This document shows, piece by piece, positions 1-64,000 of a DNA stretch of 64,000 bases. Both the position numbers and the translations under genes were made by a program. Numbering within the stretch: the first letter of the stretch is position 1; the number at the start of each line of letters is the position of its first letter. Origin of the DNA: Arthrobacter sp. NicSoilB4 (GTDB lineage: Bacteria; Actinomycetota; Actinomycetes; Actinomycetales; Micrococcaceae); contig NZ_AP024653.1 of the NCBI RefSeq assembly GCF_019977335.1, positions 186,001 through 250,000 on the forward strand, given 5' to 3'. The notes below the pieces were generated by a model. That model had not been told where the DNA came from and did not search any database. It saw only the letters and a program-made list of their open reading frames with translations.

Positions 1-782
1 TCGACTTCGCCCCGCCGGCCGCCCCGCGGCCCGACGTCGACGGCGCCGCGCGGCCCGTCGACGCGCCCTTCGCCGGCTTCGTCTTCAAGGTCCAGGCCGG
101 CATGAACAAGGCGCACCGGGACCACGTCGCCTTCATCCGGGTCTGCTCGGGCATCTTCGAACGCGGCATGGTGGTCACGCAGGGCCGGACCGGGAAGTCC
201 TTCGCCACCAAGTACGCCCAGCAGGTCTTCGGCCGGGAACGCGAGGTCATTGACGAGGCCTTCCCCGGCGACGTCGTGGGCCTCGTCAACGCCTCCTCGC
301 TGCGGGTCGGCGACAGCCTCTTCCTCGAGCACCCGGTGGAGTTCCCCGCCATCCCGCTGTTCGCCCCCGAGCACTTCCAGGTGGCGCGCTCCAAGGACCC
401 CAGCCGCTTCAAGCAGTTCCGCCGCGGCATCGAGCAGCTGGAACACGAGGGTGTCATCCAGGTGCTCCGCTCGGACATCCGCGGCGATCAGGCGCCCGTG
501 CTTGCCGCCGTCGGCCCCATGCAGTTCGAAGTGGTGGAGGACCGCATGGCGCATGACTTCAGCGCACCGATGCGGCTGGAACGCCTGCCCTATTCGATTG
601 CCCGGATCTCGACGGCGGACGCCATGGCGGCGCTCGCCACCGTGCCCGGCGCCGAGGTGCTGCTGCGCTCCGACGGCGAATACCTCGCCCTCTTCAACGA
701 CGTGTGGGCGCTGCGCCGGATCGAGAAGAACCACCCGGACCTGACCCTGCTGCCGATCGGCACGCACAACCCCGCCAAATAG
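1..782 (+). CDS. prfC: Peptide chain release factor 3 (C-terminal part)
   Basis: This is the C-terminal part of RF3, the translational GTPase that recycles RF1/RF2 from the ribosome after peptide release. The frame is open from base 3, so the gene begins upstream of the window and the ATG at 102 is internal. The visible part begins in the second domain, with FAGFVFKVQAGM and HRDHVAFIRVCSG, which are typical of RF3 rather than EF-G. Further on, QFRRGIEQLEHEGVIQVL and VGPMQFEVVEDRM match the RF3 third domain. The GTPase domain itself is outside the window. It ends with TAG at 780-782. About 180 bp without a gene separate it from the next CDS. Confidence 0.93.
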   Translation, partial: DFAPPAAPRPDVDGAARPVDAPFAGFVFKVQAGMNKAHRDHVAFIRVCSGIFERGMVVTQGRTGKSFATKYAQQVFGREREVIDEAFPGDVVGLVNASSLRVGDSLFLEHPVEFPAIPLFAPEHFQVARSKDPSRFKQFRRGIEQLEHEGVIQVLRSDIRGDQAPVLAAVGPMQFEVVEDRMAHDFSAPMRLERLPYSIARISTADAMAALATVPGAEVLLRSDGEYLALFNDVWALRRIEKNHPDLTLLPIGTHNPAK

Positions 783-961
783 AGGACCACACCCCCGTAG
801 GCGGACAGGAAAATTGGTCCGTGAGAGGTCTTCCTGAACCACGTTTACGCGGTATCATAAGTAGCCTTGCCATCATGCGGGTGCCCCACAATTCCTGCTT
901 TTTGGACTGACCCGCACGACTCCGTCGGCGGGCCCCGCATACAAGGGACAACGAACAATCC

Positions 962-2347
962 TTGACTGACTACAACAGAAAACTTGGCATGGAACCCGGA
1001 TTTCTGCTGAGCGGCCGCTACCGGATCCAGACCCTCATTGGCAGGGGAAGCCAGTCCACCGTGTACCGCGCCTTTGACAAACTCCTGCAGCGCGACGTGG
1101 CCATCAAACTCTTCCGGGATGACGCGGACGATCTTGAACACACCCGCCGGCAGGGCCAGGAGATCCGCATCCTTGCCGGGATGAGCCACCATGCCCTCGT
1201 GACACTGTTCGACGCCGGCGCGGACCTGAGTGACCCTGAGGCCCGCCTCACTTACCTGGTGATGGAACTGGTCCGTGGACCGGACCTGCGCCACCGCGCC
1301 GCCCAAGGGCCGCTTTCCGCGGCCCACATGGCCCTGATCGGCCACGACCTCGCGGACGGGCTCTCCTACATCCACCATCACGGAATCGTGCACCGCGACG
1401 TGAAACCGGCCAACATCCTGCTGGTGGATTACAGCAGCCGGGACCGGCGCCCCCGGGCGAAACTCAGCGACTTCGGCGTCGCCGTCATGATGGGCAAAGG
1501 CCCGGTGGGGGACGACGGCGGAACTTCCGGCACCCCCGCCTACCTGAGCCCCGAGCAGGCCGCCGGCGAACCCGCCGGGCCGCTCAGCGACGTGTATTCC
1601 CTCGGCCTGGTGCTGCTCGAAGCGCTGACCGGGAAGATGGCCTACCCGGGCGCGCCGATCCAGTCCGCCGTCGCCCGGCTACTCCACGATCCCGACATCC
1701 CCGAAGAGATTGCACCCATCTGGACGTCGCTGCTGTCCTCCATGCTTGCCCGCGACCCGGCAGACCGGCCGCCTGCACGCGAAGTCTCGCTCGCGCTGCG
1801 CCAGGAAGTCATCAACGGCGCCGCACGCCACCGCCAGGAGGAATCGCCGGCCGAAACCGACGAGGAAGCCCGGATGCGCGCCGTGGAACGCTACCGGATC
1901 CTCGACACCCCGGCGGACGGCGCCTTCGACCGGATCGCTGGCCTCGCGGCACGGATGTTCTCGGTTCCCGTGGCAATCGTCAGTGTGGTGGACCACGACC
2001 GCATCTGGTTCAAGGCCCACCACGGCACCGACGTCACGGAGATCGGCCGCGACCCGGGCCTGTGCGCCTCAGCGATCCTGCAGGACGACGCCTGGATCGT
2101 CGAGGACGCCACCAAGGATCCCCGCACCCTCGCCAACCCGCTGGTGGCGGGCGAGTTCGGCCTGCAGTTCTACGCCGGCGTCCCGCTGCGGACGCCAGAC
2201 GGCTACAACCTGGGCACCTTCTGCATCCTGGACCGGGAACCCCGGGAGTTCAGCGCCGCCGACACCAGGACGCTGGAGGACCTGGCCGCGATCGTGATGA
2301 ACGACCTGGAGATGCGGTTGCAGAGCAGGGAAGCGATCGCCAGCTAG
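962..2347 (+). CDS. Soluble Ser/Thr protein kinase fused to a GAF domain
   Basis: This is a 461-residue eukaryotic-type kinase with a C-terminal sensory domain. The kinase is complete: glycine loop GRGSQSTV (27-34), Lys49 in AIK, HRDVKPAN (144-151), DFG (170-172) and GTPAYLSPEQ (190-199). From about residue 308 a GAF domain follows, opening with the common lead-in ERYRILDTPADGAFDRI. No transmembrane helix or PASTA repeat is visible, so it should be cytosolic, unlike PknB. The start is TTG at 962; the next in-frame ATG (Met10) is only nine codons later and could be used instead. The GAF ligand cannot be read from sequence. The gene stands alone and converges with the PucR-type regulator 26 bp downstream. 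Confidence 0.88.
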   Translation: MTDYNRKLGMEPGFLLSGRYRIQTLIGRGSQSTVYRAFDKLLQRDVAIKLFRDDADDLEHTRRQGQEIRILAGMSHHALVTLFDAGADLSDPEARLTYLVMELVRGPDLRHRAAQGPLSAAHMALIGHDLADGLSYIHHHGIVHRDVKPANILLVDYSSRDRRPRAKLSDFGVAVMMGKGPVGDDGGTSGTPAYLSPEQAAGEPAGPLSDVYSLGLVLLEALTGKMAYPGAPIQSAVARLLHDPDIPEEIAPIWTSLLSSMLARDPADRPPAREVSLALRQEVINGAARHRQEESPAETDEEARMRAVERYRILDTPADGAFDRIAGLAARMFSVPVAIVSVVDHDRIWFKAHHGTDVTEIGRDPGLCASAILQDDAWIVEDATKDPRTLANPLVAGEFGLQFYAGVPLRTPDGYNLGTFCILDREPREFSAADTRTLEDLAAIVMNDLEMRLQSREAIAS

Positions 2348-2373
2348 GCGGAGCCGCTTAACGCCTGCCGCGC

Positions 2374-3576
2374 CTAACGCCTGCCGGCGTGCAGCGCCAG
2401 CTCCAGTTCGAACCGCGCCTTCGGGTCCTCCAGGGTGTCGCCGAACAGCTCACGCAACTGCGCCGCCCGGTAGCCCACGGTCTGCGGGTGGATGCCGAGC
2501 TCTGCCGCCACCGGGGCGCGCTGGCCCCAGTGCCGCAGCCAGGAAAGCAGCGTCTCGGCGAGTCGCTCGCGCTGGGCCGGACGCAGCCCTTCCAGCGGTG
2601 CCAGTCGGCGGTTGGCCAGTTCCGCGATGGCGGAGGGCTCCGCACCGAGAATCACCTCGGCCAGGTGTTCGTCAGCCCAGATCGGCGGATCCTCCGGGCC
2701 GTCGCGCGGCGGCAGGACCGAGGCTGCCAGCACTGCCAGCCGCAAGGAATCGGGGACCTTCTCCCAGCCGCCTGCCGGCCCCACAGCGGCCCCGCGGCCC
2801 CGCAGCGCCTTCTCCAGGTCCGCCCGTGCGGACTTGGACTTCCGCGCCGGAACCAGGGCGACGGCGTCGGTCTCACGTTCGATAACCAGCGTTCCCGGGC
2901 CGAGCCGGAGCCGCAGTCCCGCGGACCGCTCCACCGGCAGGGTCACCACCACCATCCGCTGCGGCAGGGACCAGTCGGCCATCGCCGCCGTCTGGCGCAG
3001 GGCGGCCTCATCGGCCTGTCCCAGCAGCAGCAGGTCCAGCAGTTCGGTGCGCCGGCGGTCCACCGCGCCGGCCCGCTCGGACTGTTCGAAGGCATACGCC
3101 TCGGCGCTGACCGCCGACAACTCGTCGATGTAGGCCAGGATCGATTCGCCCAGATCCACCACGACGGTCTGGCCGAGATGGTGCTCCACGGACACCCGGG
3201 ACATCTCGCGGAAGGTAACGCGGGCCCCCATCCGGTAGGCGCTCAACAGCGCGTCCATGCTCCTGCCCTGCCGGAACTCGCCGCTCCCCAGCCCTGCCAC
3301 GAGCTGCCTGCTCTCTTCGGAAAGTGCGGGCAGCCGGGTCCCCGGCAACTGCAGGAAGCGGTCCAGTGCGGCCGCCACGCCGCGGCGCAGCCCGCGCCCG
3401 AAGCGGCCTTCGATCGGCCTGGCGTAGGCCGGCACGAGTTGCGGCACGGCATCAATGATGGCTTCGACTATGCCCGGCATCATCGGCCGGAGCACGTCGC
3501 TGACCTCGCGGGGCAGGGCCAGCCATGGGGGGTCGTAGGCGGGGGAGCCGGGGGCGCCGGTCGAGGGAGCGTTCAT
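2374..3576 (-). CDS. PucR-type helix-turn-helix transcriptional regulator
   Basis: This is a 400-residue regulator. The C-terminus carries the PucR-type helix-turn-helix, with LLSWLRHWGQRAPVAAELG, IHPQTVGYRAAQLRELFG and a final acidic ELELALHAGRR tail. The N-terminal half, with RPMMPGIVEAIIDAVPQLVP, resembles the RsbR/GGDEF-like sensor region of CdaR/PucR proteins. The start is the ATG at 3576. The frame stays open much further upstream, but that part overlaps the divergent ferredoxin reductase in antisense and is not coding. It is divergent from the reductase-desaturase pair with 100 bp between them, so control of that pair is the simplest guess. A TTCTTC (3612) and GAAGAA (3641) inverted repeat lies in this gap. 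Confidence 0.83.
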   Translation of the reverse strand: MNAPSTGAPGSPAYDPPWLALPREVSDVLRPMMPGIVEAIIDAVPQLVPAYARPIEGRFGRGLRRGVAAALDRFLQLPGTRLPALSEESRQLVAGLGSGEFRQGRSMDALLSAYRMGARVTFREMSRVSVEHHLGQTVVVDLGESILAYIDELSAVSAEAYAFEQSERAGAVDRRRTELLDLLLLGQADEAALRQTAAMADWSLPQRMVVVTLPVERSAGLRLRLGPGTLVIERETDAVALVPARKSKSARADLEKALRGRGAAVGPAGGWEKVPDSLRLAVLAASVLPPRDGPEDPPIWADEHLAEVILGAEPSAIAELANRRLAPLEGLRPAQRERLAETLLSWLRHWGQRAPVAAELGIHPQTVGYRAAQLRELFGDTLEDPKARFELELALHAGRR

Positions 3577-3676
3577 GTGGCTGGTTCCGTAAAATTGTTG
3601 CGTAGGGATAGTTTCTTCTGGTCGATCGTATGCCTTGGGTGAAGAAGTATGACCCTTTCTGACATAAGATTGATAA

Positions 3677-4747
3677 ATGATCCGGCTCCGTAAGCTGGCG
3701 CGCGCCGCATCTCTACTGACCACCCCACTAGCTCCAGAAGACATTCTGTCGCTGTTCAACCCTGTGTTTTCTGCCCGCCAACTGCGCGGCGTGGTCACCC
3801 GGGTGGTTCCAGAAACGGCCGATTCCGCCACCATTTTCTTCCGTCCCGGCCGCGGCTGGCAAGCGCACCTTGCCGGCCAGTGGGCCCGCATTGGCGTCGA
3901 GCTCGACGGCGTCCGCCACTGGCGGTCGTACTCGCTCAGCGCCCCCGCCGGCAAGGACCCGGCCATCACCGTCAGCGACATGGGCGCCGTCTCCGGGACC
4001 CTCGTGCGCAACACCAAACCCGGCGACGTGCTCTTCCTGGCGCCGCCGCAGGGCGACTTCGTCCTCCCCGAGCACCCGCGCCCCTTGCTGATGCTCACTG
4101 CAGGCAGCGGGATCACGCCGGTCATGTCCATGATCCGCACTCTCGTCCCGCACCGCCCGGACTCCGACGTCGTCCTTATCCACACAGCCCGAACCCCGGC
4201 GGACGCCATCTTCCACGAGGAACTGGCCGAACTGGCGGACCAGTTCCCCAACTTCCGCGTCATCCACTGGTTCACCGGCGCACGCGGCCGGATCGACTTC
4301 AGCTCCATTGCCGGACTCGAGCAGCTCTGCCCGGACTGGCGCCAGCGTGCAGCCTACGCGTGCGGCCCCGAGAGCTTCCTCGACGACGCCGAGGCGCTCT
4401 GGGAGGCGGAGACCGCAACCAAAGAACCTTCGGAAGCCACCCTCACCATCGAGCGCTTCAGCACCAAGCTCGCCGGCGGGGAAGGGCATGACGGCGGCCT
4501 GGTCACGTTCGAGGCGTCTGACCGCGAGGTCGAAGCCGACGGCGACACCCCGCTGCTCGACGTCGGCGAGGACGCCGGCGTCCTGATGCCCAGCGGCTGC
4601 CGCATGGGCATCTGCCACAGCTGCCTTATCCCCCTCCGGGCCGGCCAGGTCCGTGACCTGCGCACGGACGAAGTCCACGGCGAGCCCGGCCAACTAATCC
4701 AGACGTGTGTTTCGGCAGCCGCCGGACCCGTTAACCTCGACCTCTGA
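3677..4747 (+). CDS. Ferredoxin/flavodoxin reductase with C-terminal 2Fe-2S domain
   Basis: This 356-residue electron-transfer protein takes electrons from NAD(P)H through FAD to its own plant-type 2Fe-2S cluster. The FAD-binding motif RSYS is at 83-86, and the NAD-binding glycine motif is in the segment LTAGSGITPVMSM. The cluster ligands are Cys308, Cys313, Cys316 and Cys344 (C-x4-C-x2-C and a distal Cys). The arrangement matches the reductases that feed actinobacterial acyl desaturases such as mycobacterial DesA3. The desaturase begins 14 bp downstream, which strongly suggests a shared transcript and partnership. The N-terminal 35 residues are an extension before the FAD domain. The start ATG at 3677 follows a long AT-richer leader. 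Confidence 0.9.
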   Translation: MIRLRKLARAASLLTTPLAPEDILSLFNPVFSARQLRGVVTRVVPETADSATIFFRPGRGWQAHLAGQWARIGVELDGVRHWRSYSLSAPAGKDPAITVSDMGAVSGTLVRNTKPGDVLFLAPPQGDFVLPEHPRPLLMLTAGSGITPVMSMIRTLVPHRPDSDVVLIHTARTPADAIFHEELAELADQFPNFRVIHWFTGARGRIDFSSIAGLEQLCPDWRQRAAYACGPESFLDDAEALWEAETATKEPSEATLTIERFSTKLAGGEGHDGGLVTFEASDREVEADGDTPLLDVGEDAGVLMPSGCRMGICHSCLIPLRAGQVRDLRTDEVHGEPGQLIQTCVSAAAGPVNLDL

Positions 4748-4761
4748 GGAGTACCCACCGC

Positions 4762-5964
4762 ATGACGATTGTTTCCGACAAGACTGACATTTCCGAGGAC
4801 GCTCCCCAAGGCGCCGATGACGCTGCCAAGACGCCTGCTGCCGTGAAGACGCGGCGCGGCGCCCTCGCCGAGACCGGCAGCCCCACGGTTCGGCCCCCGG
4901 CTGCCGCGCATCTCTCCGACGAACAGGTCGCCGAGCTGGGCCGCGAACTCGACGCCATCAAGGACGACATCCTTGCCAAGCGCGGATCGTCTGACGCCGC
5001 CTACATCCGCCGCATGATCAAGATCCAGCGCGGCCTGGAGATTTCCGGGCGCGCCACGCTTCTGGTCAGCAAGCACAAGGCAGCCTGGGTTGCCGGGACC
5101 ACCCTGCTCAGCCTGGCCAAGATCCTGGAAAACATGGAGCTCGGCCACAACATCCTGCACGGCCAGTGGGACTGGATGCGGGACCCGGACATCCACTCCA
5201 CCACCTGGGAGTGGGACTTCGTGACCCCGGCGCGTTCGTGGCAGCACACCCACAACGACCTGCACCACCGCTGGACCAACGTCGTCGGCAAGGACAACGA
5301 CGTCGGATACAACCTCCTGCGGATGGACGCTGACCAGGAGTGGAAGCCGTTCAACCTGGGCAACCCGCTCTACAACGCCCTGCTGGCCCCGGTCTTCGAG
5401 TGGGGCATCGCGATCTACGATCTCGAGCTGAACGATTACAAGGAGGGCAACAAGTCCAAGGAGGCCCTCACCAAGGACCTCAAGGCCCTCGGCCGCAAGG
5501 CGCTCACGCAGTTCACAAAGGACTACGCCGCCACCCCCGCCGTCGCAATGCTGACCGGATCCGGCAAGCAGGCGCTCTACGGCACCCTGACCGCTAACGC
5601 GGTGCGCAACGTCTGGGCCCACGCGGTGATCTTCTGCGGACACTTCCCCGAGGGCACCGATACGTTCACCGAGGAAATGGTCGAAGGCGAGACCCGCGGC
5701 GACTGGTACGTCCGGCAGATGATCGGCTCAGCCAACATCTCCGGTTCCAAGTTCATGCACCTGATGACCGGTAACCTCTCTCACCAGATCGAGCACCACC
5801 TCTTCCCGGACATTCCGTCCAACCGATACGCCGAGGTGGCGCCGAAGGTCCAGGAAATCTGCAAGCGGTATGGACTGCCGTACACCACCGGGCCCATCTG
5901 GAAGCAGGTCGGCTCCACCTGGGCCAAGGTCTTCAAGCTGGCACTGCCGCCCAAGAAGGCCTAG
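4762..5964 (+). CDS. Membrane acyl-CoA/fatty acid desaturase
   Basis: This 400-residue integral membrane di-iron desaturase introduces a double bond into an acyl chain, probably at the delta-9 position by analogy with DesA3. The three histidine boxes are present: GHNILHG (His129, His133), HTHNDLHH (162-169) and HQIEHHLFPD near residue 340. The first 50 residues are charged and Pro/Ala-rich and look disordered. It sits immediately downstream of its likely electron donor, the 2Fe-2S reductase, and ends in a strong hairpin at 5991. The exact substrate and regiochemistry cannot be read from sequence. Confidence 0.92.
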   Translation: MTIVSDKTDISEDAPQGADDAAKTPAAVKTRRGALAETGSPTVRPPAAAHLSDEQVAELGRELDAIKDDILAKRGSSDAAYIRRMIKIQRGLEISGRATLLVSKHKAAWVAGTTLLSLAKILENMELGHNILHGQWDWMRDPDIHSTTWEWDFVTPARSWQHTHNDLHHRWTNVVGKDNDVGYNLLRMDADQEWKPFNLGNPLYNALLAPVFEWGIAIYDLELNDYKEGNKSKEALTKDLKALGRKALTQFTKDYAATPAVAMLTGSGKQALYGTLTANAVRNVWAHAVIFCGHFPEGTDTFTEEMVEGETRGDWYVRQMIGSANISGSKFMHLMTGNLSHQIEHHLFPDIPSNRYAEVAPKVQEICKRYGLPYTTGPIWKQVGSTWAKVFKLALPPKKA

Positions 5965-5990
5965 GCTCCGGGCCTCACACCGGTCTCACT

Positions 5991-6044
5991 GACTCACGCA
6001 AGGGGTGTCTGCCATCGCGGCAGGCACCCCTTTTGCGTGGAGTC
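5991..6044 (+). terminator. Hairpin terminator after the desaturase
   Basis: The arms around 5991-6013 (GACTCACGCA..GGGGTGTCTGCC) and 6019-6044 (GGCAGGCACCCC..TTGCGTGGAGTC) are almost complementary around a five-base loop. A TTTT run lies within the descending arm. It sits 27 bp after the desaturase stop and would also face the convergent methyltransferase. Confidence 0.75.
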
Positions 6045-6068
6045 CAGCCGGTGGCGCCCGTTGCCCGG

Positions 6069-6171
6069 CGTTCCAGCCCAGTTGCAAGCCCCGGGAGGTC
6101 GCCCTTTCAGCTGGGAACCAAGGAATCCCGGGCCGCAGCGCGCCGTGGGCCGAAGTAACTGGGCAGGAGCG
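6069..6171. repeat. Intergenic element with 17-bp inverted ends (copy A)
   Basis: The left end CGTTCCAGCCCAGTTGC (6069-6085) and right end GTAACTGGGCAGGAGCG (6155-6171) are imperfect inverted repeats (14 of 17 match). A second element with nearly the same ends lies at 10977-11090. The pair defines a small non-coding palindromic family of about 105-115 bp, each copy lying downstream of a gene. No ORF is visible inside. Confidence 0.55.
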
Positions 6172-6202
6172 TCGCGCGGGGCATGCCACGCGGGGGCTGC
6201 GC

Positions 6203-6838
6203 TCAGGGTTTGCTGGCCTGCCCCAGGACGTGGGCCAGCCGCGGGTTGCCGGGGAGGACCGAAAAGCCGAACCGCTCCAGGCCCTGCACCGTGAAGCCTG
6301 CCCCGGCGATCGCGGCGGCAGTGTCGCGGTTGGGGTGGCATCCGCCTGCCATCCGGCTCCACAAAGGGGTGACCAGGTCTTCGGCGGCCCCCAGCACCCG
6401 GTGGGCTGAGCGGACATGTTCATAGAACAGCAGCAAGCCGCCCGGCCGCAGGACCCGGGCCATCTCCGCCAGGGCAACGGACTGGTCCGCCACGCTGCAC
6501 AGCACCAGACTGGAGACGACGACGTCGACCGAGGCGTCCGCCGCCGGCAGCGACTCCGCCACGCCGTCCTCCACGGTCACCGGCACCGGCGCCCGGCTGG
6601 CGGCGGCCCGGGCGAGCTCCCTGAGTGTGGGGTCCGGTTCGAGGGCCAGCACGCCCGTCACCGCGGCCGGGTAGAACGGAAACGTTGCCCCGTAGCCCGC
6701 CCCGATTTCGACGACGACTCCGCGCGCCGCTGCCACCAGCCGCCTGCGGTGGTCCGCCGCCCCGCGGGCGTCCATCCGCGGACCCACCCGCGCATAGGAG
6801 CGCCCGAAGGATGACTCGCGGCGGGTGCTTTCCGGCAC
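6203..6838 (-). CDS. Class I SAM-dependent methyltransferase
   Basis: This is a 211-residue methyltransferase of the UbiE/Methyltransf_11 kind. Motif I is VVEIGAGYG, the acidic residue closing strand 2 lies in LALEPD, and the post-motif segment DVVVSSLVLCSV and VLRPGGLLLFYEHV are typical. The GTG start at 6838 is preceded by AAGGAG at a good distance. It lies 17 bp downstream of the metal ATPase on the same strand and is probably co-transcribed with it, although a biochemical link to metal handling is not evident. The substrate is unknown. Confidence 0.85.
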   Translation of the reverse strand: MPESTRRESSFGRSYARVGPRMDARGAADHRRRLVAAARGVVVEIGAGYGATFPFYPAAVTGVLALEPDPTLRELARAAASRAPVPVTVEDGVAESLPAADASVDVVVSSLVLCSVADQSVALAEMARVLRPGGLLLFYEHVRSAHRVLGAAEDLVTPLWSRMAGGCHPNRDTAAAIAGAGFTVQGLERFGFSVLPGNPRLAHVLGQASKP

Positions 6839-6855
6839 GGAGTGTCTCCTTCCGG

Positions 6856-8982
6856 TCAGCCGACGTCGGCGGGGTTGAGCTTCAGGCGCCGCAGCAGCTG
6901 GGCGTTAAGGGCCACCACGATCGTGGACGCGGACATCAGTACGGCGCCGGCGGCGGGCGACAGGACGATCCCGGCGAAGGCCAAGACGCCGGCCGCCAGC
7001 GGCACGGCAATAATGTTGTATCCCGTGGCCCACACGAGGTTCTGCCACATTTTCCGGTAGCTGGCCCGGGACAGGTCCACCATGGACAGCACCGCCCGGG
7101 GGTCGTTCCCGGCAAGGACCACGCCGGCGGACTCCACCGCGACGTCCGTCCCGCCTCCGATCGCGATGCCCACCTCGGCCCGGGCCAGGGCGGGGGAGTC
7201 GTTGACGCCGTCTCCCACCATCGCCACCCTGAGGCCGCGGGCCTGCAGTTCGGCGACCTTCTTGTCCTTGTCCGCAGGGAGGACCTCGGCGAAGACCTCG
7301 TCAATCTTCAGTTCGGCGGCCACCGCCTGGGCAACCTGCCGGGCGTCGCCCGTGATCATGGCAACCTTGATGCCGCGGCGCTGCAGGGCCACGACGGCCT
7401 GGCGGGATTCCGGCCGGACCCCGTCCTCAAGGCTCACGGCACCCAGCACGGTGGTGCCGTCCACGACATGGAGCACCGCGGCTCCGCGGTCCCGCCAGGC
7501 CGCCGTGACGGCTGCCAGATCCGGCGGCTCCTCCGCCCCCAGCTCCCGGAGCAGGGCAGGACCGCCCACCCGGACCGTCCGGCCGCCGACAGTGGCACTG
7601 ACCCCGCGGCCGGTCAGGGAGGTGAATTCGCTCGCCTGCGGGACCGGCAAGTCGCGCCCGCGGGCGGCGGCCACGATGGCACGCGCCACCGGGTGCTCGC
7701 TGTCCGACTCCGCCGCGGCGGCCAGCGTGAGCAGCCCGTCCCGGTCGGTCCCATCGGCGGCGGCAACGCCCTTGAGTTCCGGCTCGCCCCTGGTCAGCGT
7801 CCCCGTCTTGTCGAACAGCACGACGTCGACCGTCCGCATCCGCTCGAGCGCCATCCGGTCCTTGATCAGCACACCGGCCCGGGCCGCCCGTTCCGTAGAA
7901 ATCGCGATGACCAGCGGGATGGCCAGGCCAAGGGCATGCGGGCAGGCAATCACCAGCACCGTCACGGTGCGCTCAACGGCGTCGGGCACACTGCCCAGCA
8001 GCGTCCAGGCGATGAACGTGAGGACGCCGGTTCCGGCGGCGAAGTAGAACAGGAAGGCGGCGGCACGGTCGGCGAGGGCCTGCGCCCGCGATGAAGACGC
8101 CTGGGCTTCGGCCACGAGCCGCTGGATCCCGGCGAGGGCGGTGTCCTCGCCGATGGCCGTTACCCGGACGCGGAGGCTGTTGTCCGTGGCTACGGTCCCC
8201 GCGACCACGGGATCGCCGGGGGCGCGCAGGACGGTCTTGGACTCGCCCGTGATCATGGATTCGTCGAATTCGGCCTGCCCCTCGATCACGGTTCCGTCTG
8301 CCGGCATCCGGCCTCCGGAGCGGACCAGGATGGTATCGCCGCTCCGGAGCTCCGACACGCCCACGATCTCCGTTCCGGATCCGGTGATGAGCTCGGCCTC
8401 GTCCGGGAGCAGTGCCGCCAGGGCATCCAGGGCGCCTTGCGCCGAGCCGAGGGCGCGCATTTCGAGCCAGTGTCCCAGGAGCATGATGTCGACCAGCAGG
8501 GCCAGTTCCCACCAGAAGTCGAGATCGAAGCCGCCGATCCCCAGCGTGGTCGCCCACGAGGCGGTGAACGCCACCGTGATGGCCATGGCGATCAGCAGCA
8601 TCATTCCCGGTGTCCGGGCCTTCAGCTCATTGAGGCCGCCCTTGAGGAACGGCCGGCCGCCGTAGAAGAAGATAACGGTTCCCAGCACGGGAGGAATCCA
8701 GGCTGAGCCGGGGAACGCGGGTGGCTCGTAACCGAGCAGCTGCCCGAACATGGGGCTGAAGAAGACCACCGGAACGGCCAGGGCAAGGGTCACCCAGAAC
8801 CTGTTTTTGAACATCGCCACGCTGTGCCCGGCGTGCTGGCCGTGGCGATGAACGACGTGCTCGTCGTCCGGTGGGGCGGCCGGGCCGGCAGGCCTGCCAT
8901 GGGGCCGGTGCCCTGCGTGTTCTGCGTTCGCGTGGTTCAGCTGCTGGCTGCCGACGGGGTGGCTTCCGTGCCGGTGTTCCAT
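6856..8982 (-). CDS. copB: P1B-type heavy-metal ATPase (CopB-like, CPH motif)
   Basis: This 708-residue P-type ATPase exports a soft metal, most likely copper. It has a His-rich cytoplasmic N-terminus (first 55 residues, many His-Gly pairs, no CXXC domain), TGES actuator motif (245-248), CPH in the metal-binding helix (347-349), phosphorylation site DKTGT (391-395) and GDGVND hinge. CPH plus a His-rich N-terminus is the P1B-3 (CopB) pattern, as opposed to CPC in CopA. The MSASTIVVALNAQLL segment near the end is the matching last-helix signature. A palindromic operator-like site lies 48 bp upstream of the start. It is downstream of the multicopper oxidase and upstream of the methyltransferase, all leftward. 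Confidence 0.93.
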   Translation of the reverse strand: MEHRHGSHPVGSQQLNHANAEHAGHRPHGRPAGPAAPPDDEHVVHRHGQHAGHSVAMFKNRFWVTLALAVPVVFFSPMFGQLLGYEPPAFPGSAWIPPVLGTVIFFYGGRPFLKGGLNELKARTPGMMLLIAMAITVAFTASWATTLGIGGFDLDFWWELALLVDIMLLGHWLEMRALGSAQGALDALAALLPDEAELITGSGTEIVGVSELRSGDTILVRSGGRMPADGTVIEGQAEFDESMITGESKTVLRAPGDPVVAGTVATDNSLRVRVTAIGEDTALAGIQRLVAEAQASSSRAQALADRAAAFLFYFAAGTGVLTFIAWTLLGSVPDAVERTVTVLVIACPHALGLAIPLVIAISTERAARAGVLIKDRMALERMRTVDVVLFDKTGTLTRGEPELKGVAAADGTDRDGLLTLAAAAESDSEHPVARAIVAAARGRDLPVPQASEFTSLTGRGVSATVGGRTVRVGGPALLRELGAEEPPDLAAVTAAWRDRGAAVLHVVDGTTVLGAVSLEDGVRPESRQAVVALQRRGIKVAMITGDARQVAQAVAAELKIDEVFAEVLPADKDKKVAELQARGLRVAMVGDGVNDSPALARAEVGIAIGGGTDVAVESAGVVLAGNDPRAVLSMVDLSRASYRKMWQNLVWATGYNIIAVPLAAGVLAFAGIVLSPAAGAVLMSASTIVVALNAQLLRRLKLNPADVG

Positions 8983-9029
8983 GATGCACTCCCAGGGAGG
9001 TTCATCGTATGTTCGGGATCAGCTCCAAC

Positions 9030-9046
9030 ATACCCCTAGGGGGTAT
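9030..9046 (-). promoter_or_regulatory. CsoR/CstR-type operator in front of copB
   Basis: The sequence ATACCCCTAGGGGGTAT has half-sites ATACCC and GGGTAT around a five-base centre, in an AT-poor context just upstream of copB. This is the G-tract palindrome type recognised by CsoR-family repressors. Matching half-sites occur in front of the CsoR-like gene near 41.5 kb. Confidence 0.75.
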
Positions 9047-9068
9047 GTCTGGCAAGAGGTTCCCGCTA

Positions 9069-10547
9069 TCAGCGGACCTCGATCACCCCCATCATGCCCA
9101 GGTCCTCGTGGTCCAGGATGTGGCAGTGGTAGACCGAGCGGCCGCTGAAGTCGCGGAAAGGGATCCTCACCGTGGCGCGCCCGTTTGCGCGCACGGTCAC
9201 CACGTCCCGCCGGTCCACGACATCCAGCACCCGGCCGTTGTCCTCGATGAGCTGCATCGGCCACACATGGAGGTGGAAGGGATGGTCCATGGGACTCGTG
9301 TTGACCAGCGTCCATTCCTCGACCGAACCGGCCGCCACGACCGTGTCCGTGCGGGCCTCGCTGTATTCACGGCCGTTGATGGTGAAGCGCATGCCGCCCA
9401 TGCCCCCGCCCATGCCGCCCGGCCCCCCGCCCATGGCCAGGATTATCTGCCGGCGGGCGGCCACAGGTGCGGAGCGCAGGTCCTCCAGGGCCGGCCGGGC
9501 GGTGACGGTGCCCGGCGGGGCTCCGGGTTCGCCGTCCACCCGAACGATCGCCAGAGCGGCCGTCCCGTCGGCGGGGGCCCGTCCCTGCCCCATCATGCCC
9601 GGCATGCCGCCGCGGTCATAGGGGAGGGCCTGCAGGGCCGATTCGCCGGCGGTGTACGTCAGCAGCACGTCCGCTCGGTTGCCCGGCGCCAGCAGGAGTT
9701 CGTTGACGGTTTCCGGATCCGGAAACCGCCCCGAGTCCAAGCCGAGCAACTGCAGTTGCTGTCCGTCCAGCCGGAGCCGGAGGAAGCGGGCCACGCAGGC
9801 GTTCACGATCCGCCATCGTTCCCGTTCGCCCGGGCGGGCGGTCAGGAGCGGGATGCTCTGCCCGTTGAGCAGGAGCAGTTCGCCTTCCCGGCCGGCCATG
9901 CGTTCCATGAAGGACGCCGCGGCGATGTTCCCGGCGCTGTCCAGGGTGGTGTCCGAGACCAGCAGGACCCTTTCCCGGTTCACCGGCATGGCTTCGGGAT
10001 CCTCGACGATGATCGCCCCGAAAAGCCCCGCGAAGATCTGCCCTGCAACCATGCCGTGGTGGTGCGGGTGGTACCAGTACACGCCAGGCGGGTGGTCCGG
10101 AGGCAGCCGGTAGCTGTAGTCGAAACCCTCTCCGGGCCTGACCGCCACGAACACGTTGTCGCTGTTGGCCTGCGGGGACACGTGCAGGCCATGGACGTGC
10201 AGGTTCGTCGGTTCGCCGAGGCTGTTCACGAGCCTGATGGTGAGCTCGTCGCCCGGTCGCAGGCGGAGCGTGGGGCCCGGGACCGTGCCGTTGTAGCAGA
10301 GAGCGCCGGCGGGGCGTCCGCCGAGCTCCACCTGCCCGGGAGCAGCATCAAGGGTGAGCTGCAGCCTGCCGTCCGCGCTGCGGAGTTCAGGAGGGCTGCG
10401 GAGCCCGGAACCCTGGGCGGGAGGTGTGCCGCCGGTCGGCTGCTGACTGGAGGCGAGGGACCACCACAGCCCGGCCCCGCCTGCCACGGTAGCCGCCGTC
10501 CCCAGACCGCCCAGGAGCAGGGCGTCGCGGCGGCTGATCGGCCGCAC
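9069..10547 (-). CDS. Tat-exported multicopper oxidase (CueO/CopA type)
   Basis: This 492-residue periplasm/cell-surface multicopper oxidase probably oxidises Cu(I) or phenolic substrates. It begins with a twin-arginine signal (SRRDALLLGG) followed by a hydrophobic stretch. Copper ligands are seen in LHVHGLHVS, YWYHPHHHG, HPFHLHVWPM and YHCHILDHEDLGMM, covering type 1, 2 and 3 sites. A Met/Gly-rich run (MGGGPGGMGGGMGGM) resembles the methionine-rich insert of CueO. The GTG start at 10547 overlaps the TAG stop of the upstream SHOCT gene by one base, so translation is likely coupled. It is separated from copB by the operator-like palindrome. Confidence 0.93.
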   Translation of the reverse strand: MRPISRRDALLLGGLGTAATVAGGAGLWWSLASSQQPTGGTPPAQGSGLRSPPELRSADGRLQLTLDAAPGQVELGGRPAGALCYNGTVPGPTLRLRPGDELTIRLVNSLGEPTNLHVHGLHVSPQANSDNVFVAVRPGEGFDYSYRLPPDHPPGVYWYHPHHHGMVAGQIFAGLFGAIIVEDPEAMPVNRERVLLVSDTTLDSAGNIAAASFMERMAGREGELLLLNGQSIPLLTARPGERERWRIVNACVARFLRLRLDGQQLQLLGLDSGRFPDPETVNELLLAPGNRADVLLTYTAGESALQALPYDRGGMPGMMGQGRAPADGTAALAIVRVDGEPGAPPGTVTARPALEDLRSAPVAARRQIILAMGGGPGGMGGGMGGMRFTINGREYSEARTDTVVAAGSVEEWTLVNTSPMDHPFHLHVWPMQLIEDNGRVLDVVDRRDVVTVRANGRATVRIPFRDFSGRSVYHCHILDHEDLGMMGVIEVR

Positions 10548-10867
10548 TACGGCTCCTCGCCGAGCACTTTCAAATTCTCGCGGTATTGCTCCGGGGTGAG
10601 CTCGCCCCTCGCGAAGCGTTCATCCAGGATCAGCCGCGCCTGGCTTTTGCCGCCCGGAATACCGGGGCCGCTTGGCGGGCCGTAGGGCGGGGTTCCATAT
10701 GGCGGGGTTCCGTAAGGTCCGGGTCCGCCCGGTTGGGCGGGGCCGCTGCGGCCGCTTCCGCCGGTGAAGAGCCGGACCGCGAGGAGCACCAGCACGGCGA
10801 TCCCGACCAGCAACAGCAGGCCCCAGAGCCACATCAGGCCCAGGCCGTCCCAGTAGCGTCCCATCAT
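10547..10867 (-). CDS. Small membrane protein with C-terminal SHOCT domain
   Basis: This is a 106-residue protein. It has one N-terminal membrane helix (WLWGLLLLVGIAVLVLLAV), a Pro/Gly/Tyr-rich linker with repeated GTPPY units, and a C-terminal SHOCT motif (ILDERFARGELTPEQYREN..L). SHOCT proteins often accompany copper oxidases, and this one is the first gene of the leftward copper group with its stop overlapping the oxidase start. Its molecular role is not known. The linker repeat is encoded by near-identical direct repeats at 10683-10720. Confidence 0.85.
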   Translation of the reverse strand: MMGRYWDGLGLMWLWGLLLLVGIAVLVLLAVRLFTGGSGRSGPAQPGGPGPYGTPPYGTPPYGPPSGPGIPGGKSQARLILDERFARGELTPEQYRENLKVLGEEP

Positions 10868-10976
10868 GGCCAGTTCCCTTCGCCCGTGACCGTTCCCGTA
10901 CCGCCCCCTTAGCTATGGTCTAACGGATACCGGGCGGGGGATAGGGTCATAAGTCGCCATTCGGGCCGCCGGCCCG

Positions 10977-11090
10977 CGTTCCTGCCCAGTTACCCGGCTC
11001 GGCGCGAACCGGGACGAACCGGGGCACCCGCGAAACCGCGCTTTCCCGCCGCGTCCCGGGGCCGGCCCGCGAAGTAACCGGGCAGGAACG
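10977..11090. repeat. Intergenic element with 17-bp inverted ends (copy B)
   Basis: The ends CGTTCCTGCCCAGTTAC (10977-10993) and GTAACCGGGCAGGAACG (11074-11090) match as inverted repeats at 16 of 17 positions. Its right end shares CGAAGTAAC-GGGCAGGA with copy A at 6155-6171. It occupies most of the 299-bp gap between radA and the SHOCT gene; the rest of that gap (10868-10976) presumably holds the promoter of the copper group. No ORF is seen in it. Confidence 0.6.
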
Positions 11091-11166
11091 TCACCCGGAA
11101 GGAAGGCACCGGGAAAAGTGCCGGAGCCGGGCAGAAGGCCACACCGGAACAGGGGCATTGAAAGCC

Positions 11167-12540
11167 TCAGCTGATCAGCAGTCCCAGTGCTTCGGCCAGG
11201 TGCCCTACTTCCCGCACCGAGAAGCCCGCAGGCACCGGGCCGGGGCCATTCGGGCTCGCGGGGACCACAGCGTGGGTGAACCCCAGCCGGTGGGCTTCCT
11301 GGATCCGCTGGTTGATGCCGGGCACCGGACGGACTTCACCGGCCAGGCCCACTTCGCCGAAAGCGATGAGCCGCTGCGGCAGGGGTTTCTTGGACTTGGC
11401 CGATGCAACGGCCAGCGCGACGGCCAGGTCCGTGGCGGGCTCGCTGAGTTTCACGCCGCCCACGGTTGCCACGTAGGAATCGTCCTTGCTCAGGAGGCAG
11501 CCGGCCCGCTGCTGGAGGACGGCCAGGAGCATCGCCACCCGGGAGCTGTCCAGCCCGCTGGTTGCCCGGCGGGGCTGCGAACTGGCGCTTTCGGCCAGCA
11601 GGGACTGCACCTCCGCGAGCAGGGGCCGGCGGCCCTCGAGGGTCACCGTGATGCAGGTGCCGGACACGGGCTCCTTGGTCCGGGAGACGAACAGCCCGCT
11701 CGGATCGGCCAGGCCCACGATGCCGTCCTCATTCAGGTCGAAGCAGCCGACGTCGTCCGTGGGGCCGTACCGGTTCTTGACCGCCCGCAGGAGCCGCAGC
11801 CGGGAGTGGCGCTCGCCCTCGAACTGGCACACCACGTCCACGAGGTGCTCGAGCAGCCGGGGTCCGGCGATAGAGCCGTCCTTGGTCACGTGGCCCACCA
11901 GCAGCGTGGTCATGTTGCGGCGTTTGGCGGCGGCAATCAGGGAGGCCGCAACCTCACGGACCTGCGAAACGCCGCCGGCACTGCCTTCGACGTCGGCGCT
12001 GCTCAGCGTCTGCACCGAGTCCACGATCAGCAGGCGTGGCTCGAGCTTCTCCACCTGGCCCAGGGCCTGGCCGAGGTCCGTTTCGGCGGAGAGGTACAGG
12101 GATTCGGCGACGGCGTCGATCCGGTCGGCACGGAGTTTGACCTGGGCGGCGGACTCCTCGCCGGTGATGTAGAGGACATCCTGCGCGGTGCGGGCAAACT
12201 TGGCCGCGACGTCCAGCAGCAGGGTCGACTTGCCGACGCCGGGTTCGCCGGCGAGCAGGATCACGGCGCCGGGAACCAGCCCGCCGCCGAGGACGCGGTC
12301 CAGTTCGTCCACGCCGGTGGGCAGGAAGGCCGCGGTGGTGGCGTCCACCTCGGAGATCCGGCGGGCCGGTTCCAGTACGGTGGTGGCCGCCGTCGTGCGT
12401 GCCACGGCGCCGCCGGTTTCCTCCACGCTGCCCCAGGCCTGGCACTCGCCGCAGCGGCCAACCCACTTGGCCGTGGTCCAGCCGCACTCGGCGCATTTGT
12501 AGCCCGGAGCCTTGGTGTTCCGGGAAGTCTTGGTAGCCAT
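11167..12540 (-). CDS. radA: DNA repair protein RadA/Sms
   Basis: This 457-residue RecA-like ATPase promotes branch migration during recombination and repair. The N-terminal zinc ribbon has Cys16, Cys19, Cys30 and Cys33 (CAEC..CGEC). The Walker A motif GEPGVGKST is at 98-106, and the RadA-specific KNRYG motif is near residue 256. The C-terminal part, with GLAGEVRPVPGINQRIQEA, is the Lon-protease-like domain. Length is normal for the family. It stands between the FUSC protein upstream and the copper group downstream, with 63 bp to the former. Confidence 0.97.
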   Translation of the reverse strand: MATKTSRNTKAPGYKCAECGWTTAKWVGRCGECQAWGSVEETGGAVARTTAATTVLEPARRISEVDATTAAFLPTGVDELDRVLGGGLVPGAVILLAGEPGVGKSTLLLDVAAKFARTAQDVLYITGEESAAQVKLRADRIDAVAESLYLSAETDLGQALGQVEKLEPRLLIVDSVQTLSSADVEGSAGGVSQVREVAASLIAAAKRRNMTTLLVGHVTKDGSIAGPRLLEHLVDVVCQFEGERHSRLRLLRAVKNRYGPTDDVGCFDLNEDGIVGLADPSGLFVSRTKEPVSGTCITVTLEGRRPLLAEVQSLLAESASSQPRRATSGLDSSRVAMLLAVLQQRAGCLLSKDDSYVATVGGVKLSEPATDLAVALAVASAKSKKPLPQRLIAFGEVGLAGEVRPVPGINQRIQEAHRLGFTHAVVPASPNGPGPVPAGFSVREVGHLAEALGLLIS

Positions 12541-12603
12541 TGGTCCACCCTATCCGCGCCCAGCGACAACCCGGTGCCCGCCAGACGCCGGCGCAGAGCG
12601 ATG

Positions 12604-13731
12604 CTACAGCGGCGGCAGGATGTCGCGGGCTTCCCGGGAGTCCACCCCGGCGGCCTCCAGCAGGTCCACCATCAGCGGGCGGAACAGCATGACCACCGTT
12701 TCGCCTTCCAGCCGCTGGACGTCAAGCAGCCGCGGGTGCAGCCGGCCGGCGATTTCGCGCAGCTCCGTCCGGGCGGTCCGCAGGTGCGCGCGGCGGACGC
12801 CGTCGTGCACTTCCGCCAGGCCCAGGGAGAGCTCGTCGACGGCGTCGGCCGTGTCCTGCAGGACGTCGGCGATGTTCTGGGTGGCCTCGTCGGACAGTGC
12901 CGCATGGTTGATGGCGCTGGTCAGGCGGCGGGCAAAGACCCGGCTGTTGCGCAGGGCCAGGTCGATGTAGTCCAGCGACTGCTCCATCTGGTCCAGCTCA
13001 TCCCGGTGCCGCCGGTAGGCCGGCGCCAGCGTGGCCACCTCACCGGAGGCCCGCAGGGACTGCCGCATGGCATCGACCAGCGGCTGGCAGTTCCGCCCCC
13101 GGATGAGCGCGTGCCAGGCCTGGGTGGAGTCGCTGTAACTCAGTGCGGAGGCGCACTCGCGCAGCACTTCGGCGAGCTCGTGCAGGAGCTTCTTGACGTC
13201 GTTGCGGGGTTCCCGCCGCGGGTCCTTGGGGATCAGGATCGTCACCAGCAGGGCGAACACCCCGCCCACGATCGCGTCGATGCTGCGGGTGAACGGCCCC
13301 CCGGCCGGCGCCGGCAGAAGGACCACCAGCAGGGACTGCAGCCCCAGCTGGGTGGTGAAGATCGTGCCGCTGTCCAGGAACCGCGCCAGCAGGATCGAGA
13401 ACAGCAGCACGACGGCGGCCTGCCAGATTCCGGCGCCCAGCCAGTGCAGCAGCAGGTCCCCGACCACGATGCCGATGGTGCAGCCCAGGCCGACTTCCAC
13501 GACGCGGCGCAGCCTGGGGTCGCGGGAGAAGCCGAGGGAGATGAGGGAGGACGTGGCGGCGAACAGCGGGCCGCTGTGGCCCAGGACGTACTCGGCGAAC
13601 GCGTAGGCGCCGACGGCGCAGCCGGTCATCTGGATGGCCGGCACCAGGGAGTTCCGGCTCCGGACCAGGCCGGTGCGGACCCGCCCGCGCAGGAACCGGG
13701 CGCTTGCTGAGAGTCCAGGGGCGGGGGCCAT
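12604..13731 (-). CDS. FUSC/aromatic acid exporter family membrane protein
   Basis: This protein of about 375 residues has an N-terminal block of five to six hydrophobic helices, including SLVPAIQMTGCAVGAYAFAEYV, VGLGCTIGIVVGDLLLHWLG and AIVGGVFALLVTILIP. A long helical cytoplasmic region follows, with many Arg/Glu heptads. This is the layout of the aromatic acid exporter/FUSC (DUF939-like) family. The start is uncertain. The ATG at 13731 has GGAG three bases upstream, while an in-frame GTG at 13776 would add 15 polar residues. Substrate is unknown. It is divergent from pstS. Confidence 0.72.
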   Translation of the reverse strand: MAPAPGLSASARFLRGRVRTGLVRSRNSLVPAIQMTGCAVGAYAFAEYVLGHSGPLFAATSSLISLGFSRDPRLRRVVEVGLGCTIGIVVGDLLLHWLGAGIWQAAVVLLFSILLARFLDSGTIFTTQLGLQSLLVVLLPAPAGGPFTRSIDAIVGGVFALLVTILIPKDPRREPRNDVKKLLHELAEVLRECASALSYSDSTQAWHALIRGRNCQPLVDAMRQSLRASGEVATLAPAYRRHRDELDQMEQSLDYIDLALRNSRVFARRLTSAINHAALSDEATQNIADVLQDTADAVDELSLGLAEVHDGVRRAHLRTARTELREIAGRLHPRLLDVQRLEGETVVMLFRPLMVDLLEAAGVDSREARDILPPL

Positions 13732-13844
13732 GCGCTCCAGTCTATTTGTTCGCCGCTGGTGCGCAGTTCGCGCCACAACCCCTACGGACGTGACGCAGCT
13801 AACGCAAGAGGGACCCGGCGGATGTAAGCCAATGTCCCGGCGTC

Positions 13845-13866
13845 GTTAACCCTTCGTTTACCTTGG
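13845..13866 (+). promoter_or_regulatory. PHO-box-like direct repeats upstream of pstS
   Basis: Two adjacent 11-bp units, GTTAACCCTTC and GTTTACCTTGG, match the GTTNACC-type direct repeat units bound by actinobacterial PhoP. They lie about 120 bp upstream of the pstS start. Phosphate-starvation induction of pstSCAB is therefore likely. Confidence 0.7.
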
Positions 13867-13983
13867 ACCGGCATTCTCTTCATCTGGGGCACCTACCTTC
13901 AGTAAAGGTACAAACCGTACGCATCCCTGCCCGGTCTTCTCCGGCCCGGCACGCATAGAAAATCCCTGGAAGGGGTACATCTA

Positions 13984-15102
13984 GTGAAGGCACTCCGCTT
14001 CGGCCGCCACGCGGCAATCGCTGTCATCGCAGCCGGCGCTCTCGCGCTGACCGCCTGTGGTTCTGACAACGCAACGGGCACCGCCCCCGCAACCGCCACG
14101 GCATCGGGACCCAAGGTCACCGGCACGCTTACCGGCATCGGCTCCTCCGCACAGGGTGCAGCCATGGACGCGTGGAAGACCAACTTCGCCTCGGCCAACC
14201 AGGGCGCATCGGTTCAGTACTCCCCGGACGGCTCCGGCGCAGGCCGCAAGGCACTCCTGGACGGCTCCGCCCAGTTCGGCGGCTCCGACGCCTACCTCAA
14301 GGACGAAGAGTACGCCAGCTCCACCACCCAGTGCGGCCCCGACGGCGCCCTCAACATCCCGGTTTACATCTCCCCGATCGCCGTGGCCTTCAACCTGCCC
14401 GACATCAAGGAACTGAACCTCGACGCCGTCACCGTTGCCAAGATCTTCCGCGGCGAAATCGCCACGTGGAACGATCCTGCCATCGCCGCGCTGAACCCGG
14501 ACGCGAAGCTTCCGGACCTCAAGGTCACCCCGGTGAACCGCTCGGATGACTCCGGCACCACCTCCAACTTCACGGACTACCTGGCCGCCGCAGCACCCGA
14601 GGCCTGGACCGACAAGCCCGCCGGCATCTGGCCTGCAACCCTGAAGGGCGAAAACGCCAAGGGCACCTCCGGCGTCGTCAAGACTGTCACCGACACCCCG
14701 GGCGCCGTGACCTACGCCGACGACTCCGCCGTCAGCGGCAAGCTCGGCGTCGCGCAGATCAAGGTGGGCGAGTCCTTCACTAAAATCTCCGCCGAGGCGG
14801 CCGCGAAGGCAGTTGACGCCGGCAAGCCGGTTGAAGGCCGCAACGCCAACGACCTCTCCATCAAGCTGGACCGCACCACCACCATCGAGGGCGCCTACCC
14901 GATCGTGCTCGTGTCCTTCCACATCGTCTGCTCCAGCTACGACAAGCAGGAAACTGTCGACCTGGTCAAGGCCTTCGAGAGCTACGTAGTGTCCGACGCC
15001 GGCCAGACGGCTGCCGCCGACGCCGCCAAGTCCGCACCGTTGTCCAAGACCCTGCAGGACAAGGCGCTCAAGTCCCTCGAGGCCATCAAGGTCAAGTCCT
15101 AG
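13984..15102 (+). CDS. pstS: Phosphate ABC transporter substrate-binding lipoprotein
   Basis: This 372-residue lipoprotein binds inorganic phosphate outside the membrane and delivers it to PstCA. The signal peptide ends in the lipobox LTAC with Cys25, followed by a Thr/Ala-rich linker. The phosphate-binding loops are recognisable: TGIGSSAQGAAM, SGAGRKALLDG..FGGSDAYL and NRSDDSGTTSNFTDYL. The start is GTG at 13984. It leads a pstS-pstC-pstA-pstB series behind a PHO-box-like site; no phoU lies in the series. A 150-bp gap with a strong hairpin separates it from pstC, so it may be expressed above the permease genes. Confidence 0.96.
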   Translation: MKALRFGRHAAIAVIAAGALALTACGSDNATGTAPATATASGPKVTGTLTGIGSSAQGAAMDAWKTNFASANQGASVQYSPDGSGAGRKALLDGSAQFGGSDAYLKDEEYASSTTQCGPDGALNIPVYISPIAVAFNLPDIKELNLDAVTVAKIFRGEIATWNDPAIAALNPDAKLPDLKVTPVNRSDDSGTTSNFTDYLAAAAPEAWTDKPAGIWPATLKGENAKGTSGVVKTVTDTPGAVTYADDSAVSGKLGVAQIKVGESFTKISAEAAAKAVDAGKPVEGRNANDLSIKLDRTTTIEGAYPIVLVSFHIVCSSYDKQETVDLVKAFESYVVSDAGQTAAADAAKSAPLSKTLQDKALKSLEAIKVKS

Positions 15103-15146
15103 GGATACCTTCCGCCGCAAGGCATAGTGGAAACACCAGCCTGACC

Positions 15147-15203
15147 CAGGTTCCCTGTTCCGATCAGGCGGTCACCGACCGTCCGCCCGGGGCAGGGAAC
15201 CTG
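15147..15203 (+). terminator. Hairpin between pstS and pstC (attenuator candidate)
   Basis: CAGGTTCCCTG (15147-15157) and CAGGGAACCTG (15193-15203) are perfectly complementary over 11 bp. They enclose a second GC-rich fold with GGTC/GACC arms. GCGTTTTG follows. Such a structure could stop part of the transcripts or stabilise the pstS 3' end, giving more PstS than permease. Confidence 0.6.
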
Positions 15204-15252
15204 AGCGTTTTGTCCGAAGTACCAAAAAGATTCGAAGCCGAAGGACCCTGAA

Positions 15253-16185
15253 GTGACCACCACCTCCCTGACCTCGTCACGGGGCGCAGGCCGTGCCGGA
15301 GACAAAGTCTTTTCCGGAGCCACCCTGGCCGCAGGGTGCCTCATCCTGGCCGTGCTCTTCGGCGTGGCGCTCTTCCTCGTAGTCCAGGCATTCCCCGCCC
15401 TCACAGCCTCCCCTGACAAGATCAAGGGCGGCGAAGGATTTTTCGCCTACATCTGGCCGATCGTGATCGGCACCCTCATCGCGGCCACGATCGCCCTGGT
15501 GATCGCCACTCCGGTCGCGATCGGCGTCGCGCTGTTCATCTCGCACTTCGCCCCGCGGCGGCTCGCTTCGGGCCTCGGCTACGTGGTGGACCTCCTCGCC
15601 GCCATCCCCTCCGTGGTCTACGGCGCCTGGGGTGCCGCTTTCCTGGCCAAGGAGATCTCGCCGGCCTACAACTGGCTGGCCAGCAACATGGGCTGGCTGC
15701 CGATTTTCCAGGGCCCGGCCTCCGCCACCGGCAAGACCATCCTGACCGCGGGAATCGTGCTGGCCGTCATGGTCCTTCCCATCATCACCTCCCTGACCCG
15801 CGAAATCTTCCTGCAGACCCCCAAGCTGCATGAGGAAGCCTCCCTGGCGCTCGGCGCCACGCGGTGGGAAATGATCAAAATGGCTGTCCTGCCGTTCGCC
15901 CGCCCGGGAATCGTCAGCGCCGTCATGCTGGGCCTGGGCCGTGCCCTGGGCGAGACCATGGCTGTCGCGCTCGTGCTGTCCTCAGGTGCCCTCACTGCGA
16001 GCCTGATCCAAACGGGCAACCAGACTATCGCCGCCGAGATTGCGCTGAACTTCCCTGAGGCCAGCGGGCTTCAGGTCAGCACCCTGATCGCGGCAGGCCT
16101 TGTCCTGTTCGTCATCACCCTCGGCGTGAACATGATTGCCCGGTGGATCATCACCCGGCACAAAGAATTCTCGGGAGCCAACTAA
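15253..16185 (+). CDS. pstC: Phosphate ABC transporter permease PstC
   Basis: This 310-residue permease has six predicted membrane helices. The cytoplasmic EAA loop is visible (LHEEASLALGATRWEMIKMAVLPFARPGI), as is the motif AIPSVVYGAWGAAFL typical of Pst permeases. The GTG start at 15253 directly follows a purine-rich stretch. Its TAA stop at 16183-16185 is immediately followed by the ATG of pstA with no spacer. It forms the channel with PstA. Confidence 0.96.
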   Translation: MTTTSLTSSRGAGRAGDKVFSGATLAAGCLILAVLFGVALFLVVQAFPALTASPDKIKGGEGFFAYIWPIVIGTLIAATIALVIATPVAIGVALFISHFAPRRLASGLGYVVDLLAAIPSVVYGAWGAAFLAKEISPAYNWLASNMGWLPIFQGPASATGKTILTAGIVLAVMVLPIITSLTREIFLQTPKLHEEASLALGATRWEMIKMAVLPFARPGIVSAVMLGLGRALGETMAVALVLSSGALTASLIQTGNQTIAAEIALNFPEASGLQVSTLIAAGLVLFVITLGVNMIARWIITRHKEFSGAN

Positions 16186-17295
16186 ATGACCGCCACCCTG
16201 ACCCCCGTCAAGAAGCGCTCGGCCCTCACCAAGGGCCAGTTGCCCAAGTGGGCGCCCTACGTTGTCCTGGGCCTGGCTCTGGTCCTCGGGGCCGCCATCA
16301 TGGCCCTGATCGGCTTCAACGCCTTCGGCTGGGGAATCGTCTCCGCCATTCTTTTCGCGGCCGGCCTTGTCGGCTGGAGTGCCGCCGTTGAGGGCAGCCG
16401 CAAGGCCAAGGACAAACTCGCCACATGCCTCGTCGTCGGTTCGTTCCTGGTTGCGCTGCTGCCGCTGATTTCCGTGATCTGGACAGTGCTCGTGAACGGG
16501 CTTCCCGGGCTCATGGACCCAGGCTTCCTGACCACGTCGATGAACGGCGTCACCGGCGCCTTCGACAACAAGAGTGTCGAGGAAGGCGCGCCGGTGGTCG
16601 GCGGCATCTTCCACGCGCTGATCGGCACCCTGCTGATCACCGCGGTCGCGACGGTCATTTCTGTGCCCGTCGGCCTGCTGACCGCCATTTACCTGGTGGA
16701 ATACGGCAACGACCGCCCGCTGGCCCGCGCCATCACCTTCTTCGTGGACGTCATGACCGGCATCCCCTCGATCGTGGCCGGCCTGTTCGCGGCGGCGTTC
16801 TTCTTCGCCATCGTGGGGCCGGGCACCAAAACCGGAGCCGTCTCCGCCGTCGCGCTTTCGGTGCTGATGATTCCCGTGGTGGTCCGCTCCAGCGAGGAAA
16901 TGCTGAAGATCGTCCCCAACGAACTCCGCGAGGCGGCCTACGCCCTGGGCGTGCGCAAATGGCGGACCATCCTCAAGGTGGTCATCCCGACGGCGATCTC
17001 CGGCATCGCCTCCGGTGTCACCCTGGCGATCGCCCGCGTGATCGGTGAAACCGCGCCGATCCTGGTCACCGCAGGCTTCGCCACGTCGATCAACTACAAC
17101 GTGTTCAGCGGCTGGATGGCCTCACTGCCCACGTTCATCTACACACAGATCCTCAACCCGACGTCGCCGTCCAACCCGGACCCGTCCTCCATGCGTGCCT
17201 GGGGTGCGGCCCTGGTCCTCATCATCCTGGTGATGCTGCTCAACCTGATTGCCCGCCTGATCGCCCGCATGTTCGCCCCCAAGACCGGCCGCTAG
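16186..17295 (+). CDS. pstA: Phosphate ABC transporter permease PstA
   Basis: This 369-residue permease is longer than enteric PstA because of an N-terminal extension with two to three extra hydrophobic segments (residues about 20-75, including VVLGLALVLGAAIMALIGFNAFGW). The core has the PstA signatures TGIPSIVAGLFAAAFFF and the EAA loop NELREAAYALGVRKWRTI. It starts directly at the base after the pstC stop. It pairs with PstC to form the phosphate channel and is energised by PstB 56 bp downstream. Confidence 0.96.
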   Translation: MTATLTPVKKRSALTKGQLPKWAPYVVLGLALVLGAAIMALIGFNAFGWGIVSAILFAAGLVGWSAAVEGSRKAKDKLATCLVVGSFLVALLPLISVIWTVLVNGLPGLMDPGFLTTSMNGVTGAFDNKSVEEGAPVVGGIFHALIGTLLITAVATVISVPVGLLTAIYLVEYGNDRPLARAITFFVDVMTGIPSIVAGLFAAAFFFAIVGPGTKTGAVSAVALSVLMIPVVVRSSEEMLKIVPNELREAAYALGVRKWRTILKVVIPTAISGIASGVTLAIARVIGETAPILVTAGFATSINYNVFSGWMASLPTFIYTQILNPTSPSNPDPSSMRAWGAALVLIILVMLLNLIARLIARMFAPKTGR

Positions 17296-17351
17296 CCCGG
17301 CACCGGCAACCCAACTCTTCAGCCCGTATCTCCAGCAAGTGAAGGAACATC

Positions 17352-18131
17352 ATGTCTAAGCGCATCGACGTCAAGGACCTGAACGTCTACTACAGCAAAT
17401 TCCTTGCCGTCGAAGACGTCAACATCAACATCGACGCCAAGTCCGTCACCGCCTTCATCGGTCCGTCCGGCTGCGGCAAGTCCACGTTCCTGCGCACCCT
17501 GAACCGCATGCACGAGGTCATCCCCGGCGCCCGGGTCGAGGGCGAGGTGCTGCTCGACGGCGACAACCTCTACGGGCCCGGCGTGGACCCCGTGACGGTC
17601 CGTTCGCAGATCGGCATGGTGTTCCAGCGCCCCAACCCGTTCCCCACGATGTCCATCCGGGACAACGTGCTGGCCGGCGTGAAGCTCAACAACCAGAAGA
17701 TGTCCAAGGGCGAGGCCGATGCCCTCGTGGAACGCTCACTGCGCGGCGCCAACCTGTGGAACGAGGTCAAGGACCGCCTCGCGAAGCCCGGCTCGGGCCT
17801 TTCCGGCGGCCAGCAGCAGCGGCTCTGCATCGCCCGCGCCATCGCCGTGGAGCCCCAGGTCATCCTGATGGATGAGCCCTGCTCCGCCCTGGACCCGATC
17901 TCCACGCTCGCCATTGAGGACCTCATCAATGAGCTCAAGGACGAGTACACCGTGGTGATCGTGACCCACAACATGCAGCAGGCCGCCCGCGTGTCCCAGA
18001 AGACTGCCTTCTTCAACATCGCCGGCACCGGGCAGCCGGGCAAGCTGATCGAGTACGGCGACACCCACACCATGTTCAGCAACCCGACCCAGAAGGCCAC
18101 CGAGGACTACGTCTCCGGCCGCTTCGGATAG
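17352..18131 (+). CDS. pstB: Phosphate ABC transporter ATP-binding protein
   Basis: This 259-residue ATPase has Walker [11 protein letters not shown]-loop RPNPFPTM, signature [14 protein letters not shown] and Walker [14 protein letters not shown], followed by the switch histidine in VTHNM. The [16 protein letters not shown] segment near the end is usual in actinobacterial PstB. It is preceded by GTGAAGGAACATC. It is the last gene of the pst series and ends 10 bp before a perfect palindromic terminator shared with the convergent phosphate transporter. Confidence 0.97.
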
Positions 18132-18141
18132 ACCCCGCCCA

Positions 18142-18199
18142 TCGATTGCTCCGCAGGCGCCCTTTTGAACCCTCAAAAGGGCGCCTGCGGAGCAATCGA
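18142..18199. terminator. Perfect 27-bp bidirectional terminator
   Basis: The arms at 18142-18168 and 18173-18199 are exact complements over 27 bp with a four-base loop (ACCC). The top of the stem is CCCTTTTGA/TCAAAAGGG, so each strand carries a short T run. It lies between convergent pstB and pit and overlaps neither coding region. Confidence 0.9.
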
Positions 18200-18206
18200 C
18201 GTGTCC

Positions 18207-19223
18207 TCAGAGCTCCGCGAGCGGTGACAAGGCAAGCGCCAGCACGAAGGCCGCGGCCGCGGTGACAAGCGGCGTGAGCACCCAGAACATCAGCACCTCG
18301 ATCACCACTTTCCGGTTGGTGTCGGGGAATCGCTGGTTGGATCCGGACCCCAGCACGGCCGAGGTGACCGTGTGCGTGGTGGAGATGGGCAGGTGCAGCC
18401 CGATGGCACCGACCAGCAGCATGACTGAGCTGAGCAGCTGCGCCAGGGAACCGCGCATAGGATCCATCCGGATCAGCCGGTAACCGATGGTGTACGAAAT
18501 GCGCCAGCCCCCGGCCAGGGTCCCGGCGGTCAGCAGAACCGCGGTGAACACGGCCACCCAGACCGGCATCTCGCCGACGTCGGACAGCCCGGACGCCAGC
18601 AGCGCCAGGATCAGGACGGCGCTGGTGCGCTGGCCGTCCTGCAGGCCGTGGGCGAAGGCCACGGCTCCCGCGGCGATGCTCTGGGCGCGCCGCGAGCGGC
18701 TGTTGACGACATTCGGCGGTGTGTACCGCGCGGCCCAGGTTGCGGGCCAGACCAGCAGGTAGGCGCCCGCGAAGGCCAGTGCAGGTGAGATCAGCAGCGG
18801 CAGCACCACCTGGAAGAGCAATGACGTGTCAACGCCGCCCACGGCGTTCCCGCCGACGGCGACGCTTGCGACGCCGGCGCCGGCCAGCCCGCCGACCAGC
18901 GCGTGGGTCGACGACGACGGGATGCCCCGCCACCACGTGTAGAGGCCCCAGAGCACGGCACTGGCAAGGCCCGCCATCAGGATGGCCAGCCCGTTTTCGC
19001 CGGCGGGGAGCTGCACCCACGTCCGGCTCACGGCGAGGGCCAGGGCGGCGCTGAGTCCGGCGCCGATGAAGTTGAAGAACCCGGCCAGCAGTACCGAAAC
19101 GGTGGGGGTGAGGGCCCGGGTCCGCACGGCCAGTGCTACCGACGCCGAGGCATCCCGGAAACCGTTCAGGAAGGCGAATGCCCCGGCGAAGACGACCACC
19201 AGGGCAAACAGGAACATGGTCAC
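18207..19223 (-). CDS. pit: Low-affinity inorganic phosphate transporter (PiT family)
   Basis: This is a 338-residue membrane transporter with about ten helices. The PiT signature repeats are visible: FLNGFRDASASVALAVRTRAL near the N-terminus and GIPSSSTHALVGGLAGAG in the middle, with HLPISTTHTVTSAVLGSG as the inverted second repeat. It imports phosphate (and can admit arsenate) with a cation. The GTG start lies one base after the TGA of the upstream DUF47 gene, so the two are translationally linked. It faces pstB across a palindromic terminator. Confidence 0.93.
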   Translation of the reverse strand: MTMFLFALVVVFAGAFAFLNGFRDASASVALAVRTRALTPTVSVLLAGFFNFIGAGLSAALALAVSRTWVQLPAGENGLAILMAGLASAVLWGLYTWWRGIPSSSTHALVGGLAGAGVASVAVGGNAVGGVDTSLLFQVVLPLLISPALAFAGAYLLVWPATWAARYTPPNVVNSRSRRAQSIAAGAVAFAHGLQDGQRTSAVLILALLASGLSDVGEMPVWVAVFTAVLLTAGTLAGGWRISYTIGYRLIRMDPMRGSLAQLLSSVMLLVGAIGLHLPISTTHTVTSAVLGSGSNQRFPDTNRKVVIEVLMFWVLTPLVTAAAAFVLALALSPLAEL

Positions 19224-19224
19224 G

Positions 19225-19842
19225 TCAGGATTCCTTGACGATGATGCTGCCCACCTGGGTCGCGATCCGGCGCATGTCCCTGGTGACGCCGACCAGTTCG
19301 TCGGCGATGTCCCTGGTGCGGGCGTACCGCGCCGACTTCATCTCGTTGAGCATGTCCGCGACCCAGACCCGGTGCGACCGTTCTGCGCGCTTGGAGAGGC
19401 GGAGGATCTCGATCCAGTAATCCTCAAGATCGTCCAGGTTGTCCAGATTCCGCATGGCGTCCACGGTGAGCTCCGCCTGCCGGCTGATGATTTCCAGCTG
19501 GTCCGCGGCGCGTTTGGGCAGGCGGTCGAGTTTGTAGAGCGACACCAGCTCCGCGGCGGCATCAAGTTTCTCCATTGCCTCGTTGAGGTACCGGGACAGG
19601 GCATACATGTCCTCGCGGGGGAGCGGGCTCACGAACGTGGTCCGCATGTGGGTCAGCAGGGCAAAATGCAGCTCCGCGCACTTGGCCTCGTGGTTGTGCA
19701 TGTCTTCCACCAGCCGGTCGTTCTCCGTGGCGGGCGCCCCAAGGATCTCCGAGAGGGTGCCTGTGGCGAGCACAATCTGGCGTGCCAGCTGGGCAAGGAG
19801 GTTCAGCCCGGCGGGCTCCTGGGGGAAAAGGCGCAGCTTCAC
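19225..19842 (-). CDS. DUF47/PhoU-like accessory protein of the Pi transporter
   Basis: This is a 205-residue, mostly helical, highly charged protein without membrane segments. It matches the DUF47 (Pit accessory, PhoU-related) family in length and pattern, with FFPQEPAGLN-like N-terminus (here KLRLFPQEPAGLN), CAELHFALL..TTFVSPLPREDMYALS and LVGVTRDMRRIATQVG. DUF47 genes are commonly paired with pit, as here with one-base spacing. It probably modulates PiT activity. The start is GTG at 19842, chosen because the hydrophilic MKLRLFPQE start is typical. Confidence 0.9.
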   Translation of the reverse strand: MKLRLFPQEPAGLNLLAQLARQIVLATGTLSEILGAPATENDRLVEDMHNHEAKCAELHFALLTHMRTTFVSPLPREDMYALSRYLNEAMEKLDAAAELVSLYKLDRLPKRAADQLEIISRQAELTVDAMRNLDNLDDLEDYWIEILRLSKRAERSHRVWVADMLNEMKSARYARTRDIADELVGVTRDMRRIATQVGSIIVKES

Positions 19843-19996
19843 GTGTGATTACCGGTCTTCGGGAGGGAGGTGCACGGGTGTTGTTTGCCGGGCGTGTGAG
19901 GTGATGATGACCCGCGCATGGGGCTTACTTTACCGTCCGGCTCGAAAGCGCCGGGAAGGCGCCCGGCAGGCCCCCGGAATATGACGGCGTGGCTGG

Positions 19997-20521
19997 TCAG
20001 ATGGCGGGGGAGCGGCGCTCGATGAGTACTGTGTCGCGCCACTGCCCGGTGAGCGGGCCGTGGGTCATTCTGGCAATTCGGTGCCTGCGCCCGACGACGG
20101 CGTAGCCGTTGGCAAGGTGGAGTTTGAGGCTGGCTTCGTTTTCGGGAAAGACGCTGGCCTGGATGGTCCAGATCCCGTCACGCTCCGTGGATTGCGCCAA
20201 TGCCCGCAGCAGCGCGGCGCCCAGGCCCCTCCCGCGTGCTTCGGTTGCGATGTACACAGAGTGCTCCACCACGCCGGAGTAGGCGGGGCGCGCAGGGACG
20301 GGGGAGACGGCAGCCCAGCCAAGGATTCCGCCGTCGTGTGCTTCGGCCACAAGCCGGTGGCGGGGCAGCCTCGAGGCGTTGAAACGTTCCCACTCGGGCG
20401 CCTCTGATTCGAACGTGGCGTTCCCTGTGGCGATGCCCTCGCGGTAGATCCGCTGGACGGCCGGCCAGTCGTCCTCGCGCATGGGACGGATCGTGGCAGC
20501 GGACTGTTCTGGCGCGGTCAC
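19997..20521 (-). CDS. arsN: GNAT acetyltransferase, ArsN/phosphinothricin-acetyltransferase-like
   Basis: This 174-residue GNAT enzyme closely resembles phosphinothricin N-acetyltransferases: IRPMREDDWPAVQRIYREGI at the N-terminus, acetyl-CoA loop ARGRGLGAALLRAL, and the conserved VFPENEASLKLHLANGYAVVGRR. In arsenic operons this family member is ArsN1, which acetylates and inactivates arsinothricin, the arsenic analogue of phosphinothricin. Its GTG start overlaps the arsR stop by four bases (GTGA), so it is translationally coupled to arsR, and that supports the ArsN reading. Phosphinothricin itself could be another substrate. Confidence 0.8.
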   Translation of the reverse strand: MTAPEQSAATIRPMREDDWPAVQRIYREGIATGNATFESEAPEWERFNASRLPRHRLVAEAHDGGILGWAAVSPVPARPAYSGVVEHSVYIATEARGRGLGAALLRALAQSTERDGIWTIQASVFPENEASLKLHLANGYAVVGRRHRIARMTHGPLTGQWRDTVLIERRSPAI

Positions 20522-20868
20522 AGGGTGGCCAGGAGGCCGGCCGTTTGTTCCAGGGCGCCCGGAACCAGGGAGTAATAGGCCCAGGTGCCACGTTTCTCGC
20601 GGTGCAGCAGGCCCGCGTCGACCAGGATCTTCAGATGGTGGGAGACCGTGGGCTGGCCCAGGTCCAGCGGTTCGGTGAGGTCACACACGCAGGATTCGCC
20701 TGTTGCTTCTGCCTTGACGATGGAGAGCAGCCGCAGCCGGTTGGGATCGGCCAGCGCCTTGAAGACCAAGGCCTTCTGCTTTGCCTCCTCAGCGCCCAGG
20801 GCGGGCGCGCCCGCCGGGGCGCAGCACGATTCATCCGTGGCCGGCTCAAGTGTGGGCAGCGAGTTCAT
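20518..20868 (-). CDS. arsR: ArsR-family arsenite-responsive repressor
   Basis: This is a 116-residue winged-helix repressor. The HTH is QPTVSHHLKILVDAGLLHREKRGTWAYYSL. Candidate As(III) ligands are the vicinal pair Cys15-Cys16 (DESCCAP) in the N-terminal arm and Cys60/Cys62 (ESCVCDL) at the start of the HTH. C. glutamicum ArsR uses a similar N-terminal Cys pair plus a third Cys. It is downstream of the aquaporin gene on the same strand but has its own promoter-like region at 20870-20905 with an ATTGA-N6-TCAAT palindrome. A possible -10 (CATAAT) is only eight bases from the ATG, so the mRNA may be nearly leaderless. Confidence 0.92.
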   Translation of the reverse strand: MNSLPTLEPATDESCCAPAGAPALGAEEAKQKALVFKALADPNRLRLLSIVKAEATGESCVCDLTEPLDLGQPTVSHHLKILVDAGLLHREKRGTWAYYSLVPGALEQTAGLLATL

Positions 20869-20887
20869 CTACCCATTATGCCCCGAT

Positions 20888-20903
20888 ATTGACAACCATC
20901 AAT
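20888..20903 (-). promoter_or_regulatory. Candidate ArsR operator O1 at the arsR promoter
   Basis: ATTGACAACCATCAAT has half-sites ATTGA and TCAAT separated by six bases, 20-35 bp upstream of arsR. On the minus strand TTGATG followed 16 bases later by CATAAT could be the -35 and -10 of arsR, so the operator would cover the -35. Confidence 0.65.
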
Positions 20904-20946
20904 GTGTGCGCCGCGGGGGGCTGCGTCGGGAACGACCCGGCAAAAG

Positions 20947-21687
20947 CTAGGAGCGGGCCGCCGCTGAACTGCGCGGAAGAACGACGTCGTCCGCGGTGCG
21001 GGCCGCGGAGGGGAACAGGATGAGGAGGAGGCCAAGGCCTACCGCCGCGCCGACCAGTTGCGCCACAACGAATCCCGGACCGGACGCCGGGGCGATGCCC
21101 GCGAAGGTATCACTGAAGATGCGACCCACCGTTACGGCCGGGTTCGCGAACGACGTCGAGGATGTGAACCAGTACGCGGCCCCGATGTAGGCGCCCACCG
21201 CGGGCGCGGTGAGGGCGCCGCGGGAGGTGGCGGCCAGGGCGAAGATCAGCAGGATGAGCCCTGCGGTGGCAATGACCTCACCGAACAGGTGGCCCGCGGT
21301 TGCGCGCTCTTTCGTGGAGATGGAGGTTCCCACGTCGAACATGGCGTTCGCGACCACGCTGCCGCTCACGGCCCCCAAGGTCTGGGCAGCCACATACGTG
21401 CCGAGCTCCGTGAGGGACAGGCCTGTGCCGCTGCGCCGGCCCATGATCCAGTCGGCGAGTGAGACCGCGGGATTGAAGTGCGCGCCGCTCACGGGGCCCA
21501 ATACAAGAATCAGCACCGTCAGGCCCAGCACCGTGGCAGTGCTGTTCTGGAGCAGCTGCAGGCCTAGGTCATTGGGGGAGAGCTGCTGTGCCGCGATCCC
21601 GGAACCGACCACAATGGTCACGAGCAAGCCGGTGCCGAGCAGTTCAGCGACGGCACGACGCCACAGCGGTGGCTGGATGGAAGTCAT
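20947..21687 (-). CDS. MIP-family aquaporin/aquaglyceroporin (AqpS-like)
   Basis: This 246-residue channel has six helices and two NPA half-helices: HFNPAVSLADW in the first half and SFANPAVTVGRIF in the second. It lies inside the arsenic island, divergent from the ArsR-ArsC fusion. In rhizobial ars operons AqpS lets arsenite made by arsenate reduction leave the cell down its gradient. No ArsB or Acr3 pump is present here, so the same job is a reasonable inference. Only 45 bp separate its ATG from the fusion's ATG. It ends 78 bp before arsR. Confidence 0.9.
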   Translation of the reverse strand: MTSIQPPLWRRAVAELLGTGLLVTIVVGSGIAAQQLSPNDLGLQLLQNSTATVLGLTVLILVLGPVSGAHFNPAVSLADWIMGRRSGTGLSLTELGTYVAAQTLGAVSGSVVANAMFDVGTSISTKERATAGHLFGEVIATAGLILLIFALAATSRGALTAPAVGAYIGAAYWFTSSTSFANPAVTVGRIFSDTFAGIAPASGPGFVVAQLVGAAVGLGLLLILFPSAARTADDVVLPRSSAAARS

Positions 21688-21718
21688 GGGAACAGCTTGA
21701 CCGAAAGAATTAACTCAG

Positions 21719-21728
21719 TCAAAATTGA
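21719..21728. promoter_or_regulatory. Palindrome between divergent aquaporin and ArsR-ArsC fusion
   Basis: TCAAAATTGA (TCAA-AA-TTGA) lies in the 45-bp gap between the two starts. Another ATTGA follows at 21738-21742. It is a plausible binding site for the ArsR domain of the fusion, but it does not follow the N6 spacing of the other ars sites. Confidence 0.4.
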
Positions 21729-21732
21729 ACCA

Positions 21733-22407
21733 ATGAATATTGAGGCAGCGGACGGTTTTCGGGCGCGGGTAGCCAAACATGCGGCCTTGGCCGATCCTGC
21801 GCGGCTGCGCATCGTTGATCTGCTGACCCTGGGAGACTTCTCCCCGACGGAGCTGCAGGCCGGGTTGGGGATGCCGTCAAACCTGCTGTCCCATCATCTG
21901 CGCACGCTGGAAGAGGCGGGGCTGGCAACCCGCCACCGCTCCGAGGCTGACCGGCGCCGCAGCTACATCCGGCTGGCTCCCGGCGCCCTGGAGGGCCTGG
22001 TGCCCGGGGCCGAACACGAGGCCCGGCGCGTATTGTTCGTCTGCACGCGAAACAGTGCACGGTCCCAGCTTGCCGTCGCACTCTGGCGGCAGGTCAGCGA
22101 GATCCCCTCGACTTCCGCGGGCACCCACCCCGCGGACCGCATCGCCGCCGGCGCCATCGACGTCGCCCGCCGCCACGGCGTCGCCCTCGCGGACCTTCCC
22201 CCGCGCAGGCTGGATGAAGTGGCGGACGATGAAGACTTCGTTGTAACCGTGTGCGATAACGCCCACGAGGAAATCCCCAAAGTGGGAGGGATTCACTGGT
22301 CGATTCCGGATCCGCTCCGGCTAAACACCGAGGACGCCTTCGAGGGCGCCTTCGCCGATATCGCCCGCCGCATCGGCGACCTGGCGCCCCGCCTGCACGC
22401 CGCCTAG
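21733..22407 (+). CDS. ArsR-ArsC fusion: winged-helix regulator plus arsenate reductase
   Basis: This protein of 224 residues joins two arsenic functions. Residues 1-90 are an ArsR-type winged helix (LLSHHLRTLEEAGLATRHRS) that contains no cysteine, so it lacks the usual As(III) ligands. From residue 98 a low-molecular-weight phosphatase-type arsenate reductase follows, with the P-loop Cys104-x5-Arg110 (CTRNSAR), a second Cys174 (TVCDNA) and the acid loop SIPDP. The start at 21733 is preferred over TTG at 21697, because the upstream part would bury the palindrome. Such fusions are known in actinobacterial arsenic clusters. It is divergent from the aquaporin. Confidence 0.88.
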   Translation: MNIEAADGFRARVAKHAALADPARLRIVDLLTLGDFSPTELQAGLGMPSNLLSHHLRTLEEAGLATRHRSEADRRRSYIRLAPGALEGLVPGAEHEARRVLFVCTRNSARSQLAVALWRQVSEIPSTSAGTHPADRIAAGAIDVARRHGVALADLPPRRLDEVADDEDFVVTVCDNAHEEIPKVGGIHWSIPDPLRLNTEDAFEGAFADIARRIGDLAPRLHAA

Positions 22408-22426
22408 AACCCAAAAGCCCGCTTAT

Positions 22427-22479
22427 ATTGACAAGTGTCGATCTTTCGTTCGATACTACAGACATCGATAGACATCAAT
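22427..22479 (+). promoter_or_regulatory. arsC promoter with two candidate ArsR operators
   Basis: TTGACA (22428-22433) and GATACT (22452-22457) form a near-consensus -35/-10 pair with 18-bp spacing. ATTGA-N6-TCGAT (22427-22442) covers the -35, and ATCGA-N6-TCAAT (22464-22479) lies just downstream of the -10. Both share the spacing of the site in front of arsR. They would give ArsR control of the arsC-trxB-microprotein-flavoprotein series. Confidence 0.7.
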
Positions 22480-22556
22480 GTCCAGTCGGTGGAAGTGGTA
22501 CGGGGACGAAAATCTCAGAAAAAACCGATCCACCTAACTGATCCAGGAGTAACCCC

Positions 22557-22979
22557 GTGAGCACCGAAACCGCCAAGAAGCCGTCCGTCCTGTTCGTCTG
22601 CGTCCACAACGCCGGCCGCTCCCAGATGGCCGCCGCGTTCCTCACCACGCTGGGCGAGGGCCGCATCGAGGTCCGTTCCGCCGGCTCGCAGCCCGCCGAC
22701 AAGGTCAACCCGGCCGCCGTCGAGGCCATGGCCGAACTCGGAATCGACATGTCGGCGGAGATCCCCAAGATCCTCACCACCGAGGCCGTCAAGGAATCCG
22801 ACGTCGTCATCACCATGGGCTGCGGCGATACCTGCCCGATCTTCCCGGGCAAGCGCTACGAGGACTGGGAACTCGAGGACCCGGCCGGCCAGGGCGTCGA
22901 GTCCGTCCGCCCCATCCGCGACGACATCAAGGCCCGCATCGAGGACCTGATCGCGTCCCTCACGCCCGCCGCCAGGTAG
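22557..22979 (+). CDS. arsC: Arsenate reductase, thioredoxin-coupled type
   Basis: This 140-residue low-molecular-weight phosphatase-fold enzyme reduces arsenate to arsenite. The P-loop is VCVHNAGRS with Cys15 and Arg21. Further cysteines Cys89 and Cys93 (GCGDTCP) can form the relay disulfide reduced by thioredoxin. The acidic loop is EDWELEDPAGQG. The GTG start at 22557 follows a 150-bp leader with promoter and operators. trxB begins 10 bp after its stop, supplying the reducing system. Confidence 0.94.
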   Translation: MSTETAKKPSVLFVCVHNAGRSQMAAAFLTTLGEGRIEVRSAGSQPADKVNPAAVEAMAELGIDMSAEIPKILTTEAVKESDVVITMGCGDTCPIFPGKRYEDWELEDPAGQGVESVRPIRDDIKARIEDLIASLTPAAR

Positions 22980-22989
22980 GAGCCCGGCC

Positions 22990-23964
22990 ATGACTGAACA
23001 GCTGATCATCATCGGGTCCGGCCCCGCCGGCTACACTGCCGCGATCTACGCCGCCCGCGCCGGGCTCAAACCGCTCGTCATCGCCGGAGCCGTCACCGCG
23101 GGAGGCGCCCTGATGAACACCACCGAAGTGGAAAACTTCCCCGGCTTCCCCGGCGGCATCCAGGGTCCCGAGCTCATGGACGGGCTCCAGCAGCAGGCCG
23201 AGAAGTTCGGTGCGCAGGTGGTGTTCGACGACGTCACGGAGGTGACGCTCACCGGTCACCTCAAGCGCGTGGTCACCGGCGCCGGCGAGACCCACCAGGC
23301 GCCCGCCGTCATCCTCGCCACCGGCTCCGCCTACAAGGAACTCGGGCTGCCCGAAGAGAAAACGTTCAGCGGCCACGGGCTCTCCTGGTGCGCCACCTGC
23401 GACGGGTTCTTCTTCCGCGACCAGGACATCATCGTCGTCGGCGGCGGGGACTCGGCCATGGAGGAGGCAACCTTCCTGACCCGCTTCGGAAAGACCGTCA
23501 CCGTGGTGGTCCGCAAGGGCGAGCTGCGCGCATCCCGGATCATGGCCCAGCGCGCCAAGGACAACCCCAAGATCAGCTTCGCGTGGAACTCCGCCGTCAC
23601 GGCTATCCACGGCAACGGCAAAGTCACCGGCGTCACCCTGACCGACACCCGCACCGGCGAAACCAGGGAACACGCCGCCACCGGCATCTTCGTCGCGATC
23701 GGCCACGTCCCGCGCACGGAGCTGCTCCACGGCCAGGTGGACCTCGACGCCGAGGGCTACATCAAGGTGGACTCACCCACCACCGTCACCAACCGCTCCG
23801 GCGTCTTCGCCTGTGGGGACGCCGTGGACCACCGCTACCGGCAGGCCATCACCGCCGCCGGGACCGGCTGCGCCGCCGCCCTCGACGCCGAACGCTACCT
23901 CGCCGCGCTGGACGACGCCGACAGCATCGCCACCGCCCTGGTCGAGGACCCCACCCACGCCTGA
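22990..23964 (+). CDS. trxB: Thioredoxin reductase
   Basis: This 324-residue flavoprotein passes electrons from NADPH to thioredoxin. The FAD motif GSGPAG is at 9-14, the redox-active CATC at 134-137, the NADPH motif VVGGGDSAMEEA follows, and the C-terminal FAD segment GVFACGDAVDHRYRQAITAAGTG is intact. It lies 10 bp after arsC and so is a dedicated reductase for the arsenate reductase relay. No thioredoxin gene lies beside it. It differs from the housekeeping trxB only by context. Confidence 0.94.
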   Translation: MTEQLIIIGSGPAGYTAAIYAARAGLKPLVIAGAVTAGGALMNTTEVENFPGFPGGIQGPELMDGLQQQAEKFGAQVVFDDVTEVTLTGHLKRVVTGAGETHQAPAVILATGSAYKELGLPEEKTFSGHGLSWCATCDGFFFRDQDIIVVGGGDSAMEEATFLTRFGKTVTVVVRKGELRASRIMAQRAKDNPKISFAWNSAVTAIHGNGKVTGVTLTDTRTGETREHAATGIFVAIGHVPRTELLHGQVDLDAEGYIKVDSPTTVTNRSGVFACGDAVDHRYRQAITAAGTGCAAALDAERYLAALDDADSIATALVEDPTHA

Positions 23965-23992
23965 CCCCCGCGGAAGAGAGGAGGTGAGCTGA

Positions 23993-24073
23993 ATGGATAC
24001 CCACTGCTGCACCGACGCGATCTGCACCGACACCAGCCAGGACTGTTGCGACGACGACCTGGACTGCTGCTGA
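23993..24073 (+). CDS. 26-residue Cys/Asp-rich microprotein
   Basis: This very short ORF has a strong ribosome-binding site (GGAGG, about eight bases before ATG 23993). It encodes 26 residues ending in TGA at 24071-24073. Seven residues are Cys (5, 6, 11, 18, 19, 25, 26), arranged as three vicinal CC pairs plus one single Cys, and eight are Asp. His4 lies beside the first pair. There is no hydrophobic core, so the peptide would fold only around a bound metal or metalloid. It sits 28 bp after trxB and before the ArsO-like gene in the arsenic series, with a hairpin after it. Binding or carrying As(III) is an inference by analogy with the CC pairs of ArsD. It was not recognised as a known family. 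Confidence 0.7.
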   Translation: MDTHCCTDAICTDTSQDCCDDDLDCC

Positions 24074-24083
24074 TCACCTCCTC

Positions 24084-24118
24084 CGTGCCTGCCGGTCCCA
24101 CAAGGGCCGGCAGGCACG
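24084..24118 (+). terminator. Hairpin after the microprotein gene
   Basis: CGTGCCTGCCGG (24084-24095) pairs with CCGGCAGGCACG (24107-24118), extended by CCC/GGG around a short ACAA loop with one bulged T. No T run follows, so it may act as an attenuator or an RNA-stability element that favours the upstream genes rather than a full terminator. Confidence 0.5.
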
Positions 24119-24160
24119 CCGCAATGAACCGCTACCCCACCGGATGAAACAGAGGAAACC

Positions 24161-25546
24161 ATGGCTGTGACCACCAACCTTCCCGTAGCTGTCATTGGCG
24201 CCGGGCCCGTCGGCCTCGCCGCAGCGGCGCACCTGCTCGAGCGCGGGATCGAGCCGCTGATCTTCGAAGCCGGCCCGTCCGCGGGGGCCGCCATCGAGCA
24301 GTGGCGCCACATCCGGCTGTTCTCCCCCTGGCGGTACAACCTCGATGCCGCCGCAGTGCGCCTGCTTGAAGCCGACGGCTGGGAATCGCCCAGGCCCACG
24401 GCCCTGCCCTACGGCGGGGAACTCATCGACAATTACCTCGCCCCGCTGGCTGCGCTCCCGGCCATCAGCTCGCGGCTGCAGACCGGTGCCAAAGTTATCG
24501 CCGTGACCCGAGCCGGCATGGACAAGACCCACACGCGCAACCGCGAGACCACCCCGTTCACCGTCCGGGTAGAGCATGGGGACGAAGAGGTCCGCGACCA
24601 CGCTGTGGCAGGAGTCCTTGACGCCTCCGGCACCTGGTCCACCCGCAACCCGCTGGGAACCTCGGGGCTTCCGGCCATCGGCGAAGACTCTGCCGCGGAC
24701 CGGATCTCCGCGCCGCTCCCGGACGTCACCGGCCGTGACCGCACCGCGTTTGCCGGCCGCCGTGTCCTGGTCGTCGGTGCCGGCCACTCCGCCGCCAACA
24801 CCCTGATCAGCCTCGCCGACCTGGCCAAGCAAGAACCGGGCACCCGGATCCTGTGGGCGGTCCGCGGACCGTCCGCCGAGAAGGTTTACGGTGGCGGCGA
24901 CGCCGACGGGCTGCCCGCCCGCGGCCAGCTCGGTGCCCGCCTGCGCCGCCTGGTCGACGCCGGGACCATCGAACTGCACACCGGATTCGGCATCGGCTCG
25001 CTGAAATCCCTCGCCTCGCACGTGACCGTCGAATCCGTGGACGGCCGGACCCTCGACGCCGACGTCGTCGTTCCGTGCACTGGTTTCCGCCCGGATCTGG
25101 ATATCCTGCGTGAACTCCGGCTGAACCTGGACCCTGCCGTCGAAGCACCTGTGGAGCTCGGCCCGCTGATCGACCCTGAATTCCATTCCTGCGGCACCGT
25201 CCCCCCTCACGGCGCGGCTCTGCTGGCCCAACCGGACAATGACTTTTACATCGTGGGCATGAAGTCCTACGGCCGGGCGCCCACCTTCCTGCTGGCCACC
25301 GGCTACGAACAAGTCCGCTCCGTCGCGGCCGCCCTCGCCGGCGACCGCGAGGCCGCGGACACTGTCCAGCTCGAACTGCCGGAGACCGGCGTCTGCTCCT
25401 CGGATAGCGGCACCAGCTGCGACGTACCGGCGTCCGCCGCCGCGGCTTCAGCCGCCGAGACCTCCGGGGGCTGCTGCGCCGCTCCCGAACCGGTCCTCGT
25501 CGGGTTCCCCACCGGGCTTGCCCACGGCCGGTCCGGCGAAAACTGA
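24161..25546 (+). CDS. ArsO-like flavin-dependent monooxygenase/oxidoreductase
   Basis: This 461-residue flavoprotein has the FAD motif VIGAGPVGLAAAAHLLERG near the N-terminus and a second dinucleotide motif VLVVGAGHSAANT mid-protein. That is the layout of flavin monooxygenases, and proteins of this type in ars operons are called ArsO. The last 55 residues form a separate tail with GVCSSDSGTSC and SGGCCAAP, giving four cysteines including one CC pair. This tail resembles the Cys-rich N-terminus of ArsR and the microprotein. The substrate is unknown. It is downstream of trxB and the microprotein, with 87 bp and a hairpin between. Confidence 0.8.
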   Translation: MAVTTNLPVAVIGAGPVGLAAAAHLLERGIEPLIFEAGPSAGAAIEQWRHIRLFSPWRYNLDAAAVRLLEADGWESPRPTALPYGGELIDNYLAPLAALPAISSRLQTGAKVIAVTRAGMDKTHTRNRETTPFTVRVEHGDEEVRDHAVAGVLDASGTWSTRNPLGTSGLPAIGEDSAADRISAPLPDVTGRDRTAFAGRRVLVVGAGHSAANTLISLADLAKQEPGTRILWAVRGPSAEKVYGGGDADGLPARGQLGARLRRLVDAGTIELHTGFGIGSLKSLASHVTVESVDGRTLDADVVVPCTGFRPDLDILRELRLNLDPAVEAPVELGPLIDPEFHSCGTVPPHGAALLAQPDNDFYIVGMKSYGRAPTFLLATGYEQVRSVAAALAGDREAADTVQLELPETGVCSSDSGTSCDVPASAAAASAAETSGGCCAAPEPVLVGFPTGLAHGRSGEN

Positions 25547-25655
25547 CCATCCGGGGCAGGGCGACGTGGTTCGCACCTCCGACGTCGTTGTCGACACGGG
25601 GTGCGGCGGCCCCGCCCGGTCAGGAAGCCGATTCATTTAGGGAAGACTTAAGCGC

Positions 25656-26078
25656 ATGACTGAAACCACGACAAAGCCCAGCGTCCTGTTCGTCTGCAGC
25701 AAGAACGGCGGGAAGTCCCAGCTCGCCGCCGGTCTGATGAGACGGCTCGCAAATGGGACGGTCACGGTGCACTCGGCCGGGACCAAGCCCGGCACGTCGC
25801 TGAACCCCCAGTCCGTGGACTCGCTGGCGGAACTCGGCGTCGATATCGCCGGCGAACACCCGAAACCGGTCACGGACGAAGAGCTGAACGCTGCCGACGT
25901 CGTGGTAGTCCTGGGCAGCGAGGCAAAAGTCGAACCCCGCGAGGGCAAGCGGGTCGAGGTCTGGGCTACGGACGAGCCCTCTGAACGCGGCATCGAAGGC
26001 ATGGAACGCATGCGCCTGATGCGGAACGACATCAAGGCTCGCGTCGAGAAGCTGTACGCGGAGCTCGCCGGGAACTGA
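25656..26078 (+). CDS. arsC2: Arsenate reductase, mycothiol-coupled type (arsenate-mycothiol transferase)
   Basis: This 140-residue protein has the same fold as ArsC, but the P-loop is CSKNGGKSQ, with Cys14-x5-Lys20 instead of Arg. Cys14 is the only cysteine, so there is no internal disulfide relay. Both features, and the segments VHSAGTKPG and ERGIEGMERMRLMRNDI, match the C. glutamicum ArsC1/ArsC2 enzymes that form an arseno-mycothiol adduct for mycoredoxin. It therefore complements the thioredoxin-type arsC at 22557. It has a separate 109-bp leader after the flavoprotein. Confidence 0.85.
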   Translation: MTETTTKPSVLFVCSKNGGKSQLAAGLMRRLANGTVTVHSAGTKPGTSLNPQSVDSLAELGVDIAGEHPKPVTDEELNAADVVVVLGSEAKVEPREGKRVEVWATDEPSERGIEGMERMRLMRNDIKARVEKLYAELAGN

Positions 26079-26434
26079 CCGTAGCCTGGGGGCTGCGGTC
26101 CGGGGCGCTTTGACACCGACACGCCGCGGACGCCTGACCCGGGGTCCGGAATTGGGTCCAAAGGTGCCCCGGACGGCGGGCGGTGGCCTCCGGCGGCTGC
26201 CAATACGCACAGCTTGCCCGGCAACCAGCTGACAGCCGGGCCAAAAAGGGCAGAAAAATGGTGCCGAACCGGATACGCCTCTCGGCGGTAGGCCGCTCTA
26301 GGCGGCTAAATGTTGAAGCCCGGGGGTTTCGCGGCTCGGCACCGCTTTTAGTTTTCTACTTGGGTGGGGACAAGTCAACATTGACAGTCCGCACGTGGCA
26401 TGCCTACCGGGGGTGCGGCGGCGTGCCATAAGGC
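26079..26434. other. Gene-free stretch after arsC2 with one palindrome
   Basis: No convincing gene was found in these 356 bp. The region is more AT-rich near its right half (26260-26400). It contains the inverted repeat GTCAACATTGAC at 26374-26385, which resembles the TCAA/TTGA palindrome near 21719. It may be a degenerate remnant or a regulatory region. The possible 82-codon frame at 26183 lacks coding character. Confidence 0.5.
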
Positions 26435-27091
26435 TCAGTCCAGTTCGCCCAGCCGCCACGCGTTGGCGGCGTGCTCGAGGTCTTCTGCGGTCTTCACCAG
26501 GAGGTGCGAATTGCGCGTGAGCTTGCTCGCGTGGCTTTCGTTGCCGTGCTCGGCTCCGTCCGCGAGGGTGGCCTGGCCCAGCGCCACCACGCGGCAGAAC
26601 GCGGCGGAACGTTCCAGCGCGACGTCGAACTCGCCGTCGAACGCGCCCGAGAGGATGGCGTCCGCCATCGATTTCATCTCGTCCGCTCCGGGAGGCTCGG
26701 CGGCGCCGGCCACCACGTGCGAGACCTGGGCGGTGTCCTTGCCGGCCCTGAAGTACACGGAGATCCGCTCGGGATCCTGGATCGTAGCGGCCCGGAGGGC
26801 ATACAGGCGCCAGAGGGCTCCCGGGAGCGAGCGTGCCGGGCTTTCTGCCCACATTTCGGCGATGGCCTCCAGTCCTTGTTCATCGGCGAGCTTCACGAGC
26901 CGTTTGGTGACGACCGGGTCATCGCTGTCGCGTCCGCGGCGCACGAGTGCCTGTGCGGCGAGGTGGGCGGCCTCGGAGATGCGGGCAGGATCGGCTCCGC
27001 CCGCGAAGGGCTCAAAGTCGATGGGGGCGAAGGCCTTCGGCTTGTGGTGCCGGTGCGGTCCGGGGGCGCTGGATCCTGCTTGCTCGCTCAT
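26435..27091 (-). CDS. Conserved hypothetical protein
   Basis: This is a 218-residue soluble protein with a His-rich N-terminus (PGPHRHHKPKAF) followed by DFEPFAGGADPARISEAAHLAA and a long helical body containing SLPGALWRLYALRAATI. I do not recognise a named family. Homologues of this general form seem to be present in other actinobacteria as unannotated proteins, but this is from memory. No metal motif, signal peptide or membrane segment is apparent. It is alone, leftward, and separated from the tRNA gene by 235 bp. Confidence 0.7.
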   Translation of the reverse strand: MSEQAGSSAPGPHRHHKPKAFAPIDFEPFAGGADPARISEAAHLAAQALVRRGRDSDDPVVTKRLVKLADEQGLEAIAEMWAESPARSLPGALWRLYALRAATIQDPERISVYFRAGKDTAQVSHVVAGAAEPPGADEMKSMADAILSGAFDGEFDVALERSAAFCRVVALGQATLADGAEHGNESHASKLTRNSHLLVKTAEDLEHAANAWRLGELD

Positions 27092-27326
27092 GCCACCACG
27101 CTACTCCAGTGCTGTCGGGGAATCGAGCGTGCGGCCCGCAGGGGCGGACCCCGGCCTGGCCGTCGCGTGACCGGCACACCGGGGCCCGTCCGACGCACGA
27201 CGGCGGCGTCCCCGCCGGTGCGAAAAACCGGGCGCGGTCTGGGGTACAGTATTAACGTCCAGAAATGGACTGGGCTGATCGGCCTTGAAGCAGCGGATTC
27301 ATCCGCCGTTTCGGGGCATTCGGCTG

Positions 27327-27399
27327 GGGCCTTTAGCTCAGTTGGTAGAGCATCGGACTTTTAATCCGTGGGTCGTGGGTTCGATCCCCACAGGGCCCA
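27327..27399 (+). tRNA. tRNA-Lys (anticodon TTT)
   Basis: This 73-nt cloverleaf has acceptor arms GGGCCTT and AGGGCCC, D arm GCTC..GAGC, anticodon loop CTTTTAA, T arm GTGGG-TTCGATC-CCCAC and discriminator A. CCA is not encoded. The tRNA is followed by a strong terminator at 27422. Confidence 0.97.
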
Positions 27400-27421
27400 C
27401 TCTTTTAGCGAAGAGTGGGAA

Positions 27422-27459
27422 AACCCCGGCATCCTGGCGACAGGGTGCCGGGGTTTTTT
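27422..27459 (+). terminator. Rho-independent terminator after tRNA-Lys
   Basis: A 15-bp stem (27422-27436 with 27441-27455, one G-T wobble) encloses a GCGA loop and is followed by a run of Ts to 27459. It sits 22 bp after the mature tRNA 3' end. Confidence 0.95.
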
Positions 27460-27702
27460 GTGTGCGTTTCTTAACGGTTCTCGAGTATGGACTGGGCGTT
27501 CCGTGCGGACATCTTGGAGACATTGCACCGGGTGGCCTCCAGACCGGGAGCCTGGGCGGACTCAAGTGCGCGCGATACTTCGTCCAGCCGGTCTAACGGC
27601 GAAGACCCGTCGCCCTGCTTTGAACCTTCCTTCAGGGTGCCGGGCCCTCATGCTAGCTTTGCCCCAACAGTGCGCGAGCACAGTACCTATCAGGGGGACA
27701 GC

Positions 27703-28161
27703 ATGGTCAATGTGACAGTGGACCCGGACATCTTTGACGCCCAGGGAGAGGCTTACCCGGACCCGGAGGAAGGCTGGAACGGGCCGTCCCCCGTCTTCCT
27801 CGTCCAGTCCGACCAGACGGAACAAGCCGCCCAGGCACTCCACAGAGCGATAATCCGGTGCAAGTTCGTTGGCACCAGCGGCCGAGAACTAACACTGGAG
27901 GAGGACTCCGCGGGAGAGGAGTACACCGCCAACTGGTATTCGCCCGTCTACCTTACCGACGCGGGCCCCATGGCCTGCCTGGACACACAAGGTGAATTGC
28001 CGCGAGCCATGGCGGAGGCCATGGTCCGCATCCTTGTGGAGGAAGTGACCGCCCAGGGAATTGACGCCTACCTGACAACGCCGCCTTTAAGCACTGATGA
28101 GGACACGCAGCAGTGGCAATGGCCGATCTGGGAGCCGGACGAGGGGGTAAAGGGCGTCTGA
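27703..28161 (+). CDS. Hypothetical protein
   Basis: This 152-residue acidic protein (NVTVDPDIFDAQGEAYPDPEEGW..) was not recognised. The start ATG at 27703 is preceded by AGGGGGAC. The frame is open upstream to 27487, but that part has poor coding character and lies over the region just after the tRNA terminator. There is no signal peptide or membrane helix. It contains two cysteines and a Trp-rich C-terminus (QWQWPIWEPDEG). It lies alone between tRNA-Lys and the VOC gene. Confidence 0.6.
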   Translation: MVNVTVDPDIFDAQGEAYPDPEEGWNGPSPVFLVQSDQTEQAAQALHRAIIRCKFVGTSGRELTLEEDSAGEEYTANWYSPVYLTDAGPMACLDTQGELPRAMAEAMVRILVEEVTAQGIDAYLTTPPLSTDEDTQQWQWPIWEPDEGVKGV

Positions 28162-28248
28162 ATCGCTGCACCCTAACGGGGGGGAACCCCTTTGATCTCG
28201 ACGTTGGCAGCGATGGCCCGAGCGCGACGCCGGGGTTATTATGCCGTC

Positions 28249-28641
28249 ATGGACGCCCGGCTTTTCGCCTACCTCAGTTACCGTGACGCGCCGGCGGCAC
28301 TGTCATGGATGGAGCACGTCGGGTTTTCCTTGGTCCGCCGCCAGGATTCCGGTCCCGGCGCAGTCGCACACGCCGAGGTCCGCATGGGTGATGCCGTCAT
28401 CATGGTCTCGAGCGCCGATGCGGACTACCAGCGGCCCGCACTGACCGGCAGATCCACGGGCAGCGGGCTCTATCTCCTGGTCGATGACGTTGATGACTTC
28501 TACCGGAAAGCCTTGTCGGGCGGGGGGAGTGCCGTGATCCCGCCGGAAGAGACGGAATGGGGCACGCGCAGGGCAAGGGTGCTTGACCCCGAAGGGCAGG
28601 AGTGGAGCGCCGGGACGTACGAGCCCGGTGCCAGCTGGTAG
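28249..28641 (+). CDS. VOC-family (glyoxalase/PhnB-like) protein
   Basis: This is a 130-residue member of the vicinal oxygen chelate superfamily. It reads FAYLSYRDAPAALSWMEHVGFSLVRRQ, then VRMGDAVIMVSSAD and a repeat with LYLLVDDVDDFYRKAL..WGTRRARVLDPEGQEWSAGTY. The overall pattern is that of PhnB-like/glyoxalase proteins. The ATG at 28249 fits the family start, although upstream in-frame ATGs exist at 28192 and 28213. The function may be resistance to a small toxin or isomerisation; this cannot be decided. It lies 112 bp before the MarR gene. Confidence 0.75.
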   Translation: MDARLFAYLSYRDAPAALSWMEHVGFSLVRRQDSGPGAVAHAEVRMGDAVIMVSSADADYQRPALTGRSTGSGLYLLVDDVDDFYRKALSGGGSAVIPPEETEWGTRRARVLDPEGQEWSAGTYEPGASW

Positions 28642-28721
28642 GGGCCGGGGCTCAGCTCACCGCGGGCATCTCCGCTGTACCAGGACCTGGCAGTACCCCG
28701 CTGCCCTCGGGATAGCACGAT

Positions 28722-28744
28722 GGGCTAGTAATCAGTTGGGCTAG
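28722..28744 (+). promoter_or_regulatory. GGGCTAG direct repeat before the MarR gene
   Basis: GGGCTAG occurs at 28722-28728 and 28738-28744, sixteen bases apart and ending ten bases before the MarR ATG. CTAG is otherwise scarce in this GC-rich sequence. Together with the CTAG palindrome after the gene (29274-29294) it suggests autoregulation. Confidence 0.4.
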
Positions 28745-28753
28745 GATTGCCGG

Positions 28754-29263
28754 ATGAACGCGAACAGCCCCTCCGGTTCCGGGTATTGGTATGGACCCGA
28801 CGACGGTCTCGACCCGCCCGGCGCCGTCCTCCAGGCCCTTCGTGAGTACCGCAACGTCGAAGTCGCCAGGCGGCGATCCACCAGGGATTCCATGGGGATG
28901 GGCGAGACGGACCTTCTGGCACTGAGGTACCTGTTGCGCGCCCAGGCCGCGGGCGAGCAGGCGGGGCCCAAGGACCTCAGCCGCGTCCTGGGAATCACCA
29001 CGGCTTCCACCACCTCGTTGATCGACCGGCTCGTCAGCAGTGGACATGTCCGCCGCGAGCCGCACCCCACGGACCGGCGCTCGCTCGTGATCGTCCCCAC
29101 GGCGGCAACGGATTCCGAGGTCCGCGCCACACTGGGGGAGATGCACCGCAGGATGATGGCCGTCGCGGAAGGCCTTAGCGACGAGGAGGCGAGGACTGTG
29201 GTCCGGTTCCTGCGTCGCATGAGCGAAGCCATTGCCGAGCCAGTGAGCCACGGCGTCCGTTGA
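28754..29263 (+). CDS. MarR-family transcriptional regulator
   Basis: This 169-residue regulator shows the MarR winged helix: DLLALRYLLRAQAAGEQAGPKDLSRVLGITTASTTSLIDRL and the wing SGHVRREPHPTDRRSLVIVPT. It ends with a helical dimerisation arm (VVRFLRRMSEAIAEPV). CTAG-containing repeats lie both in front of and behind the gene, so it may control itself and the small gene and kinase downstream. The ligand is unknown. Confidence 0.9.
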   Translation: MNANSPSGSGYWYGPDDGLDPPGAVLQALREYRNVEVARRRSTRDSMGMGETDLLALRYLLRAQAAGEQAGPKDLSRVLGITTASTTSLIDRLVSSGHVRREPHPTDRRSLVIVPTAATDSEVRATLGEMHRRMMAVAEGLSDEEARTVVRFLRRMSEAIAEPVSHGVR

Positions 29264-29273
29264 TCGGCATGGC

Positions 29274-29294
29274 AACTAGCTAGCCTGACTAGTT
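29274..29294. promoter_or_regulatory. CTAG-rich palindrome between MarR gene and small Cys protein
   Basis: AACTAG (29274-29279) and CTAGTT (29289-29294) are inverted half-sites, with a further CTAG between them at 29279-29282. The site is 20 bp upstream of the ATG at 29314 and is a likely operator, probably for the MarR protein. Confidence 0.5.
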
Positions 29295-29313
29295 ATATGT
29301 ATGCTTACCAACT

Positions 29314-29574
29314 ATGTCTGATATCTGTTTTTCCGGCGGCGCCGTGGCTGAAGCAGTACCCGCCGCCATGCTTCCCGCGCAGGCTCTGGACGCACCGAGG
29401 CACTGCGGGATGCCGATGGAGTGGAAGGCCCCGGCCCAGGCCACCAGGTCCGTGTACTCCTTCGCGCCGGCCGATGCTGCGGCAGAGCTGCCGCCGCTCT
29501 GGCGCTGCGGCTGCGGCTTCCAGCTGGACGGCATCGTGCACACGCCCGGCGTCCTGTCCGGGCTCAGCCGTTGA
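29314..29574 (+). CDS. Small Cys-containing protein, possible zinc ribbon
   Basis: This is an 86-residue protein. It has cysteines at DICFSGG, RHCGMPMEW and RCGCGFQLDG; the last two (HCG and CGCG) could form a small zinc ribbon. The family was not recognised. The ATG at 29314 lies 20 bp after a CTAG palindrome. Its TGA (29572-29574) overlaps the TTG start of the kinase gene, so the two proteins are almost certainly made together and may work together. Confidence 0.62.
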   Translation: MSDICFSGGAVAEAVPAAMLPAQALDAPRHCGMPMEWKAPAQATRSVYSFAPADAAAELPPLWRCGCGFQLDGIVHTPGVLSGLSR

Positions 29575-30464
29575 CCCCGCCCTCCACGCAAGCCCTGGCT
29601 GAACGCCCCGCCGCCGCTGCGGTCCCCGCTGCCGGACTCGGCGCCAACGTGCTGGCGCTTCCGGACGCTCCGGAAGGGCGCTTCCTCGTCCACGAGCTTT
29701 TGGGCCGGGGTGCCACCGCGACGGTGTTCCGCGGGACGGACCTGCAGGACGGGCGGCCGGTCGCCATCAAGGTCGCCGAGGGCCCCGACCCGCGGCAGAC
29801 GGAACGGATCCACGCCGAGGCGCGTGTCCTGGCCTCGCTGGACCATCCCGCGATCGTCACGTTCGTCGCCGAGGGCGTCGTCCCGGCGGGTGACCAGTGG
29901 GCGGGCCGCCCGTTCCTCGTCGAGGAGTATGTCTACGGCGGAAGCCTCGCCGAGCGGATCCGCAGCGGCGCTGCCGCCGCCGGCGACGTGGCCCGCTGGG
30001 CCGAGTCGGCGCTGTCCGGGCTGGCGCACGTCCACGCCCGCGGGCTGGTCCACCGGGACATCAAGCCCGCCAACATCCTGGTCAGTGAACTGCGGCGTTC
30101 CGCGGTCCGGATCGCCGATTTCGGCATCGCCACCCCCGCCGGAGCCGAACTGGAACCTGGCGATTCGTCCGGCACCGTGCACTACATGAGCCCCGAGCAG
30201 GCAGCCGGCCGGCATCCCGGTGCGCCCGGCGACATCTACTCCCTGGGGCTGGTGCTGCTGGAGTGCCTCACCGGGGCCAAGGCGTTCCCCGGCACTCCGA
30301 TTGAATCCCTGGTGGCCCGGACCCTTCGCGATCCCGGCATCCCGGCCGGACTCGGCGCGCCCTGGGTGTCGCTGCTGGCCGCCATGACCGCCATGGACCC
30401 CGCGGCACGGCCTTCGGCTGCCGCGGCCGCACGGCTCGCCGCAAAGCTTCCGCGCGCATCCTGA
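29571..30464 (+). CDS. Soluble Ser/Thr protein kinase
   Basis: This 297-residue kinase catalytic domain has little else. The glycine loop is GRGATATV (45-52), Lys67 lies in AIK, HRDIKPAN is at 161-168, DFG at 183-185, and the activation loop ends with GTVHYMSPEQAAG. It starts at TTG 29571, overlapping the upstream TGA (TTGA). The frame is open further upstream, but that sequence is antisense-like and belongs to the small gene in another frame. No membrane helix or sensor domain is seen, unlike the GAF-bearing kinase at 962. Confidence 0.85.
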   Translation: MTPPSTQALAERPAAAAVPAAGLGANVLALPDAPEGRFLVHELLGRGATATVFRGTDLQDGRPVAIKVAEGPDPRQTERIHAEARVLASLDHPAIVTFVAEGVVPAGDQWAGRPFLVEEYVYGGSLAERIRSGAAAAGDVARWAESALSGLAHVHARGLVHRDIKPANILVSELRRSAVRIADFGIATPAGAELEPGDSSGTVHYMSPEQAAGRHPGAPGDIYSLGLVLLECLTGAKAFPGTPIESLVARTLRDPGIPAGLGAPWVSLLAAMTAMDPAARPSAAAAARLAAKLPRAS

Positions 30465-30510
30465 GCCCTGCCTGCAGCTCAGCGACAAGGCGGCTCAACC
30501 TCCGGGCAGC

Positions 30511-31683
30511 TCAGCCCGCCGGGGCGCCCGCGGCGGTGAACCCGATGACCGCCCGGTTGCGGCCTCCCGCTTTGGCCTCATACAGGGCGCGGTCGGCTTC
30601 CCGGAGCAGGCGCTGCAGCCCGGCGTTCCGGTCGCGTGAGTCCACCACGCCAAAGCTCGCCGTTGGCGGTTCCACGCCGTCGGGCAGGGAACTGCGTTCG
30701 GCCATCGAGGCGTTGATCCGGTGGGCGATCCGGACGCCCTCTTCGGCGTCGACGCCGTCGAGCAGCAGTGCGAACTCCTCGCCGCCGTAGCGGCCCACCA
30801 GGTCGACGTCGCGCACCGCCGAGCGGCAGGCGTCGGCGAAAGCCCGGATGACGCCGTCGCCCGCGTCATGCCCGAAACGGTCATTGATTGCCTTGAACCG
30901 GTCCAGGTCGGCCATCACAATCGCCGTGTCGACGCCGGCGGCGAGGTTGGCACGGAGCCTGCGGTGGGCCTGGTGCATGAATTCCCCGCGGTTCAGCAGC
31001 CCGGTCAGCCCGTCCCGGGAGGCCAGCTCCTTCAGGTCCTCGGTCCGGCGGGCGTAGTTCAGCGAAGTGATGCTGGAGGAAACAACCACCAGCAGGACCA
31101 TCGCCATCAGCAGGGTCACGCCGGTGCCGAACAGCACCTGGAATAGCGGATCCGCCGGGCCCAGCACGGCAAGGCCCACCGTCCGGCTCAGGTAATAGGC
31201 GGCGCAGCCGGCCGTCGCGACGGCGAGGGACCGGACCAGGTGCCAGGATTCAGCCCGTTCGCGCCACAATTCCACGGACGCCAGGCCGATCGCCGTCCCC
31301 ATCAGGGCCAACAGGACGATGCTGCCGAGCCGGGCATGGTCTGAGTAGCGGACGGCGACGTCGACGAGGACGGCAGCCGTCGCCGGAATCCCCAGCAGCC
31401 AGGGCCGGATCCTTCGGCCTGCCAGCGAGCGGGTGCCGGCCCAGACGCAACCGGAGCCCAGCACCATCACACCGTTGCCCGCGCTGGGGGACCAGGCCAC
31501 CCCCTGGACCTCGCCCATGAAGTAGAACGCGGCGGCCAGGAAGAACGAGGCGACAGCGCCGCACCACCACCCCGCGAAGGGGGCCCGGCTCTTGCGGTAC
31601 GTGTCGAAGTAGAACAGGACCAGCATCGTCAGCGTCATCACGGCGAAGACCACCATGAGCGTAGACCGGTCGAGCAGCACCAT
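30511..31683 (-). CDS. Membrane diguanylate cyclase (GGDEF)
   Basis: This 390-residue enzyme makes cyclic di-GMP from two GTP. The N-terminal half contains several membrane helices (MVLLDRSTLMVVFAVMTLTMLVLFYF and later hydrophobic blocks to about residue 200). The C-terminal half is a GGDEF domain with DGLTGLLNRGEF and the active-site motif GGEEF. An RxxD inhibitory site (RDVD) lies five residues before GGEEF, so product inhibition is expected. The start is the ATG at 31683; further upstream frame lacks coding character. It is divergent from the PHP gene. Confidence 0.9.
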   Translation of the reverse strand: MVLLDRSTLMVVFAVMTLTMLVLFYFDTYRKSRAPFAGWWCGAVASFFLAAAFYFMGEVQGVAWSPSAGNGVMVLGSGCVWAGTRSLAGRRIRPWLLGIPATAAVLVDVAVRYSDHARLGSIVLLALMGTAIGLASVELWRERAESWHLVRSLAVATAGCAAYYLSRTVGLAVLGPADPLFQVLFGTGVTLLMAMVLLVVVSSSITSLNYARRTEDLKELASRDGLTGLLNRGEFMHQAHRRLRANLAAGVDTAIVMADLDRFKAINDRFGHDAGDGVIRAFADACRSAVRDVDLVGRYGGEEFALLLDGVDAEEGVRIAHRINASMAERSSLPDGVEPPTASFGVVDSRDRNAGLQRLLREADRALYEAKAGGRNRAVIGFTAAGAPAG

Positions 31684-31861
31684 ATTTCTGACGATTCCCA
31701 GCTGCCGGGCTGGCCATCCCCATGGACCGCCGGCGTAGTTCCCCACCGGATCAGGCCCCGGCCGGGACAAGTCTCTCAGAACGTTGCCCTCAGCCAAAGC
31801 TCTGGGCCCCCGTGGCGGCCCGGGGGTCCCACTGCGCCGGCCAGGGGTGCAAGATGGTGCC

Positions 31862-32881
31862 ATGGATGCCGTGGACGCGCTCAATGAGATTGCCTTCTGG
31901 CTCGAACGCGAGCTCGCACCGGCGTTCAAGATCCAGGCGTTCCGCAAAGCCGCCGGGACCATCGCCGGCCTCGGGCCGGAGGAACTGGCCGCCCGGGCCC
32001 GTGACGGCAGGCTGAAGCGGACCAAAGGGATCGGCGACCGGACCTTCCAGGTCATCAGCCAGGCGCTCGACGGCGACGTTCCGGAGTATCTGGCCGGGCT
32101 GAGGAGCCGGGGGGCCCAGCCTCTGGTGCCGGGCGGCCACGAGCTGCTGGCCGCGCTGCGCAGTGACCTGCACAGCCACAGCGACTGGTCGGACGGCGGA
32201 TCCCCGATCGAGGCCATGGTGGGCGCCGCCAGGCTGCTTGGCCGCGAGTACCTCGCGCTGACGGATCATTCCCCCAACCTCAAGGTCGCCAACGGGTTGA
32301 GCGCCGGGCGGCTCGCCGAACAGCTCGCCATTGTCGATGAGATCAATGCGGACGACGGCGGCTTCCGCCTCTTGCGGGGCATCGAGGTCGACATCCTCGA
32401 GGACGGCACCCTGGACCAGACTCCGGAGATGCTGGACCGGCTGGATGTCGTGGTCGCCAGCGTGCATTCGAAGCTTCGCTCCGACAAGCGCACCATGACG
32501 CGCCGGATGCTCGGCGCCATCGCCGACCCGCACACCAACGTGCTCGGCCACTGCACCGGCCGCCTGGTGCAAGGCGGCCGGGGCACCCGCCCGGCGTCGG
32601 AGTTCGACGCCGAAGCGGTGTTCGCGGCCTGTGCGGAGCACAACGTCGCCGTTGAAATCAATGCACGGCCCGAACGTCAGGACCCGCCGGGCGCCCTCAT
32701 CGAGGTGGCCCTCGACGCAGGCTGCCTGTTCAGCATCGACAGCGATGCCCACGCCCCGGGCCAGCTCGATTTCCTGCAGTATGGTGCCGAACGGGCCGAA
32801 CGCAACCATGTGCCGGCGGAGCGGATCGTCACCACGTGGCCCCTGGACCGCCTGCTGGAGTGGGCAGGTTCGAGGCGCTGA
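31862..32881 (+). CDS. PHP-domain phosphoesterase with N-terminal helix-hairpin-helix (PolX-like)
   Basis: This 339-residue protein has an N-terminal DNA-binding-like helical region with the hairpin TKGIGDRT (54-61), like DNA polymerase beta's 8-kDa domain. A PHP domain follows with metal motifs DLHSHSDWSDGGSP (from Asp102), LTDHS, RGIEVDI, ASVHS, LGHCTGR and IDSDAH. There is no polymerase domain, so it resembles the ends of PolX without its middle. It probably hydrolyses a phosphoester, perhaps on DNA. The ATG start at 31862 is favoured over 31784 by conservation of the MDAVDALNEIAFWLE opening. Confidence 0.82.
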   Translation: MDAVDALNEIAFWLERELAPAFKIQAFRKAAGTIAGLGPEELAARARDGRLKRTKGIGDRTFQVISQALDGDVPEYLAGLRSRGAQPLVPGGHELLAALRSDLHSHSDWSDGGSPIEAMVGAARLLGREYLALTDHSPNLKVANGLSAGRLAEQLAIVDEINADDGGFRLLRGIEVDILEDGTLDQTPEMLDRLDVVVASVHSKLRSDKRTMTRRMLGAIADPHTNVLGHCTGRLVQGGRGTRPASEFDAEAVFAACAEHNVAVEINARPERQDPPGALIEVALDAGCLFSIDSDAHAPGQLDFLQYGAERAERNHVPAERIVTTWPLDRLLEWAGSRR

Positions 32882-32900
32882 CAGCCGTGGCGATCCCGCC

Positions 32901-32985
32901 GCGGGACATGCCCTCCTGCCGCTTCGAGGGCTGGACATAGTGGTGTTATGTCCAGTCCTGGGTGCGGGGGATGGGCATGTCCCGC
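32901..32985. repeat. 85-bp nested palindromic repeat, copy 1
   Basis: The ends GCGGGACATGCCC (32901-32913) and GGGCATGTCCCGC (32973-32985) are perfect 13-bp inverted repeats. Inside, CTGGACATA (32931-32939) and TATGTCCAG (32947-32955) form a second 9-bp palindrome. Three further copies lie at 36265-36597 on the other side of the amylase gene. The copy starts 20 bp after the PHP stop and ends 14 bp before the amylase stop. Confidence 0.85.
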
Positions 32986-32998
32986 GGTCAGGGGTGAA

Positions 32999-35900
32999 TC
33001 AGCCGGCGGTGATGAGGTGGCTGAAGTGGTCGTACCGGAAGGTGATCTGCCCCCCGTCGTGCGTGATGCTGACGTTGCCGCCGCCGGGAGCGCCCCCGGC
33101 CCCGTAGTTCTCCGTCCAGGAGCGGTTGAGGGCCGCCTTGAACCCGTAGCTGCCGGCGGGCAGGGTGGTGGTCAGCTTCCAGACCAGGTCTTTGGTGTCC
33201 AGGGTCAGCTGGGCCAAGTCGCAGTCCGGCATCCAGTCGCCCGCGCAGCCAAGTTCCGAGTTCATGTCCCCGGCAGCCGCGACGGCCCCCGGCTGCTGAG
33301 AGGCATACACGGCGCTCAGCAGGTGCGTGCTGTTGTCATAGCGGAAAGTCACCGGGCCGCCGGGGTGGTCCAGCACGATGTTGTTGCCGTTGAGCGCTCC
33401 ACCCGCACCGTAGTTCTCGTCCCACGATCCGTTGAGGGCGGCCTTGAATTCGTACCTGCCCGCGTCCAGGTCCGCCGTGAACCGCCAGATCTTGTCTGCC
33501 GGATCCAGCGTCATGAAGGCGGCCCGGCAGTCCGGCTGCCAGTCACCCTGGCAGCCTATTTCCGAGTTGAGGCTCCCGGCGACAGTGACCGATGCAGGCT
33601 GGGGAAGCTCCCCGGCGACGACAGTGCGGGTCCCGCTGGCCACCGCGCCCACGCCTGGCACGTCCATCAGGGCCCGGTAGCGGAGCTGGGTGCCGTCCGG
33701 CAGTGCCAGGGTGCCCAGGTCGTCGACGGCGGTGTAGGCGGGGGAGGAGCTGTCCTGGCCGATTTCCGACCAGTCACCGCCGCTGATGCTGCGCTCGAAC
33801 CGGATCGTGTAGTCGGCTTTTTCCGGGCTGGCGACCGCACTGACTTCGACCTTGCCCTTTACGCTGCTGCCTTCCTTGGGGGACACCAGGCTCAAAACCG
33901 GCGCCGGGACGGTGCCGTTGCGGGGTTGGCTCACGGAGGAGTGCCCGCCGTTGTCCAGCACCATGGCACGGTACTCCACCGCCGCGCCGGCCTTCAGCGC
34001 GGAGACGTCGTGGAAGACCTGGTACGGCGCCGTGTCATCAGTGCCGATGGAGGTCCATTTGCCGCCGCCGGTGCGTGCCTCGAAGGTGACCTCGTAGAAG
34101 GAGCTGCCGTCGACGTCGGCCGCCACCCGGACGCGGCTGTTGTCCGCGGCTGAGGTTGCCGGTTCCTGCAGCGTCACGGCGGGGGCCGCCTTGGACTGCG
34201 GGATGCGGCCGGCGGACTCGTAGACGACGGCGGACAGTGGCGGCACCGTGACCGTCAGCTTCCCGTCCGCCGAGGTCTTGACCTCGGCGCTCGCGTCCCC
34301 GTAGATCCGGCTGAACGTGCGCTTGCCCACATAAGTCGGCACGGCGGCGGTCTGTGGCTGTTCGCTGTTGTTGATGGAAACCACGTACTCGCGCTGGGCC
34401 GTGGCGTCGGTCCGGGAGAAGGCGTAGATGCCCGGCCCCTCGGAGGCATAGCGGTTCTGGTGCGCACCGTTCCGCAGCGCCGGGTGCTCCGTCGTCAGGG
34501 CAGCGAGTCCGCTGATCCCGCGATAGAGCGGGTGGGCCGGGTTGAAGTTGTCGCCCGCGTGGGTGGTGTCGGTGCCGAGCAGGTCATCGTCCAGGTAGTC
34601 CGGGACCTTGCTGGCAAACAGCGTCTGGCGGGCGTCCTGGTCCCCGCCGGGGCCGGTGAAGCCTTGTTCGTCGCCGTAGTAGACCACCGGGTTGCCGCGG
34701 GAGAAGTACATCAGCTCGTGCGCGAGCCGGTCCCGGGCCACACGTTCGGCGTCGTCCGCGTCCGGGTTGTCCGCGGTGATGAAGCTGCCGATCCGGCCCA
34801 TGTCGTGGTTGCCCAGGAAGGTGGGCAGCTCGTAGACGTTGGAGTCCGCGTCGGTGTACCAGTCGTCGCCGCCGAAGAAGGACTCGAGGCCCTTCGCGGC
34901 CTGGCCGCGCGAGGCGAAGTTGCGGGCGGCGTCCTGGAACGGGAAGTCGAGCACGGCCTGCATCTTGTTGCGGGTGGTGAACTGCGACGTGAAGCTCTTG
35001 GAGGTGTCGAAGACCTCGCCGAACATAAAGAACTCGTCCTTGCCGTGCGCTTTGGCGTAGTCGAGGACCCGCGGGCCGAACTGCTGCCAGAACTCGTCGT
35101 TGACGTGCTTCATGGTGTCGATCCGGAAGCCGTCCACACCAAAGCCGCCGATCCACTGCGTGTAGACGTCGATCATTCCGTTGACCACGGTGGGGTGTTC
35201 GGTGAACAGGTCGTCGAGGCCGAAGAAGTCGCCGTAGAAGGAGTTTTCACCTTCAAAGGTGGTGTCGCCGCGGTTGTGATACAGCGTGGGGTCGTTGAGC
35301 CATGCGGGGACTTTGAGGTCCGTCTCCCCGGCGTCCAATTCCGGGGTGTAGGGGAAGGACTTCGCCGCGTCCAGGGCAGGGAAGCTGCCCGTTCCGGCGT
35401 AGTCGCGGTCATCGAACGGGACCCCGGCGGCGGTCAGGTAGGGCGCGGCGTCCTTGGACTTGTAGGCGGCGCGGTCGCCGTCCTTCCCGTAGCCGATCAC
35501 GTCGGCGGTGTGGTTGGTGATGATGTCGAAGTAGACCTTCATGCCGCGGGCGTGGGCCTCGTCGATGAGCGATTTGAGCTCAGCGTTGGTGCCCAGATGC
35601 GGATCGATCTGGGTGAAGTCGGTGACCCAGTAGCCGTGGTAGCCGGCTGACTTGTCCTCCGGCTGGACCGCCTTGTTCTTGAAGCTCGGGGTCAGCCAGA
35701 TCGAGGTGGTGCCCAGGCCCTGGATGTAGTCGATCTTGTCCCGCAGGCCTTTGAGGTCCCCGCCGTTGTAGAAGCCCTTTTTGGTCGGGTCGAAGCCGGA
35801 CACCATCGGATCCGGGCCAAGGCCGCCGTCGTCGTTCGCGGTGCTGCCGTTGTTGAAGCGGTCCGCCATCACGAAATAGAACCGTTCGTCGGTCACCGGG

Positions 35901-36094
35901 CCCCGGAGCGAGTGGACGGCCGACGGATCGTCCGGGGCCGGGGCGGCCTGCGCGGCCGTAATCGGGATCACGACGGCGGCTGCCGCGGTAACGATCGCCG
36001 CCGCCACCGCGGTTCCGGTGCGGAGGAGTGCGGCACGCGACTGTCGGTGGCTGGGCGCAGGCTTTTTGCCCGCACTGGTACTGCGGATTAACAC
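32999..36094 (-). CDS. Secreted multidomain alpha-amylase/pullulanase-like GH13 enzyme
   Basis: This 1031-residue extracellular glycosidase degrades alpha-glucans. A signal peptide (positively charged start, then AAAIVTAAAAVVIPITAAQAA) is followed by the GH13 barrel. The catalytic regions are DIITNH, GFRIDTMKHV (nucleophile Asp), FMFGEVFD (acid/base Glu) and FLGNHDMGRI. A beta-sandwich C-domain and two Ig-like segments follow (ATSAADNSRVRVAADVDG, VSPKEGSSVKGKVEVSA). The last 190 residues are two tandem X25-like modules, each with GSWDENYGAGG or its equivalent. The GTG start at 36094 has GGAAGG eight bases upstream. A LacI-type palindrome lies 82 bp upstream, suggesting sugar-dependent control. 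Confidence 0.92.
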   Translation of the reverse strand: MLIRSTSAGKKPAPSHRQSRAALLRTGTAVAAAIVTAAAAVVIPITAAQAAPAPDDPSAVHSLRGPVTDERFYFVMADRFNNGSTANDDGGLGPDPMVSGFDPTKKGFYNGGDLKGLRDKIDYIQGLGTTSIWLTPSFKNKAVQPEDKSAGYHGYWVTDFTQIDPHLGTNAELKSLIDEAHARGMKVYFDIITNHTADVIGYGKDGDRAAYKSKDAAPYLTAAGVPFDDRDYAGTGSFPALDAAKSFPYTPELDAGETDLKVPAWLNDPTLYHNRGDTTFEGENSFYGDFFGLDDLFTEHPTVVNGMIDVYTQWIGGFGVDGFRIDTMKHVNDEFWQQFGPRVLDYAKAHGKDEFFMFGEVFDTSKSFTSQFTTRNKMQAVLDFPFQDAARNFASRGQAAKGLESFFGGDDWYTDADSNVYELPTFLGNHDMGRIGSFITADNPDADDAERVARDRLAHELMYFSRGNPVVYYGDEQGFTGPGGDQDARQTLFASKVPDYLDDDLLGTDTTHAGDNFNPAHPLYRGISGLAALTTEHPALRNGAHQNRYASEGPGIYAFSRTDATAQREYVVSINNSEQPQTAAVPTYVGKRTFSRIYGDASAEVKTSADGKLTVTVPPLSAVVYESAGRIPQSKAAPAVTLQEPATSAADNSRVRVAADVDGSSFYEVTFEARTGGGKWTSIGTDDTAPYQVFHDVSALKAGAAVEYRAMVLDNGGHSSVSQPRNGTVPAPVLSLVSPKEGSSVKGKVEVSAVASPEKADYTIRFERSISGGDWSEIGQDSSSPAYTAVDDLGTLALPDGTQLRYRALMDVPGVGAVASGTRTVVAGELPQPASVTVAGSLNSEIGCQGDWQPDCRAAFMTLDPADKIWRFTADLDAGRYEFKAALNGSWDENYGAGGALNGNNIVLDHPGGPVTFRYDNSTHLLSAVYASQQPGAVAAAGDMNSELGCAGDWMPDCDLAQLTLDTKDLVWKLTTTLPAGSYGFKAALNRSWTENYGAGGAPGGGNVSITHDGGQITFRYDHFSHLITAG

Positions 36095-36175
36095 GATGGG
36101 AACCTTCCGGTAAGCGACGTTGCCTCGACGAAGGGGTGGATGCGGGAGACCGGCTACTGAGAGCCAAGTCACAAC

Positions 36176-36189
36176 TGTAAGCGCTTGCG
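36176..36189 (-). promoter_or_regulatory. LacI/MalR-type operator in front of the amylase
   Basis: TGTAAGCGCTTGCG contains the perfect centre AAGCGCTT with extended arms GTAAGCGCTTGC. This is the usual shape of LacI-family sugar repressor and catabolite sites. It lies 82-95 bp upstream of the amylase GTG, in the gene-free interval to 36661. Confidence 0.65.
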
Positions 36190-36264
36190 CGGGAGTTTTT
36201 CCAGCGAATGGTCAGGTAATCTTCAGGTCTATTTGTCGGGTCCGCGCCAGGTAGCGGCACGCCA

Positions 36265-36597
36265 GCGGGACATGCGCTCCGTCCGCTCCGACGGTTGGAC
36301 ATAGTGGGGTTATGTCCAGTCATGGGTGCTGGGGATGGGCATGTCCTCCGGTCAGACAGTGCCGGCCCGTCCATCTGCAGGCCCCTGCGCGGGACATGCG
36401 CTCCTGCCGCTCCGACGGTTGGACATAGTGGGGTTATGTCCAGTCGTGGCTGCTGGGGATGGGCATGTCCCGCGGTCACGGGTTCCCGGCATGTCCATCC
36501 GCCGGCACTCCCGAAGGACATGCTCTCCTGCCGCTTCGAGGGTTGGACATGGTGGTGTTATGTCCAGTCCTGGCTGCTGGGGATGGGCATGTCCTGT
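36265..36597. repeat. Three tandem copies of the 85-bp palindromic repeat (124-bp period)
   Basis: Copies start at 36265, 36389 and 36513, exactly 124 bp apart: an 85-bp palindrome followed by a 39-bp related spacer. Each has GGACATGC..GCATGTCC ends and an inner GGACATA/TATGTCC palindrome (the third copy has GGACATGG in the inner left arm). The best-conserved copy (36389-36473) matches copy 1 at 32901. Short frames inside these repeats are not genes. The rest of 36095-36661 holds the amylase promoter region and nothing else visible. Confidence 0.85.
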
Positions 36598-36661
36598 GGT
36601 GCCGTCCTGCCATTTCGGTAGCATGAGATTTCCGGCACCATGAACGGAAGGGGACTCTGGC

Positions 36662-37513
36662 ATGACGGCCCTTCCCGCGCCCAGGCCTACGGTCATCATG
36701 CGGGGCACTATCGTCAAGCGGGGCACTATCGTCAAGCGGCTCAGGGCGGCCGGCTGCGTCTTCGCCGAGGAGGAAGCCGGGCTGCTGGCCGAGGCCGCCA
36801 CGACGCCGGATCACCTCGACGCGCTCGTGGAGCAGCGGGTCTCCGGCCTGCCCCTTGAGCACGTCCTGGGCTGGGCGGAGTTTTGCGGACTGCGGATCGG
36901 AGTGGACACCGGAGTCTTTGTGCCCCGCCGCCGCACCGAGTTCCTGGTCCGGGAGGCAGCGCGGCTCCTGGGCGAATCCGGCAGCTCCGGACGGGCGCCG
37001 GTCGTCGTCGACCTGTGCTGCGGCTCCGGGGCGGTGGGGACTGCGCTCGCGGCGCTGGCCGGTCCCGTGGAGCTTCACGCCTCCGACGTCGACCGGGCCG
37101 CGGTGAAGTGCGCGGTCCGCAACATCGTACCGCTGGGCGGTGAGGTCCACGAAGGGGACCTGTATGCGCCGCTCCCGGAGCGGCTGCGCGGCCTGGTGGA
37201 TGTCCTCGCCGTCAACGCCCCGTACGTCCCTTCCGGCGAAATCGGCACCATGCCGCAGGAAGCCCGCCTCCACGAGCCACGGGTTTCCCTCGATGGCGGT
37301 GAAGACGGGCTTCGGGTGCAACGGCTGGTGGCGGCCGGGGCGCTTCAGTGGCTGGCCCCGGGCGGCCACCTGCTGATCGAGACGAGCCGGCGGCAGGCTG
37401 CGCAGACCGCGGATCTTTTCGTCCGCAGCGGACTGACGGCCCGGGTGGCCAGCTCCGCGGAGCTGGACGCCACGATCGTCATCGGAACGCCTGTGCCTGC
37501 TGTGCCCTCTTAG
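36662..37513 (+). CDS. PrmC/HemK-related N5-glutamine-type methyltransferase
   Basis: This 283-residue SAM-dependent methyltransferase is related to PrmC, which methylates glutamine in release factors. Motif I is VVDLCCGSGAVG and the catalytic-type motif is NAPY instead of NPPY, as is usual in this actinobacterial PrmC-related subgroup. GDLYAPLP and HEPRVSLDGGEDGL are typical. The N-terminus contains an 18-bp tandem duplication (36701-36718 and 36719-36736), which repeats the peptide RGTIVK. The ATG at 36662 is preceded by GGAAGGGG. The real substrate is unknown. Confidence 0.85.
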   Translation: MTALPAPRPTVIMRGTIVKRGTIVKRLRAAGCVFAEEEAGLLAEAATTPDHLDALVEQRVSGLPLEHVLGWAEFCGLRIGVDTGVFVPRRRTEFLVREAARLLGESGSSGRAPVVVDLCCGSGAVGTALAALAGPVELHASDVDRAAVKCAVRNIVPLGGEVHEGDLYAPLPERLRGLVDVLAVNAPYVPSGEIGTMPQEARLHEPRVSLDGGEDGLRVQRLVAAGALQWLAPGGHLLIETSRRQAAQTADLFVRSGLTARVASSAELDATIVIGTPVPAVPS

Positions 37514-37522
37514 CTGGTTGGG

Positions 37523-38002
37523 CTAGGACGCCTTATCGGGATCGACGTTGGTCGCGGCTCCGGCCCGGGTGGCCCCGCCTTCGTCGGACCAGTCCTGACC
37601 ATGCCGGTCGGACAGTGCCGGGTCCGAATCGACGTCGGATGTCCGCGCTGTGGCAGCGGACGTCCCGAGGTTGACGGTCTCCGGATGGGTGCTGTGCGCC
37701 GGGATGTCCGCGCCCTCGCCTGCCGGCGTTGCACCGGTGGAACCCTTCGTGGACGCATCACGATGGACGGCGGAACTAATGACCGTCCCGGCCCGCCGGG
37801 CGGCTTCGCCGAGCTTTTCGGACACCTCGGGGGCCTTTTCCTTCACCGCATCAGTTGCCGCGGCCACCTTGTCCTGGACCGGCTGGCTTTCCCAGAGGGC
37901 CGACGCCCGTGCCTTAAGTTTCTCGTAAGCGGCCCGTCCGGACCGCGACCCGAGAACGTAGCCTGCTGCGATTCCTGCTCCGAAAAGAAGTTTGCCTTTC
38001 AT
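37523..38002 (-). CDS. YtxH-like small protein
   Basis: This 159-residue protein begins with a short hydrophobic, Gly-rich segment (KGKLLFGAGIAAGYVLGSRSGRAAYEKLKA), which is the hallmark of YtxH/gas-vesicle-GvpP-like proteins. A helical Lys/Ala/Glu-rich stretch and a hydrophilic, low-complexity tail follow. It probably sits at the membrane and is stress-related, but has no known enzyme role. It lies downstream of the GlsB-like gene with a terminator in between. The 3' end is 10 bp from the PrmC-like gene's stop. Confidence 0.8.
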   Translation of the reverse strand: MKGKLLFGAGIAAGYVLGSRSGRAAYEKLKARASALWESQPVQDKVAAATDAVKEKAPEVSEKLGEAARRAGTVISSAVHRDASTKGSTGATPAGEGADIPAHSTHPETVNLGTSAATARTSDVDSDPALSDRHGQDWSDEGGATRAGAATNVDPDKAS

Positions 38003-38058
38003 GCTGTACTCCTGTTCCTCGATGGTGCTGGGTAGAAAGCTGGTGGGCCGTGTGCCAA

Positions 38059-38094
38059 AAAACCGGCCCCGGGAAAAATCCCGGGACCGGTTTT
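38059..38094 (-). terminator. Terminator between GlsB-like and YtxH-like genes
   Basis: AAAACCGGCCCCGGGA and TCCCGGGACCGGTTTT form a 16-bp stem with one mismatch around AAAA. On the minus strand the stem is followed by further Ts (six As at 38057-38062 on the plus strand). It would end the GlsB-like transcript. Confidence 0.85.
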
Positions 38095-38109
38095 CCGGTC
38101 GCGTTGGCT

Positions 38110-38373
38110 TTAGCGGGCCGAACGCTTGGTGATCATGCCGTAAACGAGCAGGACGATGATCGCACCGCCGATGGCCAGGAGCCAGGTCGACAGCGAGAAG
38201 AACTCGTTGATGCCCGTGCCGAACAGCAGTCCGCCAATCCAGCCGCCAAGGATGGCGCCGACCACGCCGAGCAGCAGCGTGATGAGAATGCCACCGCCCT
38301 GCTTGCCCGGGAGGATTGCCTTAGCGATTGCGCCGGCGATGAGGCCCAGAATCAGAAATGCGAAAAAACCCAT
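38110..38373 (-). CDS. GlsB/YeaQ/YmgE-family stress membrane protein
   Basis: This 87-residue membrane protein has three hydrophobic helices. The family pattern is clear: FLILGLIAGAIAKAILPGKQGGG, LLLGVVGAILGGWIGGLLFG and a final helix with short basic end (MITKRSAR). Members are commonly induced by stress, but the molecular role is unknown. A hairpin (38404-38411 with 38416-38423) lies 30-50 bp upstream of the start and may fold in the leader or end the aldo/keto reductase transcript. Confidence 0.92.
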   Translation of the reverse strand: MGFFAFLILGLIAGAIAKAILPGKQGGGILITLLLGVVGAILGGWIGGLLFGTGINEFFSLSTWLLAIGGAIIVLLVYGMITKRSAR

Positions 38374-38595
38374 TTTTATCGTTCCTTCTTCTTCATTGAG
38401 GAGGCACCCGGGTTGCCGGGTGCGCTACATCCTTCTTCCCCCAATACTAATCATGCTTAGTATCAAAGAGCCATTCGGGAGGGTGGGAAGTCTCCTCGCC
38501 GCGGCTGCCGGCGGGATTTTCCTCCCCGTTTGTGGCTGCTTAATGAACCCCTCCCTCCGTGGCTGGCCGCCCGCACAGCGCGATAATTTCACGGG

Positions 38596-39567
38596 TCACC
38601 ATGCGTAATCCTCCGGCGCCGTCCGGTATCCGGGGAAAATGTCATCGAGCCGCTGCAGGGCGTCGGGCTCGAGCGCCAGGTCCAGGGCGCGGAGGGCCGA
38701 ATCGAGCTGATCCTGCGTGCGCGGGCCCACCACCGGCGCGGTCACGGCCGGCTGGTGCAGCAGCCACGCCAGGGCGACGTCCCCCGGTTCGCGCGCCAGG
38801 TCCTGGGTGAAATCCTCGAACTGGCGGATCTGGTCCTGGTGCTTCTTGAGGGTTTCGAGGGAACGGCCATCGGCACGGCGCACGCCGTCGTGCCCTGGCT
38901 TCAGCACGCCGCCCAGGAGTCCGCCCTGAAGCGGCGACCAGGGGAGCAGTCCGAGCCCGTAATGCTGTGCAGCCGGAATGACCTCCAGTTCGACGTTCCG
39001 GGTCAGCAGGTTGTAGATGGACTGCTCGCTGACCAGGCCGAAGCTGTGGCGGCGCGAGGCGGCCTCCTGTGCCTGCGCGAGCTGCCAGCCGGCGAAATTG
39101 CTGCTGCCCGAGTAGAGAATCTTTCCCTGTTGGACCGCGACTTCCACAGCCTGCCAGATTTCGTCCCACGGGGTATTCCGGTCCACGTGGTGGAACTGGT
39201 AGAGGTCGATGTAGTCCGTCTGCAGCCGCTTCAGGCTCGCATCGAGGGCGCGCCTGATGTTCAGCGCCGATAGCCGGGACTCGTTGGGAAGGTCCGTCAT
39301 GGTGCCGTAGAGCTTGGTCGCCAGAACGGTCCGCTCCCGGCGCTGGCCGCCGGTGGCGAACCAGTGCCCAAGGATTTCCTCGGTACGGCCCCGGTGCCCC
39401 GTGCCACCGTAGACGTTCGCGGTGTCGAAGAAGTTGATGCCCGCGCCCAGCGCCGAGTCCATGATGGAGTGGGCATCCGCCTCCGCGGTCTTTGGGCCGA
39501 AGTTCATGGTTCCGAGGCAGAGCCGGGAGACTTTCAGGCCGGAGCGGCCCAGTTGCGTGTACTGCAC
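38596..39567 (-). CDS. Aldo/keto reductase
   Basis: This 323-residue TIM-barrel oxidoreductase reduces a carbonyl with NADPH. The catalytic tetrad is in FFDTANVYG (Asp, Tyr), LATKLYG (Lys) and YQFHHVD (His). The cofactor-binding end VVGPRTQDQLDSALRALDLAL is present. It resembles the YajO/YccK-like general group; the substrate is unknown. It is followed leftwards by a 220-bp gap before the GlsB-like gene. The dodecin gene is 48 bp upstream on the same strand. Confidence 0.92.
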   Translation of the reverse strand: MQYTQLGRSGLKVSRLCLGTMNFGPKTAEADAHSIMDSALGAGINFFDTANVYGGTGHRGRTEEILGHWFATGGQRRERTVLATKLYGTMTDLPNESRLSALNIRRALDASLKRLQTDYIDLYQFHHVDRNTPWDEIWQAVEVAVQQGKILYSGSSNFAGWQLAQAQEAASRRHSFGLVSEQSIYNLLTRNVELEVIPAAQHYGLGLLPWSPLQGGLLGGVLKPGHDGVRRADGRSLETLKKHQDQIRQFEDFTQDLAREPGDVALAWLLHQPAVTAPVVGPRTQDQLDSALRALDLALEPDALQRLDDIFPGYRTAPEDYAW

Positions 39568-39615
39568 GCGGTGGTCCTTCTCAGGGTGGCGGAACGTGCG
39601 GGCCGGCGTCGGAGG

Positions 39616-39825
39616 CTAGCGTTCCAGCCGGAACCCGAGCTTGATCGTCACTTGCCAGTCGGCCACCGCACCGTTTTCGAGGTGTCCGCGGATTTCCTTG
39701 ACTTCGAACCAGTCCAGGTTCCGCAGGGTCTTGGCCGCCTCGGCGATGCCGTTGCGGACGGCGGCATCAACGCCTTCGTTCGACGTTCCGACAATTTCAG
39801 AAATGCTGTAAGTGTGATTAGACAA
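39616..39825 (-). CDS. Dodecin family flavin-storage protein
   Basis: This 69-residue protein forms dodecameric flavin-binding shells in known family members. The pattern is full: TYSISEIVGTSNEGVDAAVRNGIAEAAKTLRNLDWFEV, then RGHLENGAVADWQVTIKLGFRLE. The Trp in the LDWFEV strand is the residue that stacks against flavin. Length is normal. It stands alone on the minus strand, 48 bp before the aldo/keto reductase. Confidence 0.95.
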   Translation of the reverse strand: MSNHTYSISEIVGTSNEGVDAAVRNGIAEAAKTLRNLDWFEVKEIRGHLENGAVADWQVTIKLGFRLER

Positions 39826-39921
39826 CTTCGCTCCTCGTGATCGCCATCGAGACCCGGCGGTGGGCCGTTCCTGCAGATTAGCCGACAGATCGCGGCGGGA
39901 CTAGGGGCGGGAGTCCGCCCA

Positions 39922-40803
39922 TCAGGATCCGAAGACGGGTCCCGGCTCGGGGCGCTTGGGCGTCCGGGGCAGGGCGTCGGGCCGTTTCCGGACGCGGCTG
40001 ACCATCCAGGGCAGCAGGTAGGTGGTGAACCAGGCGAGGTCCCCGGCTTTGCTGTCCCGCCAGCTCGCAACAGGCATCGGCTTCGGTTCCAGCGGCCTCA
40101 GTGTGTGGGGGACGTTGAGGGACTCCAGCACCATGGCCGCGATGGTGTGGTGCCCGATCGGCGAGAAGTGCAGGCGGTCGGGGTCCCACATTCGCGGGTC
40201 CGAGAGCTGCCGCAAGGCCCAAAGGTCGGCGATCACCCCGTGGTGGCGTGCGGCGATGGTCCGGATGTTTTCGTTGAAGACGGCGACCCTGCCGCGGTTA
40301 TGGCCCAGCAGCGGCGTGTCGCCCCAGTCGGGGCCGGTGAACAGCACGATGGTGGCGCCGGTGGCACTGAGCATGCCCACCGCAGCGTCGAGGGTGGCAG
40401 CGAGCCGGTCAGGATCCCTCCGGTGAAAGACAAGGTCGTTTCCGCCGGCCGAGAGGGTGACCAGGTCCGGCTTCAGCGCGATCGCGGGTCCAAGCTGCCG
40501 GTCCAGGATTTCACGCAGGACCAGGCCGTTGACGGCGAGGTTGGCGTAGCGGAAGTCCGCCCTGCCCTCGCTGAGTTCCTCGGCGATACGGTCAGCCCAG
40601 CCCCTCATGCCGCCCGGGCTCAGCGGTTCCGGGTCCCCGAGGCCCGCCGTAAACGAATCCCCCATGGCGACGTAACGGCTCCACAGGCCTGCGTTCCTTC
40701 GCCAGGCTGCATCCGGCGCCCGGCCCGGCCTCCCCTGACCCGGCGCGGGACGCCATCCGCCGGCCGGGCCGGCGCCAGGATCCAGGAAACCGGCGGCGTT
40801 CAC
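39922..40803 (-). CDS. SGNH/GDSL-family hydrolase
   Basis: This 293-residue esterase/lipase-like enzyme has block I AMGDSFTAGL with the nucleophile Ser, block III SAGGNDLVF and block V DPDRLHFSPIGHH with the Asp-His pair. The first 35 residues are Pro/Gly/Arg-rich and may be an artefact of a too-long GTG start. No signal peptide is seen, so it is probably intracellular. The C-terminal 40 residues are basic and Pro-rich. Substrate unknown. Confidence 0.85.
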   Translation of the reverse strand: MNAAGFLDPGAGPAGGWRPAPGQGRPGRAPDAAWRRNAGLWSRYVAMGDSFTAGLGDPEPLSPGGMRGWADRIAEELSEGRADFRYANLAVNGLVLREILDRQLGPAIALKPDLVTLSAGGNDLVFHRRDPDRLAATLDAAVGMLSATGATIVLFTGPDWGDTPLLGHNRGRVAVFNENIRTIAARHHGVIADLWALRQLSDPRMWDPDRLHFSPIGHHTIAAMVLESLNVPHTLRPLEPKPMPVASWRDSKAGDLAWFTTYLLPWMVSRVRKRPDALPRTPKRPEPGPVFGS

Positions 40804-40898
40804 ACTCCCAGCAATACGCCGAAAATTCTGGTTCCACTAGGTCCTAAGGTCCCTAGCGGGAGTGGGGTATCAGACCCTGCCTTGCCGGGCCGATCTGC

Positions 40899-41390
40899 GT
40901 GGCCAGCGCCGCGAGGTTAACGAACGTCGGCGGCGAGGGTGACGTCGTCACCTCGACCGTCGAAAACTGGGAGCGCACCAACGGCATCGACTACTCGGGC
41001 GTGTTCTACACCAACAAGTACGTCATCGGGCAGTTCCTCAAGCAGGGCGGTGGCGGCGTCGTCGTTAACCTTGCTTCGATGTTCGGCCTCGTGGCGGTCT
41101 CCAACAACATCGCCTACTCGGCTTCGAAGGGCGGCGTCGTAAACATGACCCGCGCCGCCGGGACGATGTACGCGAAGGAGGGCATCCGTGTGAACGCAGT
41201 GGCCCCGGGCGTCATCCGCACTCCTCTCATCGACGAGCCGACCCTCGAGCAGTATGCAAACCTGCATCCGGCCGGTCGCGTCGGCGAGGCGCAGGAAGTC
41301 GCCGACCTCATCACTTTCCTCGCGAGCGACAAGGCGAAGTTCATCACCGGGGCGACCATCCCGATCGACGGCGGCTATACGGCCGTGTAG
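40899..41390 (+). pseudogene. 5'-truncated short-chain dehydrogenase/reductase
   Basis: Only the last 150 or so residues of an SDR are present: the segment ENWERTNGIDYSGVFYTNK onwards, the active-site YSASKGG, and the C-terminal GATIPIDGGYTAV. The Rossmann glycine motif and NNAG are missing, about 90 residues in all. Homology begins near 40915, and the upstream sequence to 40804 has no SDR-like reading. This looks like a 5' deletion remnant, although translation from an in-frame ATG at 40899 remains possible. It is followed by a good terminator. Confidence 0.72.
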
Positions 41391-41408
41391 TCCGAAGCCC
41401 GGAACATC

Positions 41409-41445
41409 CGACGTGCGCCCCCTCTTTCCGAGGGGGCGCACGTCG
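41409..41445 (+). terminator. Terminator after the truncated SDR
   Basis: CGACGTGCGCCCCCTC (41409-41424) pairs exactly with GAGGGGGCGCACGTCG (41430-41445) around TTTCC, giving a 16-bp perfect stem. It is retained although the SDR lost its 5' end. Confidence 0.85.
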
Positions 41446-41486
41446 TTCCGCCAGGCGCCCGGCCCGGGGCGGGCGGCGCCCCAGTC

Positions 41487-41523
41487 ATACCCTGCCGGGT
41501 ATCGGCAATACGCAGGGGGGTAT
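41487..41523 (+). promoter_or_regulatory. Two ATACCC/GGGTAT operators before the CsoR-like gene
   Basis: ATACCCTGCCGGGTAT (41487-41502) is a perfect palindrome of half-sites, and ATACGCAGGGGGGTAT (41508-41523) is a weaker copy. Both resemble the site in front of copB at 9030-9046. Autorepression of the gene at 41560 is likely. Confidence 0.75.
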
Positions 41524-41535
41524 ATCATGGAATGA

Positions 41536-41817
<282 letters not shown>

Positions 41818-41872
41818 GCTCCGGCTGAGCCCTGCCCCGCATTCCGGCCGCCCGACACGTTCCGCCGCCCAG

Positions 41873-42622
41873 TCAGGCCGGGCGGGCCGCCAGCACGAAA
41901 GTCTTGAGGTCATCCAGCGTCTGCTGCATGTGCGCGTCCATCGCATCCCGCGCCCGGTGCGGGTCACGCGTCGCCAGCGCATCCACGATTTTCTGGTGAT
42001 GGCCGATCGCGTGCGCCTGGATTTCACGCACCTCCGACGTCTGGGTCCGCCGCTTCTCCAGCACCCGGTGCAGCGGTGCGAACAGCACGGCCACAAAAAC
42101 ATTCTCCGAGGCGCGCAGGATCAGGTCGTGGAACGCCAGGTCCGCGGCCACGAATGCGGCCAGATCGTGCTGTTCGTGCGCGGCACGCATGGATTCCAGC
42201 TGCCCGGAAAGGGTCTTGAGATCGGAGTCGCTGATCCGGCCGGCGGCAAGTTCGCAGGCGCCCGATTCCAGCATCCGGCGCAGCTCGATCAGCTGGACCG
42301 CGGCCGCCGCGTCGTTCTTCCCCTCTGAGGCCGCCCGGAGCACAGCCTCCAGGGAGGCCCAGCGGCTCAGCGGATTGACGAACGTCCCCCGGCCGCGCTC
42401 CACGCTCAGGATCTGCTGGGCTTCAAGGGTCTTCATCGCCTCGCGGACCGTCATGCGGCTCACCTCATGGCGCGCGCTCAGCTCCAGCTCGCCGGGGACG
42501 GATGCGCCGGGCGGGAATTCGCCGGCAATGATGCGGTCCAGCAGTTCGTCTGCGACGACGCCGACCAGCGATTTCCTAGCCAATTTTCCCCATTCGCCGT
42601 CACCGATTTGCCTGATGGACAA
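41873..42622 (-). CDS. GntR/FadR-family transcriptional regulator (FCD domain)
   Basis: This is a 249-residue repressor. The N-terminal winged helix is present (LLDRIIAGEFPPGASVPGELELSARHEVSRMTVREAMKTLE), followed by the FCD ligand-binding domain with LIELRRMLESGACELAA, FHDLILRAS and IGHHQKIVDAL, whose His residues bind metal and an organic acid. It is divergent from the acid-sugar operon, and a perfect 15-bp palindrome (42672-42686) lies between them. The effector is probably an intermediate or substrate of that operon. Confidence 0.93.
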   Translation of the reverse strand: MSIRQIGDGEWGKLARKSLVGVVADELLDRIIAGEFPPGASVPGELELSARHEVSRMTVREAMKTLEAQQILSVERGRGTFVNPLSRWASLEAVLRAASEGKNDAAAAVQLIELRRMLESGACELAAGRISDSDLKTLSGQLESMRAAHEQHDLAAFVAADLAFHDLILRASENVFVAVLFAPLHRVLEKRRTQTSEVREIQAHAIGHHQKIVDALATRDPHRARDAMDAHMQQTLDDLKTFVLAARPA

Positions 42623-42671
42623 GTCTACTTGCGCGTCTTTGTGCCATATGCCACACTAGCATTCAAATGTT

Positions 42672-42686
42672 AGATGTCAGACATCT
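42672..42686. promoter_or_regulatory. Perfect GntR-type palindrome
   Basis: AGATGTCAGACATCT is a perfect inverted repeat around a central A, with ATGT/ACAT arms typical of FadR-subfamily operators. It lies between the divergent regulator (start 42622) and the kinase gene (start 42732). Confidence 0.8.
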
Positions 42687-42731
42687 TACAAATGACCCGA
42701 ACGCAGCAGACTTTCCCACAATGGAGTGCAA

Positions 42732-44300
42732 GTGCCCTTTGAATCAGAGCTTTTCGAAGCAGATGTGCTGGCCGCTTTCCCGGCAGAAGTCCGGATTCCC
42801 GCCCGGACCGTGGCGGGCGCCCTCGAGGCTTCTTCCGAGTCGTCCCCCCGGATCCTGGTGGTGCTCGACGACGACCCGACCGGCACGCAGTCCGTCGCGG
42901 ACCTGCCGGTCCTCACCCGCTGGGAGGTCGCCGACTTTACGTGGGCTTTCAACCACCGCATCGACGGCCGCCGCCAGGGCGCCGTCTACGTCCTGACCAA
43001 CACGCGGAGCCTGGACCCTGCCGAAGCGGCCGCCCGCAATGAAGAAGTGGTCCGGAACGCCCTCGCGGCGGCCGCCCTCGAATCCGACGGTGCCGGTCCC
43101 AGCGCTTCGGGTTCAAGCGGTGTCAGTTCCCGCGATGCTAGGTCAAGCCTGCGGCTTGCGTTCGTCAGCCGCAGCGACTCCACCCTCCGCGGCCACTACC
43201 CGCTGGAACCGGACACCATCGCGGCGACCATCGCCGCCGTCAGCGGCGAGGCGACGGACGGCGTCGTGATCGTCCCCGCGTTCCCCGACGCCGGACGCGT
43301 GACGATCGGCGGCGTGCACTACATGCGCGGGACCGGCGAGGACGCAGGCAAACTTACCCCGGTGGCCGAGACCGAATTCGCCCGGGACGCGAGCTTCGGC
43401 TTCGCCAATTCCGAACTGGCGAAGTACGTGGAAGAGAAGTCCGGCGGCCGGTTCCAGGCCGATTCGGTGATCGTGCTGGACCTGAACATCATCCGGGCCG
43501 CCGGCCCGGACGGCGATCCCGAGATTTCGGCCAAGGCGATCGCCGACGCCATCGACTCCGCCGCCGGCTCCACGCCGATCGTCGCCGACATCGTGACCGA
43601 AAACGACTTCCACGCCCTCGCCCTGGGCCTCGAGGAAGCCGAACGCCGCGGCAAGAAGCTGCTCTACCGGGTGGGACCGCCGTTCGTCCGGGGCCGCATC
43701 GGCCAGGAAATCCGCCCCGCGCTCAGCGGCGAGGAGGCCTACGCGGGCAACACGCCCTCCGGCGCCGGCGGCCTGATCGTTGTCGGCTCGCACGTGGGTG
43801 TCACCACCCGCCAGCTCAAGGCCCTCGTCGAACAGCACAGCGCCGCGCGCATCGTGGAGATCGACGTCGAACAGCTGCTCGGCGGGGACGCGGAGAGCTA
43901 CCTGGACGGAATCGTCCGGGACGTCGTGGAGTCCCTGCACAGCGCGGACGTCATCGTCCACACGAGCAGGCTGCTCATCAAAACGGACGACGCCGCCGAG
44001 AGCCTCCGGATTGCCCGCACGGTGTCCGCCGCCGTCGTCGCAGTGGTGAACCGGACGCTCAAGACATTCCCGCCGCGCTTTGTCATCGCCAAGGGAGGCA
44101 TCACATCCTCGGACGTGGCCGCCCACGGCCTGGAGATCCGCCACGCGATCGTCCGCGGCCCCATGCTGCCGGGCATCGTCAGCCTGTGGGAGCCGGTGGA
44201 CGGACCCGCGAAGGGCATCCCCTACATCGTTTTCGCCGGCAACGTGGGCGACGACGAATCCCTGGCCCAGGTCACCCGCAAGCTCAGCAATACTTTCTAG
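42732..44300 (+). CDS. Four-carbon acid sugar kinase (OtnK/DUF1537 family)
   Basis: This protein of about 522 residues phosphorylates a 3-oxo-tetronate or a similar acid sugar. The N-terminal motif VVLDDDPTGTQSVADLPV and the AFVSRSDSTLRGHYPLE segment are the DUF1537/YgbK signatures. The C-terminal ATP-binding part has FVIAKGGITSSDVA and VFAGNVGDDESLAQV. A Ser/Gly-rich insert (GAGPSASGSSGVSSRDARSS) breaks the first domain. The GTG at 42732 has GGAG five bases before it and is chosen over the GTG at 42726. It leads the operon. Confidence 0.88.
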   Translation: MPFESELFEADVLAAFPAEVRIPARTVAGALEASSESSPRILVVLDDDPTGTQSVADLPVLTRWEVADFTWAFNHRIDGRRQGAVYVLTNTRSLDPAEAAARNEEVVRNALAAAALESDGAGPSASGSSGVSSRDARSSLRLAFVSRSDSTLRGHYPLEPDTIAATIAAVSGEATDGVVIVPAFPDAGRVTIGGVHYMRGTGEDAGKLTPVAETEFARDASFGFANSELAKYVEEKSGGRFQADSVIVLDLNIIRAAGPDGDPEISAKAIADAIDSAAGSTPIVADIVTENDFHALALGLEEAERRGKKLLYRVGPPFVRGRIGQEIRPALSGEEAYAGNTPSGAGGLIVVGSHVGVTTRQLKALVEQHSAARIVEIDVEQLLGGDAESYLDGIVRDVVESLHSADVIVHTSRLLIKTDDAAESLRIARTVSAAVVAVVNRTLKTFPPRFVIAKGGITSSDVAAHGLEIRHAIVRGPMLPGIVSLWEPVDGPAKGIPYIVFAGNVGDDESLAQVTRKLSNTF

Positions 44301-44324
44301 CCCCTCATTTCAACGGAGAAGATC

Positions 44325-45218
44325 ATGAACTACAAAGTCACCGTCCTCGGCTTGGGCGCCATGGGGCTGCCCATGGCTGCCCGGCTGGCAACCCAGCTGA
44401 CCGTCCACGGCTTCGACATCGCCGAGCCGCGCCTGAAACTCGCCGAAGAGGCCGGCATCAGGACCTTCTCCTCCGCCCGTGCGGCGGCCGAGGGCGCCGA
44501 CGCCCTGCTGCTGGCCGTGCGCAACGGCGAACAGCTGGACGACGTCCTCTTCGGCGCGCACGGTGTCGCCTCCGTGCTTAAGCCGGGCGCCGTCGTGATC
44601 CTCGGCAGCACCGTGGGCACCGAAGCCATTCCGGCCACAGTCGCCCGCCTCGCGGAGTTCGGCGTTTCCCTCGTGGACGCCCCGCTCTCCGGCGGGCCGA
44701 AGCGCGCCGGCGAAGGCGACCTGCTGATCGTGGTCGGCGCCGAACCGCAGGCGCTGGAAACGGCCCGGCCGGTCCTGGAACTTCTGGCCTCCACCCTGAC
44801 CGTCGTGGGCGACAAGCCCGGCGACGGCCAGGCCCTCAAAACCGTCAACCAGCTGCTCTGCGGCATCCACATCGCCGCCGCCGCCGAGGCAATGGCGCTC
44901 GCGGACGCCCTTGGCTTGGACCAGGCCAAGACCCTCGCGGCCCTGGAAGCCGGTGCCGCCGGGTCCTTCATGCTGTCCAACCGCGGCCCCCGCATCCTCG
45001 AGGCCTACACGGAAAACGGCGCCGAGGTCCTCAGCCGCCTGGACATCTTCGTCAAGGACATGGGCATCGTCGGCAAGGCCACCCGCGCCGCAGGCCTCGC
45101 AGCCCCGGTGGCCGCCGCCGCCGAGCAGCTCTACCTGCTCGGCCAGGCCCAGGGGCTCGCCGCCGCCGACGATTCCGCCGTCATCAAGGTTGTCGCCCCC
45201 GCCAGGCGTACCAACTAA
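44325..45218 (+). CDS. 3-hydroxyisobutyrate-dehydrogenase-like acid-sugar dehydrogenase
   Basis: This 297-residue NAD(P)-dependent beta-hydroxyacid dehydrogenase has the Rossmann motif VLGLGAMGLPMA, substrate loop DAPLSGGPKRAGEGDL, catalytic Lys in LKTVNQLLC and cofactor-holding FVKDMGIVGKA. In acid-sugar operons such enzymes (LtnD-like) oxidise L-threonate or D-erythronate before phosphorylation by the OtnK-like kinase, and here it follows that kinase by 24 bp. The true substrate is not fixed by sequence; glyoxylate-type tartronate semialdehyde reduction is an alternative. Confidence 0.87.
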   Translation: MNYKVTVLGLGAMGLPMAARLATQLTVHGFDIAEPRLKLAEEAGIRTFSSARAAAEGADALLLAVRNGEQLDDVLFGAHGVASVLKPGAVVILGSTVGTEAIPATVARLAEFGVSLVDAPLSGGPKRAGEGDLLIVVGAEPQALETARPVLELLASTLTVVGDKPGDGQALKTVNQLLCGIHIAAAAEAMALADALGLDQAKTLAALEAGAAGSFMLSNRGPRILEAYTENGAEVLSRLDIFVKDMGIVGKATRAAGLAAPVAAAAEQLYLLGQAQGLAAADDSAVIKVVAPARRTN

Positions 45219-45311
45219 CCAACCCCTCGACGGGCGGCGGCGGAACCCCCTCCTCCGCCGCCCGATTCATCCGCTCGCCGCAATGGCGACGTCAAAGGAG
45301 ACACACCCCAG

Positions 45312-46778
45312 ATGAACCCCCTGATCAACTCTTTGATGGTGCGGGCGGCCGATGCCCCCGTCATCAAACCTGCCGTGGAGCTGGGTACTCCGCTGTTGCT
45401 GACCATCGCCGTAGCCGGCGTCGCACTGCTGCTGCTTATGATCATCCGTTTCAAGATTCAGGCCTTCGTGGCCCTGCTCACCGTCAGCATCCTGGTGGCC
45501 GTGGCCGCGCAGATCCCGCTGAAGGACGTCTTCACCGTGGTGGCGAACGGGGTGGGGAGCACCATGGGCAAGGTTGCCCTGCTGATCGCCCTCGGAGCCA
45601 TCCTGGGCCGGATGATCGAGGTCTCCGGCGGCGTGCAGTCGCTCGCGGACCACTTCACCGCCAAACTCGGTGCGCGGCGCGTGGCCGTGGCCCTCACAGC
45701 CGTAGGCTTCCTGGTGGCAATTCCGGTGTTCTTCGAAGTCGGCATCATCGTCCTGGTGCCGGTCGTCTACGCCTTCTCCAAGATCGCCAACGTCCACCCG
45801 ATCAAGTTCGGACTGCCCATGGCCGGCATCATGCTGGCCATCCATGTGGCGGTGCCGCCGCACCCGGGGATCGTCGCCGGGGCAGGCGTGCTCGGCGCCG
45901 ACATCGGCCTGATCGCCCTTATCTCCTTGGCGATCTGCGTGCCGCTCGGCTTCCTCTCATACTGGGTCGCTTCGATCATGAACCGCAAGAACTACGATCT
46001 GCTGCCCTCCGTCAAAGCCCAGGTGGACGAGTTCGGCTCCGCCACCGTGGTCCGTGTCGGCCACGAGGGTCCGGGCAGCAAGGCTGCCGCCCCGCCCCGT
46101 CCCGGCCTGATCATCTTCCTCATCGCCACCCCGATCGCGCTGATCCTCCTCGGCACCGTCGGCACGCTCGTGATCGACAAGAACAGTGTCTGGTACGGCG
46201 TCGCCTCCTTCGTCGGGAACCCCGTCTTCGCCCTGCTGGTGGCAGTTGCGCTCAGCTTCTTCCTACTGGCCGTCCGCCGCCGGTGGTCGCTGAACGAAAC
46301 CGGGGAGATCTTCGAAGGCGCCCTGCCCCCGATCGCCTCCATCCTCATGGTTGTCGCGGCCGGCGGAGTGTTCGGCAGTGTCCTGCAGGTCAGTGGCATC
46401 GGCAAGGCGCTCTCCGAATCCCTCGACACGCTCGGCGTGCCGCTGCTGCTCCTTGGCTTCATCATCTCGCTGGCCCTGCGCGCCGCGCAGGGTTCGGCCA
46501 CCGTCGCGATCGTCACCACGGCCGGCCTGCTCTCCTCCGCGGTTGCCGGCGGCGGCTACACACCGGCGCAGATTGCCGTGATCGTGATCGCCATCGGCTT
46601 CGGCTCCCTCGGCCTCTCGCACGTGACGGACGCAGGCTTCTGGGTGGTCGTCCGCTACTACGGACTGACGGTCGCCGACGGCCTGCGCACGTGGACTGTG
46701 CTCACCACAATCCTTGGCCTCGCCGGCTTCGCGCTGGCATTCGTGGCCTGGATCCTGGTGGGAGGCCTGAGCGCCTGA
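45312..46778 (+). CDS. GntP-family gluconate/acid-sugar permease
   Basis: This 488-residue membrane protein has about twelve helices. It reads MNPLINSLMVRAADAPVIKPA, then LLLMIIRFKIQAFVALLTVSILVAVAAQIPLKDVF and GLPMAGIMLAIHVAVPPHPGIVAGAG, the GntP-family motif. The C-terminal half has LRAAQGSATVAIVTTAGLL and LSHVTDAGFWVVVRYYGLTV. It imports the sugar acid for the operon. Its TGA overlaps the ATG of the aldolase gene (TGATG). Confidence 0.93.
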   Translation: MNPLINSLMVRAADAPVIKPAVELGTPLLLTIAVAGVALLLLMIIRFKIQAFVALLTVSILVAVAAQIPLKDVFTVVANGVGSTMGKVALLIALGAILGRMIEVSGGVQSLADHFTAKLGARRVAVALTAVGFLVAIPVFFEVGIIVLVPVVYAFSKIANVHPIKFGLPMAGIMLAIHVAVPPHPGIVAGAGVLGADIGLIALISLAICVPLGFLSYWVASIMNRKNYDLLPSVKAQVDEFGSATVVRVGHEGPGSKAAAPPRPGLIIFLIATPIALILLGTVGTLVIDKNSVWYGVASFVGNPVFALLVAVALSFFLLAVRRRWSLNETGEIFEGALPPIASILMVVAAGGVFGSVLQVSGIGKALSESLDTLGVPLLLLGFIISLALRAAQGSATVAIVTTAGLLSSAVAGGGYTPAQIAVIVIAIGFGSLGLSHVTDAGFWVVVRYYGLTVADGLRTWTVLTTILGLAGFALAFVAWILVGGLSA

Positions 46779-47665
46779 TGCGTGCCCGTCTCGATCACCT
46801 TGTCGCGTCAGCCCTCCAGCAGGGATCGGCCGTCCCCGCCTTCACCTGCTATGACTTCACGACGGCCCTCGCCGTGGTGGCGGCGGCCGAAGACGCCGGT
46901 CGCGGCGCCATCCTGTTGGTCTCACCGAGCACGGCGGCCACCCCGAACGGACTTCGGCTGATTGCGGCGCTGCGCGGTCTCGCGGACGCGGCGTCCGTCC
47001 CGGTCGCCATCCAGCTCGACCACGCCGCCGACCTCCGGGTGATTGCCGACGCCGTCGCCGCCGGCGCAGACTCCGTCCTGGTGGACGGATCGTCGCTTGA
47101 GTACGAGGACAACATCGCCCTGGTCCAGGCCGCGCGCGCCGCGCTGGACCTGCCGGCGGCTGGCGGCGCCGGCACCGGCTCCGGGGACATCGTGATCGAA
47201 GCCGAACTCGGCGGCCTGGCCGGAGACGAGGACAAGGCCTTTGGAGCCGACGCCGCTGGCAGCGCCCCGGCAGCCGGACTCACCGACTCCGCCCAGGTGG
47301 AGGACTTCGTGGTCCGCACCGGAGCCCAGCTGCTGGCCGTGGCCGTGGGCAACGTCCACGGCCGGTACCAGGGCGAACCGGAGCTGCGGTGGGACGTGCT
47401 GCAGGACATCGCGGTGCGGACCCGCGTTCCCCTGGTGCTGCACGGCGCCTCGGGCATCCCGGCCGCCGAGCTCGTCAAGGCCGCCGCCATGAACGTGGGC
47501 AAGGTCAACTTCAACACGGAGCTGCGCACCGGCGTCCTGGAAACCCTCGAGGCACGCACGGGAGCCCACCGCAGGGACGGCGAAAACCTGCAGGGACTGC
47601 TGGCCGAGTGGGACGCCTCGGCCGGGACTTTCGCGGCCACCGCCCTGGCCACACTCTCGCGCTAG
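46778..47665 (+). CDS. Class II (FbaA-like) ketose-bisphosphate aldolase
   Basis: This 295-residue zinc-dependent aldolase has zinc ligands in IQLDHAAD, VAVGNVHGRY and LVLHGASGI, with the conserved IEAELGGLAG. Known tetronate operons finish with a decarboxylase of the AraD-like class II aldolase family (OtnC), which is a different fold, so this operon probably cleaves its phosphorylated intermediate by retro-aldol reaction. A Gly/Ala-rich loop (AAGGAGTGSGDIV, AFGADAAGSAPAAG) is an insert in this copy. It starts by overlap with the permease stop and ends the operon. Confidence 0.85.
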   Translation: MRARLDHLVASALQQGSAVPAFTCYDFTTALAVVAAAEDAGRGAILLVSPSTAATPNGLRLIAALRGLADAASVPVAIQLDHAADLRVIADAVAAGADSVLVDGSSLEYEDNIALVQAARAALDLPAAGGAGTGSGDIVIEAELGGLAGDEDKAFGADAAGSAPAAGLTDSAQVEDFVVRTGAQLLAVAVGNVHGRYQGEPELRWDVLQDIAVRTRVPLVLHGASGIPAAELVKAAAMNVGKVNFNTELRTGVLETLEARTGAHRRDGENLQGLLAEWDASAGTFAATALATLSR

Positions 47666-47709
47666 CTCCTCACAACCGCTCCGAAAGCGGGGGAGGCTAG
47701 GATCAGGAC

Positions 47710-48102
47710 ATGATCCTGGCCTCCCTCGTTTTTGCGCTGCTTGCGGCCCTGCTGCACGTCTATATCTTCACCATGGAGTCCATCACCTGGACGAGGCCAG
47801 CCACGTGGAAGCGCTTCGGTGTGGCCTCGCAGGCGGACGCCGACACCACCCGGCCGCTGGCCTACAACCAGGGCTTCTACAATCTCTTCCTCGCCGCCGG
47901 TGCCCTGGCCGGCACCGGCGCCATCGCCCTCGGGTACTCCACGGTCGGGTGGACCCTGGTCCTCAGCAGTTGCGGATCCATGCTCCTGGCCTCGATCGTT
48001 CTCGCCCTGAGCGGACGCAAGTACCTCCGTGCCGCCGCCACCCAAGGTGCGACGCCGCTGCTCGCCGTCGCCCTCGGTGTGCTGGGGCTGCTGACCACCT
48101 GA
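47710..48102 (+). CDS. DUF1304 small membrane protein
   Basis: This 130-residue protein has four hydrophobic helices. The family pattern is evident: HVYIFTMESITWTRPATWKRFG, YNQGFYNLFLAAGAL and a final hydrophobic pair. The role is unknown. The ATG at 47710 follows GGCTAGGATCAGGAC. It lies 44 bp after the aldolase but probably is not part of that operon. Confidence 0.85.
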   Translation: MILASLVFALLAALLHVYIFTMESITWTRPATWKRFGVASQADADTTRPLAYNQGFYNLFLAAGALAGTGAIALGYSTVGWTLVLSSCGSMLLASIVLALSGRKYLRAAATQGATPLLAVALGVLGLLTT

Positions 48103-48227
48103 ACCCGACGCAAAAGTGGGCCTGTCGGCACTGGCCGGGCACCCGGACAAGGCCGACAATGAAGGCACACACAGAAGCGTTGACGCCCAACAGCCCACGC
48201 GGCGTTGGCAGGTTCCTTGGGGGCTCA

Positions 48228-49565
48228 ATGGTTCCACGGCAGCGGGCAGGGAGCGGGCAGGCCATGCGGCCCGACCGCGACCTGGTGATCGACCTCGCAA
48301 GGTTCTTCTGCCTTGCACTCGTGGTGGTGTCGCACACCATGATGGTGAGCCCCGTGCTGCACCCGGACGGCACCGCGACCTCCGACAACACCCTCGGCAA
48401 CCAGCGATGGTTCGAACCGGTGGTCTGGGTCCTGCAGGTCATGCCGCTCTTCTTCGTCGCCGGCGGCATTACCGGGCTGCAGTCCTGGCGCCGCCTCCGG
48501 GCCCGGGGCGGCAACACCTTCGACTACATGCAGGCGCGCATGCTGCGGCTCATCCGCCCCGCCGCTGTGCTGCTCGCCATCATGTTCACCGGGCTCTGGG
48601 CGGCGCGGCTGGCCGGGGTGGACCCGCAGGTCATCCAGCTGCTGGTGTCCGGTGCCGGCATGCCGCTGTGGTTCCTCGCCGCCTACCTCGCGGCGCAGCT
48701 GAACCTTCCGTTCCTGGCGCGGCTGCACGCCCGCGCGCCCTGGCTGACCCTGGCGGGACTCACGTCGCTGGTGGTGACGGTGGACTGCCTGCGGGGCATG
48801 ATGCCGATGCTGGCGTACCTCAACATGGTCTTCCTTTGGTGCGCCGTGCAGCAGCTGGGATTCTTCCTCGCCGACGGCGGGCCGCTGGTCCCCGGGCGCA
48901 TCGCGCTGGCGGGCATCATCCTGGGCAGCAACCTGGTCCTGGGGCTGCTCGTGTGGCTGGGACTGTACTCCGGCAACATGCTGGTAAACCTCAATCCGCC
49001 CAACCTGACCCTGTTGCTGCTCGGGTTCTCGCAGGCCGCCGCCCTGCAGCTTTTCCGGCCCGTGCTGGCCAGAATCGCGTCGCTGGTGCCGCTTCGGCGG
49101 TTCATCGGGCTGGCCGGGCGGAGGTCCATGACCGTCTACCTCTGGCACCTGCCCCTGCTCGCGGCGCTGTCCGGGCTGTTGCTTCTGACCGACTTTCCGC
49201 AGCCCGCGGGCGGAACTGCCGCCTGGTGGTGGGGGCGGCCGCTCGTGCTGCTGGCCGTGATCGGCCTGCTCCTGCCCGTAGTGGCGCTCTTCGGCCGGCT
49301 CGAAGAACGCCCGACGTCGGCCGGCACCGCCCGGTCCCGTCCGGCGGCCGCCGTGGTGACGGCCGCCGTCGTGGTCTTTGTTCCGGTGGCCGACGCGGCG
49401 CTCAGCGGACTGACGCTGGGACTGCTCGGCGGGGGAGCGGCGTGCTTCGCGCTCGCCGTGCTCCTGCTGGGGCGGATCCCCGTCCGGCTCGTGGCCGGCC
49501 AGGGTCCCGCCGGATCGGGACCGCCATTGCCACGCCCGCCATTAAGTGCCAATGTCGAACCATGA
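48228..49565 (+). CDS. Membrane acyltransferase (Acyltransferase_3 family)
   Basis: This protein of about 445 residues has ten or more helices. It opens with RDLVIDLARFFCLALVVVSHTMM, where the early His is the catalytic-type residue of the family, and includes LGNQRWFEPVVWVLQVMPLFFVAGG. These proteins O-acylate sugars or lipids at the cell surface. The ATG at 48228 follows GGGGG; 48159 and 48264 are other possible starts. It overlaps the next gene by four bases (ATGA), so translation is coupled. Confidence 0.82.
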   Translation: MVPRQRAGSGQAMRPDRDLVIDLARFFCLALVVVSHTMMVSPVLHPDGTATSDNTLGNQRWFEPVVWVLQVMPLFFVAGGITGLQSWRRLRARGGNTFDYMQARMLRLIRPAAVLLAIMFTGLWAARLAGVDPQVIQLLVSGAGMPLWFLAAYLAAQLNLPFLARLHARAPWLTLAGLTSLVVTVDCLRGMMPMLAYLNMVFLWCAVQQLGFFLADGGPLVPGRIALAGIILGSNLVLGLLVWLGLYSGNMLVNLNPPNLTLLLLGFSQAAALQLFRPVLARIASLVPLRRFIGLAGRRSMTVYLWHLPLLAALSGLLLLTDFPQPAGGTAAWWWGRPLVLLAVIGLLLPVVALFGRLEERPTSAGTARSRPAAAVVTAAVVVFVPVADAALSGLTLGLLGGGAACFALAVLLLGRIPVRLVAGQGPAGSGPPLPRPPLSANVEP

Positions 49566-49906
49566 CGGAGAACTCGGCAGCCACTGAAGACACGTTCAGC
49601 CCGAACGTATCCACCACCCGGAATGACGAGCTGCACCGCTATGAGCTCCATGTTGGCGGAAAGCTGGCCGTCCAGATCCGCTTCATCGACGAACCGGGCC
49701 ATGTGGACTTCATCCACACCGATACGGCGGAACAATTCCAGGGCCAGGGACTCGCCAAGGTACTGGCTCACTTCGCCTTGGACGACGTCGTGGCGTCCGG
49801 CAAGCGGATCATCCCCAACTGCCCTTTTATGTACAGGTACCTGCGCAAGCACGACGCCTACACCCAATACATCGACTGGCCGGAGCGGCCCCCGGCCGGA
49901 GCCTGA
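49562..49906 (+). CDS. GNAT-like N-acetyltransferase
   Basis: This 114-residue small acetyltransferase of the YidJ/GCN5-related kind has DFIHTDTAEQFQGQGLAKVLAHFALDDVVASGKRI and IPNCPFMYRYLRKH. The start ATG at 49562 overlaps the TGA of the acyltransferase. The acetyl-CoA loop is QGQGLA. Substrate unknown. The coupling to the membrane acyltransferase is of interest. Confidence 0.85.
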   Translation: MTENSAATEDTFSPNVSTTRNDELHRYELHVGGKLAVQIRFIDEPGHVDFIHTDTAEQFQGQGLAKVLAHFALDDVVASGKRIIPNCPFMYRYLRKHDAYTQYIDWPERPPAGA

Positions 49907-50016
49907 CACCGCACGGCCATTGCGGCGGCGCCGGGCTTGTGACCGGGGCAACAAGCCCGTAAAGTTTTAGCAGAGTTATGCAGTTGGCTCTTGGACGTGT
50001 CCCTTTGGAGAACCCC

Positions 50017-50775
50017 GTGAACCATAAACTGCGTGTGCTTGTCCGTGTGGATGTCGACCCCGGACACGTGACCCTCGAAGTCACCGGCTGCCTTACCCAA
50101 ACAGAATTCCCCTCGCTGCTGCACATCATGCGGCGGGCGGGCCGCATCGGTGCAGGCACCGATGTCGTCATCGACCTTCACGGCGCGTCCCACCTGGACC
50201 CGGAGATCCTCCTGCAGCTGAGGTCCATCGCCGCTGCCAGTACTGATGCACTGCAGCCGGACGCCGGGTCCCCGGAGCAGGCTGCGGCCGGAAATCAGCC
50301 CTTCCCCGTCATCCTCGCGGAACCCGCGGAGCTGCCTATCTGCCTGTTGCACGTCGGCTCCGACGGCGAAGTCCTTGCCGGGCTCGAGGGGGAGCCCGCT
50401 CCGGTCCCGCTGCTTGACCCCGGCGCCGGGCCCTTCGATGATGGCTTCGCGGACGTCGCCGGCGCAGGGAGGCTGAACCCGGGACTGGACGGGGCCTGCA
50501 GCCCGATCCCCGACGAGGTCAGCACCGTCAACGGCGCGGAGCTCTCCGAATACTTCGAGGGGACGCTTGACCCGGCCTCCACTGTCCGGGCTTTGTCCGA
50601 CGTCGCACTGGGCCAGCTGGCAGACGCCCTGTACCGGCACCTCGACACCAGCAACCCGTCATTCGGCGCGCACACCTGGTACGAGCTGGCCGCCGAAGAG
50701 CTGCAGAACCGCCACCTGGACGCCGCGGGCGGCCCCGCGGAGGGCGAACTTGCCGCCGGGCAGGCCCTGGCTTAA
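50017..50775 (+). CDS. Hypothetical protein with a STAS-like N-terminus
   Basis: This protein of about 252 residues was not recognised as a whole. The first 75 residues (LRVLVRVDVDPGHVTLEVTGCLTQTEFPSLLHIMRRAGRIGAGTDVVIDLHGASHLDPEILLQL) read like a STAS/anti-anti-sigma fold with alternating strands and helices, but no conserved phospho-acceptor Ser is clear. The rest is acidic and low-complexity. The GTG at 50017 has GGAG six bases before it and is preferred to the ATG at 49978. Confidence 0.6.
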   Translation: MNHKLRVLVRVDVDPGHVTLEVTGCLTQTEFPSLLHIMRRAGRIGAGTDVVIDLHGASHLDPEILLQLRSIAAASTDALQPDAGSPEQAAAGNQPFPVILAEPAELPICLLHVGSDGEVLAGLEGEPAPVPLLDPGAGPFDDGFADVAGAGRLNPGLDGACSPIPDEVSTVNGAELSEYFEGTLDPASTVRALSDVALGQLADALYRHLDTSNPSFGAHTWYELAAEELQNRHLDAAGGPAEGELAAGQALA

Positions 50776-50797
50776 CCCGCAGGGTTAGGCTGTTGCC

Positions 50798-51580
50798 ATG
50801 ACTTCACCTGCCGCGACACCTGCTGACAGCACTGCCCTGATCACCGGAGCAACCGCCGGCATCGGGGCCGAATTCGCCCGCCAGCTCGCCGCACAGGGGC
50901 ACAGCCTGGTTCTTGTGGCCCGCGATGCCGCACGGCTGCGGGCCACGGCTGAAGAGCTGGAGAAACGGTACGGCATCCGGGCCGAAGTCCTCGCCGCGGA
51001 TCTGACGGACGACTGCGGTGTGGCAGCCGTCGTCGCCCGGCTCACTGACCCGGCGCGTCCGGTGGAAATCCTGGTCAACAACGCCGGAATCGGCTTGCTG
51101 CGCTCCTTCGCGGAGAACGACATCAAGGAAGAGACCAAGCACCTCAAGCTGCACGTCGAGACCGCCATGCAGCTGACCCACGCCGCCCTGCAGGGCATGC
51201 TCAGCCGGCAGTCCGGCAGGATCATCAATGTCGCCAGCGTGGCCGCGTTCCTGCCCCGCGGAAGCTATTCGGCGGCAAAAGCCTGGCTTGTCAGCTTCTC
51301 CCGCTGGGCCAACCTCGCCTACTCCAAGCAGGGCGTGGCCGTGACAGCCGTCTGCCCCGGCTTCACCCACACCGAGTTCCACGACCGGATGGGCATGGAC
51401 AAGACGGCAACTCCGCGCTGGATGTGGCTGCAGGCCGAACGCGTGGTGCGGGAAGGCCTCGCCGACAACGCAAAGGGCAAGGCCGTCTCCATTCCGTCCA
51501 AGCGCTACAAGGTGCTGACCGCGGCCGCCCGGGTCCTCCCGGCCCGGTTTGTGGCCGGGCCGCCGCGCCGCGCCAAGTAG
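50798..51580 (+). CDS. SDR-family oxidoreductase
   Basis: This complete 260-residue short-chain dehydrogenase has the cofactor motif TGATAGIG, NNAG, Ser in NVASVAAF, and YSAAK as the catalytic Tyr-x3-Lys. LVLVARDAARL suggests NADPH. It lies 22 bp after the preceding gene and may be co-transcribed. Substrate unknown. Confidence 0.93.
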   Translation: MTSPAATPADSTALITGATAGIGAEFARQLAAQGHSLVLVARDAARLRATAEELEKRYGIRAEVLAADLTDDCGVAAVVARLTDPARPVEILVNNAGIGLLRSFAENDIKEETKHLKLHVETAMQLTHAALQGMLSRQSGRIINVASVAAFLPRGSYSAAKAWLVSFSRWANLAYSKQGVAVTAVCPGFTHTEFHDRMGMDKTATPRWMWLQAERVVREGLADNAKGKAVSIPSKRYKVLTAAARVLPARFVAGPPRRAK

Positions 51581-51668
51581 GCACCGGCCCGCTCGCGGAA
51601 CCTTGCGCGGAGGACCAGTGCGGCGCACCAGTGCCCCGCGTGACCGGGCTGCGGGCCATGGCCGCGGG

Positions 51669-53156
51669 TCAGGGCGCGTCGTCGGTGATCCGGACGGCAA
51701 GCATGCACGTCGTCAGCCCTTCCAAAGTGTCCAGGCGCACATTCAACAGCCGCGACATCAGCGCCAGCCGCTTGCTCAGCGTATTCCGGTGGATGTACAG
51801 GGCCCGGCAGGCTTTGGAGGGCTGGGCGTCGTGGTCCAGATAGGCCCGGAGTGTAGGCAGCAGCCGGCCGTTGTTAACCCGGTCATATTCCAGGAGCGGT
51901 GCGAGCAGATTCTCCGCTGCCGCGTGTGCGCCGCTTCCGGCGGTCGCCAGCACCAGGGACTCGATGCTCATCGACGCCGCAACGGTGGGCATGCCCACCT
52001 GCCGCACCAGCCGCTGGGCATGGGCGAGGCCGAGCCGCAGCTCATCCACGCTGCGCAGCGGCCCCTTGATGACCAGGCGAAGCCCGGGAACTATCGGCCG
52101 GAGTGAGCCCAGCAGCCGGTCCGGGATCCCTTCCCAGTCCGCCCCGGTGTCCGTGCGGGCCTGGGCCAGGGCGTAGATCGAGCCTCGATAAGTGAAGACG
52201 TGGGCGTTGTTCAGGTGCTCCTGCACGGCCAGCCGAATCCGCCAGGCGTGCGGCAATTGGGCTTTGTCCGGCTCGGCGACCAACAGGAACGTGGGCGCGT
52301 GCGGGTCCAGGCCCGTGGCCCGGAACGTCCGGGTCAGCTCCTTCAGCGCAACCCCCTGCCAGTCCTCCAGCTGCTGCATCAGCCGCTCCAGCTTGGCCTG
52401 GTGCGGCGCGCTGGCCTTGAACGCGCTGTTGAGCTGCATGGCAAGGATGGACGACGCCGGGCCGATGAGCGTGGCGAGCGGCTCCCCGGTTGTCCCGCCC
52501 CGGACCACCAGCTGGAAATGGTCCGTGCCGCCCGTGGGGAGCGCGAAGCTGGAACTCTGGGCGCCCCGGTTATGGCGGAGGTCCTCCGCGGCCCAACGGG
52601 AACTGGCCGGCCAGCAGCTGATCAAGGCGCCGGTGGTGTCAAAGATGGCACACTGGCCCTCGGCCGCGGCCGCCACCTCCGCAAGCACGGCCCGGAGGGA
52701 TCCGCCGGACCGCGCCGCTTTTGCGCACAGGTCGGCCAGCTCCCACGATTGCCGGGTCAGGGCAAACCGTTCGGCTTCGAGGACGCTGGTGACGAAGCGC
52801 TGCAGCTGCAGGGCCGGGACGACGCTGGGCACCTCCAACAGGGGGATCCCGTGGGCCTTGGCGGCCTCCACCAGCGGTTTGGGAATCAGCCGGTGCGCCA
52901 CTCCCGTGACGAAGGCGATGGCGCACACGGGAACACCGGCCAGCCGTTCGACGTAGGCGTCCCACGTCCGTTGGTCGAAGAAGTTGAAGCCGATCCCGTG
53001 GGTGATGAGCAGGCAGTTGGCACCCAGGAAGGGCGTGGGATCCAGGAATTCCGCCGGGGCGCTGTAGCTGATGGACGTCGACAGGCTCTTCGCCGTGGAC
53101 GGTGTGTGCAGCCTGAGCTGGAGGGTGTCCTCCGCCAACAGATCCGAGACCCTCAT
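51669..53156 (-). CDS. PucR-family transcriptional regulator
   Basis: This 495-residue regulator has an N-terminal PucR purine-catabolism-type domain (MRVSDLLAEDTLQL, with VCAIAFVTGVAHRLIPKPLVEAAKAHGIPLLEVP). A central GGDEF-like region precedes a C-terminal HTH (LRAYLDHDAQPSKACRALYIHRNTLSKRLALMSRLLNV). The start ATG at 53156 fits the family opening. It is divergent from the pxpA-led operon with 121 bp between them and a perfect palindrome there, so it probably controls that operon in response to a purine- or amide-like compound. Confidence 0.92.
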   Translation of the reverse strand: MRVSDLLAEDTLQLRLHTPSTAKSLSTSISYSAPAEFLDPTPFLGANCLLITHGIGFNFFDQRTWDAYVERLAGVPVCAIAFVTGVAHRLIPKPLVEAAKAHGIPLLEVPSVVPALQLQRFVTSVLEAERFALTRQSWELADLCAKAARSGGSLRAVLAEVAAAAEGQCAIFDTTGALISCWPASSRWAAEDLRHNRGAQSSSFALPTGGTDHFQLVVRGGTTGEPLATLIGPASSILAMQLNSAFKASAPHQAKLERLMQQLEDWQGVALKELTRTFRATGLDPHAPTFLLVAEPDKAQLPHAWRIRLAVQEHLNNAHVFTYRGSIYALAQARTDTGADWEGIPDRLLGSLRPIVPGLRLVIKGPLRSVDELRLGLAHAQRLVRQVGMPTVAASMSIESLVLATAGSGAHAAAENLLAPLLEYDRVNNGRLLPTLRAYLDHDAQPSKACRALYIHRNTLSKRLALMSRLLNVRLDTLEGLTTCMLAVRITDDAP

Positions 53157-53192
53157 GTTGCCTCCCCGGTGCGCCGTCGCCCCGAAAAACTT

Positions 53193-53211
53193 GGTGTGCA
53201 ACGTGCACACC
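53193..53211. promoter_or_regulatory. Perfect palindrome between PucR regulator and pxpA
   Basis: GGTGTGCAACGTGCACACC has 8-bp arms GGTGTGCA/TGCACACC with an ACG centre. It lies 37-55 bp upstream of the PucR-type gene and 67-85 bp upstream of pxpA, so it is a good operator candidate. Confidence 0.7.
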
Positions 53212-53277
53212 TGCCATCAAAGTTAGTGGACATTTGCCCCCTATGTAAGGGGTGGGGCAGTCCCTAATGTTGAACGC

Positions 53278-54057
53278 ATGAACAATGTTAATGTGGGCAA
53301 TGTCACAGGTCTCGGCGAGAAAGAACCCGGCGAGAAAAAACCTATTGAGATCAATTCGGACATGGGCGAAGCGTTTGGTCTGCACAGCTTCGGCAATGAT
53401 CTGGCCCTGATGGAAATCATCGATGTCGCCAACGTGGCCTGCGGTTTCCACGCCGGGGACCCGGACACCATGGAAGAAACCGTGGCCGCGGCCAAGGCGC
53501 ATGGCGTGCGGATCGGTGCGCACCCCGGCCTGCCGGACCTGACCGGGTTCGGCCGCCGGGAGATGAAACTGACTCCGGCCGAAGTCGAGTCGATCATCCT
53601 CTACCAGACGGGCGCGCTGGTGGGCTTCCTGAAAAAGGCCGGACTGGAACTCAACCACATCAAACCCCATGGCTCCCTGTACGGGATGCTCTCCCGGGAT
53701 CCCGAGCTGATGCGGTCCGCCGCGAAGGTCGCCGCGCTGTACGGAGTTCCCATGTTCGGGCTCGCGGGAACAGCCCACGAAAGCGTCTGCGCGGAAATGG
53801 GGGTGCCGTTCGTCGGCGAACTCTACGTGGACCTGAACTACAACCCCGCCGGCCAGCTGATCATCCAGCGCCGGCCCGAGGCCACAGACCCCGCCAAAGC
53901 AGCCGAGCGCGTGCGGAGGGTCCTGGACGACGGACTCGTGGAAACGTCGGACGGCTCAACCGTCAGCATCGACTTCACCAGCATCTGTGTCCACTCCGAC
54001 GCCGCCAACTCGCCGGCCGTGGCGCAAGCCGTGCGGTCGGCCCTGGGCGGACGGTAG
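53278..54057 (+). CDS. pxpA: LamB/YcsF-family 5-oxoprolinase subunit A
   Basis: This 259-residue protein has the characteristic EINSDMGEAFG, VANVACGFHAGDP, GAHPGLPDLTGFGRREM and IKPHGSLYGM motifs. In 5-oxoprolinase PxpABC this subunit opens the 5-oxoproline ring using ATP-activated substrate. The first 22 residues (GLGEKEPGEKK) are an unusual charged extension. It leads the operon with the biotin carrier 51 bp later. Confidence 0.93.
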   Translation: MNNVNVGNVTGLGEKEPGEKKPIEINSDMGEAFGLHSFGNDLALMEIIDVANVACGFHAGDPDTMEETVAAAKAHGVRIGAHPGLPDLTGFGRREMKLTPAEVESIILYQTGALVGFLKKAGLELNHIKPHGSLYGMLSRDPELMRSAAKVAALYGVPMFGLAGTAHESVCAEMGVPFVGELYVDLNYNPAGQLIIQRRPEATDPAKAAERVRRVLDDGLVETSDGSTVSIDFTSICVHSDAANSPAVAQAVRSALGGR

Positions 54058-54108
54058 CCAAATGATCTGCCATGCACTGCCCACCCCACCGCAACTGAAA
54101 GGCACACC

Positions 54109-54354
54109 ATGTCACACCAAGTCACCTCGCCGCTTCCCGGAGTGTTCTACCGCAAGCCCGGCCCGGACAAGGATCCCTATGTGCAGGAAGGCGACGACGT
54201 CGAGGCGGGCCAGACGATCGGCGTCGTCGAAATCATGAAGCAGTTCAGCGAGGTCAAGACAGAAGTTGCCGGAAACCTGGTCAAGTTTGAGGTGTCGGAT
54301 TCCGGCACCGTCAATCCGGGTGACGTGATTGCAGTGATAGAGGAAAAACCATGA
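54109..54354 (+). CDS. Biotin carboxyl carrier protein
   Basis: This 81-residue biotinyl domain stands alone. The biotinylated lysine is Lys44 in EIMK (the usual motif is AMKM or EIMK). PLPGVFYRKPGPDKDPYVQEGD and the final VNPGDVIAVIE fit the fold. It overlaps the biotin carboxylase by four bases (ATGA). It would carry carboxybiotin between the carboxylase and the PxpBC-type carboxyltransferase. Confidence 0.92.
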   Translation: MSHQVTSPLPGVFYRKPGPDKDPYVQEGDDVEAGQTIGVVEIMKQFSEVKTEVAGNLVKFEVSDSGTVNPGDVIAVIEEKP

Positions 54355-55706
54355 AGAAACTGCTCATAGCCAACCGGGGGGAGATCGCAGTACGGATTAT
54401 CCGCACAGCCCGTGAACTGGGGATCCCCACGGTGGTGGTGGCCAGCGAACCCGACGTCGACGGGCTGGCGGCCCGCCTGGCGGATGAATACGCGGTCATT
54501 GGACCGGCCCCCGCCAGCCAGAGCTACCTGGATCACGGCGCCGTCCTCAAGGCGGCGGCAGACTTCGGCTGCGACGCCGTGCACCCCGGCTACGGGTTCC
54601 TGTCCGAGAACGCCGCGTTTGCCCGGGCCGTCGTGGAGGCGGGGCTCATTTGGGTGGGTCCGTCCCCGGAAGCCATCGAACTGATGGGCGACAAGGCGCG
54701 GGCCCGGCAGGCGGCCGAGGCGGCGGGGGTTCCCACCTTGCGCGGAACACACGGCGAGGCCCCCACCGGCGATGCCCTGCTGGAGATCGCAGCCGAGATC
54801 GGCTACCCCCTCGTGGTCAAGGCGGCGGCAGGCGGCGGCGGGCGCGGGATCCGGCTCGTGACGCGTGCCGAAGACCTGGCCTCGACCGTCGAAGTGGCCC
54901 AGGCCGAAGCGGCCGCCGCGTTCGGCAGCGCCGCCGTGTACCTGGAGAAGTTCGTGGAACGCGCCCGGCACGTCGAGGTCCAGATCCTCGGCGACGGCAC
55001 CAACGTGGTCCATCTCGGGGACAGGGACTGCTCGATGCAGCGGCGGCAGCAGAAAATCCTGGAGGAGGCGCCCGCCCCTGACCTGCCGGACGACGTCCGC
55101 CGGCACATGCTGGAATCCTCGGTGGAGCTCGCCCGGCAGTGCCATTACAAGGGTCTGGGCACGGTCGAGTTCCTGTACGACGCCGTCAACCACGAAGTTT
55201 CCTTCATCGAGATGAACACCCGTCTCCAGGTGGAACACCCCGTCACGGAAATGGTCACCGGCCTTGACCTGATCCGGGAGCAGCTGCTGATCGCCGCCGG
55301 GGAGCCACTGCGGATGCGGCAGGAAGACGTCGTCTTCCGCGGCCACGCCTTCGAATTCCGGCTCAACGCGGAGGACCCGTCCAAAGGCTTTATGCCCAGC
55401 CCCGGGCTCCTGGAGCGCCTCGACTGGCCGGGCGGGCCCGGCGTCCGCATCGACTCCGGCTTCGTCGCCGGGTCCACGGTGATGCCGTTCTACGACTCGC
55501 TCTTGGCGAAGATCATCGTCTGGGACGAAACCCGTGACGAGGCCATCGGCCGGTCCATCCGCGCCCTCGACGAGATCACGATCGAAGGCGTATCAACCAC
55601 CATTCCGCTGCTCAGTGCCGTGTTGCACCGGCCGGAACTGAAGTCGGTGGAGCACCACACCAAGTTCATCGAAACCACCCCGGAGATCCTGGGGGGCCTG
55701 TCATGA
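54351..55706 (+). CDS. Biotin carboxylase (AccC-like)
   Basis: This 451-residue ATP-grasp enzyme carboxylates biotin with bicarbonate and ATP. Motifs include LIANRGEIAVRIIRTARELG, AVHPGYGFLSENAAF, the ATP loop KAAAGGGGRGIR and FIEMNTRLQVEHPVTEMVTGLDL. The length is that of a single biotin carboxylase without carrier. It overlaps the carrier gene upstream and the pxpB gene downstream (ATGA both times), so the four subunits are made together. Confidence 0.95.
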   Translation: MKKLLIANRGEIAVRIIRTARELGIPTVVVASEPDVDGLAARLADEYAVIGPAPASQSYLDHGAVLKAAADFGCDAVHPGYGFLSENAAFARAVVEAGLIWVGPSPEAIELMGDKARARQAAEAAGVPTLRGTHGEAPTGDALLEIAAEIGYPLVVKAAAGGGGRGIRLVTRAEDLASTVEVAQAEAAAAFGSAAVYLEKFVERARHVEVQILGDGTNVVHLGDRDCSMQRRQQKILEEAPAPDLPDDVRRHMLESSVELARQCHYKGLGTVEFLYDAVNHEVSFIEMNTRLQVEHPVTEMVTGLDLIREQLLIAAGEPLRMRQEDVVFRGHAFEFRLNAEDPSKGFMPSPGLLERLDWPGGPGVRIDSGFVAGSTVMPFYDSLLAKIIVWDETRDEAIGRSIRALDEITIEGVSTTIPLLSAVLHRPELKSVEHHTKFIETTPEILGGLS

Positions 55707-56614
55707 GTGACACGCTGGGCGCCGGCTCGCTCAAAGGCACGGCCCGCTACACCTGGGGCGGCGACGAGTTCCTCTTCGTCGAAATCTCCGAGGCGATGAG
55801 CCTCGCGGCGAACTTCAAATCCAACTCGATGGCAACCAGGCTCGGCGCCCGGGCGCTCGCCGGCGTGACTGAAATCTGCCCCGCCAACGCGTCCCTGCTG
55901 GTCCGTTTCGACCCCGACCTGCTCGACGCGGCGGAACTGGAAGCGGCCATGCGGGAGATCGAAGTCGAAGTGGACAACACCGCCCACCCGGTGCTGAACA
56001 CCCGGCTGATCGAAGTGCCTGTCTGGTACGACGACCCGTTTACGAGGGAAACCGGCGCCCGCTTCCGCAGCGGCCACCAGCGGCCCGAGGGCACGGACCT
56101 GGATTTCGCGGCCGAGGTCAACAACCTCTCCGATTCCGCCGAGTTCATCAGGCGCCACCACAGCAGCCCCTGGCTGGTCTCCATGGTCGGGTTTGTCGCC
56201 GGCCTGCCGTTTATGTTCCAGATGGTGCCCAGGGAGCAGCAGCTGGAAGTGCCCAAGTACCTCAGCCCACGAACGGACACGCCGCCCCTCACCGTCGGTC
56301 ACGGCGGCTGCTTCGCCTGCATCTATTCCGTCCGCGGCGCCGGCGGCTACCAGATGTTCGGCATCGCGGCGGCTCCGATCTTCGACCCCGCGCAGTCCCT
56401 GGCCGACTTCAAGGACTTCATGGTCTTCTTCAAACCTGGCGACATCGTCAAGTTCCGGCCGGTGATCGAGGACGAATACAAGAGCATCAAGGATCAGGTG
56501 GAAGCAGGCACCTTCGTCTACAAGCAGGTGCCGGTCACCTTCGACCTGGCCGAGGCCCTCGGCGATCCGGAGAGCTACAACACCAAGCTATTGGAGAACC
56601 TCAATGACTCTTGA
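55703..56614 (+). CDS. pxpB: 5-oxoprolinase subunit B / allophanate-hydrolase-type subunit 1
   Basis: This 303-residue KipI-family protein has SNSMATRLGARALAGVTEICPANASLLVRF and FVAGLPFMF, with HGGCFACIYSVRGAGGYQMFG as the core. With PxpC it forms the carboxyltransferase-like module found in urea carboxylase. It overlaps both neighbours (ATGA upstream; 11 bp with pxpC). It is longer than stand-alone KipI, mainly through N-terminal and central insertions. Confidence 0.92.
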   Translation: MSDTLGAGSLKGTARYTWGGDEFLFVEISEAMSLAANFKSNSMATRLGARALAGVTEICPANASLLVRFDPDLLDAAELEAAMREIEVEVDNTAHPVLNTRLIEVPVWYDDPFTRETGARFRSGHQRPEGTDLDFAAEVNNLSDSAEFIRRHHSSPWLVSMVGFVAGLPFMFQMVPREQQLEVPKYLSPRTDTPPLTVGHGGCFACIYSVRGAGGYQMFGIAAAPIFDPAQSLADFKDFMVFFKPGDIVKFRPVIEDEYKSIKDQVEAGTFVYKQVPVTFDLAEALGDPESYNTKLLENLNDS

Positions 56615-57563
56615 GATCTTGGAACCCGGCCTGTCAACGACGGTCCAGGACCGGGGAAGATTCGGCCACTACAACGTGGGAATCCCGCAAGGCGGCTCCA
56701 TGGACCAGCTCTCCGCGGAGATCGCGAATGCCCTGGTGGGCAACAGTGCCGAGGAAGCGGTACTGGAATGCACGTACCTGGGCCCGAAATTCCGCACCTC
56801 CGCCCCCGCGGTGATCGCCGTCGGAGGCGCCCCTGTGGACGTGAAAGTCAACGGGGCCGCAGCCCCGCAGTGGGAAGCAATCGAACTGGCCGCCGGAGAC
56901 GAGGTCTCGTTCGGCTTCCTCCAGGGCGGCACACGCTATTACGTGGCTGTCCGCGGCGGCATCGACGTGCCCCTGGTGCTCGGCAGCCGCTCCACCTACG
57001 CCCTTGGCGCCCTGGGCGGCTTTCAGGGGCGCAAGCTCGCCGCGGGGGACGAGGTCCCGGTCGGCGACACGGCGTCCGGGGAAGTCCTCGCCGGAATCGC
57101 TCCGGAACTTCGGCCGGAGTTTCCTGCCGAAACGGAGATCAGGGTCCTTCTTGGCCTTTACGACCACCGGCTGACCAAGTCCGGTCTGGCGACCCTGCTG
57201 GACTCGACCTGGACGCTCACCCCGGTGGCCGACCGGACCGGCCTGCGCTACAGCGGACCGGCTGTCGAATGGGAGGAGCGGGAGCAGCCCTTCGGCGCCG
57301 GTTCCGATCCGTCCAATATTGTCGACGCCGGATATGCGGTGGGCTCCATCCAGATCCCCGGTGGCAACGAACCGATCGTCCTGCACCGCGACGCCGTGTC
57401 CGGGGGCGGGTACGCCATGGTCGCAACCGTGATCAGCGCTGATATGGACCAGCTTGCCCGCAGCGCTCCCGGCACCAAAACGCGGTTTGTCGCCGTGACC
57501 ATGGAGGAAGCCGTCGCGGCGCGGGCGGAAGGCAAAGCCCGCCGCCGCTCCATCTGGGGGTAA
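56604..57563 (+). CDS. pxpC: 5-oxoprolinase subunit C / biotin-dependent carboxyltransferase
   Basis: This 319-residue KipA-family protein has MTLEILEPGLSTTVQDRGRFGHYNVGIPQGGSMDQLS at the N-terminus and the YVAVRGGIDVPLVLGSRSTYALGALGGFQGR motif, with DIVDAG-like NIVDAGYAVGSIQIPGG. It partners PxpB and, given the adjacent carboxylase and carrier, can be the carboxyltransferase half of a split enzyme. It is followed by the NCS1 permease after about 70 bp. Confidence 0.93.
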   Translation: MTLEILEPGLSTTVQDRGRFGHYNVGIPQGGSMDQLSAEIANALVGNSAEEAVLECTYLGPKFRTSAPAVIAVGGAPVDVKVNGAAAPQWEAIELAAGDEVSFGFLQGGTRYYVAVRGGIDVPLVLGSRSTYALGALGGFQGRKLAAGDEVPVGDTASGEVLAGIAPELRPEFPAETEIRVLLGLYDHRLTKSGLATLLDSTWTLTPVADRTGLRYSGPAVEWEEREQPFGAGSDPSNIVDAGYAVGSIQIPGGNEPIVLHRDAVSGGGYAMVATVISADMDQLARSAPGTKTRFVAVTMEEAVAARAEGKARRRSIWG

Positions 57564-57633
57564 CCAACAAATAGCCCCGTGGCGCCCGCCACTGGCTCCA
57601 TAAATGCATTCCTACAACACCAGAGGTGTCGCT

Positions 57634-58986
57634 TTGTCGTACTCAAATCTAGTAATGCCCGCGGATCAGCGGGTCGGCAAATGGTCGCTGACCATGGCCT
57701 GGTGGGCCCTGTTCTCGGCCATGTTCTGGATCTACGTGGCCGTCGCCTCGGCCGGTGCCGTGGGGGTACCGAACACCATCATCGGCATGGTCCTCACCAT
57801 CGCCACCTACGGGATCATCAACCTGGTCCTGTCGCGCTACGCCGCCCGGACGGGACTGACAGTCAGTGTCTTCTCCCGCACCCTGTTCGGGCTGCTGGGT
57901 TCCGCGCTCGCTTCACTGATCTTCGCGGCCACGGCGATCTACTACGCCGTCTTCGAAGGCTCCATCATCGCCGTCGCGTTCCACGAGTATTTTGGCGGTG
58001 ACATCCTGATCTGGTACGCCGCTGTGGTGATCTACGCCGTTCCCCTCGCGGTCGGCGGTGTCCAGCACTGGCTGGACCGGCTCAACGGGTTCCTGCTGCC
58101 GTTCTATTTCGCGGGGCTCATCGCCGTGGTCATCGCCGCGACGGTCATCCGCGGCGTGCCCACCAACTGGATCGGCGAGGCCGCGGCCAGCTCCGCGCTG
58201 CCCGGCTGGCTGACCTCCTACCTGATCTACATGGGTGTCTACATCATGATGATGTACACGTTCGATTACGCCCGGATGGGCAAGCGTGAGGACCGGAGAT
58301 TCCTGGGCAGCGTCACTTTCGGCTGGGTGTTCTATGCCTTCACGTTCGGCCTGAACGGACTGGTCGGCATCTACATCATGAGCGCCTGGGGCCTGGAGGC
58401 CTCCGAAACAGGGGTGGTCACAGCGTTCATTTCGTCGCTGGGAATCTGGGGCTTGCTGGTCATCTTCATCTCGCAGACCCGCATCAACACGGCCAACTAC
58501 TTCCTCGCCTCGACGAACCTGTCGGCGTTCGCCCACCGCGCGTTTGGCCTGAACCTCCCACGGTATGTCTGGGTAATCGTCTCTGGCGTGCTGGCCTACC
58601 TGCTGATGCTCACGGATGTGCTGAGCTACCTGCTGAAGGCGCTCGCCTGGCAGGGTGTCTTCGTCACGGCCTGGGTGGCGATTGCGCTAACGTACATCGC
58701 CATCAACTGGAAAGAGGACCGGTACCTGCCCGAAGTCCGGCCGGGACGGCTGAAGCCGGTCACCGCCGGGGCCATCGCCTGGGTGATAGCCTCCGCGACC
58801 GGCATCCTTTTGACCGAGCAAACGGCGCTGCCTGTGGTTTCGCAGCTCACCCCGCTGATCACGATGGCGCTTGCCGCCGGCCTGTACTACGCCGCGTACA
58901 AGCTCTCCCCGCCGCCGGTCATGGACGGGCAGAAGGACCTGACGCCGGCGGAGCACGCTGAGCTCCTTGCTGCCGAGCCGCAATAG
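57634..58986 (+). CDS. NCS1-family purine/pyrimidine-type permease
   Basis: This protein of about 450 residues has about twelve helices. It reads SYSNLVMPADQRVGKWSLTMAWWALFSAMFWIYVAVASAGAVG, then IYYAVFEGSIIAVAFHEYFGG, and the later helices with YMGVYIMMMYTFDYARMGK, typical of the cytosine-permease branch of NCS1. TTG 57634 has AGAGG before it and is taken as the start; an in-frame ATG is at 57604. It is probably the importer for the pxp-type operon. A palindromic terminator follows. Confidence 0.85.
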   Translation: MSYSNLVMPADQRVGKWSLTMAWWALFSAMFWIYVAVASAGAVGVPNTIIGMVLTIATYGIINLVLSRYAARTGLTVSVFSRTLFGLLGSALASLIFAATAIYYAVFEGSIIAVAFHEYFGGDILIWYAAVVIYAVPLAVGGVQHWLDRLNGFLLPFYFAGLIAVVIAATVIRGVPTNWIGEAAASSALPGWLTSYLIYMGVYIMMMYTFDYARMGKREDRRFLGSVTFGWVFYAFTFGLNGLVGIYIMSAWGLEASETGVVTAFISSLGIWGLLVIFISQTRINTANYFLASTNLSAFAHRAFGLNLPRYVWVIVSGVLAYLLMLTDVLSYLLKALAWQGVFVTAWVAIALTYIAINWKEDRYLPEVRPGRLKPVTAGAIAWVIASATGILLTEQTALPVVSQLTPLITMALAAGLYYAAYKLSPPPVMDGQKDLTPAEHAELLAAEPQ

Positions 58987-58999
58987 CCGGACACGCCTA

Positions 59000-59050
59000 A
59001 GGCCTGCCTTGCGTGGTTCCCCCAACGGGTAAATCACGCAAGGCAGGCCT
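59000..59050. terminator. Palindromic terminator between permease and MFS gene
   Basis: AGGCCTGCCTTGCGTG (59000-59015) and CACGCAAGGCAGGCCT (59035-59050) are exact complements over 16 bp with a 19-base loop. It lies after the permease stop and before the leftward MFS gene's stop, so it can serve both. Confidence 0.8.
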
Positions 59051-59133
59051 CAATGGGCGGGACTTGACTACAGGTCCTGGTTTAGCCGTCCGGGCTCAGG
59101 ATGAACCCGGCCGTGCTGCCAGAGGGGGCAAGC

Positions 59134-60747
59134 TCAGGCCTTGGCCGGAACCTTTTCGGTGTCACGCGCCGCCGTCGGACCGGCAGTCGAATCTGCCGCC
59201 GCGGTGGTGAATGGCATGTCCATTTCGACGAGGTCGATCAGCGGGTTCTCGTCCTGGGTCGCAACGATCTCCCTGGCCTCGGCCTGGGTGTCCACGCTGG
59301 GCATGGAACCCGGCAGGGGCCGCTGGGCTGATTCCTTGAGGAAGTAGATCGCGATGGCACCGATGGCGGAAGTAGCCATCAGGTAGTACGCCGGCATCAT
59401 GTCATCACCGGTGGCGCCGATGAGGGCGGCGACGATGAACGGGGTGGTGCCGCCGAAGATGGCCACGGAGAAGTTGTACGCGATGCCCATGGCGCCGTAA
59501 CGGCTCGCCGTCGGGAACTGCGCCGGCAGGGCCGAGGCCAGGTTGGCCACGTAGAACGTCACCGGGAAGGCGATCATGCCCAGGCCCAGGAGGGTGGACC
59601 AGATTTCTCCGACGCCGATCAGCAGGAAGGCCGGGGCGGCCAGGACCACGGTGCTGAGCGCACCGATCCACAGCACGGGGCGGCGGCCGATCCGGTCAGA
59701 CAGCTTTCCGGTCAGCGGAATGCAGAGGCTCATGATGACCAGCACGGGGATGGTCAGCAGGGTGCCGTGCACGGGATCGTAGCCCTTGGACTCGGTGAGG
59801 TACGTCGGCATGTAGGACGTCAGGGCGTAGCCTGCGGTGTTCGCGGCAGCCACCAGGATCATGGCCACAATGAGTGAACGCCAGTAGGCCTTAACAATGC
59901 CCACCGGGCCCTTGGAGGCGGCGGCGTCAGAGGAAGCAGCGTCCTTGGCGACGTTTTCCTGGGCGTCCAGGGTGGCCTGGAACTGGGGGGATTCCTCGAT
60001 CTTGTTCCGGAAGTAGATCGCGATCAGGCCCAGCGGGCCGGCAATGAGGAACGGGATCCGCCAGCCCCACTCCTCCATGGCGCCCTGGCCCAGGGTCAGC
60101 TGCAGGCCGGAGACGAGGGCGGCGCCGAGGGCGAAGCCGAGGTAGCTGCCCATGTCCAGGAAGCTGGCGAAGAAGCCGCGGCGCTTGTCCGGGGAGTATT
60201 CGCTCACGAAGGTGGTGGCACCGGCGTACTCGCCGCCGGTGGAGAAGCCCTGGACGAGCTTGAGCAGGACCAGCAGGGCAGCAGCCCACATGCCGATCTG
60301 CGCGTAGCCGGGCAGGAGGCCGACGGCGAAGGTGCTCGCAGCCATCAGCATCAGGGTCCACGCGAGGACCTTCTGGCGGCCCACCTTGTCGCCGAGCCAG
60401 CCGAAGATGACTCCGCCGAGGGGGCGGGCAATGAAGGTTGCGGCGAAGGTGCCCAGCAGGAACAGCGTCTGGACGCTCTTGTCCGCCTCGGGCAGGAACA
60501 CCGGTCCCATGGTGGTGATCAGGTAGCCGAACACGCCGACGTCGTACCACTCCATGGTGTTACCCACGATGGTGCCGCCGAGTGCTTTCTTGAGCATCGG
60601 CTTGTTGACGACGTTGACGTCGGACTCTTTGAGTCGACGCCGCGTCCGCAGCCTTGGTTTCTTTACACCCGTGGGTGCAGCTTGGTAGGTTCCGCTGGCG
60701 TTCATCACGCCTGCTGAAGAGTCGGTCGTGCTTCGGTCTTTGGGCAT
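59134..60747 (-). CDS. MFS transporter, metabolite:H+ symporter (MHS/ProP-like)
   Basis: This protein of about 537 residues has twelve helices. The N-terminal cytoplasmic tail is basic (KKPRLRTRRRLKESD) and precedes LGGTIVGNTMEWYDVGVFGYL, which is the MHS-family signature. GWLGDKVGRQKVLAWTLML and the loop GKLSDRIGRRPVLW are the MFS motifs. Substrates of relatives are proline/betaine, alpha-ketoglutarate or citrate. The start at 60747 has AGGAG eight bases upstream, better than the ATG at 60771. Confidence 0.9.
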   Translation of the reverse strand: MPKDRSTTDSSAGVMNASGTYQAAPTGVKKPRLRTRRRLKESDVNVVNKPMLKKALGGTIVGNTMEWYDVGVFGYLITTMGPVFLPEADKSVQTLFLLGTFAATFIARPLGGVIFGWLGDKVGRQKVLAWTLMLMAASTFAVGLLPGYAQIGMWAAALLVLLKLVQGFSTGGEYAGATTFVSEYSPDKRRGFFASFLDMGSYLGFALGAALVSGLQLTLGQGAMEEWGWRIPFLIAGPLGLIAIYFRNKIEESPQFQATLDAQENVAKDAASSDAAASKGPVGIVKAYWRSLIVAMILVAAANTAGYALTSYMPTYLTESKGYDPVHGTLLTIPVLVIMSLCIPLTGKLSDRIGRRPVLWIGALSTVVLAAPAFLLIGVGEIWSTLLGLGMIAFPVTFYVANLASALPAQFPTASRYGAMGIAYNFSVAIFGGTTPFIVAALIGATGDDMMPAYYLMATSAIGAIAIYFLKESAQRPLPGSMPSVDTQAEAREIVATQDENPLIDLVEMDMPFTTAAADSTAGPTAARDTEKVPAKA

Positions 60748-61131
60748 TTGGGCCGCTCCTAAGGAGGTCATTTGCTTGCGACTTGTAGCTGCCCCGCTCT
60801 GGGCAGGCTTTCAATTTTACGTGATTTCTATGGTGTTTCCGAGTTTGGTGCCGTATGATCCGGTGTTTCGGCCCCGGGAAGGGGCTAATTGGCGGATTTC
60901 TTTTCCGCTGTTTCACCGCGCCAATGCTGGGAATCCCCGGCCCGCACCGGGGCCCGCGCAAAGTTTTTCCCCATACGGCGGTCTGGAGCCGGTTTTTCGG
61001 CCCGAATCGGGCCTCCGGGAAGCCCGCCGGGCGGCCCGTTGCACCGCGAAAAGGGGGTACCCGCGGGAGCAGGAATGCGCTTAGGGTTGGAGTCAGCACT
61101 GATCAAAAAAGCCGCACAAGGAGAACAGTCC
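60748..61131. other. Gene-free leader between MFS gene and small protein gene
   Basis: No gene was seen in these 384 bp. The left part is AT-rich and presumably carries the leftward MFS promoter. GGCCCGAATCGGGCC at 60999-61013 is a perfect palindrome. The right part holds the leader of the small gene at 61132, including AAGGAG. Confidence 0.5.
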
Positions 61132-61365
61132 ATGACTGACAAAGACACCAAGAAGAGCAGCAACAGCGGAGCCGAAGTGGACGGAAAGTCCCAGGCGAAG
61201 CCGGCACAGGACAAAGGCATTAAGTCGCGCCTCACCGACGCCCAGAAAGAGATGCTCGCCAGCAAGTCGCGGGGTGGCGCCGGCTCACAAAGCGTGGGCC
61301 ACAGCCACAAGCCCACGCACGTCAGCGGCAAGCAGGGACCGACGGAAAAGAAAGTCCGCTGGTAG
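61132..61365 (+). CDS. Small hydrophilic protein
   Basis: This 77-residue protein is rich in Lys, Ser, Gly and Gln with no hydrophobic core (MTDKDTKKSSNSG..TEKKVRW). AAGGAG lies eight bases before ATG 61132. It is probably disordered. I do not recognise a family. The longer frame upstream (from 60889) has no coding character. A second small gene follows after 109 bp. Confidence 0.6.
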   Translation: MTDKDTKKSSNSGAEVDGKSQAKPAQDKGIKSRLTDAQKEMLASKSRGGAGSQSVGHSHKPTHVSGKQGPTEKKVRW

Positions 61366-61474
61366 CCCTACAGACATCGCAAGCCACCCGACCTACGATG
61401 GTTGGACACTTCATTTCACAGCTAATTTCGACGGCGTAATTCGACAGCCCGATTCGACAGCGGAAGGAAGAGCA

Positions 61475-61732
61475 ATGGCGGAACACCAGTTCGGAGACGA
61501 CATCAAACCCGAGGTTGCCAGTCACCTGGCGGAGTCCATGGATGAGGCGCCCGGTCCGGAAACGAAACGCCCCGCCCCGCCTTCCGCAGCCGAAGGGAAA
61601 CAGTGGCCGGACGGCAACGGCAAGCACCGCCACCCCAAGGAACACGACGTCAAGCATGGGCGCCTGGCGCAGGGGGCCGCGGTTAACGCGGTCCACCGGA
61701 TCACCCCGCCGGACACCCCGCACTCGTCCTGA
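61475..61732 (+). CDS. Small hydrophilic protein, His/Pro-rich
   Basis: This 85-residue protein (MAEHQFGDDIKPEVASHLAE..TPPDTPHSS) is rich in His, Pro, Asp and Glu and probably disordered. GGAAGGAAG lies just before the ATG 61475. No known family was recognised. A GC-rich hairpin with a T run follows at 61779. The gene lies between the other small gene and the leftward ligD. Confidence 0.6.
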   Translation: MAEHQFGDDIKPEVASHLAESMDEAPGPETKRPAPPSAAEGKQWPDGNGKHRHPKEHDVKHGRLAQGAAVNAVHRITPPDTPHSS

Positions 61733-61778
61733 CCCCCCGCTGGCGCTCCAGCGCCGGCGGCAACAGCCCGGCATCAGC

Positions 61779-61812
61779 AGCCCGGGACGGCCCCGGAGGG
61801 TTGCCCCGGGCT
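61779..61812 (+). terminator. Terminator after the small His/Pro-rich gene
   Basis: AGCCCGGG (61779-61786) pairs with CCCGGGCT (61805-61812) and is followed by TTT. It lies between the convergent small gene and ligD. Confidence 0.6.
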
Positions 61813-61823
61813 TTTCGCTGCCA

Positions 61824-64000
61824 TCAGCCGTCCTCCACCACCACGTCCTTCGGCGTTTTATCCAGCCGCCAGCCGCGCCAGACCGGGTGCCGGAGCTTGC
61901 CGCTGCCGGTCCATTCCCCGTAGGTGACCTCCCCGACGAGCCGGGGGCTCACCCAGTGCGCGTCCGAGGCGTCCGCCGCCGGCACTTCCTCGAACGGCGA
62001 GGTCTTCCGCGGGAGGGTGTCGAGCTGCTGGCGGAGTTCCTGCAGCTCGCGGGTGCTGAAGCCGCTGCCGACGCGGCCGACGTAGCGGAGCCGGGAACCG
62101 TCCGGGATCCCGAGCAGGAGCGAGCCCACGGACTGCCCGCGCTCGCCCTTGCCCGGCCGCCAGCCGCCCACCACCACCTCCTGGGTGCGTTCGAACTTGA
62201 GCTTGAGCCAGGACCTGCTGCGCTGCCCGACGTAGCGGCCGTCCGTGCGCTTCGCCATCACTCCCTCGAGCCCGAGCTCCTCGGCGCTTTCGAGGATGTG
62301 CCGGATATCGCCGTCGATCACCCCGGAGAGCTCCACCGGGCAACCGGACGCGGTGAAGAACGCTTCCAGCCGGGCCCGGCGATCGCTGAGCGGACGACGG
62401 CGGAGGTCCCTGCCGTGCTCGGACAGGAGGTCGAACAGCATCAGCCGCACGGGCGTCGACGCCCGCGCCTTCGCCACGTCGGAGGCCTTCGTGAGCTTCA
62501 TCCGCCCCTGCAGCAGCCCGAAGTCCGGGCGCCCAGAGGGGCCGACGGCGATGATCTCGCCGTCGGCGATGAAATCCTGCTCCGGCCAGCAGGTGCGGTC
62601 CGTCAGTTCCGGGTACGACGCGGTCATGTCGTTGCCGTTGCGGCTGATCAGGCGGATCGTTTTCTCCTCCCCGACGATCAGGGCCCGCACACCGTCCCAC
62701 TTGAGTTCAAACTGCCACTCCTTCTCCGGCAGGTCGGCGATACTTCCGGTGCTGGCCAGCATGGGAATGAAGTCCTTCAGATCCGGGGCGGCTGGCTGGG
62801 CTCTTTCCGGGGGAGCGGCGGCGGGCCCTTGATCCGCCGCCGGTTCCTGCGGCGGGGCGCCGGGCCCCTTGTCGGCACCATGCGGGTCCATCAGGTGGAT
62901 GAGCCACTGGTCATCGCCCCGGCCGGTGTGGATCAGCGCGAACCTGCGGGCGCCGCCCAGGCCGCCGTCGTCCTGTCCGGCGAGGGTGGCAATGACCTCC
63001 TTGCCCGCGATCCACTTCTCGACCTCGTAGTACCCGCTGTCCCAGATGCTCATGGTCCCGGCGCCGTACTGGCCCTTGGGGATGGTGCCTTCGAAGTCCA
63101 GGTAGTCCAGCGGATGTTCCTCGGTCTGGACCGCGAGGTGGTTCTTGGTCTTGTCGGTGGGGACGCCTTTGGGCAGCGCCCAGGACACCAGGACGCCGTC
63201 GCGCTCCAGCCGGAGGTCGAAGTGCAGCCGGCTGGCGTGGTGTTCCTGGATGACGAACTTCTCCCGGAGCGTGCCGTCTCCGGCGTCCATCCTGGACCTT
63301 TCCGCAGTAAACGGCTCCGGGGTCGAGGCTGCGTCCCGCTTGGCCCGGTACGCCCCCAGCCGCGGGTCGTAGTCTCCGCCGTCGCGGGCTGTTTCCCCGG
63401 CCTCGGCCGGATGTCCGTCGGGCCGTGCCCCCGGCCTTCCCCTGCCGGAAATGACGGCGAAAGGATCCTTGCCGGACTTCACCCGTTTCAGGACCTCCTG
63501 GTAGCCGAGTTGGTGAAGGGACGGCGAACTGAGTTCACGCCAGGTCCGGGGCGCCGCCACCGTGGGCCGGAGCCGCCCTCGCAGTGAATAGGGGACGACC
63601 GTGGTCTTGGCCGCGCTGTTCTGGCTCCAGTCCACCAGGACCTTTCCCGTGCGCAGTGTTTTCTTCATGTCGCTGACGGCGAGCTCCGGGTGGTCGGCTT
63701 CCAGCGAGCGGGCCAGTTCGTGGGCGAACCCGGAGATCTGCTCGGAGCTCTGCGTTCCGTCGAGCGCGGCATACAGGTGGATGCCCTTGCTGCCGCTGGT
63801 CACGGGCACAGGATCCAGGCCCACGTCCTGCAGGATGGCGCGGGCGAGCTTCGCGACCTCAGCGCACTCGGCCAGCCCGGCACCCTCGCCGGGATCCAGG
63901 TCCAGCACCAGCCGGTCCGGCGGCATCCGGTTCCCGTGGGAATCCACTCGCCATTGCGGCACGTGGATCTCGAGGGCCGCGATCTGGGCGAGCCAGGCCA
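61824..64000 (-). CDS. ligD: ATP-dependent DNA ligase LigD, polymerase-phosphoesterase-ligase (5'-partial)
   Basis: This large NHEJ enzyme runs off the right edge, so its N-terminus is missing; the frame is open to 64000. The visible order is the end of the primase-polymerase domain (EIHVPQWRVD..DLDPGEGA, with VPVTSGSKGIHLYA), a 3'-phosphoesterase domain (IQEHHASRLHFDLRLE, TIPKGQYGAGTM) and the ATP-dependent ligase with ELKWDGVRALI (lysine of KxDG), EGVMAKR and SWLKLK. The polymerase-phosphoesterase-ligase order is that of mycobacterial LigD. Ku is not in the window. Confidence 0.95.
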   Translation of the reverse strand, partial: AWLAQIAALEIHVPQWRVDSHGNRMPPDRLVLDLDPGEGAGLAECAEVAKLARAILQDVGLDPVPVTSGSKGIHLYAALDGTQSSEQISGFAHELARSLEADHPELAVSDMKKTLRTGKVLVDWSQNSAAKTTVVPYSLRGRLRPTVAAPRTWRELSSPSLHQLGYQEVLKRVKSGKDPFAVISGRGRPGARPDGHPAEAGETARDGGDYDPRLGAYRAKRDAASTPEPFTAERSRMDAGDGTLREKFVIQEHHASRLHFDLRLERDGVLVSWALPKGVPTDKTKNHLAVQTEEHPLDYLDFEGTIPKGQYGAGTMSIWDSGYYEVEKWIAGKEVIATLAGQDDGGLGGARRFALIHTGRGDDQWLIHLMDPHGADKGPGAPPQEPAADQGPAAAPPERAQPAAPDLKDFIPMLASTGSIADLPEKEWQFELKWDGVRALIVGEEKTIRLISRNGNDMTASYPELTDRTCWPEQDFIADGEIIAVGPSGRPDFGLLQGRMKLTKASDVAKARASTPVRLMLFDLLSEHGRDLRRRPLSDRRARLEAFFTASGCPVELSGVIDGDIRHILESAEELGLEGVMAKRTDGRYVGQRSRSWLKLKFERTQEVVVGGWRPGKGERGQSVGSLLLGIPDGSRLRYVGRVGSGFSTRELQELRQQLDTLPRKTSPFEEVPAADASDAHWVSPRLVGEVTYGEWTGSGKLRHPVWRGWRLDKTPKDVVVEDG

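Follow-up and report, generated by a model that had tools for sequence, protein, structure and literature searches.

Short cysteine-rich frame in the ars island

Few resistance operons have been studied as thoroughly as the ars operons, and the locus analysed here raises the question of whether one of them holds a further cistron of only 26 codons and, if so, what its product would do. The frame (microORF) lies between trxB and an ArsO-like gene in the window, which is the whole 64,000-nucleotide stretch of DNA that was analysed (Table 1). Translation confirmed the composition given in an earlier note on this DNA, that is, 26 residues with seven Cys, arranged as three pairs (5-6, 18-19, 25-26) and one single Cys (C11), together with eight Asp, and the strong Shine-Dalgarno sequence (SD) described there was found 5 nt from the ATG, the sequence immediately 5' of the microORF being AGAGAGGAGGTGAGC. 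A scan for SD-led ORFs 9-45 aa long that hold 4 or more Cys and 20% Cys or more retrieved the microORF alone in the 64-kb window; in 60 copies of the window simulated with a first-order Markov model, the mean was 0.08 such ORFs per copy (0.017 with at least 6 Cys). The Cys pairs that the earlier note had pointed out elsewhere in the island, ESCCAP in ArsR and GGCCAAP in the ArsO-like protein, are both present. The ArsO-like protein scored 57.8 bits against the NCBIfam ArsO model NF040505, below its cut-off of 425, and its relatives are spread widely in the class, with matches at E<=1e-60 in 88 of 296 genomes. The aquaglyceroporin is presumably AqpS-like, judged by its position, and the ArsR-ArsC fusion gene, for which TTG is the first listed start, is transcribed away from it.

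Table 1. Features of the microORF and of the surrounding ars island in the window.
Feature	Position	Strand	Basis or detail
ArsR with N-terminal CC pair	20518-20868	-	profile scan
Aquaglyceroporin (MIP)	20947-21687	-	profile scan
ArsR-ArsC (LMWPc) fusion	21697-22407	+	profile scan
arsC, LMW-phosphatase-type arsenate reductase-like	22557-22979	+	profile scans
trxB, thioredoxin-disulfide reductase	22990-23964	+	TIGR01292, 380.1 bits (cut-off 343.45)
SD of the microORF, GGAGGTGA	23980-23987	+	5 nt before ATG
microORF, 26 aa, MDTHCCTDAICTDTSQDCCDDDLDCC, TGA stop	23993-24073	+	translation and homologues
TCACCTCCTCC, immediately 3' of the stop codon, complement of the microORF SD	24074-24084	+	pairing in the window
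Strong GC-rich hairpin in the gap between microORF and ArsO-like gene	24084-24118	+	folding; arms 24084-24098 and 24104-24118
Separate SD-like AGAGGAA of the arsO-like gene	24151-24157	+	read from sequence
ArsO-like FAD/NAD(P) oxidoreductase, Cys-containing C-tail (GVCSSDSGTSCDVP...GGCCAAPEP)	24161-25546	+	profile scans
Second arsC-like gene	25656-26078	+	profile scans

Distribution of the microORF

With the ArsO-like protein as bait, we took the best 80 of 226 relatives from genome contigs (L017-L096, 907,428 bases), which span Arthrobacter, Pseudarthrobacter and Paenarthrobacter. Among these best 80, an intact microORF homologue was found directly upstream of the arsO-like gene in 41 loci, and the same scan over all 907,428 bases gave merely two such ORFs elsewhere, both on the opposite strand. 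The remaining 39 loci have no intact copy, near relatives among them, with a decayed frame at the site in L023, and the microORF is dispensable. On the ArsO tree its presence needs 15 changes against 28.6 with shuffled labels; presence is clustered on the tree, yet the ORF was often lost or moved and near relatives differ. The gene before the intact ORF is trxB in 27 and arsC in 14 of the 41 loci, and in the loci without an intact ORF it is trxB in 20, arsC in 12 and another gene in 7, with no clear association of the ORF with trxB (27 with, 20 without; arsC 14 and 12). The position between trxB and the ArsO-like gene, as claimed earlier, is thus true of the window and frequent elsewhere, but arsC takes the place of trxB in those 14 loci.

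A blastn search of plasmids led to five records from Arthrobacter and Paenarthrobacter that have a homologous ORF at this position, with no annotation of it in any of the five, so that the earlier remark that gene callers miss the frame holds for these five. In one plasmid record (TC1, CP000476.1; L012:4606-6135), the start of the ArsO-like "putative Secreted protein" ABM10838.1 falls inside the microORF (ATG 4595); the annotated start looks too far upstream, and an ArsO start at 4747 would fit the alignment.

Profile A1 matched 46 of 206 genus genomes at E<=0.05 (49 places, some of them pieces of one ORF), which is a lower bound because a true copy in G002 was missed (MSTGCCDDECCEDGQDCC in L133), and on inspection the ORF was present in the ars cluster in all 46, in one of them fused to ArsO. 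At the family level 30 of 395 genomes matched at E<=1, and the 15 matches outside the genus (L111, L112, L114-L126) have neither an ars gene nor such an ORF. A phylum draw of 346 genomes returned the window itself and one weak unrelated match (L186, a basic 41-aa frame with no ars gene), a negative that is no proof of absence with an incomplete profile, and an order-level search with the 47-row profile A3 gave three weak matches, none with a Cys-rich SD-led ORF, a result of little weight since this profile missed even the window. Among the class-level ArsO-like loci L130-L159 the peptide was present in L130 (the window) and L133 (same genus) only, and ORFs in L156 and L157 were judged unrelated. 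A pattern search of viral contigs and a PDB sequence search with the peptide gave no match, and a text search of a limited literature collection with three peptide cores found no paper. Some handles or accessions may share one assembly (L003 is L018, and L046 is probably L182), and the counts are not additive.

Peptide pattern and selection

The 53 distinct peptides are 12-30 aa long (17-26 aa but for two), with a net charge of -2 to -8, and include MTTGCCGDSGCCDDDQDCC, MDTGCCTDTGCC and MDPGCCTDTGCCTDTGCCDDNCCDDGQDCC. CC-x4-C occurs anywhere in 49 of the 53 and is absent from four, as compared with a mean of 25.8 and a maximum of 36 in 500 CC-block shuffles; 47 begin with M-x3-CC-x4-C, and 52 end in Cys-Cys-stop. 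Four further distinct peptides fit the pattern too, among them MTTGCCGDSGCCGDSGCCDDDQDCC with a repeated unit. Composition over 50 distinct ORFs was 32% Cys and 26.5% Asp with few hydrophobic residues, and 50 of the 51 distinct sequences of upstream region plus ORF retain the SD motif G[AG]GGTG[AG]. In L108 and L200 the peptides are lengthened by repeats of CC units (CCTDTG twice and GDSGCC twice, respectively), which suggests that tandem duplication can alter how many CC pairs a peptide has.

The earlier note had let its reading depend on conserved Cys spacing and on synonymous-site constraint in related genomes. The spacing proved conserved in the 49 peptides above, and for the second point the data indicate purifying selection, which is clear at the Cys residues and weak at the rest. 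A comparison of 20 independent closest pairs showed the amino acid changed at 5 of 125 Cys positions versus 45 of 260 others (p=1.5e-4). Synonymous changes exceeded the neutral share (26 of 76; p=0.0009 at kappa 1, 0.047 at kappa 3), the excess being weaker for non-Cys codons alone (p=0.011 and 0.118, respectively), and dN/dS, pooled over related pairs, was 0.35, or 0.415 when the Cys codons were left out. The TGC:TGT ratio of Cys codons was 304:3 in microORFs and 456:34 in arsO (p=3.8e-5, related sequences included), and selection at the codon or RNA level is a possible explanation of this stronger bias. Stop codons were TAA in 34, TGA in 24 and TAG in 7 of 65 loci, and a selenocysteine or readthrough reading was ruled out because the stops vary. 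We take the microORF to be a genuine gene that is not annotated in the records examined, and its product is probably a real, very small arsenic-handling protein. A conserved ars cistron thus appears to escape annotation through its extreme shortness.

A probable arsenite site of the ArsD type in a bare peptide

According to PMC4562236, Cys12, Cys13 and Cys18 form the arsenite site of ArsD and are required for its chaperone function, and ArsD passes As(III) to ArsA according to PMC6514093. The earlier comparison of the Cys pairs with ArsD was borne out at the level of spacing: in L187 and L188, ArsD genes from within the same bacterial family encode MCCSTGVCGTD and LCCNTGVCGPD, with Cys-pair tails, and both arsenite sites (CCSTGVC, CCNTGVC) are spaced as CC-x4-C. 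The peptide resembles ArsD in this spacing, in its Cys pairs near the C-terminus and in its ars context, but the ArsD model PF06953 has 123 positions, and the peptide has 12-30 aa and no Pfam match. Scanning of the 26- and 30-aa peptides with hmmscan gave 0 Pfam families at E<=0.001, PF06953 included, and no NCBIfam family at the same threshold; a search of the peptide's own genome for PF06953 gave no match at E<=1e-5. We therefore rejected the identification of the peptide as ArsD, despite the shared CC-x4-C. Metallothioneins and phytochelatins are Cys-rich unfolded metal(loid)-binding peptides, and phytochelatins are made by an enzyme, not by the ribosome. The peptide is likewise Cys-rich and putatively unfolded, and it differs from bacterial metallothionein in that no curated family model was matched by the two scanned peptides.

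Because the peptide has the ArsD spacing without the ArsD domain, its likeliest role would be to hold arsenite by three thiolates as a buffer or carrier, and on the evidence of sequence we consider it probable that the microORF is a small ars-operon gene for a ribosomally made arsenite-thiolate peptide, acting as a buffer or shuttle. The putative specificity for arsenic rests on gene context. Arsenite would release ArsR and the operon would be transcribed, and the strong SD would then lead to abundant synthesis of an acidic, unfolded short peptide, in which the thiolates of Cys5-Cys6-x4-Cys11 may hold one As(III) with the spacing of the ArsD metallochaperone and the terminal Cys pair may supply further thiols. 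The peptide would buffer the As(III) made by ArsC until its exit via the aquaporin channel, or alternatively would hand it by thiol exchange to another protein; where the ArsO-like gene is present, the Cys tail of its product is a candidate acceptor, not a required one. TrxB may keep the peptide thiols reduced, and the hairpin would fix the 3' end of the upstream transcript or make it more stable. If translated and arsenite-binding, the product would be a minimal natural arsenic-binding peptide; it would show how few residues make a selective site, with a bearing on biosensors and remediation, and would prompt a rescan of other metal operons for peptides of fewer than 30 residues.

More tentatively, and with some doubt, we suggest that the peptide might be a genetically encoded counterpart of phytochelatins, namely an ArsD site that ribosomes produce at a high rate from an ars operon as a bare peptide with no folded domain. 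At mostly 17-26 aa it would rank among the smallest carriers dedicated to arsenite, and in part of the lineage it would pass As(III) on to the ArsO-like protein at its Cys tail. In L046 the ORF stop is read as Trp and the frame runs into ArsO (509 aa), a natural in-frame fusion, which is also present in L182, probably the same genome; in L047, a relative of L046, the ORF is separate from arsO. The fusion would be a trace of peptide-to-ArsO handover if the microORF product were such a phytochelatin counterpart. The Cys tail of ArsO did not track with the peptide, as a CC after residue 400 was found in 43 of 47 proteins with the ORF and in 38 of 39 without.

Hairpins next to the microORF and the leader-peptide alternative

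The main rival, and a serious one, is that the microORF encodes a Cys-codon leader peptide acting in cis, in which ribosome pausing at the Cys codons, when free cysteine is arsenite-bound or scarce, would alter access to a hairpin or SD and so raise the next gene; we regard it as unlikely. Short Cys-codon-rich ORFs lie upstream of another gene in 41 of the 80 loci, and since the Cys codons are their best-conserved part and a hairpin is nearly always next, the leader stays a serious rival; the weak constraint at non-Cys positions is what a Cys-codon sensor would also show. Of 41 loci with the ORF, 37 have a structure of -15 kcal/mol or below in the gap that separates it from arsO, and of 32 loci without the ORF, 7 have one between the upstream gene and arsO (p=1.9e-9), as an attenuator also predicts; this comparison covered 73 loci, with L046 and six others that have neither trxB nor arsC upstream left out of the 80, and the gap start was guessed in L023, the locus with the decayed frame. 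In the window, moreover, the stretch behind the stop codon pairs with the microORF SD at -19.5 kcal/mol (shuffle p 0.01).

Several observations speak against a leader. The hairpins fall into two types of unrelated sequence, present in 22 and 14 loci, besides others; four of the 41 ORF loci have no strong one, and seven loci have one without the ORF (one of the seven with a guessed gap). Across loci the pairing between SD and post-stop sequence was -18.3 kcal/mol against -17.5 kcal/mol in shuffles, with p<=0.05 in 6 of 51, about what C-rich composition gives, and pairing of the 5' hairpin arm with the ORF had a mean z of -0.32, with p<=0.05 in 3 of 46 (script detection of the arms was poor in a few loci, such as L043 and L054). 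No antiterminator pairing was found, and a conserved-structure attenuator was rejected because the hairpins are unrelated and the pairing is no better than in shuffles in most loci. The window hairpin is followed by no T-run, and a riboswitch was dismissed, as positions 20000-28000 gave no Rfam match except a tRNA. The acidic composition of the peptide is also maintained. The opposite proposal, that the hairpin is independent of the ORF, was too strong: the two are separable, yet strongly associated. We read the hairpin as a likely cistron divider.

The parallels in the literature are partial. Polycysteine short ORFs are described as attenuators for cysteine genes in mycobacteria (Canestrari et al. 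2020, as cited in PMC13236596 and PMC9094748), a precedent that speaks for a leader, and they share with the microORF a short Cys-rich frame upstream of another gene, but they are titled leaderless, whereas the microORF has a strong SD, sits late in its operon (in L200 as the last gene) and is acidic outside its Cys residues, and we found no conserved attenuator pairing for it. The ars1 operon of Bacillus CDB3 has, as our loci do, an intercistronic hairpin, which in that operon reduces downstream expression, but the available part of PMC4562236 describes no Cys-rich ORF there. Should the microORF be a leader after all, it would be one of a kind for which we found no description in ars operons within the limited literature collection searched.

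Loci without arsO bear directly on this alternative. The ArsO-like neighbour claimed earlier was found in the 41 loci, but three genomes keep the ORF without it. Among the 46 genus genomes, no ArsO-like gene lies beside the ORF in L169, L178 and L200, and a search of these three genomes (G022, G151 and G152, 99-100% complete) at E<=1e-60 found none anywhere, G002 being positive in the same run. An arsO remnant is kept in L178, and the tail of the next arsC-like gene in both L169 and L178, from which we infer that arsO was deleted in these two loci. In L200 the ORF comes after trxB, and directly behind the ORF lies a long palindrome that has a T-rich tail and that we read by eye as an intrinsic terminator, so that the ORF would be the last gene before it; no further operon gene follows. 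The ORF, being kept without an ArsO-like gene, is therefore not merely part of arsO, and L200 and the three genomes lower the odds of a leader and raise those of an arsenite-holding peptide.

In addition, a MITE-like long palindrome of the AACTAGGTAGCAGCAGGTGTCGTT... type recurs between the ORF or trxB and arsO (L025, L027, L030-L033, L035, L036, L066, L084 and others), and other loci have in its place a CCTGCCGG...CCGGCAGG hairpin.

Other explanations

A binder of thiophilic metals in general (antimony, copper, zinc, cadmium), that is, a metallothionein-like sponge in an ars operon with no arsenic specificity, appears quite improbable. Metallothionein-like peptides are in general Cys/Asp-rich and have no fold, and the peptide resembles them in this, but the ORF lies in an ars cluster in all 46 genus genomes that the profile retrieved, and the spacing CC-x4-C is of the arsenite type. 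We give very little credence to a small thiol electron carrier, in which TrxB would reduce the Cys pairs and the peptide would reduce ArsC in thioredoxin's stead: trxB is directly upstream in 27 of 41 ORF loci and no thioredoxin was found among the eight window genes scanned, but arsC, not trxB, is upstream in the other 14, the ORF is missing from 20 of 47 loci with trxB upstream, and the conserved spacing differs from CxxC, the thioredoxin motif. That the microORF is a chance frame and no gene, for which its shortness and modest non-Cys constraint could be cited, is scarcely credible given that frame, SD, Cys pattern and position are conserved in dozens of genomes.

Two minor features have lower coordinates than the genes of Table 1. 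A GNAT acetyltransferase gene adjoining ArsR (19997-20521, minus strand) has ArsN1 family A as its closest model (122.2 bits against a cut-off of 170) and is a possible arsinothricin resistance gene. A perfect inverted repeat of 27 nt with a loop of 4 nt was observed at 18142-18199.
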